The position numbers and the translations under genes are program-made. 32,099 nucleotides of DNA from Mongoliibacter sp. (GTDB lineage Bacteria > Bacteroidota > Bacteroidia > Cytophagales > Cyclobacteriaceae), in assembly GCF_007692705.1 (NCBI RefSeq), contig NZ_REBN01000177.1, forward strand, positions 1-32,099. Direction: 5' to 3'. Positions 1 through 32,099 of this stretch are shown one piece after another (position 1 is the first letter of the stretch; each line of letters opens with the position of its first letter). The notes beneath the pieces were generated by a model. The model had not been told where the DNA came from. It searched no databases and saw only the letters and a list, made by a program, of their open reading frames with translations.

Positions 1-459
1 GAAAGTCGCATTGAAAACTTCAGTCAGAGATATTATGGCACCAGGCTTCAAAAAAGGCTTGACGCTGTGTAGCACTTTCTCCGGTTCTGGGATATGTTCT
101 AAAACCCAACAGATAAAAGCTGCATCATACTGCATAGTCAGGGATAGGTTTTTGGCATCCTGTTGAATGAAAGTTACCTGCTCTTCCCCATACCCAAGTG
201 CCTCCATATTTTTCAGGGCTTTGGCAATTTGCCTGGACTCATACTCAACCCCAGTGACTTTGAGATGCGGCCATCTCCTGAGCAGAATTTCTGTCTGTGC
301 TCCCACACCACTACCTATTTCCAGCAACTCTTTCACTCCGGAGAAATCGAGAAAATCATAAATCGGCCTTTCAATAACGGATGCTTGCTCGCGTAACCTT
401 TCCTGCTCCACCTCCTGGTAGCCATGAATGTATTTGGGCGTAGGACTATTTTTACTCAT
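1..459 (-). CDS. class I SAM-dependent methyltransferase, N-terminal part (runs off the window)
   Basis: Reading the minus strand from the ATG at 457-459 gives an open frame of 153 codons that continues past base 1, so the gene is cut by the window edge. The protein starts MSKNSPTPKYIHGYQ. A Rossmann-type SAM-binding motif I (LLEIGSGVGAQTEIL) lies near residues 47-61. An acidic residue ending strand 2 follows (VTGVEYES), then a motif with QQDA and a later WVLEHIPEPEKVLHSVKPFLKPGG-like segment typical of class I methyltransferases. The substrate cannot be told from the sequence. It is divergent from the MaoC-like gene, with 134 bp between the two starts. The fold is clear; the specific role is unknown. 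Confidence 0.85.
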   Translation of the reverse strand, partial: MSKNSPTPKYIHGYQEVEQERLREQASVIERPIYDFLDFSGVKELLEIGSGVGAQTEILLRRWPHLKVTGVEYESRQIAKALKNMEALGYGEEQVTFIQQDAKNLSLTMQYDAAFICWVLEHIPEPEKVLHSVKPFLKPGAIISLTEVFNATF

Positions 460-593
460 TTCTGAATGGGTTGCTGAATAATTTAAGAGTAGCTTATTTA
501 CTTTTGTTTGCTTCCTAATTTCCCATAAAGTTATTCCGGTCCTCCTGAATATGTATTTTTTTAATACCTTTATTTTTCTAAAAATCTAAAAAT

Positions 594-1058
594 ATGAGCC
601 AGATTACCATTGGAAGCTTTGAAGACTTCGAAAAATTCATAGGCCAGGACCTTGGAGTATCTGATTACCATAACATTACCCAAGCGCAAATTCAGAAATT
701 TGCGGATGCCACACTTGACCAGCAATGGATTCATACTGATCCAGAGAGGGCTAAAACTGAAGGCACTTTCGGAAATACCATCGCACATGGATACCTCACC
801 CTTTCGTTGGTCCCTTACTTATGGGAGCAGATCGTACAGGTAAAAAATCTGAAAATGATGGTGAATTATGGTATTGAAAACCTGCGCTTTGCTCAGGCAG
901 TGCTGGTCGATTCTGAAGTGAGACTAAATGCCAATCTTAAAAATGTGGTCAACCTTAGAGGTACCATAAAGGCAGAGGTCAACGTAAAACTTGAAATCAA
1001 AGACCAAAGAAAACCAGCCTTTTCAGGTGTATTGGTCTTCCTATACCACTTTCAATGA
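594..1058 (+). CDS. MaoC-family (R)-specific enoyl-CoA hydratase-like protein
   Basis: This 154-residue hot-dog-fold protein fits the single-domain MaoC dehydratase family, which hydrates trans-2-enoyl-CoA to (R)-3-hydroxyacyl-CoA in the cytoplasm. The family signature is visible: a FADATLDQQWIHTDPERA segment (about residues 36-53), with Asp and His as the expected catalytic pair, followed by FGNTIAHGYLTLSL (about 59-72). The length is normal for the family. The ATG at 594 follows an A/T-rich leader without an obvious ribosome binding site. A strong hairpin terminator lies 25 bp after the stop, so the gene is probably monocistronic. Its physiological acyl-CoA substrate cannot be determined here. 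Confidence 0.88.
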   Translation: MSQITIGSFEDFEKFIGQDLGVSDYHNITQAQIQKFADATLDQQWIHTDPERAKTEGTFGNTIAHGYLTLSLVPYLWEQIVQVKNLKMMVNYGIENLRFAQAVLVDSEVRLNANLKNVVNLRGTIKAEVNVKLEIKDQRKPAFSGVLVFLYHFQ

Positions 1059-1082
1059 TTAAATCCATTAATGAAAATACAT

Positions 1083-1112
1083 AACCACCTTATTGACAAG
1101 GTGGTTTTTTTA
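1083..1112 (+). terminator. Rho-independent terminator after the MaoC-like gene
   Basis: A perfect 9-bp stem pairs AACCACCTT (1083-1091) with AAGGTGGTT (1098-1106) across a 6-nt loop and runs into a T tract. The next gene is convergent, so the hairpin may serve both directions, but the T tract is on the plus strand. Confidence 0.85.
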
Positions 1113-1141
1113 TTGATATACAAATCCAAAATTGTAGGATA

Positions 1142-2281
1142 TTAAATCACTTCATTCAGCCCAAAGTAAAAGGCCCTCTGATCTCCAAAGGCGATATCCA
1201 GCCGAATATTCAATCCTTCCTGATTGAGTTTGTAGCGGAACCCAAATCCTGCACCATAACGAAACCTGTTCCAGTCAAACTGACTGAACTCTTGTCCAAC
1301 CTGACCTGCATGCCCAAAAAATACCATTCCAAAATTCCTGTAAACAGGTAACCTGTATTCGGCCTGATGCACCATAGCATGACTGTCCCTGTAGCGTCCT
1401 TCAAAGAACCCTCTCATGCGTTCGCTCCCACCAATCAGGGAGACGTGTTGAAATGGAGCTGCACCCGCGGTAAAGCTCCACCATGACTGAACTGCCAAAA
1501 CCTGATTTTGGGAAACATTCAGATATTTTCTCAGGTCTAGTACATATTGACTGAATGTAAAGTTACTTCCCAAAAAAGAAGCAAAACCCATATAAGATAA
1601 ACTGTTATTCCAACCTTTCTTGGGCTGAAAAATATTATCTCTGGTGTCATATTTCCCCACAATACCCAAGCCTGAAAGCCTCTGTCCATCAAAGCCCAAT
1701 GGCTGTGTACTTTCCAAAACTCCTCCTTCCTGCCTGTCTCTGATGTCATCGACACGGAATTCATAACGAGGACCCAGGTAAACCCCTTCTGCTATTCTCC
1801 TTTCATAGTTTAGGTGAAAATATGCAAATCTGGTAGTATAAAACTCGCCCTCAGTCAGGATTGGCTCATTTCCTATTCCATAATACCTGAAGGGAAAATT
1901 TGATAGTTCTAACCTTGCATTAAGATAATCCCTGTTCTCATTGGCCCAAAGGTCCAGTTCCGTCGTGAAAATCGTTTGATTATTCAGTGTATACAGAAAT
2001 GTAATGGGTAAAGTGGAGGGCCTCAGGACGGTACTACTGTCATCTTTAAACCTAAAAACACGGATAGCCCTAGCTCCAAGCCCAAGACTGGTTTCAGGTG
2101 AATATACCACAGCGGGAATAATAGCCCATTTCTCTCCTGATATAAAATCTATTACCGCATCTCCAAAATCAAAGAGACTCTCAGCTACTCCTGCTTTTCT
2201 CTCGGGCTCTCCCACTTCCTGCGCTATCAAAATACGGGATCCATAAAAAATAAGTCCCAAGAAAAGCATACATTTTTTCAT
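1142..2281 (-). CDS. BamA/TamA (Omp85) family outer membrane beta-barrel protein
   Basis: The 379-residue protein starts with a signal peptide ending near residue 20 (ILIAQ). It then shows the alternating aromatic/hydrophobic strands of an outer membrane barrel. The motif GGSERMRGFFEGRYRD, with its internal RGF, matches the conserved L6-loop VRGY/F signature of the Omp85 'surface antigen' barrel. There is no room for POTRA domains, so this is a short barrel-only member rather than BamA itself. It lies 34 bp downstream of the TonB-dependent receptor on the same strand and may be co-transcribed with it. Its function (secretion, lipid or cell-surface role) is not evident. Confidence 0.85.
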   Translation of the reverse strand: MKKCMLFLGLIFYGSRILIAQEVGEPERKAGVAESLFDFGDAVIDFISGEKWAIIPAVVYSPETSLGLGARAIRVFRFKDDSSTVLRPSTLPITFLYTLNNQTIFTTELDLWANENRDYLNARLELSNFPFRYYGIGNEPILTEGEFYTTRFAYFHLNYERRIAEGVYLGPRYEFRVDDIRDRQEGGVLESTQPLGFDGQRLSGLGIVGKYDTRDNIFQPKKGWNNSLSYMGFASFLGSNFTFSQYVLDLRKYLNVSQNQVLAVQSWWSFTAGAAPFQHVSLIGGSERMRGFFEGRYRDSHAMVHQAEYRLPVYRNFGMVFFGHAGQVGQEFSQFDWNRFRYGAGFGFRYKLNQEGLNIRLDIAFGDQRAFYFGLNEVI

Positions 2282-2315
2282 CGAGACAAAAATAATGAAA
2301 TCAGCGGTATTTGAT

Positions 2316-4721
2316 CTAAAACTCTACAATGATCCCAATAGTAGGCAATATAGTTCCTGCTGGATTGTCTATCAGTCTCATTTTGTAGCGACTGGGATCA
2401 TTTGGATTTACCACCAGCATACCCTCTTCTGACCGTTCTGGTACCAAAAGTGGTGGCTGGTCTGCACGAAAATTATATGCATTTTGAATGTCAAGATACC
2501 AGTTCAAATTCCACTTATCAAAAAAGTATCTTTTGTCCACCCGAAAATCTAACTGATGAAAAGCGTCAAGTCGCTCTGCATTGATGCGGTCAAAGTTTAA
2601 CACTGGCTGGCCTCTTAAGTCCCAAACCTCTCTCAATGAAGATGTTTCTACATCTATCGGTGTAAATGGTACTCCTCCTAAATATCTCCACCTTGCTCCA
2701 ATCTCCCAATTTCTATCAAATCTTCTCCCTGCAGTAAGACTGACAATAAACCTGTTGTCCCAAGCAGAAGGTACAAACCCTTCCGTATTGGGATTGGTGA
2801 ACTCTGACCGTACTAGAGTGACAGAAGCTATACCAAAAAAATCATTGAATAAGCGCTGCTGTGCCAAAAACTCCAAACCAAAAGCCCTGCCATCAGAATC
2901 TGAATTCACCGCTTCGTTGCCGATCACTCCAAAATCCGCCCCCAAATTGGCCAATGCGATACCATTCCTGAGTGAAGAAGGGTAATTGGCGTAAAGTTTA
3001 TAAAAACCTTCCAGACTGAATCTCCTGCTTTTCTCGGGGATCACTTTTTCTATGCCTGTAACAAAATGCGTAGACCGTATAAATTTGATATCATTCAATT
3101 GATTGACCAATTCACCTTCGTTATTTCTAAAACCTAAAGCTGTATAAGGGGGCTTTTGATAATAGATACCCACATTTCCTGTCCAAAATAATTGTGGTAC
3201 TATCTGATAGGATGCAGATACTCTTGGGCTAATTTGATTTAAAGGATTTCTGGCAGTTTCTCCAAAATCAGATCCATCTATACGTACCCCTCCGGTCAGT
3301 AAAAGCCTGTCATTCTTGGAGGTTTGGCTTGCTGAGATAAATGCCCCATAACTATTGAAAAAACTCCTGTCGTTAACCTCTATGACTCCACCTTCTCCAG
3401 CCAGGGTAAAACGATCAAAATTGCTGATAAAATACCTGGCAAATTCATAATTTGCTCCATACTTGATCGTAGTTCTTCCTTTGAAAATATTATTTTCTAC
3501 CCTAAACTTATTTTCACTTTCCTGAGAAGTATAGTCAAATAAAAGATTGGCCGGATTGGAATCATCATTTTGAAAATATTTGAATGATCGGTTATTCAAC
3601 ATATTCCGGCTTAGAATAAAATTCCAAAACCCGTTTTCTCTGAATCTTTTCAGTTTCAGACCAGTAGTATAATTCCATTGTGTGGATATAGGTAGGTTTT
3701 CCAATAAGTAAAGCCTATTTTCTCTTTCATCCTCAGTTTCATTGTTAGGCACATCGAAATTCAAGGAAAAAAGGTCAATCGCTCCAACACCTAAAAATGT
3801 AAGTTCGGTCTTATCATTAATTTTGGTTTTGGTTTTTACTGTGAAGTCATTGAAAGTTGGTAAAAAAGGTAAACCAATGGCCCTAAACAAAAACTGAAGG
3901 TAGGATTGTCTTGCAGAAATCAAATAGGTTGTATTTTCTCCAATTGGACCTTCATTGGAAACCGTAAACTCACTGGCTCCTATTGTGACTTGGGTAAACA
4001 TCTTATCTTTCCTCCCATCTTTCAAGTCAAATTCAAAGAAAGAGCTTAATGAATTCATCCTATCAGCCGGAAAGCCTCCCGTAATGACATCCACATTTTT
4101 GATAAGATTTACATTCAATATGCCAACGGGCCCTCCTGATGAACCCTGAGTTGCAAAATGATTGATCACCGGCACTTCAATCCCTTCAATAAAAAATTTG
4201 TTTTCATTTGGAGCACCACCTCTAATGATGATGTCATTTCTGAAGCTCGCCGTACTGGCAACTCCCGGTAAAGACTGAATAACCCTACTGATATCCCTAT
4301 TTCCACCTGGATACCTTTCTATTTCATTCGTATTAAGACTCCTCACTGAAATTGGTGTCTCATCAGACCTGGAGAATTTAGCATCTACTGTCACTTCCCC
4401 CAAGTCAGATGCTTCTTCCTTTAATTCGAAATCCAGTCTCAATGCCCTTGCACGCGAAATCTGAACCTCAAATTCAGTTTTTGATCTAAACCCTACAAAA
4501 CTTGCCCTGATATTATATAATCCAGGTTCGATACCGGTAATTTCATAGTCCCCATTTTCATCAGTTACGGTTCCATAATCCGTATTAAGTACGAGTACAT
4601 TTGCAAATGGAACAGCCTCATTATTTATAGGGTTAAATACCCTTCCTCTGACTACACCTTCTTGGGCAAACAGAACCGAAATATGAGATAAAATCAAAAA
4701 AAGCAGTAAAGAGTGTTTCAT
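2316..4721 (-). CDS. TonB-dependent receptor with carboxypeptidase-regulatory-like domain
   Basis: The 801-residue protein begins with a signal peptide cleaved near residue 20 (VLFAQ). Residues ~22-105 form the Ig-like carboxypeptidase-regulatory-like domain common in Bacteroidota receptors (VVRGRVFNPINNEAVPFANV, then GTVTDENGDYEITGI). A plug domain follows at about 120-235 (RDISRVIQSLPGVAS, then DIIIRGGAPNENKFFIEGIEV), then a long beta-barrel ending in a terminal Phe as expected for BAM substrates. No SusD partner is adjacent, so a glycan-uptake SusCD role is not supported. The plug and barrel layout resembles receptors for siderophores or other small ligands, but the ligand cannot be named. 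The short Omp85-like barrel gene follows directly. Confidence 0.92.
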   Translation of the reverse strand: MKHSLLLFLILSHISVLFAQEGVVRGRVFNPINNEAVPFANVLVLNTDYGTVTDENGDYEITGIEPGLYNIRASFVGFRSKTEFEVQISRARALRLDFELKEEASDLGEVTVDAKFSRSDETPISVRSLNTNEIERYPGGNRDISRVIQSLPGVASTASFRNDIIIRGGAPNENKFFIEGIEVPVINHFATQGSSGGPVGILNVNLIKNVDVITGGFPADRMNSLSSFFEFDLKDGRKDKMFTQVTIGASEFTVSNEGPIGENTTYLISARQSYLQFLFRAIGLPFLPTFNDFTVKTKTKINDKTELTFLGVGAIDLFSLNFDVPNNETEDERENRLYLLENLPISTQWNYTTGLKLKRFRENGFWNFILSRNMLNNRSFKYFQNDDSNPANLLFDYTSQESENKFRVENNIFKGRTTIKYGANYEFARYFISNFDRFTLAGEGGVIEVNDRSFFNSYGAFISASQTSKNDRLLLTGGVRIDGSDFGETARNPLNQISPRVSASYQIVPQLFWTGNVGIYYQKPPYTALGFRNNEGELVNQLNDIKFIRSTHFVTGIEKVIPEKSRRFSLEGFYKLYANYPSSLRNGIALANLGADFGVIGNEAVNSDSDGRAFGLEFLAQQRLFNDFFGIASVTLVRSEFTNPNTEGFVPSAWDNRFIVSLTAGRRFDRNWEIGARWRYLGGVPFTPIDVETSSLREVWDLRGQPVLNFDRINAERLDAFHQLDFRVDKRYFFDKWNLNWYLDIQNAYNFRADQPPLLVPERSEEGMLVVNPNDPSRYKMRLIDNPAGTILPTIGIIVEF

Positions 4722-4856
4722 AATTGGGTATTAACAATACCTGTAAAAGATTAAAATAAAGTAAATTGTTTTCGGTTATACCCAATAAATCTCAAAAATA
4801 TGAAAGCTGGATAAAATAAGGGTTAAACTTTAAACTAGAATCCGAAAGAAAGTCTC

Positions 4857-4872
4857 TTAACCTGGTGGTTAA
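4857..4872. repeat. small inverted repeat in the gap between the TonB receptor and crtW
   Basis: TTAACC and GGTTAA flank a 4-nt loop within the 176-bp gap that holds the 3' end of the carotenoid operon and the upstream region of the TonB receptor gene. No T tract follows, so I do not call it a terminator. It could be an operator or chance. Confidence 0.3.
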
Positions 4873-4897
4873 CACTGAGTAAAACAGGCCCGTTTAT

Positions 4898-5605
4898 TTA
4901 GGCGTTCTCCTCCTTTACTCTCCACAACCTCCACCAAGGAGTGCCGGGAGAATCATGATGTTCGAAATGATATCCGAAAAAGTAACAGGATACAAATGCC
5001 CAAATATGGTTTTTGGACTGACTTTTAGAGTGGTGTTTATTTTCAGAGTCTCCCATATGAGGCAAGTAAGTTCCAAAATAAAAGAGTTGTAAGGTGGAAA
5101 GTATAGCTGGCAGCATCCAAAACACAATAAGATTTTCTGTAGGAAGAAAAAGCTTAAGGATATTAAATGTAATAGCCATTAATAAAAATTGCCAAATAGT
5201 AACGTACTGTCTTACAAAACTCAAATACCAAATAAAAAAATTATCCGATTGGTGATAATCAGGATCCTTATCCGTTGCTACAAACCTGTGATGTTCATGA
5301 TGCTTTGGATAAAGCTTCCAATAGAAATTATAGGAAAAAAGCAATGCAGCAATAAATCCTATTGCATGATTGGCTTTTTTGTTGGAAGAAACTATTCCAT
5401 GCATCGCATCGTGAGCCGTGATGAAAAGCCCGGTATAAAGATGCGTCTGAAAAAAGATTGCTAAATAGGTGAGGGGGTTCGTCCAATTTATTTCCCAATG
5501 TAAGAGAAAAATTAAAGAAATGGCCCATATAAAAATTACGGATAATCCAATAAGAATACCTTTGGGATCTATTTTTCTATCTATATGTGTTGAAGTTGAC
5601 TGCAC
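4898..5605 (-). CDS. crtW: CrtW-type beta-carotene ketolase (membrane di-iron oxygenase)
   Basis: The 235-residue membrane protein belongs to the fatty-acid-desaturase superfamily and fits CrtW, which inserts the 4-keto group on a beta-ionone ring. The histidine clusters are HDAMH (65-69), HHEHH (102-106) and HFEHH (213-217). The family-typical stretches FITAHDAMHG, FGTYLPH and GYHFEHH with PWWRL are also present. Several hydrophobic segments surround these motifs. The start is GTG at 5605; no closer ATG precedes the first His box. It is the last gene of the carotenoid operon, 27 nt after ispH. CrtW acts on beta-rings, so an intact copy beside a broken cyclase is notable. A generic desaturase is the main alternative, but the motifs favour a ketolase. 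Confidence 0.85.
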   Translation of the reverse strand: MQSTSTHIDRKIDPKGILIGLSVIFIWAISLIFLLHWEINWTNPLTYLAIFFQTHLYTGLFITAHDAMHGIVSSNKKANHAIGFIAALLFSYNFYWKLYPKHHEHHRFVATDKDPDYHQSDNFFIWYLSFVRQYVTIWQFLLMAITFNILKLFLPTENLIVFWMLPAILSTLQLFYFGTYLPHMGDSENKHHSKSQSKNHIWAFVSCYFFGYHFEHHDSPGTPWWRLWRVKEENA

Positions 5606-5632
5606 TGTACAAAGGTAGGAAGATTATGGCAC

Positions 5633-6478
5633 CTAAAAGGTTTGAATCCTCACTTTTACTTGTTCCATCAACCACATTGGCGTGGAAGTAGCCCCACATA
5701 TACCAACTGTTTCACCATCTTTGAACCAAGAATCTTCAACTTGGTCTGGATTTGACACGAAGTAGGTATTTACATTTTTTTCTTTACATACGTTGAATAA
5801 AACCTTTCCGTTGGATGATTTTGTCCCGCTTACAAAAACTATGTGATCAAATTTTTCTGCAAAATCTCTCAATTCTTTATCCCTGTTGGAAACCTGTCTG
5901 CAAATGGTGTCATTGGTATTGACTGTAATGCCATTCTCTTTGAGGATTTGATTGATTTCGTAAAATTTATCGGTGCTTTTGGTAGTCTGACTGTAAAGTG
6001 TAATATTTTTGGGAAGTTTGGCAAGATCTAACTCTTTGATATCCTGAAAAACCACTGCTTTATTATTTGTCTGACCCAAAAGTCCTATCACTTCCGCATG
6101 TCCATGCTTTCCATAAATATAAATTGACTCTTCTTTATCGAATGAGTTTTTGATTCTGTATTGTAACTTGAGTACGACAGGACAGCTTGCATCTATCAAT
6201 GTCAGGTTATTGTTGATTGCTAGTTCGTATGTAGAAGGTGGTTCTCCATGAGCCCTAATAAGAACTTTCTCGTTGAATAGGTCCTTCAAATCATTATAAT
6301 CTATGATTTTTAATCCTTTTTTTGTGAGCCTGTTCACTTCTTCATCATTGTGAACAATATCTCCCAGACAATACAGATAACCTTGTTCATCAAGGATTTC
6401 TTCTGCCATTTCTATGGCATACACCACTCCAAAGCAAAAGCCTGAATGCTGGTCGATATGGACTTGGAGATTCTTCAT
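5633..6478 (-). CDS. ispH: 4-hydroxy-3-methylbut-2-enyl diphosphate reductase
   Basis: IspH (LytB) carries out the last step of the MEP pathway, reducing HMBPP to IPP and DMAPP with a [4Fe-4S] cluster. The three cluster cysteines are Cys15 (GFCFGV), Cys99 (DASCP) and Cys193 (TICRQVSNRD). The substrate-binding landmarks are also present: RAHGEPP (75-81), a GKHGHAE segment (123-129), SQTTKST (164-170) and SGTKSSNG (217-224). The 281-residue length is normal. It sits 3 nt after the lycopene-cyclase relic and 27 nt before crtW, so isoprenoid precursor supply is co-transcribed with pigment genes. From memory, an Algoriphagus carotenoid cluster with ispH among crt genes has been reported. Confidence 0.96.
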   Translation of the reverse strand: MKNLQVHIDQHSGFCFGVVYAIEMAEEILDEQGYLYCLGDIVHNDEEVNRLTKKGLKIIDYNDLKDLFNEKVLIRAHGEPPSTYELAINNNLTLIDASCPVVLKLQYRIKNSFDKEESIYIYGKHGHAEVIGLLGQTNNKAVVFQDIKELDLAKLPKNITLYSQTTKSTDKFYEINQILKENGITVNTNDTICRQVSNRDKELRDFAEKFDHIVFVSGTKSSNGKVLFNVCKEKNVNTYFVSNPDQVEDSWFKDGETVGICGATSTPMWLMEQVKVRIQTF

Positions 6479-6481
6479 AGG

Positions 6482-6682
6482 CTATAAACTTTTGACTTTA
6501 GGAATTGTTTGTAAAGCATTGATTCTTTCATAAATGGATACATTCATCAATAAAAGGGTAAATGCAAAGCTTTGGAGAAGCAGACACCAATTTTCAGCAT
6601 ATTGAATCCTGCTTATATAGGACTTGACCAAAGCAAAAGAACCGGTCAATATGTTTAGAGTGAGGTATAGAAACTTTTCCAT
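6482..6682 (-). pseudogene. crtYcd: relic of fused lycopene beta-cyclase crtYcd with internal deletion
   Basis: This is a 66-codon frame lodged between crtB and ispH with 3 nt on each side. Its first ~35 residues (MEKFLYLTLNILTGSF, then RIQYAENW) resemble the N-terminal helix of the CrtYc half of fused lycopene cyclases. Residues ~38-53 (SFAFTLLLMNVSIYER) resemble the last helix of the CrtYd half. Full-length fused proteins are roughly 230 residues, so about 160-170 residues appear to be missing in frame, including both Pro-x-Glu-Glu/Asp catalytic regions. The remnant cannot be a working cyclase. Family similarity is judged from remembered consensus, not a search. The alternative is an unrelated small membrane protein. 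Confidence 0.6.
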
Positions 6683-6685
6683 TCG

Positions 6686-7528
6686 TTAGCTTAAACCTAA
6701 TTTACTGCCAAAATAAGTCCCCAACAAAAGCGAGATTTTTCTAGCATTGGGTATTCTAATTCTTTCATGTGTTATGACTTCAGGAGCAAGACTTTTTATT
6801 TTTTTGAAAAGTTTCAAATAATAAAGGTAGGCTACTTTCACCCCTAATTTTGCACCGTCAGGCAAACCTTTAATTCCTTCAAGAGCATCATCAAAATCGT
6901 TTTGTATATCTTTTTCTATTAGGGTTTTTGCATCCAGGTTGAATTCATTGTAATCCACTCCAGGAAAATAAACCCTTCCCCTTTCTTCGTAATCACTCTT
7001 GATATCTCTTAGAAAATTCACTTTCTGAAAGGCTGCACCAAGTTTACATGCCGGATCTTTCAGTCTTTCGTACATAGCCTGATCTCCTTCACAAAACACC
7101 TTTAAGCACATCAGACCAACCACTTCAGCTGAGCCATAAATATATTCATGGTACCTGGAATCATTATAAGTTTTGAAATCCAGGTCCATTTCCATACTTG
7201 TCAAAAAAGCTTCAATAAGACTTTTATCAATATTGTATTGGTTTACCACCAGTTGAAAAGCATGAAGTACCGGATTCAGACTTATTTTATCTTCTATGGC
7301 TTTATAAGTGTCTGCTTTAAACAAACTTAAAAGTGATTTTTTGTCTTTGTCATGAAAAGTGTCCACTATTTCATCTGCATACCTTACAAAACCATAGATG
7401 GCATAAATAGGCAAATGGAATTTTGTATCAAGGGTTTTTATCCCCAGTGTAAAGCTAGTGCTATACCTTTGGGTGATAAGCTTGCTGCACTCAAAGGTGG
7501 TTTGGTTGAAGAGCTGAATTGCATCCAT
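6686..7528 (-). CDS. crtB: phytoene synthase
   Basis: CrtB condenses two geranylgeranyl diphosphates head to head into phytoene. Both Asp-rich magnesium-diphosphate motifs are present: DEIVD in YGFVRYADEIVDT, and NFLRDIKSDYEERGRVYFPG near the middle. The RYSTSF and GSAEVVGLM segments are also typical of the trans-prenyltransferase squalene/phytoene synthase family. I chose the ATG at 7528 (280 codons). An in-frame TTG five codons upstream (7543) is possible but less likely. It lies 21 nt after crtI and 3 nt before the cyclase relic, in the same operon. Confidence 0.95.
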   Translation of the reverse strand: MDAIQLFNQTTFECSKLITQRYSTSFTLGIKTLDTKFHLPIYAIYGFVRYADEIVDTFHDKDKKSLLSLFKADTYKAIEDKISLNPVLHAFQLVVNQYNIDKSLIEAFLTSMEMDLDFKTYNDSRYHEYIYGSAEVVGLMCLKVFCEGDQAMYERLKDPACKLGAAFQKVNFLRDIKSDYEERGRVYFPGVDYNEFNLDAKTLIEKDIQNDFDDALEGIKGLPDGAKLGVKVAYLYYLKLFKKIKSLAPEVITHERIRIPNARKISLLLGTYFGSKLGLS

Positions 7529-7549
7529 ACTGATAATATACAAATTTAT

Positions 7550-9031
7550 CTACAGATTGTTTTCTTTGATCACTTCTTTTGCCACCACATGACCTGAAAT
7601 CAATGACGGAGGTACTCCCGGCCCAGGAACAGTAAATTGACCCGTGTAGTAGAGATTCTTAACTTTTTTATTCTTCAAGGAAGGCTTCAATATAGCTGTT
7701 TGAAGCAAAGTATTGGCTAAGCCATATGCGTTACCTTTGAAAGCATGATAATCAGACTTGAAATCTGAATGAGCATATGACCTTTTATAAATAATATGGT
7801 TTCTTATATCTTGACCAGTTAGCTTTTCTAACCTATCCATGATCATGTGGAAATATTTTTCCCTCAACTCCTCTGAATCTTCAAGGTCGGGAGCTAGAGG
7901 AATCAATAAGAATAGGTTTTCTTTTCCCTCCGGTGCTACAGTTGGATCTGTGATAGAAGGAACAGATGCGTAGAAAAGTGGCTTTTCAGGCCATCTGGGA
8001 TTAGTGTAGATCGCATCAGCATGTGGCCCAAGAGGTTCATCAAAAAATAAATTATGATGTCTAAGATTTTTCAGCCTTTTATCCACTCCAATATAAAAGA
8101 GTAGGCTTGATGGAGCCATCACCCTTTTATCCCAATATGCTTCATTGTAATTTCTGTATTCCGGCGCTAACATCATGCTATCTACATGATGGTAATCTGC
8201 TCCAGCTACAATAATATCTGCATCGAAACTTTCACCGGAATTCAAGAGTACTGATTCAGCCTTATCATTTTTAACAATAATTTCAGCAACCTCAGCATCA
8301 TAACGAATATTTACGCCTTTTTCTTCGGCTAGACTCACCATTCCTTCTATGATCTTATGCATTCCGCCGGCAGGATACCAAGTACCTAAGACTATATCTG
8401 CATAATTCATAAGGCTATACAAGGCCGGTATGTTTTGGGCTGTTTCTCCCAAGAACAAAACCGGAAATTCCATCAACCTTATAATTTTATCCTCTTTGAA
8501 AAATTTCCTGACGTGTTTTGACATGGATTGAAAAATATCCATCCTGATCATATCTACCAGTAGCTTAGGGCTGGCAAACTCCATCAGGGACCGGCTGGGT
8601 CTATACACCAGATCTTGGATTCCAACTTTATATTTGTAGGCTGCCTGCTTGAGAAATTCATCGAGCTTAGGTCCAACCCCGGGTTCTATTGATTCAAGTA
8701 ATTTTCTGAATTCCGCAAGGTTGGCTGGAATATCCATAAAATCCTTTTCCCCAAATACTACCGTGTAAGAAGGGTCTAGGCGAATCAAGTCATAATAATC
8801 AGCTGTCTTTTTACCAAAATGAGAAAAATAAGTATCAAACACATCTGGCATCCAATACCAACTTGGGCCCATATCAAAAGTAAAACCCTCGGCTTCGAAC
8901 TTTCTTGCTCTTCCGCCGGGGGTTGAATTTTTCTCTAAAAGGGTTACTTGATATCCAAGATGCGCAAGATGTGTGGCTGCTGATAATCCTGCAAAGCCGG
9001 AACCAATCACCAACACTTTCTTTTGAACCAT
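7550..9031 (-). CDS. crtI: phytoene desaturase (CrtI family)
   Basis: CrtI is an FAD-dependent membrane-associated desaturase that converts phytoene to lycopene. Residues 5-40 carry the dinucleotide-binding fold (VLVIGSGFAGLSAATHLA) followed by PGGRARKFEAEGFTFDMGPSWYWMP-like family sequence. The C-terminal family signature YYTGQFTVPGPGVPPSLISG lies near residues 463-482. The 493-residue length is normal. The ATG at 9031 is only 5 nt after the ECF sigma gene, indicating co-transcription. A CrtD-type desaturase (3',4'-desaturation) is the closest alternative, but adjacency to crtB favours phytoene desaturase. Confidence 0.93.
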   Translation of the reverse strand: MVQKKVLVIGSGFAGLSAATHLAHLGYQVTLLEKNSTPGGRARKFEAEGFTFDMGPSWYWMPDVFDTYFSHFGKKTADYYDLIRLDPSYTVVFGEKDFMDIPANLAEFRKLLESIEPGVGPKLDEFLKQAAYKYKVGIQDLVYRPSRSLMEFASPKLLVDMIRMDIFQSMSKHVRKFFKEDKIIRLMEFPVLFLGETAQNIPALYSLMNYADIVLGTWYPAGGMHKIIEGMVSLAEEKGVNIRYDAEVAEIIVKNDKAESVLLNSGESFDADIIVAGADYHHVDSMMLAPEYRNYNEAYWDKRVMAPSSLLFYIGVDKRLKNLRHHNLFFDEPLGPHADAIYTNPRWPEKPLFYASVPSITDPTVAPEGKENLFLLIPLAPDLEDSEELREKYFHMIMDRLEKLTGQDIRNHIIYKRSYAHSDFKSDYHAFKGNAYGLANTLLQTAILKPSLKNKKVKNLYYTGQFTVPGPGVPPSLISGHVVAKEVIKENNL

Positions 9032-9036
9032 ATAAA

Positions 9037-9549
9037 TTAATTTTTGTGTCTGTACACGTGAAGGTCTTCTTTCAAAATTTTCCTTGCAATATGTATCCTA
9101 TTCTTAACAGTTCCAATGGGAATTTCCAGTTTGTCTGCTATCTCATGGTATTTGAATCCCTTGTAATGCATCATAAATGGAACTTTATAAACATCATCCA
9201 ATTTTTCAATAGCTAACTGGATATCATCCATGGTAAAGTCACCATAAGCTCCATTTTCTATAAGAATAGATCCTGAATTGATATAATGTAGATTATCTGT
9301 GGTATCTACGAATGTGCCTCTTCTTACCATTCTTTGATAGTTGGTAATGAAGGTGTTTTTCATAATCGTATAAAGCCATGCTTTCAAGTTAGTACCTTCT
9401 GTAAATTTGTCTTTGTTTGTGAAGGCTTTAACCATTGTGTCTTGTAAAAGGTCATTAGCATCATCCATGTCCCTTGTTAATTTCAGTGCGAAGGGCTTCA
9501 AAGAACTGGATAGTTTGTGAAGTGAGTAACTAAATTCTAGAGTTGTCAT
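9037..9549 (-). CDS. ECF-type RNA polymerase sigma factor, first gene of the crtI operon
   Basis: The 170-residue protein has sigma region 2 (about residues 15-78, with DANDLLQDTMVKAF and LKAWLYTIMKNTFI) and region 4 (about 107-160). The helix-turn-helix of region 4 reads YHEIADKLEIPIGTVKNRI (134-152). A 30-residue linker separates them, with no extra domain. It starts at the ATG 9549, about 16-20 nt after the predicted transcription start, and is followed by crtI after 5 nt. No anti-sigma gene is adjacent, so how its activity is controlled is unclear. Position as leader gene suggests it responds with, or amplifies, the carotenoid programme; its target promoters are unknown. Confidence 0.93.
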   Translation of the reverse strand: MTTLEFSYSLHKLSSSLKPFALKLTRDMDDANDLLQDTMVKAFTNKDKFTEGTNLKAWLYTIMKNTFITNYQRMVRRGTFVDTTDNLHYINSGSILIENGAYGDFTMDDIQLAIEKLDDVYKVPFMMHYKGFKYHEIADKLEIPIGTVKNRIHIARKILKEDLHVYRHKN

Positions 9550-9563
9550 GGCTTTCTGATTTT

Positions 9564-9593
9564 TGTTTAATCAAATGTAGTAATGATTAAACA
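9564..9593. promoter_or_regulatory. palindromic operator overlapping the crt promoter (copy 1)
   Basis: TGTTTAATCA (9564-9573) and TGATTAAACA (9584-9593) form a perfect 10-bp inverted repeat with a 10-bp spacer. It covers the whole of the -33/-7 spacer's inner part, the -7 element TACATTTG and the likely start site, the classic position for a repressor. A second copy lies 44 bp upstream. The binding protein is not shown by the sequence; the CarH-like regulator encoded just upstream is the leading candidate. Confidence 0.7.
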
Positions 9594-9602
9594 TAATCCA
9601 AA
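9572..9602 (-). promoter_or_regulatory. Bacteroidota housekeeping promoter of the sigma-crtI-crtB-ispH-crtW operon
   Basis: On the minus strand TTTG (9602-9599) is followed by exactly 19 nt and TACATTTG (9579-9572). This matches the Bacteroidota consensus TTTG-N19-TAnnTTTG. Transcription would start near 9566, leaving a leader of under 20 nt before the sigma ATG at 9549. The identical architecture occurs upstream of tRNA-Gly in this window (19164-19194), which supports the call. Confidence 0.75.
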
Positions 9603-9604
9603 AG

Positions 9605-9640
9605 TTTTGTCTAATTTTTTTTCATTTTTATTAAACAAGA
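9605..9640. promoter_or_regulatory. palindromic operator upstream of the crt promoter (copy 2)
   Basis: TTTTGTCTAAT (9605-9615) and ATTAAACAAGA (9630-9640) repeat the arms of copy 1 with the same 14-bp separation between TAAT and ATTA. Each arm is displaced by exactly 44 bp, about four helical turns. The centre between arms is a T-rich tract and is not conserved, so the match is confined to the arms. This is what is expected for protein binding sites rather than a recent sequence duplication. Confidence 0.6.
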
Positions 9641-9673
9641 TTTACGTAAACCCTTCAAATAAATCTCTAAATC

Positions 9674-9703
9674 ACTCCTATTGCTCTAATTTAGGAGTTT
9701 TTT
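9674..9703. other. hairpin between the merR terminator and the crt operators
   Basis: ACTCCTA (9674-9680) pairs with TAGGAGT (9692-9698) and is followed by T residues on the plus strand, so it would terminate plus-strand (antisense) transcripts. No plus-strand gene ends here. It may insulate the promoter from antisense transcription or be incidental. Confidence 0.35.
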
Positions 9704-9704
9704 G

Positions 9705-9737
9705 ATAAAAAAAAGTGGGATTAAATAATCCCACTTT
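9705..9737 (-). terminator. Rho-independent terminator after the CarH-like regulator gene
   Basis: A 12-bp stem (9712-9723 with 9726-9737, containing AAAGTGGGATTA) is followed on the minus strand by a run of T. It lies 27 bp after the regulator's stop codon and separates the cruF-crtZ-regulator block from the sigma-crtI operon, which therefore needs its own promoter. Confidence 0.85.
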
Positions 9738-9763
9738 GTTTAATTTATTTAAAATATTCTTAA

Positions 9764-10660
9764 CTATTTCTCTTGAAACTCGATTTCAATCTCCTCCAAG
9801 TATTCTTTAATTTGTCTGATGTAGTGCAAAGCTTTTACGTTTTTTGGCATCCGAAGATCTTGCCCAACAATCTGATAACCTGAAATAATGATCTGCGAAT
9901 CTTTAAAGAGGCTTGACAAATTGTCTATATAACATTGAACTTCTTGGGAATTTGGTGAAGTAGTGATCACCGTCATAAGATATTCCGGACTATGAAGCTT
10001 ATAGACTAGCTTTAGATCTTCTTTGGGGGTGTTTTGTCCTAAATACACAACCTTGTGACCTTTTGACTTGATCAAAAAAGTAGCAAAAAGCAATGAAATT
10101 TCATGAAGTTCGCCCTCAGGAAGATATAATAAAAACTTCTTTCCTCCTCCTTTATATACCTGTCCATCAATTGCGACTATTAATTTCTGACGGACAAGAT
10201 TACTTATGAAATGCTCTTGGGCTGGATTTATAGCTCCTGTTTGCCAGAGAACTCCAATTTTGGATAAAAACGGATAGATGATGTTCAACATGGTTTGTTC
10301 AAAACCTATCTTGAGGATATTTGTAGATAGCACTTTTTCAAAGCGATCTTCATCCATTTCGATCATACAGATCGTCAGTGCATGGATTTGATCATCATAA
10401 GTAAGATTTTTCTCTGTAAGCCTTACTACTTCCTCTTTCATTTCCAGAAACGTCATTCCTGCAATTTTGCTTATTTTGAAGCCATTGTCGTTCAAAAGAG
10501 CAACATTGAGAATTAATTTAAGGTCATCATCATCATAAAAACGGATATTGGTATCTGTCCGCTTCGGAGAAAGCAAATTGTATCTTTGTTCCCAAATTCT
10601 TAGTGTATGGGCTTTGATACCGGAAAGTTGCTCAAGATCTTTAATAGAATAAGTGCTCAC
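9764..10660 (-). CDS. CarH/LitR-like MerR regulator with B12-binding domain (putative light sensor)
   Basis: The 298-residue protein has an N-terminal MerR helix-turn-helix (YSIKDLEQLSGIKAHTLRIW, 4-23, then the wing RFYDDDDL). A helical segment and a Rossmann-like cobalamin-binding domain (about 175-290) follow. The cap motif of adenosylcobalamin photoreceptors, Wx9EH, is exact: Trp139, nine residues, Glu149-His150. The lower-axial-ligand motif is ELHEIS with His186; the usual Gly of DxHxxG is Ser189. In known CarH proteins, dark-state tetramers bind B12 and repress carotenoid genes, and light releases the DNA. The start is GTG, overlapping the crtZ stop by 4 nt (coupled translation). Light sensing is inferred from the motif and the context. 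Confidence 0.85.
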   Translation of the reverse strand: MSTYSIKDLEQLSGIKAHTLRIWEQRYNLLSPKRTDTNIRFYDDDDLKLILNVALLNDNGFKISKIAGMTFLEMKEEVVRLTEKNLTYDDQIHALTICMIEMDEDRFEKVLSTNILKIGFEQTMLNIIYPFLSKIGVLWQTGAINPAQEHFISNLVRQKLIVAIDGQVYKGGGKKFLLYLPEGELHEISLLFATFLIKSKGHKVVYLGQNTPKEDLKLVYKLHSPEYLMTVITTSPNSQEVQCYIDNLSSLFKDSQIIISGYQIVGQDLRMPKNVKALHYIRQIKEYLEEIEIEFQEK

Positions 10661-11103
10661 TTTGATTTATTTTTAAAGTACTTTCTAGGAACGACGAAGA
10701 GTCCAAATGAAACTGCATCATCCTTTTTATTGGTAGCATGATGTGCCTGATGTGCTTTGAATATGCTCATCAAGAACCTGTTTCTTGGTCTTTCAAACAT
10801 TTTTACTCTTCTGTGAACCAAAACATCATGAATCACGAAATAGAGAATACCGTAAAGACTAATCCCTACACCCATCCAAAACCTGTAATCTAGTTCAGCC
10901 ACTCCTAGAAAGATCAGAAGAACTGCGACACTTCCGAAGAATAGCGAAAACAAATCATTAAGCTCTAGAAATCCCTTACTAGGCTGATGATGCGTTTTAT
11001 GTATATTCCAAAGAGGTCCATGCATGATATATTTATGAATGAACCAGCCTGAAAATTCCATTGCAACAAATCCAATAATTATGAAGAGAATGGCATACAT
11101 CAT
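10657..11103 (-). CDS. crtZ: beta-carotene 3-hydroxylase
   Basis: CrtZ is a small membrane di-iron oxygenase that hydroxylates C3 of beta-ionone rings. All histidine boxes are visible in 148 residues: H23xxxxH28 (HKYIMH), H35xxHH39 (HKTHH), H92xxxxH97 (HDVLVH) and H118xxHH122 (HQAHH). The C-terminal stretch DDAVSFGLFVVPRKYF is typical of the family. Hydrophobic segments lie at about 2-20, 52-70 and 78-95. It overlaps the downstream regulator gene by 4 nt and lies 48 nt after the cruF-like gene, forming a three-gene block. It needs a beta-ring substrate, which conflicts with the broken cyclase in the next operon unless another cyclase exists. Confidence 0.93.
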   Translation of the reverse strand: MMYAILFIIIGFVAMEFSGWFIHKYIMHGPLWNIHKTHHQPSKGFLELNDLFSLFFGSVAVLLIFLGVAELDYRFWMGVGISLYGILYFVIHDVLVHRRVKMFERPRNRFLMSIFKAHQAHHATNKKDDAVSFGLFVVPRKYFKNKSK

Positions 11104-11151
11104 ATAGGCAACTTTAAAGTCTTCAGAATGTTTCGTTGAAAATTTTTCTCA

Positions 11152-11829
11152 CTACAGGATAAAGTTTAATACTGCAAAGAATGTTATTAAATTGAACAAT
11201 AAATACCAGGAAATTGCATTTTTTTTATTAAAGTTTAATTTTCTGTAAAAGAGTTGAATTATAAAAGCCACAGCCAGCCAGCCTAAAAAGTTGGATAAAG
11301 GAATGATATCAGATTCCCATTTCCAAAAATCCAAGGTTACTGCTACTGGTTCTATGATGACATCTATGAGCATCATCATCAAGGAAGCTAAGCCGGCAGC
11401 AAGCCAATCATTACTGATTTTTTCATGAAATAAGTTCCCGGTACAATAAACCAAAATAAGCCAATTAATCCCGATCATTAGTGGAACTTCAAACAACTGC
11501 CAACCCAATACATCACCATACCAATAATCTCCGAATGGAAAACCTGTGTGTACTCCCATAACCTCAGACCCATACCCCAATGAAAATCCAACAGCTATGA
11601 ATATCAAAAATGAATAGTTCCAGTCTTTATGAAAATAAAGAAGTATTCCGAAGTTTAATAACAAATGGAAAGGTGTAAGCATCTGAAAATATGGCCGTAA
11701 ACTTGGTATAGACATACCTATCAAACCTACCAAATAGAAAATGCTGATGATTATCTGGAAAATTTTGATGTAATTCTGAGACGAATTCTTCTGGACTTCT
11801 TTAGTATTTTTGGTCAGTTGCTCTTGCAT
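11152..11829 (-). CDS. CruF-like carotenoid biosynthesis protein (DUF422), putative carotenoid 1,2-hydratase
   Basis: This polytopic membrane protein has about seven hydrophobic segments. Its central family-typical sequence has GVHTGFPFGDYWYGDVLGWQ followed by VPLMIGINWLILVYC and a later DVIIEPVAVTLDFWKW. These match the DUF422/CruF family, whose members hydrate the psi-end of gamma-carotene or lycopene (C-1' hydroxyl of myxol- or flexixanthin-type carotenoids). I chose the ATG at 11829 (225 codons); an upstream in-frame TTG (11916) would add 29 poorly fitting residues. It heads the block with crtZ and the regulator. Hydratase activity is inferred from the family. It is not the CrtYcd-type lycopene cyclase. 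Confidence 0.8.
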   Translation of the reverse strand: MQEQLTKNTKEVQKNSSQNYIKIFQIIISIFYLVGLIGMSIPSLRPYFQMLTPFHLLLNFGILLYFHKDWNYSFLIFIAVGFSLGYGSEVMGVHTGFPFGDYWYGDVLGWQLFEVPLMIGINWLILVYCTGNLFHEKISNDWLAAGLASLMMMLIDVIIEPVAVTLDFWKWESDIIPLSNFLGWLAVAFIIQLFYRKLNFNKKNAISWYLLFNLITFFAVLNFIL

Positions 11830-11851
11830 TATTGGTAAATAAAAGATAATC

Positions 11852-11863
11852 AAATCGCGATTT
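11852..11863. promoter_or_regulatory. 12-bp palindrome upstream of the cruF-like gene
   Basis: AAATCGCGATTT is a perfect palindrome 23 bp before the cruF-like ATG, in the 111-bp region shared with the divergent DUF4286-like gene. Further upstream on the minus strand is TAATTTTG (11921-11914), a -7-like element without a matching -33. Operator function is a guess from position. Confidence 0.35.
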
Positions 11864-11940
11864 AACAGACTTTTTAACTGTATCGAACTATATTTGTTCT
11901 TGTTTGAAGCTGACAAAATTAACTATAAAATTGATTTCCA

Positions 11941-12246
11941 ATGATATTATATAATGTTACTGTAAATATTGAAAAAGGGGTAGAAAAGGAGTGGGTGAAT
12001 TGGATGAAGGATACCCACATTCCTGATGTGCTTGCCACTGGCAAATTTATCGAAAATAAATTTTATAGGATAATGCATGATGCAGAGGATGGAAGCGTCA
12101 ATTATTCTGTACAATACTTTGCTGAAAGTATGGAGCTCTTAATGGAATATCAAAAAGAATATGCCCCAAAACTTCAGCAAGACACCATAGATAAGTTTAA
12201 GGATAAATTTGTGGTTTTCAGGACACTTCTCGAATCAGTAGAGTAA
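11941..12246 (+). CDS. DUF4286 family protein
   Basis: The 101-residue soluble protein looks like the small ferredoxin-like-fold DUF4286 family widespread in Bacteroidota (MILYNVTVNIEKGVEKEWV, then MKDTHIPDVLATGKF, NYSVQYF). The family has no established biochemical function. It starts at the ATG 11941, divergent from the cruF-like gene, with a -7-like TATATTTG at 11889-11896. The stop is 21 nt before tag, so the two are likely co-transcribed. Confidence 0.8.
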   Translation: MILYNVTVNIEKGVEKEWVNWMKDTHIPDVLATGKFIENKFYRIMHDAEDGSVNYSVQYFAESMELLMEYQKEYAPKLQQDTIDKFKDKFVVFRTLLESVE

Positions 12247-12267
12247 TCTCTTAAATTAAATAAAAGC

Positions 12268-12858
12268 ATGAACCCACAAAATCAAACCCCATTGTCCAAA
12301 TGCCCCTGGTGCTTAGGTTTTGACGCTTACCAAAGGTATCATGATGAGGAATGGGGAGTTCCTGTAAGGGATGACAGGAAGCAATTCGAATTTTTAGTGC
12401 TAGAGAGTGCACAAGCGGGTTTAAGTTGGTCCACAATTCTGAAAAAAAGAGAAGGTTACAGAAAAGCTTTTGCAGACTTCGATTACACTAGCATCGCTGA
12501 ATTTCCTGAATCTTACATCAAAGAGTTAATCAATAATAAAGAAATCATCAGAAATGAACTAAAAATCCGCTCAGCAGTGAATAATGCTAAGCGATTTTTA
12601 AAAGTTCAGGAAAAATTTGGCAGTTTCAGTAATTTTATCTGGGAATATGTGGGTGGCACTCCTATACAAAATAACTTTGCCAGTATGAAAGAGGTACCCC
12701 CAAACACCAAAATATCTGACAAACTTGCCAAAGACATGAAAAAGTTAGGCTTTAAATTCTTGGGAAGCACCATCCTCTATGCGCACATGCAGGCCACAGG
12801 GCTTGTAAATGATCATTTGATAAGCTGTTATAGACATCAGGAAGTAAAATTGTTATAA
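12268..12858 (+). CDS. tag: DNA-3-methyladenine glycosylase I
   Basis: Tag removes 3-methyladenine from alkylated DNA as the first step of base-excision repair. The protein shows the family start CPWCLGFDAYQRYHDEEWG (12-30) and the ESAQAGLSWSTILKKRE segment (46-62). The HxxxC pair in NDHLISC (His183, Cys187) completes the zinc site with Cys12 and His25. Its 196-residue length is normal. It follows the DUF4286-like gene closely and is probably expressed with it. Confidence 0.95.
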   Translation: MNPQNQTPLSKCPWCLGFDAYQRYHDEEWGVPVRDDRKQFEFLVLESAQAGLSWSTILKKREGYRKAFADFDYTSIAEFPESYIKELINNKEIIRNELKIRSAVNNAKRFLKVQEKFGSFSNFIWEYVGGTPIQNNFASMKEVPPNTKISDKLAKDMKKLGFKFLGSTILYAHMQATGLVNDHLISCYRHQEVKLL

Positions 12859-12890
12859 AAAAAAGCCCTGAAAATTAAATTTCAAGGCTT
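12855..12890 (-). terminator. terminator hairpin between tag and the secreted repeat protein gene
   Basis: AAGCCCTGAAA (12863-12873) pairs with TTTCAAGGCTT (12880-12890) with one mismatch. On the minus strand it is followed at once by eight T, fitting the end of the gene at 13042-13785. It overlaps the last bases of tag and may act on both strands. Confidence 0.5.
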
Positions 12891-13041
12891 AAGTAATGTT
12901 TTTTTTAAGTTCTATTTATCCACATTTTCAAGTCATCATTTTTTATTCAGACAAATGTTACCCTCCAAAAAACATATATCAATTTAGAATTTAATAATTT
13001 CTATTTTAGGTTGAAGAGGACTTTAGATATTGAAGTTGAAT

Positions 13042-13785
13042 TTATTTAGCGGGTTTGTAGGCGTCTTTATAACGAGTCCATATCTCATAAATCGGATTAC
13101 CTGTTGAGCTTAAGCCGCTATGATGCCACTCCCCATCCAAAATTCTATAGGTAAAATTCAAACTGTCACCTACCCTATCATCGTCCCTGGAAAAAAACTC
13201 AATTGTCTCAGTATATTTACCGTCGTCAGCAATATAAGTTCCGCCCCCTGTTCCCATAAATTCTTTTGTACCAGAATTAAAGGCTATCCATTGAAACCTT
13301 CCACCTGTAAGGATCTTTACCGTCCTACGGTCACCTGGAGTACTTCTAGAAATTTCTCCATCTTGTTGTCTTCCGGTAAATACCCAATTATTAGTCAAGT
13401 CATTTGATCCTGAGCCAACCTTTTCCCATATTTCCACCAAGGTTTGTCCGTCAAGGTCTGCAGTGATTACCATCCTGCCATCAGCCATGTTGATATGGAA
13501 TTTTGTAGTGTTTCCAACATACTCAGGCTTGAAGGTATAAAAGTCCAAAGTCTCCGAATAGTCTTCCCCATTCAATGAAAATTCTCCCCCTCCTGCTCCC
13601 AAAAATTTGTTGGAATCAGACTCTTTGGCTCCAAAGGCAAAATATCCATCTTGGTACAGCTTGACATATTCTTCACCTGTCACAGGTTGACCGTTTTTAT
13701 GCGTCATTTTCCATGCCCCTTCTATATTTTGAGCATATAGGAGACCTGTTAAAAACAATAATGGCAGTATCAATATTTTTTTCAT
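13042..13785 (-). CDS. secreted protein with two copies of a ~100-residue domain
   Basis: The 247-residue protein has a signal peptide (cleavage near LYAQ, residue 19) and an internal duplication at about residues 24-123 and 134-239. Paired segments include FLGAGGGEF with FMGTGGGTY, YSETLDFYT with YTETIEFFS, VGNTTKFHI with VGDSLNFTY, and LVEIWEKV with IYEIWTRY. The pattern suggests two small lipocalin-like beta-barrels, but I do not recognise a named family with certainty. It would be periplasmic or exported. It is divergent from the Rieske gene, with 52 bp between starts. Confidence 0.8.
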   Translation of the reverse strand: MKKILILPLLFLTGLLYAQNIEGAWKMTHKNGQPVTGEEYVKLYQDGYFAFGAKESDSNKFLGAGGGEFSLNGEDYSETLDFYTFKPEYVGNTTKFHINMADGRMVITADLDGQTLVEIWEKVGSGSNDLTNNWVFTGRQQDGEISRSTPGDRRTVKILTGGRFQWIAFNSGTKEFMGTGGGTYIADDGKYTETIEFFSRDDDRVGDSLNFTYRILDGEWHHSGLSSTGNPIYEIWTRYKDAYKPAK

Positions 13786-13837
13786 GGTATGTTTATGTTA
13801 GGTTTATAACCAGTAATTTACAAATATTAAAACCATT

Positions 13838-14158
13838 ATGAAAACTTTCACGCTTGGACAAAGCCGAAAACAGGTCGAGGAAATGCTTCCTGAAGCGCAA
13901 ATCAAAACAGTTCAACTTGGAGCAAAAAAAGTCTGTATGGTCAAATCAGGCCAAGAAATTTTCGCATTCGAACCACAATGCCCTCATCGAATGGCAGCCT
14001 TGAATGAGGGGAAAATCAATGGTTTCAATGAAATCATTTGCCCGCTTCATGAATATAGGTTTGACTTGGAAACGGGCCAAGTAAAAAGCGGAGATTGCAG
14101 GGACTTAGAGGTTTACAAAACCGAATTGACAGAACAAGGCCTAAAGATTTTTATTTAA
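13838..14158 (+). CDS. Rieske [2Fe-2S] ferredoxin-like protein
   Basis: This 106-residue single-domain Rieske protein has cluster ligands in CPH (Cys48, His50) and CPLH (Cys68, His71), the latter followed by EYRFDLETGQ. There is no signal peptide or membrane helix, so it is cytoplasmic and resembles ferredoxin components of dioxygenase systems or NirD-like proteins. No oxygenase is adjacent, so the electron acceptor is unknown. It converges with the csaA gene, the two stops overlapping by 4 nt. Confidence 0.9.
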   Translation: MKTFTLGQSRKQVEEMLPEAQIKTVQLGAKKVCMVKSGQEIFAFEPQCPHRMAALNEGKINGFNEIICPLHEYRFDLETGQVKSGDCRDLEVYKTELTEQGLKIFI

Positions 14159-14496
14159 TGAAGTTTGGCCCCATTCGGTACAGGGAAATCTACAGATGAA
14201 AGCACAATATGCCCTTCATTATTCTGAAAGCCTGTTACCAATACCTCTGACATAAAATCAGCTATTTGCTTTGGCTCAAAATTACATACACACAACACCT
14301 GCCTTCCGATTAATTCCTCCATTTGATAAATTTTTGTAATCTGTGCTGAAGATTTTTTCACTCCCAGTTCTCCTAAATCTATCCAAAGTTTGTAGGCAGG
14401 CTTTTTCGCTTTTGAAAAAAACTCTACCTTGATGATGGTACCAATCCTCAATTCTATTCGCTGAAAATCACTAAAGTCAATCGTTTGCATTGGCAT
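14155..14496 (-). CDS. csaA: CsaA-like tRNA-binding domain protein
   Basis: The product is a single OB-fold tRNA-binding domain of the CsaA/EMAP-II type (IDFSDFQRIELRIGTIIKVE, then KPAYKLWIDLG, SSAQIT and RQVLCVCNF). CsaA proteins are small homodimers proposed to have chaperone or tRNA-binding roles. I chose the ATG at 14496 (113 codons); a second ATG two codons later is equally plausible. An upstream GTG (14544) would give an N-terminal extension unlike the family. Confidence 0.88.
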   Translation of the reverse strand: MPMQTIDFSDFQRIELRIGTIIKVEFFSKAKKPAYKLWIDLGELGVKKSSAQITKIYQMEELIGRQVLCVCNFEPKQIADFMSEVLVTGFQNNEGHIVLSSVDFPVPNGAKLH

Positions 14497-14569
14497 AAAT
14501 TTTTTTGTAAATTTGGAAACATTTGCGAAAAAACCTAGTTTCACCTAAGCTAATAGCTAACCACACAAT

Positions 14570-14938
14570 ATGTCAGTTCCCAACAAAATTTCTCTCGAGA
14601 GCAAAACGAAGCTTATGATTGCTTTTAGTGTTTGTTTTTTATTGAGTTTTGCTTCTTTTGCCCAAACGGAAAGGGAAAAGCAGATCAATGACATCCCTAG
14701 AAATTCTGACCTTTATAACAGCTATGAAAGTCCAGAGTCTAATTATGATACAAGGGTTGAAAATTCTGCAAGAAATAACACATACAACAAAGAGGAAAAC
14801 ACAAATAGATTAAATAACATTAGAAAAGAAAACCCGATTTACAGACAAGGCGGGGAAAAAGATATCAAAAAGGAGAACATGTCGACTTTATCGTTCAACC
14901 TATTTTTATACATTGTTGATAAGTTCAAAGAAGATTAA
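14570..14938 (+). CDS. small secreted hypothetical protein
   Basis: The 122-residue product has an N-terminal hydrophobic signal (about residues 15-30, MIAFSVCFLLSFASFAQ). The mature region is strongly hydrophilic and rich in Asn, Glu, Arg and Ser (about 35-100), probably disordered. I recognise no family. A good terminator follows, so it is likely a single-gene unit. Its start is 73 bp from the divergent csaA ATG. Confidence 0.7.
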   Translation: MSVPNKISLESKTKLMIAFSVCFLLSFASFAQTEREKQINDIPRNSDLYNSYESPESNYDTRVENSARNNTYNKEENTNRLNNIRKENPIYRQGGEKDIKKENMSTLSFNLFLYIVDKFKED

Positions 14939-14955
14939 AGCAAATACCAAACAAC

Positions 14956-14988
14956 AAAAAAAAGGAGACCTATGGTCCCTTTTTTTTT
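14956..14988. terminator. bidirectional Rho-independent terminator
   Basis: AGGAGACC and GGTCCCT form a short stem with one bulge, flanked by an A tract before and a T tract after. It lies between convergent genes (the secreted hypothetical and the SpoU methyltransferase) and can serve both. Confidence 0.75.
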
Positions 14989-15003
14989 GTCCTAAAATAT
15001 GAC

Positions 15004-15543
15004 TCATTTGCTCAAAACACCCATTTTAAATACGAAATCCCATATCGCAATTCCCATAGTAACTGAAATATTCAAAGAGTGCTTGGTCCCAAGTTGAGGG
15101 ATTTCCAGAATGTGATCGCAGGATTTAAGTACATTGTCTTCCACCCCAAAAACTTCATTCCCAAAAACAAGCGCATATTTAATACCTTGCCCGGGAATGA
15201 AGTCATGTAGCTTCACACTATTCTCTACCTGTTCTAAGGCACATATTGTGTAGTTTTCTTCCCGCAGCTGCTCAATTGCTGCAGCAGTATCATCAAAGTA
15301 TTCCCAATCTACAGACTCAGTAGCACCCAAAGCTGTTTTTTGGATATCTCTATGCGGAGGCTGCCCAGTGATTCCACAAAGCATGATTTTTTCAATTAAA
15401 AAAGCATCCGAAGTTCTGAAAGCAGAACCCACATTATTTAAGCTTCTTATATTATCTAGAACGACTGTAATGGGTATTTTTTTTGTCGTTTTAAATTCAT
15501 CTACCGATAGCCTATTCAATTCTTCCATGCTTAATTTTCTCAT
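15004..15543 (-). CDS. SpoU/TrmH-family RNA 2'-O-methyltransferase
   Basis: The 179-residue protein is a SPOUT methyltransferase domain without an N-terminal RNA-binding extension. Motif 1 is VVLDNIRSLNNVGSAFRTSD (28-47, with the conserved Asn and Arg), motif 2 is YALVFGNEVFGV and motif 3 is IPQLGTKHSLNISVTMGIA, forming the deep-knot SAM site. It would methylate a tRNA or rRNA ribose; the target nucleotide cannot be assigned. It is divergent from mutS with 86 bp between starts. Confidence 0.9.
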   Translation of the reverse strand: MRKLSMEELNRLSVDEFKTTKKIPITVVLDNIRSLNNVGSAFRTSDAFLIEKIMLCGITGQPPHRDIQKTALGATESVDWEYFDDTAAAIEQLREENYTICALEQVENSVKLHDFIPGQGIKYALVFGNEVFGVEDNVLKSCDHILEIPQLGTKHSLNISVTMGIAIWDFVFKMGVLSK

Positions 15544-15629
15544 GCTGTTTTGTTTCCCTTTTGATATATTATAATTTCAGGCTTTTAATATTTCCTAAAA
15601 ATAACAGAAAGTAAACAATAGAGGACAAT

Positions 15630-18242
15630 ATGGCCAAAGCGAAGGTAAAAGAAGTTAAGGAAACTCCTCTGATGAAGCAATATAACGCTATCAAAGCAAA
15701 ACATCCTGGAGCATTGCTACTTTTCAGGGTTGGAGATTTTTACGAAACCTTCGGTGAAGATGCCATAACTGCCAGCAAAGTTTTGGACATTGTTCTCACC
15801 AAAAGAGCAAATGGCTCCGCGTCTCATATTGAATTGGCAGGATTTCCCCATCATTCACTAGATACCTATCTGCCAAAACTCGTAAGAGCAGGAAATAGAG
15901 TGGCCATCTGCGATCAGCTTGAAGATCCTAAAGGAGTAAAAGGAATCGTAAAAAGAGGAGTTACCGAATTGGTCACCCCTGGACTATCCTTTAACGATAA
16001 TGTCTTAGATAAAAGGAAAAACAATTACCTCGCATCTATCTACTTTGGCAAAGACACCCTTGGTATTTCATTTTTGGATCTCTCTACAGGAGAGTTTATG
16101 GCTTCCGAAGGCAGCGTGTCTTATATCGAAAAATTGTTGCAAAGCTTTGCTCCCTCGGAAGTAATCTATTCCAAAGCTTCCAAAGCCAGAGCACAGGAGA
16201 TGCTAAAAGACAACTATACGGTTTTTCACTGTGAGGATTGGGTTTTTCAGTATGATTACACTTATGAAAAACTTAAAAACCATTTTTCTACTGCAAACCT
16301 AAAAGGCTTTGGTATAGAAAACCTACAACTTGCTACCATAGCAGCAGGAGGAATCCTTTACTATTTGGAAGAAACCGAACACAAGGAGGTTAAACATATT
16401 GTTTCGCTATCCAGGATAGCCGAAGAAAAATATGTATGGCTTGATAAATTTACTATCCGCAACCTTGAATTGGTTTTTTCTCAGCAAGAAGGCGGCGTTC
16501 CTTTGATCAGTATTCTAGACCAATCAGTGACCCCGATGGGTTCTAGAATGATGAAAAAGTGGTTGGTCCTTCCCTTAAAAGAAAAAGAACCCATAGAAGA
16601 ACGCTTGAAAATTGTAGAATTATTTTACAATAAACCTGAGCTAGGAGAAGAGATTCTGACTCACCTGAAACATATAGGAGACCTGGAAAGGCTGATTTCC
16701 AAGGTAGCTGTTGGAAGAATCAACCCAAGGGAGATGAACCAATTGAAAAAGGCCCTGAAAAGTACTTTGCCAATCAAGGCATTATTGAAGGAAACCTCGA
16801 ATAACGCTCTTAAGAAACTTGCCGACCAAATACATTCCTGTGAATTTTTATTGGAAAAAATCGAAAAAGAACTGCAGGAAGATGCCCCTATGCTGATTCA
16901 TCAAGGCAACATCATCAAAGACAATGTTGACGATGAGTTGGACGAATACCGTGGACTCGCCAATACCGGAAAGGATTATTTGGTAGCACTTCAGCAAAGA
17001 GAACTGAAACGAACCGGTATCACCTCTCTCAAAGTCGCTTTCAACAAAGTGTTCGGGTATTATCTTGAAGTGACCAACTCACACAAAGACAAGGTTCCTC
17101 AGGAATGGATCAGAAAACAAACGCTCGTCAATGCAGAGCGGTACATTACTCCGGAACTGAAGGAGTATGAAGAAAAAATACTAAATGCTGAAGAAAGAAT
17201 GATTGCCATTGAGCAAAAGTATTTCTTGGCATTGGTTCAGGATGCCGCTGACTATGTTACCCAAATCCAGCAAAATGCCAGGGTTTTAGCAACAGCAGAT
17301 TGCCTTTTGTCTTTTGCTAGGGTAGCTAAAGCCAATAATTACTGTAAACCTAAAATTGCCGATACTGATTCTTTGGAGATCAAAGACGGTAGACACCCTG
17401 TGATTGAAAAACAATTACCCATCGGCGAGCCATATGTACCGAATGATATTTACCTGGATAACGATAAACAACAGGTAATTATCATTACAGGACCGAATAT
17501 GGCGGGTAAGTCTGCTCTATTGAGACAAACTGCACTGATTGTCTTGATGGCCCAGATGGGCAGTTTTGTTCCAGCCTCCTATGCCAGAATCGGCATTATC
17601 GATAAGGTATTTACCAGGGTAGGAGCTTCGGATAATTTATCTAAAGGTGAGTCAACTTTTATGGTTGAAATGACTGAAACAGCAAGCATTCTCAACAATC
17701 TTTCTGACAGAAGCCTGGTATTAATGGATGAGATTGGAAGAGGAACTTCCACTTACGATGGCATTTCCATCGCCTGGTCTATTGTGGAGTTCTTACACAA
17801 TCACCCAAAATTCAGGGCAAAAACCCTTTTTGCTACCCATTACCACGAATTGAATCAATTGACTGAGGATTTTCCAAAAGTCAAAAACTTCAATGTTTCG
17901 GTAAAAGAGGTTGGCAATAAAGTAATATTCATGAGGAAGTTAAAAGAGGGAGGTAGCGAACACAGCTTTGGTATACATGTGGCACAAATGGCAGGAATGC
18001 CCAATGCTGTAGTACTAAGGGCATCCGAGATCATGCTTCATCTGGAAAAAGATAAGGCTATGAATGCTTCCAACGAAAAATTAAAGGAAATACCAAAAAA
18101 CAACTATCAATTAAGCCTTTTTGATATCGATCCAAAATTTAAGGAAGCCCAGGAAATGCTGGAGCAAATAGATATCAACACGATATCTCCAGTAGAAGCC
18201 TTACTCAAGTTGAATGAAATCAAGAAAAAATTTGAGGCCTGA
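15630..18242 (+). CDS. mutS: DNA mismatch repair protein MutS
   Basis: MutS recognises mismatches and recruits MutL. The mismatch-reading Phe-x-Glu is present (Phe37-Tyr-Glu39 in GDFYETFGEDA). The ATPase has Walker A GPNMAGKS (621-628) and Walker B LMDEIGRGTSTYDG (Asp700-Glu701), followed by the TLFATHYHEL segment. At 870 residues it is full length, with the C-terminal helix-turn-helix and a dimerisation-like tail (about 825-868). No MutL gene is adjacent. The next gene starts 55 bp downstream and may be read through. Confidence 0.98.
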   Translation: MAKAKVKEVKETPLMKQYNAIKAKHPGALLLFRVGDFYETFGEDAITASKVLDIVLTKRANGSASHIELAGFPHHSLDTYLPKLVRAGNRVAICDQLEDPKGVKGIVKRGVTELVTPGLSFNDNVLDKRKNNYLASIYFGKDTLGISFLDLSTGEFMASEGSVSYIEKLLQSFAPSEVIYSKASKARAQEMLKDNYTVFHCEDWVFQYDYTYEKLKNHFSTANLKGFGIENLQLATIAAGGILYYLEETEHKEVKHIVSLSRIAEEKYVWLDKFTIRNLELVFSQQEGGVPLISILDQSVTPMGSRMMKKWLVLPLKEKEPIEERLKIVELFYNKPELGEEILTHLKHIGDLERLISKVAVGRINPREMNQLKKALKSTLPIKALLKETSNNALKKLADQIHSCEFLLEKIEKELQEDAPMLIHQGNIIKDNVDDELDEYRGLANTGKDYLVALQQRELKRTGITSLKVAFNKVFGYYLEVTNSHKDKVPQEWIRKQTLVNAERYITPELKEYEEKILNAEERMIAIEQKYFLALVQDAADYVTQIQQNARVLATADCLLSFARVAKANNYCKPKIADTDSLEIKDGRHPVIEKQLPIGEPYVPNDIYLDNDKQQVIIITGPNMAGKSALLRQTALIVLMAQMGSFVPASYARIGIIDKVFTRVGASDNLSKGESTFMVEMTETASILNNLSDRSLVLMDEIGRGTSTYDGISIAWSIVEFLHNHPKFRAKTLFATHYHELNQLTEDFPKVKNFNVSVKEVGNKVIFMRKLKEGGSEHSFGIHVAQMAGMPNAVVLRASEIMLHLEKDKAMNASNEKLKEIPKNNYQLSLFDIDPKFKEAQEMLEQIDINTISPVEALLKLNEIKKKFEA

Positions 18243-18297
18243 TTATTGAATAATTTGTTAGCTTGTGGTCAAAAACACCAAATAGTAAAGCCAATAT

Positions 18298-19098
18298 ATG
18301 GGAATCAGCTTGATTGAGGAGCTTCAAAAACAGAATAAACTTTCCGATTTTTTTTCCTACTGGAATAAAAAGGGCCCAATCAGTGTACCTGAGGAAAAAC
18401 AGGTAATAGAAGACTTAAAGAAGATGAGTCAGGCCCTCGCTATGAAAGAAGGTTTGGTTATGGGTTGCTTTGACTACAGAGATCTGAGCTTGGCATTCTT
18501 CACAAAAAATATTGAGGATATAAGTGGTTATTCTACAGAGTTCTTGGAAAGTCATGGAATAGCGGGAGTAATCTCAGCATTACACCCAGATGATGCAAGA
18601 GAGCATGTTGAGTTCAATAACCTAGTGCTGGAAAAATTTGAAAAAGCCACCTTAAGTGAAAAAAAAACTTTTGAATTATCTTATACTTTAAGATGGCTTC
18701 ATAAGTTTACACAAGAAGAAATCTGGTTTTTCACCAAAGCAAAACCTTATCTGATAGATATGCAGGGCAATTTTATTTTTGATTTGCACATCGGACTTCA
18801 GGTCACTAATCATGAACACCTCACAGGCTATGATTGGAGTTTTTCTTATATAAAAGATAATGGCGAAAAAGTAGTTTTCAAAAAAGATGATAAAGCTTTG
18901 GAAAAGCTTCTACTCACTAAAAAAGAGCTAGAAATTGCCAAACTGATCGCCAAAGGAATGGGCTCTACCGAAATTGCAGAAGCATTATGTATATCCAGAA
19001 ACACGGTATTTACTCACCGAAAAAAAATCCTCAAAAAGCTTAATGCCAAGAATGCTGCGGAAATGGTAAAAATTTTGGCAAGTTTAAAGCTCAATTAA
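18298..19098 (+). CDS. LuxR-type regulator with PAS-like sensor domain
   Basis: The 266-residue protein ends in a LuxR/GerE helix-turn-helix at about 203-262 (LTKKELEIAKLIAKGMGSTE, then ISRNTVFTHRKKILKKLNAK). The first ~195 residues resemble a PAS fold (FFTKNIEDISGYSTEFLE, then ALHPDDAREHVEF), with no receiver domain. It would act as a one-component cytoplasmic transcription regulator; ligand and targets are unknown. It follows mutS by 55 bp on the same strand. Confidence 0.85.
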   Translation: MGISLIEELQKQNKLSDFFSYWNKKGPISVPEEKQVIEDLKKMSQALAMKEGLVMGCFDYRDLSLAFFTKNIEDISGYSTEFLESHGIAGVISALHPDDAREHVEFNNLVLEKFEKATLSEKKTFELSYTLRWLHKFTQEEIWFFTKAKPYLIDMQGNFIFDLHIGLQVTNHEHLTGYDWSFSYIKDNGEKVVFKKDDKALEKLLLTKKELEIAKLIAKGMGSTEIAEALCISRNTVFTHRKKILKKLNAKNAAEMVKILASLKLN

Positions 19099-19163
19099 GT
19101 TGCTGACTATCAATTTTAAGGAGCAGATTCCTTTTTCTCAGCAAATTTTTTTTAGATGCGCTT

Positions 19164-19194
19164 TTTGCAAATTTGGAAAACTGATATACCTTTG
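19164..19194 (+). promoter_or_regulatory. Bacteroidota promoter for tRNA-Gly
   Basis: TTTG (19164-19167), a 19-nt spacer and TACCTTTG (19187-19194) match the Bacteroidota -33/-7 consensus exactly. The start site would be near 19200, about 46 nt before the tRNA. The geometry is the same as for the crt promoter. Confidence 0.75.
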
Positions 19195-19245
19195 CACACA
19201 CAAATGACGGAGACGAAAGGTCAAAGTCAAAATGTTTCTTGAAAA

Positions 19246-19318
<73 letters not shown>

Positions 19319-19321
19319 CAC

Positions 19322-19350
19322 AAAAAGGCCCTTTACATAAGGGCTTTGTT
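19322..19350 (+). terminator. probable terminator between the two tRNA genes
   Basis: AAAGGCCCTT and AAGGGCTTT pair with one bulge around TACAT, followed by a GTTGTTT stretch. The T tract is interrupted, so termination may be partial, allowing read-through into tRNA-Leu. Confidence 0.5.
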
Positions 19351-19387
19351 GTTTAAGAATAAGTAGCTCCGGCATAGCCTGAGTGAA

Positions 19388-19471
19388 GCCGGGATGGTGG
19401 AATTGGTAGACACGCAAGACTTAAAATCTTGTGGCCTCACGGCCGTGCGGGTTCGATTCCCGCTCCTGGTA
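19388..19471 (+). tRNA. tRNA-Leu (UAA)
   Basis: This 84-nt type II tRNA has a long variable arm. Acceptor strand GCCGGGA pairs with TCCTGGT (two G-U pairs). The anticodon stem AAGACT/AATCTT region presents TAA, and the TpsiC arm reads GGGTTCGATTCCC. The discriminator is A; CCA is not encoded. Confidence 0.96.
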
Positions 19472-19472
19472 C

Positions 19473-19504
19473 AAAGCCTCACAGAAATGTGGGGCTTTTG
19501 TATT
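19473..19504 (+). terminator. Rho-independent terminator after tRNA-Leu
   Basis: AAAGCCTCACA (19473-19483) and TGTGGGGCTTT (19488-19498) form an 11-bp stem with one G-U pair and a GAAA tetraloop, followed by T-rich sequence. It also lies just after the stop of the convergent pyrophosphohydrolase gene. Confidence 0.85.
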
Positions 19505-19969
19505 TTATTTTAGGAACTTTTCCAGGTCTGCAGGAGAATAATAGATAGACTTTAAAGTCTTCCTATCTCCAGCACGGTACACCAAATACAACTCACCCTC
19601 TTTTTCAAAAAAACACTCCACCCCCTGACTTTGATAATGGGCTTGAGTGGCAAGAGCTTCCTCTTCACTTTTACAGGCCTTGCTCATATTGGAACGCTGT
19701 ACTTCATCAAACAAGTCCTTGAATTTTTCACCTAATCCAAATTCCAAAATGGCTCCGGAAAGCACATATTGGATATCACATAGGGCATCTGCTATTTCCA
19801 CGATGTCCTTATTGGCAACTCCCTCTTCCAATTCCCTCAACTCTTCCGCAATCAAAGATATCCTCAAATTGCACCTAGACTTATCGGGGATTTGAGGACT
19901 TGGCAATACCGGGTGTTTAAATGTTTGATGGAATGCTGCTACTGAAGAAAGGCTCTTTGGATCCTGCAT
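19505..19969 (-). CDS. MazG/HisE-like nucleoside triphosphate pyrophosphohydrolase family protein
   Basis: The product contains an all-alpha NTP pyrophosphatase core: EELREL (metal-binding Glu pair) near residue 41 and EIADALCDIQYVLSGAILEFG (Asp residues one helix later). These resemble MazG and phosphoribosyl-ATP pyrophosphohydrolase-like enzymes. A C-terminal tail carries YQSQGVECFFEKEG and VYRAGDRKTLKSI. I chose the ATG at 19969 (154 codons); the upstream TTG (20014) lies inside the preceding terminator and is unlikely. No histidine genes are near, so a general nucleotide-sanitising role is more likely, but the substrate is unknown. Confidence 0.82.
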   Translation of the reverse strand: MQDPKSLSSVAAFHQTFKHPVLPSPQIPDKSRCNLRISLIAEELRELEEGVANKDIVEIADALCDIQYVLSGAILEFGLGEKFKDLFDEVQRSNMSKACKSEEEALATQAHYQSQGVECFFEKEGELYLVYRAGDRKTLKSIYYSPADLEKFLK

Positions 19970-20012
19970 AATATTATCTTTTTTGGAGTTTTTTGATAGT
20001 TCCAAAGAAAAC

Positions 20013-20041
20013 AAAAAAGGCCGGAAATTCCGGCCTTTTTT
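20013..20041 (-). terminator. Rho-independent terminator after the lipoprotein gene
   Basis: GGCCGG (20019-20024) and CCGGCC (20030-20035) form a GC-rich stem flanked by A and T tracts on both strands. It ends the minus-strand lipoprotein transcript and lies 44 bp before the pyrophosphohydrolase ATG. Confidence 0.88.
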
Positions 20042-20059
20042 CTGTTGTTTTATGATGGT

Positions 20060-20836
20060 TTATTTCTTCTTAAAACTTACGGCTGAAGAAATATTACTTT
20101 CTATTTGGGCCAATATGGCAGCATTTTCATCTTCACTTCCAGGTCCGATCTCTATCATTCCATCCGCATTGCTATCTACTGCTGCAGAAAAATCAATCCC
20201 TTCAAAAAGCTTGTTTAAATTAAACACAACCTCCATAGCGGTGTCCCCGTCTACCATTACTCCATCTTCATCGGCAGATTCTGCTGTAATCAACATTTCC
20301 TGATCCAACCAAATCGATGCATCATCTCCACCTATCTGTCCACCGATCCAAAGAGACTTATCCTTCATTGTTTCTGAAGTTTCGGCTGTTGTGTTTTTGT
20401 AAAGCCTAAAATCTATTTCCTGGTAACTCCCATCAGGAGTTTCACCCTGTGCCACAGTTTCAGATTGAACATTCCCGGATGACATCAAGACCAAGGTTTG
20501 CTCCTTAGATGCATTGGTTTGAAGAGAAGTATTCACAGCAGTATTTAGCGTTATACCACCGAGACCAATTCCTGCCAGGATATCTGCTTTCGCAGCATAA
20601 CGCATTTCCACTTCTTTCATTCCTACTTTAAAATCAGTTGTTGAAAATCCGTTTACAATGATTCTTTCAGTGAGCTCAGGTGGATTTGAGTTTTCACCTT
20701 CCACAGTAGCAGAAAGTGAAGCACTGCTTTTTGGTTCATCAAAAGTTTCACCCTGATCTTCTGAACAGGCCCATCCAAACAGGGCTATTGAGGCAATCAA
20801 AAATCCTTTTCTGAAATTCTTCATAGTATTTCTCAT
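20060..20836 (-). CDS. putative lipoprotein, acidic, unknown function
   Basis: The 258-residue protein has a signal peptide with lipobox (LFGWAC, Cys at residue 24 from the first ATG), so it should be lipid-anchored. The first ATG is at 20836; a second at 20824 is an equally good start. The mature part is acidic and predicted beta-rich. It contains DSNADGMIEI, a short Ca-binding-like loop with Asp, Asn and Asp at positions 1, 3 and 5 but no closing Glu. I recognise no family. It is monocistronic, with a strong terminator after its stop. Confidence 0.75.
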   Translation of the reverse strand: MRNTMKNFRKGFLIASIALFGWACSEDQGETFDEPKSSASLSATVEGENSNPPELTERIIVNGFSTTDFKVGMKEVEMRYAAKADILAGIGLGGITLNTAVNTSLQTNASKEQTLVLMSSGNVQSETVAQGETPDGSYQEIDFRLYKNTTAETSETMKDKSLWIGGQIGGDDASIWLDQEMLITAESADEDGVMVDGDTAMEVVFNLNKLFEGIDFSAAVDSNADGMIEIGPGSEDENAAILAQIESNISSAVSFKKK

Positions 20837-20963
20837 AATAAATTATAGTTGGTTTATGCTCTCACACTTTGCAATGCCTATGCCATTAAAGGGGTAAATA
20901 CAACCCAAAATCTATGGTATTTGGGCCTTTTTTATGTGAAAAATCAACATTTCCCCACAAACC

Positions 20964-20989
20964 AAAAAAAGCGGCCCATAAGAGCCGCT
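20964..20989 (-). terminator. Rho-independent terminator after the superoxide dismutase gene
   Basis: On the minus strand AGCGGC, an 8-nt loop and GCCGCT are followed by a T7 tract. It lies about 90 bp after the dismutase stop, in the 242-bp gap before the lipoprotein gene. The rest of that gap shows nothing recognisable. Confidence 0.8.
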
Positions 20990-21078
20990 CTAATGTGTAT
21001 TAGAATCTATTATAAAAGTCTAGCCAAGCAACTGGCCTAATTTATCTTCAAGAATATCCCCTCAGGGATTAATTATTT

Positions 21079-21852
21079 TTACTTTTCGGTAAGAGTGTTA
21101 TACCTATTGCTCACTTCATCCCAATTTACCACATTCCAAAATTCTGATACATAGTCAGGCCTTCTGTTCTGGTAATTGAGGTAATACGCATGTTCCCAAA
21201 CATCAATTCCCATCAAAGGAATACCTTGAAAATCTGATAAATCCATCAATGGATTATCCTGATTGGGCGTAGAGCCTATCTGTAGGAGGTTATTTTTGTC
21301 AATCACCAACCATGCCCAACCTGAACCAAAACGACTCTTGGCAGCGTCCTCAAACTTTGTTTTGAATTCATCAAAACTTCCAAATGCACCATTAATTGCT
21401 TCTCTCAAATCGCCGCTTGGCTCTCCACCCCCATCTGGAGACATAATTTTCCAAAACAGCTCATGGTTATAATGCCCTCCTCCGTTATTCCTCATTTTGG
21501 TGGAGTACTTGGATATATTCATCATTACCTCTTCCAAAGGTTTTCCAACGTCAACTCCTTCTTCAGAAGCAGCGTCTGCAAGGTTATTGGCATAGGCTGC
21601 CGCGTGCTTGGAATAGTGAATCTCCATGGTCATGGCGTCAATATGTGGCTCTAATGATGCATAATCGTACCCCAACGGAGTCTGCTCAAAACCGGTACTT
21701 AACATCTGTACTTCTTCTTCTGACCCACCTTCTCCACAGGCAGTCAAAAAGGCTGAACCTATGGCACTACTGCCTATTCCAAGCATTAAGGTAGCCTTTG
21801 AACTGTGGCTTAGAAATGATCTTCTTGATACGTTAAAAGTCGTCTTTTTCAT
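21079..21852 (-). CDS. Fe/Mn superoxide dismutase with Tat-lipoprotein signal
   Basis: The enzyme core (about residues 55-252) converts superoxide to hydrogen peroxide and oxygen. Metal ligands are His79 (MEIHYSKH), His130 ([11 protein letters not shown]), Asp217 and His221 ([15 protein letters not shown]). The sequence TPNQDNPL points to the Mn-type or cambialistic subgroup. The N-terminus is unusual: a twin-arginine motif SRRSFL (Arg10-Arg11) and a hydrophobic stretch end in the lipobox LTAC (Cys39). So it is probably exported folded by Tat and lipid-anchored. I chose the ATG at 21852 (257 codons); an upstream in-frame TTG at 21942 would bury the signal. Confidence 0.93.
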
Positions 21853-21946
21853 ATAGGTTGGTTTTTTTAGAATGATATATTCATACACAACAACTTCCAA
21901 TTTAAGTAATTCGGTCTGATTAAAAAACCGAAAGTAAGACAATACG

Positions 21947-21976
21947 TCTGTTTTTATGACAAGTTGGTTATGTTTG
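21947..21976 (+). promoter_or_regulatory. candidate promoter for dapF
   Basis: TATGTTTG (21969-21976) matches the TAnnTTTG -7 element. TCTG (21947-21950) is a 3-of-4 match to the -33 element at 18 bp. It lies 68 bp before the dapF ATG. The weaker -33 and spacing keep confidence low. Confidence 0.4.
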
Positions 21977-22044
21977 CAAAACCAATAAATCTTGGATTGG
22001 TTTTTGAAAATAATGTTATGCCCTAAAATAAAGGGAGTTCAACA

Positions 22045-22830
22045 ATGACAATTTCTTTCTATAAATATCAAGGTACAGGCAATGATTTTGTAATGATTGA
22101 TGACAGGACTGAGGCTTTTCCTGAAAAAGACCTATCACTTGTCAAAAAATTATGTGACCGCAAATTCGGTATTGGAGCCGATGGTTTAATCTTGGTCAGA
22201 AACAAATCAGGCTATGATTTTGAAATGATTTATTTCAATGCAGACGGAAGTCAAAGCATGTGCGGAAACGGTGCACGATGTGCAGTAGCTTTTTCCAAAT
22301 TTCTGGGAATAATCGATTCGGAAACACATTTTCTGGCTATTGATGGTGCCCATGATGCCAAAATTGAAAACGATATAGTCTATCTTAAAATGGGCAACGT
22401 CTCGAGCTTATCCAACGCTGGTAAGGATTATTTTGTGAATACCGGATCTCCACATCACGTGAGATTTGTAGAGCAGCTTGATAATTATCCCGTTAAAGAA
22501 GAGGGTTCCAAAATACGTTACGCTGAAAGCTATAAACCTTCAGGGACAAATGTCAACTTTGTAGCCGTAATAAATGAAAATGAAATACATGTCAGGACAT
22601 ACGAAAGAGGGGTGGAAAATGAGACATTATCCTGCGGTACAGGTGTCACTGCATGTGCCCTCGTTTATGGCTCAAGGAATGAATTGCGAGAAGTTAAAAT
22701 CAAAACTCCTGGTGGAAACCTAAAAGTCAGGTTTACTGAAAATACTGATGGCAGCTTCCACCATATTTTCTTGATAGGTCCAGCCAAACAAGTCTTTGAA
22801 GGTAAGATTTCCCTTCAGACTGAGGGCTGA
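22045..22830 (+). CDS. dapF: diaminopimelate epimerase
   Basis: DapF interconverts LL- and meso-diaminopimelate for lysine and peptidoglycan synthesis in the cytoplasm. The two catalytic cysteines are Cys73 (SMCGNGARCA) and Cys197 (TLSCGTGVTACA). The N-terminal FYKYQGTGNDFVMIDD is also diagnostic. At 261 residues it is full length. It is read towards secA, with a 102-bp gap that holds no clear terminator. Confidence 0.97.
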   Translation: MTISFYKYQGTGNDFVMIDDRTEAFPEKDLSLVKKLCDRKFGIGADGLILVRNKSGYDFEMIYFNADGSQSMCGNGARCAVAFSKFLGIIDSETHFLAIDGAHDAKIENDIVYLKMGNVSSLSNAGKDYFVNTGSPHHVRFVEQLDNYPVKEEGSKIRYAESYKPSGTNVNFVAVINENEIHVRTYERGVENETLSCGTGVTACALVYGSRNELREVKIKTPGGNLKVRFTENTDGSFHHIFLIGPAKQVFEGKISLQTEG

Positions 22831-22932
22831 TTACAACACTGAATCCAAAGCCTTTCCCATAAGAACATTAAAGGGATTACTATTATTAATAAAAACGCCG
22901 TAATTTTAAGGCCCAATTATATAAACTGAATT

Positions 22933-25900
22933 ATGTTAGATTTTATAGCCAAAGGATTGGCAAAAGTATTCGGAACAAAGTCTGATAGAGATATAAAGGA
23001 ATTTACCCCGAAGGTAGCACTTATCAACGAGGCTTTTCAAAAGTTACAGCCATTGTCCGATGAGCAGCTGAGGGCAAAGACCGCTGAAATCAAGTCCATC
23101 ATCAATGAGGACTTGAAATCTTTCGATGATAAGATTGCTGAATTTAAATCACAGATAGAAGCTTTGGCACCTGACAAGGTACATGAGAAGGACGCTCTTT
23201 TTACCGAAATAGAAAAAACCGAAGCTGAAAGAGATGAGGAACTTGAAGTGGTTTTGGACAAAGTCATGATGGATGCTTTTGCTGTCATGAAAGAAACAGC
23301 CAGAAGATTTAAAGAAAACGGGAAGCTGGTGGTAAAAGCAAACCTCAAAGACAAAGAGCTGGCTGCAAAAAAGGCAAATGTTGAGATCAATGGCGATGAG
23401 GCCATCTGGCACAATAAATGGATGGCAGCCGGCACCGAGGTTATCTGGGACATGGTCCACTATGACGTTCAGTTGGTGGGTGGTATGGTATTGCACAAAG
23501 GTAAAATTGCGGAGATGGCAACAGGTGAAGGTAAAACCTTGGTTTCTACACTTCCCGCTTATCTCAATGCTCTTGCCGGAAGGGGTGTTCATCTGGTTAC
23601 GGTCAACGATTACCTGGCCAAAAGAGACTCCGAATGGAATGCTCCACTTTTTGAATTTCACGGATTGGATGTGGACTGTATTGACAAATATCCTCCAAAC
23701 TCGGATGGCAGAAGGAAAGCGTATGCCGCAGACGTTGTTTATGGCACCAACAATGAGTTCGGTTTTGATTACCTGAGAGACAATATGGCCCGTAATTCGG
23801 ACGACTTGGTACAGAGAAAATACCATTTTGCCATGATTGATGAGGTTGACTCCGTATTGATCGATGATGCCAGAACACCACTGATCATTTCGGGACCTGT
23901 TCCAAGAGGAGATCAGCATGAATTTGCTGAAATGAAACCGAGGGTGGCAACATTGGTTGACGAACAAAGAAAACTTGTTCAGGGATATTTGACGGCAGCC
24001 AAGAAACTTATCGCTGAAGGAAATGAAAAAGAGGGTGGTTTGGCACTTTTCAGGGCATTCCGAGGAATGCCTAAATACAAGCCATTGATTAAATACCTTT
24101 CAGAACCTGGAATAAGGGTTATCCTGCAGAAGACAGAAAACTTCTACCTCCAGGACAACAAAAGGAATATGCCTGAGGCAGATGAGCCACTTTTGTTTAC
24201 CATTGAAGAAAAAACCAATGGTATTGAGCTTACGGACAATGGTATTGAGGTTATCACTACCAAAAATGAAGATCCTACCTTTTTTATCCTACCGGACATT
24301 GGTGTGGAAATCGCCGAAATGGAGAAAGATCCTAATATCGACGACAAGGAGAAGCTCATAAGAAAGGAAGAAATCATTAAGGATTACGGTATAAAAGCTC
24401 AGAGAATCCACACTGTCAACCAACTTTTGAAAGCTTACTGTATGTTCGAAAAGGACACAGAATACATCATTGTCGATTCAAAAGTCAAGATTGTCGATGA
24501 GCAAACAGGACGTGTCATGGAAGGCAGAAGATATTCTGACGGTCTACATCAGGCAATAGAGGCCAAAGAAAATGTCAAGGTTGAAGATGCCACGCAGACT
24601 TATGCTACTGTTACCCTTCAAAATTACTTCAGGATGTATCACAAGCTTGCCGGAATGACCGGTACAGCTGAGACGGAAGCTGGAGAATTTTGGACCATTT
24701 ACAAATTAGATGTAGTAGTGATTCCTACGAATAAGCCAATTATCAGAGATGATAGGGAAGATAAGGTTTACAAGACAGTAAGGGAGAAATTCAATGCGGT
24801 AGCTGACGAAATCGTAGAATTGACCAATGCAAAAAGACCTGTACTTGTGGGCACCACCTCTGTTGAGATTTCTGAACTATTGTCAAGAATGCTTACCATC
24901 AGAAAAATCAACCACCAGGTCTTGAATGCCAAACAACACGCCAAGGAAGCAGATGTTGTAGCCGAAGCCGGAAAACCAGGCACAGTAACCATTGCCACCA
25001 ACATGGCAGGCCGGGGTACAGATATCAAACTTACCAAAGAATCCAGAAGCGCAGGTGGACTTGCCATAGTCGGAACGGAAAGGCACGAATCCAGAAGGGT
25101 AGATAGACAGCTAAGAGGTCGTTCAGGACGTCAAGGAGATGTAGGTTCTTCACAGTTCTTTGTTTCTTTGGAAGACAACCTCATGCGTATGTTTGGCTCC
25201 GATAGGATAGCCAAGCTTATGGATCGCATGGGCTTAGAAGAAGGTGAAGTCATACAACATAGCATGATCACCAAATCTATAGAGAGGGCCCAAAGAAAGG
25301 TTGAAGAAAACAACTTCGGAGTCAGGAAAAGACTCTTGGAATATGATGATGTGATGAACTCCCAAAGGGAAGTTGTCTACAAAAGGCGTAAAAATGCCTT
25401 GATGGGTGAGCGTCTTGAGCTTGACATTTTGAATATCATGTATGATGTTGCTTTTGACCTTGTACAGATGGGCAAAAGTACAGAAGACACCGAAAACCTC
25501 AGAATGAATATTTACAGCTCTCTGGGAATTGATCATCAATTCTCTGAAGACGATATCAAGTCTAAAGATCTCAATGTGTTGACCCAAGAGCTTTTTGATG
25601 CAGCATATAAACACTACACAGAGAAAAGTGAAAGGATTTTGGTTAAGGCCATGCCGATCTTACAGGATGTGTATACCAACAGAGGTGCTACAGTTAAAGA
25701 AATCATGGTACCGATTACTGACGGTCTCAAGCAGATTGGTGTAGTAATCAACTTAGAATCTACAGTCAATAATGAAGGCAGAGACCTGATAAGGGCCATA
25801 GAGAAAAATGTCACCCTGGCCATCATTGACCAAAACTGGAAAGAACACCTACGCGATATGGATGACCTGAAGCAATCAGTTCAAAATGCCGTGTACGAAC

Positions 25901-26310
25901 AAAAAGACCCCTTGTTGATTTATAAATTTGAAGCTTTTGAAATGTTTAAACGCTTCGTAGGTAAACTCAACGAAGATACAATCTCTTTCCTAGCAAAAGC
26001 AGAATTGCCTACACAGGATCCAAATCAGGTAAAAGCAGCCCAAGCACCAAGAAGGGATGATACCAAGGTAACCGCTTCAAAAGAAGAAGTGGGGAGCACT
26101 TTAAACCCAGGATCCAATAGACAAGCTGCTGCTGCAGTAGCCAACCGAACTGCTGCACCTCAGGTAGTCGCTCCCAGAAAATCTGAAAAGGTCTATGGAA
26201 GAAATGACAGAGTCACTGTACAATATGCAGACGGCAAAAAAGTGTCAGATGTGAAGTACAAAAGCGTAGAACAAGACGTTGAAAGTGGTAAGTGCGTCAT
26301 TATTGATTAA
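22933..26310 (+). CDS. secA: preprotein translocase ATPase SecA
   Basis: SecA drives post-translational export through SecYEG. Walker A is ATGEGKT (196-202) and the DEAD-like box is DEVD (303-306). Downstream are TVNDYLAKRDSEWN, the TNMAGRGTDIKL segment and the RQLRGRSGRQGD helicase motif. At 1125 residues it is longer than E. coli SecA; extra sequence is spread through the N-terminal ~160 residues and around 340-500, as is common in Bacteroidota. The C-terminus lacks a Cys-rich zinc motif, having one Cys (GKCVIID). Two genes follow closely. Confidence 0.98.
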   Translation: MLDFIAKGLAKVFGTKSDRDIKEFTPKVALINEAFQKLQPLSDEQLRAKTAEIKSIINEDLKSFDDKIAEFKSQIEALAPDKVHEKDALFTEIEKTEAERDEELEVVLDKVMMDAFAVMKETARRFKENGKLVVKANLKDKELAAKKANVEINGDEAIWHNKWMAAGTEVIWDMVHYDVQLVGGMVLHKGKIAEMATGEGKTLVSTLPAYLNALAGRGVHLVTVNDYLAKRDSEWNAPLFEFHGLDVDCIDKYPPNSDGRRKAYAADVVYGTNNEFGFDYLRDNMARNSDDLVQRKYHFAMIDEVDSVLIDDARTPLIISGPVPRGDQHEFAEMKPRVATLVDEQRKLVQGYLTAAKKLIAEGNEKEGGLALFRAFRGMPKYKPLIKYLSEPGIRVILQKTENFYLQDNKRNMPEADEPLLFTIEEKTNGIELTDNGIEVITTKNEDPTFFILPDIGVEIAEMEKDPNIDDKEKLIRKEEIIKDYGIKAQRIHTVNQLLKAYCMFEKDTEYIIVDSKVKIVDEQTGRVMEGRRYSDGLHQAIEAKENVKVEDATQTYATVTLQNYFRMYHKLAGMTGTAETEAGEFWTIYKLDVVVIPTNKPIIRDDREDKVYKTVREKFNAVADEIVELTNAKRPVLVGTTSVEISELLSRMLTIRKINHQVLNAKQHAKEADVVAEAGKPGTVTIATNMAGRGTDIKLTKESRSAGGLAIVGTERHESRRVDRQLRGRSGRQGDVGSSQFFVSLEDNLMRMFGSDRIAKLMDRMGLEEGEVIQHSMITKSIERAQRKVEENNFGVRKRLLEYDDVMNSQREVVYKRRKNALMGERLELDILNIMYDVAFDLVQMGKSTEDTENLRMNIYSSLGIDHQFSEDDIKSKDLNVLTQELFDAAYKHYTEKSERILVKAMPILQDVYTNRGATVKEIMVPITDGLKQIGVVINLESTVNNEGRDLIRAIEKNVTLAIIDQNWKEHLRDMDDLKQSVQNAVYEQKDPLLIYKFEAFEMFKRFVGKLNEDTISFLAKAELPTQDPNQVKAAQAPRRDDTKVTASKEEVGSTLNPGSNRQAAAAVANRTAAPQVVAPRKSEKVYGRNDRVTVQYADGKKVSDVKYKSVEQDVESGKCVIID

Positions 26311-26326
26311 AGAAAATAGCACCCTT

Positions 26327-26872
26327 ATGAAAAGATCTTTAGCTGCCATCGTACTTCTCGTTTCTTTCACGAGTTCTTGTGCCTTATTCAAAAAATCCGG
26401 ACCAAAAGCCGATGAATTTGCTGGCTATTCAGAAGACATAAGCAGCGAAAGGATAACATTTCCAGCACTTGATGAGCAAGCCAAGAAGATAATCGAAGAA
26501 GCTCCCAAGCCTGGAGAAGGTGCCGTGGATAATGATTTGGAATATGCACTGGCGGCTTTTAAGGACAAAAATAAAGGTGAAAGATACTGGAATGGCTTTA
26601 CAATTTTAATTTACAGTGGTGTTGACCGCGAACAGGCCTTTAAAACCAGGGATGAGATCCAAGAAAAATTCCCAGAAATCAAAGCAGAAATGCAGTACCA
26701 GCAACCCAGGTATTTATTGAAAGTAGGTAAATTCATCAACCGTGTTGAAGCCCAGCCCAATTACCATGTACTCAAAGAAGAATTCCCAACAGTACGTATC
26801 ATTCAAGATAGGTTCCAGAGGGAAGGTTATGTAAATCCAGACCCCGTAGAGGATGTTGAAAGACCAGATTAA
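26327..26872 (+). CDS. SPOR-domain lipoprotein
   Basis: I chose the ATG at 26327 (182 codons), which gives a normal lipoprotein signal MKRSLAAIVLLVSF with lipobox TSSC. The earlier frame start at 26279 overlaps secA. The C-terminal half (about residues 98-168: YWNGFTILIYSGVDREQAFK, then YLLKVGKFINRVEAQ) resembles a SPOR domain, which binds denuded peptidoglycan glycans. The linker is acidic. It begins 17 nt after the secA stop and overlaps the next gene by 20 nt, so the three are likely one transcript. Confidence 0.8.
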   Translation: MKRSLAAIVLLVSFTSSCALFKKSGPKADEFAGYSEDISSERITFPALDEQAKKIIEEAPKPGEGAVDNDLEYALAAFKDKNKGERYWNGFTILIYSGVDREQAFKTRDEIQEKFPEIKAEMQYQQPRYLLKVGKFINRVEAQPNYHVLKEEFPTVRIIQDRFQREGYVNPDPVEDVERPD

Positions 26873-28040
26873 GAACTTAGCAAAAGCATATAAATCAGAA
26901 TTCATTGCTCTTAGGAGGCACCTCCATAGTAATCCCGAGCTCTCTTTTCAAGAATATAAGACTGCGGAATTCGTGGAAGAAAAATTGAAATCTTTTGGGA
27001 TACTCAAGTTAGAAAGGAAAGCAAATACCGGTATTGTAGCCTTGATTGAAGGAAAGAATCCAGAGAAAAAAACCATCGCTCTTAGAGGTGATATGGACGC
27101 CCTCCCAATTATTGAGCAAAACGAAGTAAGTTATAAATCCAAAAACCTAGGTATTATGCATGCCTGTGGTCATGATGTACATACTGCATCTCTTTTGGGT
27201 GCCGCTAAAATTCTCAGTGAAATAAAAGACAAATTAGAAGGTACAGTAAAACTGATTTTTCAACCCGGAGAAGAACTTATTCCTGGTGGTGCATCCTTAC
27301 TGATCAAAGAAAATGTCCTGGAAAATCCAAGGCCTTCAGGTATCATAGGCCAACATGTGATGCCTTTGATTCCTGTAGGAAAAGTAGGATTCAGGTCAGG
27401 AATGTACATGGCCAGTGCTGATGAACTTTACATTACGATTACCGGAAAGGGAGGTCACGGAGCCATGCCTGAAACATTGGCTGATCCAGTATTGATGGCT
27501 TCTCATATGATCGTGGCTTTACAACAGGTGGTTAGCAGGAATGCATCTCCGAAAATTCCATCTGTTCTTTCATTTGGAAGGGTGGAAGCTCTTGGTGCAA
27601 CCAACATTATACCAAATGAAGTCAAGATTCAAGGCACTTTCCGAACCCTCAACGAAGAATGGAGAGCAAAAGCCCATATTCAGATGGTGAAGATTGCTAC
27701 AGGAATCGTAGAAGGAATGGGTGGGGAAATTGATTTTGAGGTCCGTAGAGGCTATCCATTTCTTAAAAATGCCGAAGTGCTAACAGAGAAAGCAAAAAAT
27801 GCAGCCAAAGATTATCTTGGAGAAGAAAATGTGGAGGACCTAGATATTTGGATGGCCGCTGAAGACTTCTCCTATTATACACAGGAAATAGATGGCTGTT
27901 TTTACCGTCTTGGCACGAGAAACGAATCAAAAGGAATTACTTCAGGTGTCCATACGCCCACCTTTGATATCGACGAAGATGCTATGGAAATCGGGGCAGG
28001 ACTGATGGCATACCTTGCTGTTAATGAATTGAACTCCTAA
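26853..28040 (+). CDS. M20-family amidohydrolase (N-acyl amino acid / hippurate hydrolase-like)
   Basis: The 395-residue enzyme has the M20 di-metal site: RGDMDALPI, MHACGHDVH (Cys105, His107), FQPGEE (Glu140-141) and GQHVMP (His). The small dimerisation lid domain lies at about 185-300 (GKGGHGAMP). This subgroup removes acyl groups from amino acids or cleaves related amides; the substrate is not defined by sequence. The ATG at 26853 lies 20 nt inside the SPOR gene in another frame, suggesting coupled translation. It is followed by 212 bp containing the 22-bp repeats. Confidence 0.93.
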   Translation: MLKDQIKNLAKAYKSEFIALRRHLHSNPELSFQEYKTAEFVEEKLKSFGILKLERKANTGIVALIEGKNPEKKTIALRGDMDALPIIEQNEVSYKSKNLGIMHACGHDVHTASLLGAAKILSEIKDKLEGTVKLIFQPGEELIPGGASLLIKENVLENPRPSGIIGQHVMPLIPVGKVGFRSGMYMASADELYITITGKGGHGAMPETLADPVLMASHMIVALQQVVSRNASPKIPSVLSFGRVEALGATNIIPNEVKIQGTFRTLNEEWRAKAHIQMVKIATGIVEGMGGEIDFEVRRGYPFLKNAEVLTEKAKNAAKDYLGEENVEDLDIWMAAEDFSYYTQEIDGCFYRLGTRNESKGITSGVHTPTFDIDEDAMEIGAGLMAYLAVNELNS

Positions 28041-28128
28041 ATTGTCCAAGTATAACGATAACATGAAATGAGTGAAATACGGATGAAATTTAATTCTTTA
28101 AACAGTCTTTTGACGAAATTTTAAAAAT

Positions 28129-28242
28129 TATATCAACCCTGTTTCTAAAATATTTCAATCTTATTTCTACTGTATTTCAACGCTATATACCATATTTCAA
28201 TCTTACTTCTATTGTATTTCAACCCTATTTCCACAATATTTC
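28129..28242. repeat. five to six imperfect 22-bp tandem repeats
   Basis: Units start at 28129, 28151, 28173 (20 bp), 28193 and 28215, with a partial sixth at 28237. The common core is TATTTCAA followed by a pyrimidine-rich CTTATTTC-like block. Units 2 and 4 are nearly identical (TATTTCAATCTTATTTCTAC type), and units 1 and 5 share CAACCCT. The array ends 10 bp before the nuclease ATG, so it forms the promoter or leader. It is not a CRISPR array: there are no unique spacers. Confidence 0.8.
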
Positions 28243-28252
28243 CTTTCAAAAA

Positions 28253-29029
28253 ATGAAAATTACCAGACAATTAACCTTGGCCTTCCTTTTGGTCATCAGT
28301 ACGCAAACAAGCTCTTTTGCATGGGGTGCTATAGGCCATTATGTGATAGGCAAACTCGCTGAATGGCATATGAAACCTGAAACTGTAGAAAAGGTGGAGG
28401 CAATTCTCCAGAATCAATCCATCTCAGGTGTGGGAATATGGATGGATAACATCAGAGCCGATAAAAAGTATGACTACACCAACACATGGCATTGGGTCAC
28501 TACAGTAGACGGGGAATATGATCCCAGTATTCAAGAGGAAACGGGAGATGCTTACTCCGCTTTTTTGGAAATTAAAGAAAATTTAAAAAAAGGTGGACTA
28601 AGCCCAGAGGAAGAAAGAGATCAGTTGAGGTTATTGATTCATATTGTTGGGGACCTGCACCAACCCTTTCATGTTGGCAAACCCGGAGACAGAGGGGGAA
28701 ATGATGTGAAAGTAAGCTTTTTCAACAAAGAGACTAATATTCATGCAATTTGGGATTCAGATATGATTGCCAATAAAAAAATGAGCTATTCTGAAATTGC
28801 CCATGAACTGAATAAAAGGATTACGCCAGAACTGAAAGAAGAGTATACAAGCAAAACCCCGGCAGACTGGTTGAGGGAAGCTGCTGCCATGAGGCCTGAT
28901 ATGTATGACATTCCTGAAAATAACAGAATAGGCTATGAATATATTTATAAACATTACCATCATACAGAAGAAAGACTTACCGCGGCAGGAATAAGACTTG
29001 CGGACATATTAGAAGAAATTTATGGATAA
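28253..29029 (+). CDS. S1/P1-type zinc nuclease, secreted
   Basis: The 258-residue protein has a signal peptide with cleavage before Trp24 (SFA/WG), giving the N-terminal Trp that ligands zinc in this family. All nine ligands of the tri-zinc site are present: Trp24, His29, Asp65, His80, His130, Asp134, His140, His164 and Asp168. Typical motifs are TWHWV, HIVGDLHQPFH and NIHAIWDSD. The enzyme should degrade single-stranded DNA/RNA or 3'-nucleotides in the periplasm or outside, probably for phosphate or nucleoside scavenging. The repeat array lies directly upstream and a terminator downstream. Confidence 0.95.
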   Translation: MKITRQLTLAFLLVISTQTSSFAWGAIGHYVIGKLAEWHMKPETVEKVEAILQNQSISGVGIWMDNIRADKKYDYTNTWHWVTTVDGEYDPSIQEETGDAYSAFLEIKENLKKGGLSPEEERDQLRLLIHIVGDLHQPFHVGKPGDRGGNDVKVSFFNKETNIHAIWDSDMIANKKMSYSEIAHELNKRITPELKEEYTSKTPADWLREAAAMRPDMYDIPENNRIGYEYIYKHYHHTEERLTAAGIRLADILEEIYG

Positions 29030-29054
29030 GTTTCAGTTTTGAAACCGTAATTTT

Positions 29055-29085
29055 AAAGCTGGCCATTTTGGGCTGGCTTTTTTTA
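29055..29085 (+). terminator. Rho-independent terminator after the S1/P1 nuclease gene
   Basis: AAAGCTGGCC (29055-29064) pairs with GGCTGGCTTT (29071-29080) using two G-U pairs, followed by a T tract. Confidence 0.82.
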
Positions 29086-29089
29086 GTCA

Positions 29090-29129
29090 AAAAAAAAGAC
29101 CAACCTAGCTGATAAAACTTGATTGGTCT
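29090..29129 (-). terminator. Rho-independent terminator after the YcxB-like gene
   Basis: On the minus strand AGACCAA (29129-29123) pairs with TTGGTCT (29103-29097) across a 19-nt loop and runs into a T tract. Back-to-back with the previous terminator, it separates convergent genes. Confidence 0.75.
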
Positions 29130-29150
29130 CTTAGAAGAACAAAACTTGCA

Positions 29151-29624
29151 TTAGGCCGTAAAGCCTTTTCTCTTCAAAATCGTCTCCATAAACTTTCTCT
29201 CATTTTCAGAATTGAATATCCTGAAAGGCAGGTGAATAAATTGTGCTTTGGACATGGTCAATATGAAAGCATCTTTTTTGATTTCAGCCTTTTTGATCAT
29301 GTCCCATTTAACTGGCATTCCTTGTTTGGTATTAATTTTCATTAAAATCTGCCTGCTATCAATTTCATATGCCATTCTTTCAAAAATAGCCTTATTCTGT
29401 TCCATTTGGGTTACACCCGCAAATTGAATTACCCAAAATAACCAGTACAATACATAAGCTAAAATAGCCATACTAATCCACCACCATGAGGCTATCCAAA
29501 AATAACCGGATGCTATGGCCAATGCTATCAATACTACCCACCATTGTTCCTTTAAGATATTTCCCAAACCTATTTTGATATAGGTACCTGTGTCAAGTTG
29601 ATATTTTTTAGTTTTTACTATCAT
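29151..29624 (-). CDS. YcxB-like membrane protein
   Basis: The 157-residue protein has two adjacent transmembrane helices (about residues 29-46 and 49-68, very Trp-rich). A C-terminal soluble domain carries the YcxB-like pattern YEIDSRQILMKINTKQGMPV, KWDMIKKAEIKKDAFILTM and FIHLPFRIF. The family has no established function. It is a single gene with its own terminator. Confidence 0.78.
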   Translation of the reverse strand: MIVKTKKYQLDTGTYIKIGLGNILKEQWWVVLIALAIASGYFWIASWWWISMAILAYVLYWLFWVIQFAGVTQMEQNKAIFERMAYEIDSRQILMKINTKQGMPVKWDMIKKAEIKKDAFILTMSKAQFIHLPFRIFNSENERKFMETILKRKGFTA

Positions 29625-29793
29625 TTACATATTTTTTTTCAGAGCGCAAATATCCTATTATCTGCCCTATTTCACAAATCAATCACAAATGCTTCTAAAT
29701 TTTTATCAAAATAAGAAATCAATATGCTTTGTAAAGGGTTAATACTTTGACTTCTATAATGAAATGTGTTAAATTAAAGGAAATTTTAGTGAT

Positions 29794-30024
29794 ATGAGTA
29801 GCTTGGTTGTAGATTTAGTCTTGTGCGGTTTAGCCTATGTGGTGTTGATATACTTTGTCGCTACTTTAACAAAACCGAAGATTTCGAGGAAAGGAGATAA
29901 CAATGACGATGGGGATGGGGGTATAGAAGACTACACTCCTCCGAAAATAGATTTGCCCCCAGGGATCATTTGGCCTTCCGATGGCCCAAAATCCAAAACC
30001 CCTACAGAACCCTTAGAAGCTTAA
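29794..30024 (+). CDS. small single-pass membrane protein, unknown function
   Basis: This 76-residue product has one transmembrane helix (about residues 5-25), then a basic patch (KPKISRKG), an acidic run with NNDDGDGG and a Pro-rich tail. The layout suggests an N-out/C-in or reversed single-span protein with a disordered tail. I recognise no family. It overlaps the convergent fur-family gene by 4 nt at the stops. Confidence 0.6.
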   Translation: MSSLVVDLVLCGLAYVVLIYFVATLTKPKISRKGDNNDDGDGGIEDYTPPKIDLPPGIIWPSDGPKSKTPTEPLEA

Positions 30025-30440
30025 TTGCACTTGTCGCAAACTCCAGTTACCAAAAGACTCATTTCTTTGTTAACGAACCCTTTGGGTAAACTCACTTTCG
30101 GTAAAGTAGCTTCTTCCAAACATTTGATCTTCCCACAGATTTCACACTTAAAATGAATATGTTCATGGTCATGATGATGAGTGCCATCCGAATTATGAGA
30201 ACATAGCGCATATTTGGTAGCTCCGGAATCATCCAATACTTTGTGGATCAAATCGCTTTCAAGAAATGTCTTCAGCGTCCTGTAAATAGTAACCCTATCA
30301 TAGTTTTCCTTGAGAATATCTTCCAAATCCGCATGAGATAAAGCACTTTGCTTGTCAGAAAAAGTACTAAGAACTGCTTTGCGGCAATTGGTAATTCTCA
30401 ACTTATGTTCTTTTAGGATTGTTACGGGATTTGGAGACAT
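30021..30440 (-). CDS. Fur-family metal-responsive regulator
   Basis: The 139-residue protein has the Fur winged helix (about residues 15-75, DRVTIYRTLKTFLESDLIHK). The metal-binding half contains a His cluster (THHHDHEHIHFKC) and two CxxC pairs, Cys99/Cys102 and Cys135/Cys138, for structural zinc. The HHDH run fits Zur- or Fur-type sensing; PerR is not excluded. No metal transporter gene is adjacent, so the metal cannot be assigned. The upstream region (30441-30648) holds a -7-like TAATTTTG on the minus strand (30529-30522) without a clear -33. Confidence 0.9.
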   Translation of the reverse strand: MSPNPVTILKEHKLRITNCRKAVLSTFSDKQSALSHADLEDILKENYDRVTIYRTLKTFLESDLIHKVLDDSGATKYALCSHNSDGTHHHDHEHIHFKCEICGKIKCLEEATLPKVSLPKGFVNKEMSLLVTGVCDKCN

Positions 30441-30648
30441 GGTCTTTCGTTTTCAATAGGTTGTAAAAATAATTAATATTTTGGGAATCGAAACTTTTTG
30501 ATGCCTAAGTCCAGGTTATGACAAAATTAAAAGGAATACCGTTCTAAATCCCCAACTATAAAACCTAAATTAAATTATAAGGTTATTGTTCAAACCCGCT
30601 TTTGTAAGAAGAAGGGATATATTTAAGCCAATATGAATATTATTTAAA

Positions 30649-31767
30649 GTGATATACAAAGAAATTATTATCATAGGTGGTGGCTTAGGTGGCCTAATAG
30701 CAGCCCATCAACTTGCAAAGGCAGGAAGAGAAGTGCTAGTCATTGAGAAAAAACGCTATCCGTTTCACCGGGTCTGCGGAGAGTATATTTCCAATGAGGT
30801 CAAAGATTTTTTAAACAAAGAAGGACTGTTTCCCCAAGATTTTTATCCCAGTAATATCACGCAATTCGAGTTGGGTTCTATAAAAGGGAACTTGGCGAAC
30901 ATATCTCTGGATTTGGGTGGATTCGGAATTAGCCGATATGTCCTCGACCAGTTTATCTTTGAAGAATGTCAAAAAGAAGGTGCTGAGTTTATGCTGCAGG
31001 TTCAAGTAGAAGAGGCAGATTATGATCCCAAAATTGAGCAGTTTCAGTTACTGTTAAGCGATGGCAGACAATTGGAATGCAAATATTTGATTGGGGCCTT
31101 TGGGAAAAGGTCCAAGTTGGACAAAAGTTTAGATAGGGAATTCATGCAAAAGCGAAGTCCATTCATTGGCGTGAAATATCATATCCAGACTGATTTCGAT
31201 GCCGATAAAGTAGCACTTTACAATTTTGAAGGGGGGTATTGCGGTATCAATCAAATCGAAGAGGGGAAATTTAACCTTTGTTATTTGGGTAACTCACAGC
31301 ATCTTAAAAAGTATGGTAGTGTAGCATCACTTGAAGAAAATGTGCTTTGTAAAAATCCACAACTTAATCACCTCTTCAACAATTCAGATTTTTTATTTGA
31401 AAAACCAGAAGTGATTAACGAAATAAGTTTCGAGCCAAAACCTTTGATAGAAAATCATATTTTGATGATTGGTGATGCTGCTGGACTTATCACCCCCCTT
31501 TGCGGCAACGGCATGGCGATGGCTATACATTCAGCCAAAATACTTTCAGAGTGCTTATTGAAGTTTTCTGACAGGAATCAGATCGAAACAGAATATTCAC
31601 GCATCTGGAATAAGAATTTCAAAAGCAGATTATGGATAGGGCGAAGAGTTCAATGGCTTTTCGGGTCAAATGCTTTTTCTGAATTATCAGTTTCGCTCAT
31701 CAAAAACAATAAACTCCTTGCTAAACAAATTATAAAAAGGACACATGGAGATGTCATTGAAGTATGA
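30649..31767 (+). CDS. geranylgeranyl-reductase-like FAD-dependent oxidoreductase
   Basis: The 372-residue flavoprotein begins with a dinucleotide-binding fold (IIIIGGGLGGLIAAHQLAKA, 6-25), followed by RVCGEYIS, typical of the geranylgeranyl reductase/PHBH-like superfamily. The second FAD motif is ILMIGDAAGLITPLCGNGMA (about 271-290). The start is GTG at 30649; an ATG at 30633 runs into a stop after four codons. Related genes in Bacteroidota sit in polyketide or lipid clusters, but none is visible in this window. A role in reducing isoprenoid or lipid double bonds is only an inference. Confidence 0.85.
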   Translation: MIYKEIIIIGGGLGGLIAAHQLAKAGREVLVIEKKRYPFHRVCGEYISNEVKDFLNKEGLFPQDFYPSNITQFELGSIKGNLANISLDLGGFGISRYVLDQFIFEECQKEGAEFMLQVQVEEADYDPKIEQFQLLLSDGRQLECKYLIGAFGKRSKLDKSLDREFMQKRSPFIGVKYHIQTDFDADKVALYNFEGGYCGINQIEEGKFNLCYLGNSQHLKKYGSVASLEENVLCKNPQLNHLFNNSDFLFEKPEVINEISFEPKPLIENHILMIGDAAGLITPLCGNGMAMAIHSAKILSECLLKFSDRNQIETEYSRIWNKNFKSRLWIGRRVQWLFGSNAFSELSVSLIKNNKLLAKQIIKRTHGDVIEV

Positions 31768-31775
31768 TTGTTTTT

Positions 31776-32087
31776 TCACATGACTTGTAAGATCTGGGTA
31801 TTTTCCAGAAAGTACCAGACGAAAAAAACATTTAATGACAAGCCGGATATCCTATTCATCCACATCACCCAATCATACGTCACATTCTTTTCGGGTTCTT
31901 TTTTTACGAAATAAAACCATATCAAAAAATATAAAACCACAGGTAGCATTGCCATCAAAAACCCGAAAAATGCCAGCTCTTGATTTCGGCTGAGGAAAAA
32001 CCAGGCAAACAAAACTCCCGTCAATAAAAACCAGATAGATGAAAATAAGAATGTCCCCTGAATCCCAAGCTTGATACTTAATGTCAA
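31776..32087 (-). CDS. small polytopic membrane protein, 5' end uncertain
   Basis: The frame encodes at least 103 residues with three hydrophobic segments (about residues 12-32, 37-60 and 82-97). I recognise no family. The only start inside the window is a TTG at 32087. The frame stays open to the window edge (32099), so the true start may lie outside. It converges with the flavoprotein gene, 8 nt between stops. Confidence 0.6.
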   Translation of the reverse strand: MTLSIKLGIQGTFLFSSIWFLLTGVLFAWFFLSRNQELAFFGFLMAMLPVVLYFLIWFYFVKKEPEKNVTYDWVMWMNRISGLSLNVFFVWYFLENTQILQVM

Positions 32088-32099
32088 GTCCCCCCGCTT

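Follow-up and report, generated by a model that had tools for sequence, protein, structure and literature searches.

Tao et al. 2006 reportedly described CrtYcd as the fused lycopene cyclase of Algoriphagus. PMC10784355 places a crtYcd gene in flexixanthin-making Algoriphagus and nowhere mentions ispH; the order crtB, cyclase, ispH is printed for Echinicola in PMC8683446. Cyclase displacement has been proposed for other lineages: according to Klassen 2010 (PMC2889829), CruA was probably displaced by CrtL via horizontal transfer, and CrtY was transferred from proteorhodopsin producers. CrtYcd and blh in Rhodothermaceae are discussed in PMC5877348.

We analyzed a window of 32,099 nucleotides (the whole stretch of DNA under study, from Mongoliibacter sp.) that holds a carotenoid cluster transcribed in the order cruF-like, crtZ-like, MerR/CarH-like regulator, ECF sigma factor, crtI, crtB, a 66-codon frame, ispH and crtW-like. 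G000 denotes the window genome, G021 Mongoliibacter ruber, other G numbers the remaining members of a set of 245 Cyclobacteriaceae genomes, and C a contig. The features of the cluster are as follows.

11152..11916, minus strand: cruF-like carotenoid 1,2-hydratase (PF04240 101 bits; TIGR03460 94 bits, below the cut-off of 154.7)
10657..11103, minus strand: crtZ-like hydroxylase of the fatty acid hydroxylase superfamily (PF04116 47.1 bits; name taken from the cluster)
9764..10660, minus strand: MerR-type regulator, CarH-like (NF052513 97.5 bits, cut-off 400)
9037..9549, minus strand: ECF sigma factor (Pfam/NCBIfam profile searches)
7550..9031, minus strand: crtI-family phytoene desaturase, intact (NF058655 CrtID 761.8 bits, cut-off 640)
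6686..7543, minus strand: crtB, phytoene synthase, intact (PF00494 153 bits; 88% to M. ruber)
6482..6682, minus strand: crtYcd relic, 66 codons plus stop, with an in-frame internal deletion of 170 codons relative to the intact 236-aa M. ruber orthologue
5633..6478, minus strand: ispH, HMBPP reductase, intact, one of two genome copies (Pfam/NCBIfam profile searches)
4898..5605, minus strand: crtW-like beta-carotene ketolase, intact frame (NF045690 236.6 bits, below the cut-off of 350)

The cluster resembles that of Algoriphagus, as far as the accessible part of PMC10784355 describes it, in having crtI, crtB, crtYcd and crtW together, and the M. ruber relative of the Algoriphagus protein aligns with the 66-codon frame at both ends; unlike it, the window copy is short of 170 internal codons and has neither conserved motif. 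The gene order round the slot is also that of Echinicola, where the crtY of PMC8683446 occupies the position of crtYcd here. In Echinicola, however, the cyclase gene is present, and the accessible part of that paper mentions neither a relic nor a displacement.

A preliminary description of this DNA had placed the 66-codon frame between crtB and ispH with 3 nt on either side, and the coordinates agree: the frame starts with ATG 3 nt past the crtB stop and ends 3 nt before the ispH ATG. In a search of Pfam and NCBIfam the 66 residues matched no family, so that the two lycopene cyclase domains expected above curated cut-off (TIGR03462/PF18916) are absent, and the frame holds no Pro-x-Glu-Glu/Asp motif. 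It does combine homology to the end segments of CrtYcd with the crtB-ispH slot. When public genomes were scanned with these residues, a single relative came back, M. ruber DSM 27929. This genome, labeled as the same genus, has an intact 236-aa frame in the identical slot, matching TIGR03462 at 108.5 bits (cut-off 39.4) and PF18916 at 149 bits (cut-off 27), each in two stretches, with motifs PLEE at 75 and PIED at 203. A fused protein of the kind that the preliminary description gave for Cytophagales, about 230 residues with two motifs, is present in M. ruber, whose standing as nearest kin rests on the genus label (support for the pair in a CrtB+IspH tree is 24).

Searched against the window genome at E values up to 10, M. 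ruber CrtYcd gave two matches, both within the 66-codon frame: residues 1-42 (57%, E 8.4e-7) and residues 209-236 (75%, E 1.8e-5). The lost middle was not found elsewhere in the window assembly with the M. ruber protein as query. Relative to M. ruber, an in-frame segment of 510 bp, or 170 codons, has gone, taking both Pro-x-Glu-Glu/Asp motifs with it; in M. ruber numbering its bounds lie at about codon 37-42 and about codon 206-212. The proposed loss of about 160-170 codons with retained start, stop and 3-nt spacings was thus accurate, as was the assignment of a CrtYc-like N-terminal and a CrtYd-like C-terminal end; the relic reading had been made to depend on at least one half aligning with CrtYcd, and both do. 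On this comparison the frame is almost certainly a relic of crtYcd consisting of its two ends only, and it is very unlikely to cyclize lycopene with both motifs gone. Annotators should not take the 66-aa frame for a gene. Its parts are listed below.

6575..6682, minus strand: N-terminal remnant, codons 1-36, drifted (P17A, F22Y and E23I, each in a column without variation among 35 intact orthologues)
6557..6574, minus strand: zone of the deletion junction, codons 37-42, which can be aligned with either flank and where the two matches partly overlap
6485..6556, minus strand: C-terminal remnant, codons 43-66, diverging less from M. ruber than the N-terminal part
6483..6510, minus strand: candidate ispH leader element AAACAATT..AAGTTTATA within the last crtYcd codons, its consensus persisting in genomes without an otherwise intact crtYcd

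The two remnants have diverged to different degrees, with base differences from M. ruber at 39 of 108 positions in the N-terminal part and 8 of 72 in the C-terminal part. We compared drift over 60 columns with the 35 intact orthologues whose loci had been fetched, using a consensus built from the intact genes without the relic, which slightly favors the intact genes. Five columns are invariant, and the relic departs at the three named above. With 90% conservation as the threshold it departs at 4 of 12 columns (intact genes, maximum 2, mean 0.26), with 80% at 6 of 20 (maximum 4), and with 70% at 9 of 32, a value equaled by the worst intact genes (9). Counted as residue differences against ten other intact genes, the relic exceeds M. 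ruber by 5 to 9 in the N-terminal part in all ten comparisons, which are not independent, and by 1 or 2 in the C-terminal part, also in 10 of 10 comparisons that share the one relic.

The preliminary description had left the cause between natural loss, a laboratory mutation and an assembly collapse. An assembly collapse or a fresh laboratory deletion, in a strain that has or recently had an intact crtYcd, would fit a genome that is a 285-contig draft and a deletion whose frame and spacings are clean. Against it, no exact direct repeat of at least 12 nt occurs in the intact M. ruber gene, and the longest word common to its breakpoint zones is 5 nt (a figure for the M. ruber sequence and not for the strain's own predeletion gene), leaving little for an assembler to collapse on. 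The remnant has moreover drifted at invariant residues, and the middle of the gene was not found in the assembly; both speak against collapse or recent deletion, which we regard as very improbable. Drift, the lack of a repeat and the absent middle together favor an older, natural loss, and varied remnants in other genomes point the same way; of the three causes the natural one thus gained ground and the other two receded. The loss was probably natural and not very recent.

Could the frame instead encode a functional small membrane protein? It is open, has an ATG and is tightly spaced to both neighbors, and its pN/pS of 0.33 against M. ruber falls short of 1, with 0.35-0.43 against the genes of four other genera (silent sites near saturation). 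Intact M. ruber crtYcd gives 0.19-0.25 against those four genes over the same columns, and crtB, ispH, crtW, crtZ and crtI give 0.05-0.15 between the window and M. ruber (silent sites near saturation in both sets). A low pN/pS can, however, date from before the deletion, invariant residues have changed, and loci without intact crtYcd keep mutually different pieces. Among the matches listed at E <=1e-3 when the 66 residues were searched against the 245 family genomes, all were the window's own frame or frames of 236-278 codons; we therefore rejected a conserved small protein. Short frames also gave some weaker matches, one of them a 66-codon frame at G070:C4 (35%, E 0.023), which sits on a different contig from that genome's crtYcd. 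A functional small protein is accordingly the least credible of the alternatives that we considered.

The earlier proposal to look for another lycopene cyclase in the genome proved fruitful. TIGR03462 gave no match over its cut-off anywhere in the window genome. PF05834, the CrtY family, gave two near-full-length matches over its cut-off of 23.4, of 201.7 and 127.4 bits, on two other contigs.

Contig C76, L044 4667-5845: non-A CrtY, 392 aa (PF05834 201.7 bits over positions 1-374 of 380, with no second Pfam family)
Contig C187, L045 5500-6651: type A CrtY, 383 aa (PF05834 127.4 bits, positions 1-372 of 380, no other Pfam family)

With TIGR01790 the two proteins score 92.0 (C76) and 47.6 (C187), both under the curated cut-off of 209.5. 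In the window genome two further flavoprotein frames, with short or weak matches, also passed the PF05834 cut-off, and 10 of 14 control genomes had at least one match above it. Taken by itself the Pfam score is therefore not specific, and the CrtY names rest on full-length fit and context. We call type A a CrtY within a rhodopsin-crtY-blh cassette and non-A a CrtY elsewhere. The C187 gene lies between a microbial rhodopsin (PF01036 148.7 bits) and blh (PF15461 126.2 bits; TIGR03753 143 bits over 95.25), which makes it type A. M. ruber carries type A, and no C76-like CrtY was found in it at E 1e-12. The type A gene sits in the cassette beside gyrB and ppk in all 14 loci read, out of 39 carriers; these loci are those of the window genome, M. 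ruber and 12 others, and 7 of them belong to the 20 genomes that have type A alone. A prediction of the pathway from the carotenoid cluster by itself would wrongly label the strain cyclase-free.

The 245 Cyclobacteriaceae genomes were searched for type A CrtY, non-A CrtY, CrtYcd and CrtB, with type A and non-A assigned by bit scores; in a tree of 44 CrtY proteins a single branch separates the type A rows (14) from the non-A rows (30). CrtYcd was counted as intact for any match outside G000 and G101, a definition that takes in two-piece matches in G029 and G198 and matches with one flagged stop in G008, G015, G193, G230 and G031. We dismissed a broken crtYcd in G031, where the flagged TAA merely shortens the last few codons. 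Fragmented CrtY genes were counted too, in G038 (both types), G133 and G154.

Non-A CrtY and CrtYcd are nearly mutually exclusive in the family. CrtYcd is present in 8 of 91 carriers of non-A CrtY versus 126 of 154 other genomes (both, 8; non-A only, 83; CrtYcd only, 126; neither, 28; Fisher p 4e-31, a test that ignores kinship). The exceptions retained among the eight include G103 and G139, 674-codon frames with weak CrtY scores, as well as G031 and G231, which carry all three cyclases. Non-A CrtY is variable within 12 genera, and among these CrtYcd varies in the opposite sense in 8, in the same sense in 0 and is tied in 4 (sign test p 0.0078); for this genus test and a second table, 20 of the 28 genomes lacking crtB had been removed and the other 8 kept. 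On a 59-genome CrtB+IspH tree, 4-5 of 6 independent pairs show the opposite trend and none the same, which at p 0.06-0.125 is not significant alone; the tree's genomes were picked by fetched loci and comprise 26 carriers of non-A CrtY, every one of the 39 type A carriers and 2 of the 8 exceptions. The association is a correlation and says nothing of function, and a swap of cyclases seems to have been repeated within the Cyclobacteriaceae.

Type A behaves differently in the counts. All 20 genomes with type A and no non-A CrtY keep CrtYcd, and among the 19 with both types, 2 have intact CrtYcd (G031 and G231), 3 a relic (the window genome, G039 and G101) and 14 none. Our overall reading, to which we give a probability of about 0.83, is that crtYcd in the window is a nonfunctional relic, that its loss is tolerated through the non-A CrtY and that the cassette CrtY is insufficient. 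By comparison with M. ruber, the 510-bp in-frame deletion removed both catalytic-type motifs of crtYcd. To judge from the distribution, the loss would have been tolerated because the C76 CrtY supplies ring closure for the xanthophyll pathway; the 20 of 20 genomes suggest that the rhodopsin-linked CrtY alone does not suffice. Following the deletion, the N-terminal remnant drifted while the last codons stayed more alike. In this genome we consider it likely that a displacement of crtYcd by non-A CrtY has been caught part-way.

The reverse order is conceivable: crtYcd could have been lost first under cover of the rhodopsin-linked CrtY, the non-A CrtY arriving later or by chance. The window genome has both CrtY types, and one genome cannot give a sequence of events. 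Yet CrtYcd persists wherever type A stands alone, and in G231 and G031 all three cyclases coexist without loss, which makes this order unlikely. Somewhat less likely still is that the xanthophyll pathway has lost ring formation and that acyclic carotenoids are made, the CrtY genes serving retinal only. The crtI-family and cruF-like genes are intact and could yield acyclic products, and in none of the 20 genomes of the set that have type A CrtY alone is crtYcd lost. The products of crtW and crtZ act on beta rings, however, and the crtW-like and crtZ-like genes are still constrained (pN/pS 0.15 and 0.05, respectively); the genome also has a non-A CrtY, the kind that accompanies absence of crtYcd elsewhere.

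Within the preferred reading of a displacement by non-A CrtY, that the rhodopsin-linked CrtY cannot stand in for CrtYcd is a tentative proposal from these gene distributions, which we hold at somewhat below even odds. We speculate with similar reserve that the cassette CrtY may be walled off for retinal through regulation, complex formation or one-sided specificity, and that only a second, noncassette CrtY would free crtYcd to decay. If true, the repeated decay of crtYcd would amount to a natural genetic test of whether two pools of ringed carotenoids are kept apart, and the question of whether retinal and xanthophyll synthesis are fed by separate cyclases becomes testable.

Other genomes hold their own traces of the gene. 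Counted from the final crtB codon in the alignment, slots between crtB and ispH without CrtYcd measure 55-273 bp in 20 loci that were read; the slot of G101 measures 419 bp. In G039 an N-terminal piece survives (68% over 25 residues, E 2.7e-5), and the last crtYcd residues persist there in another frame, as read by eye. The copy of G101 (L128 2866-3286) is 5'-deleted and has internal stops, whereas that of its genus mate G031 (L127) is intact. About a dozen C-terminal residues are seen in G043 (25 residues at E 0.15 with a stop); this stretch overlaps the ispH leader element and is therefore weak as a remnant.

The window genome's non-A CrtY clusters with those of G073, G053, G125, G113, G031 and G101 (SH-aLRT 99.8 in a quick tree). 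We rejected a common origin with the copies of G039 and G043, as forcing these together gave an AU p of 1e-4, an optimistic value for a group named after the tree was seen. The CrtB+IspH cluster tree, by contrast, puts the window in one group with M. ruber, G039 and G043 (support 97), and placing it with G073, G053, G125 and G113 was rejected at p 0.001 (groups again named post hoc). Given this disagreement between the CrtY and cluster trees, the loss of crtYcd in the window was probably a separate event. Around the gene itself, p255 and S41 flank crtY in the window genome, G113, G031 and G101; M. ruber and G039 have p255 and S41 without crtY, and the sequence beyond differs, so that an empty site proving CrtY insertion was not obtained from these two genomes. 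The window genome may have gained its non-A CrtY by transfer, or M. ruber may have lost an old copy.

Judged by analogy, the crtYcd relic would be a further case of the same kind of event as the cyclase displacements of Klassen 2010 (PMC2889829), in which a resident cyclase is replaced by a different one. As far as the accessible part of that paper goes, the present case differs in that remnants of the displaced gene can still be seen, in several states, and in that the replacement does not appear to be the rhodopsin-linked cyclase. We found no literature on crtYcd relics or on exclusion between CrtYcd and CrtY in this family in a search that was thin on subscription journals and saw its sources in part. 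Displacement is usually visible only once finished; intact, coexisting, partly deleted and erased states of crtYcd in one conserved slot open its order and rate to study.

The last codons of the relic, the part more alike to M. ruber, perhaps stayed so as a leader of ispH. In intact crtYcd the bases of the candidate element are the gene's last codons. Across 21 genomes without intact crtYcd, the consensus AAAACAATT, followed about a dozen bases on by AAAGTT-ATA, precedes the ispH start, and the information content, 0.22 bits per base at -60, reaches 1.06 by the start, figures that kinship inflates. The pattern occurs once in the window, and it varies singly, G038 being without the first half. 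The AAACAATT..AAGTTTATA element may be a translation or transcription leader of ispH, or a promoter. All six genomes searched, the window's included, carry a second ispH at 58-60% identity (G000:C89:7700-8563 in the window genome, 60% identical to the cluster copy), so that the cluster copy may serve carotenoid supply and any account of the leader based on essentiality is weakened. We accordingly rejected the idea that the reading frame was kept because the downstream ispH is the sole essential copy; since the relic of G039 is out of frame, the frame retained in the window may be one-in-three luck.

Several minor observations concern the rest of the cluster and the cassette. Rfam gave no match over gathering score between 4800 and 12000, and a promoter scan returned 20 sites against 26.9 expected and was therefore disregarded. 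A perfect 11-bp inverted repeat with a T run (9712-9737), terminator-like, lies between the ECF sigma and MerR genes; six such inverted-repeat sites were found in the stretch against 4.5 expected. The CarH-like MerR regulator has a B12-binding helical domain at 41.9 bits (cut-off 23) and a B12-binding domain that is subthreshold at 11.9 (cut-off 32.1), and for this latter reason may not bind B12. In the cassette (L045 4691-7510, G000:C187) the rhodopsin is 94% identical to that of M. ruber, versus 72% for crtY and 74% for blh, which indicates that the cyclase and the dioxygenase evolve much faster than the pump.
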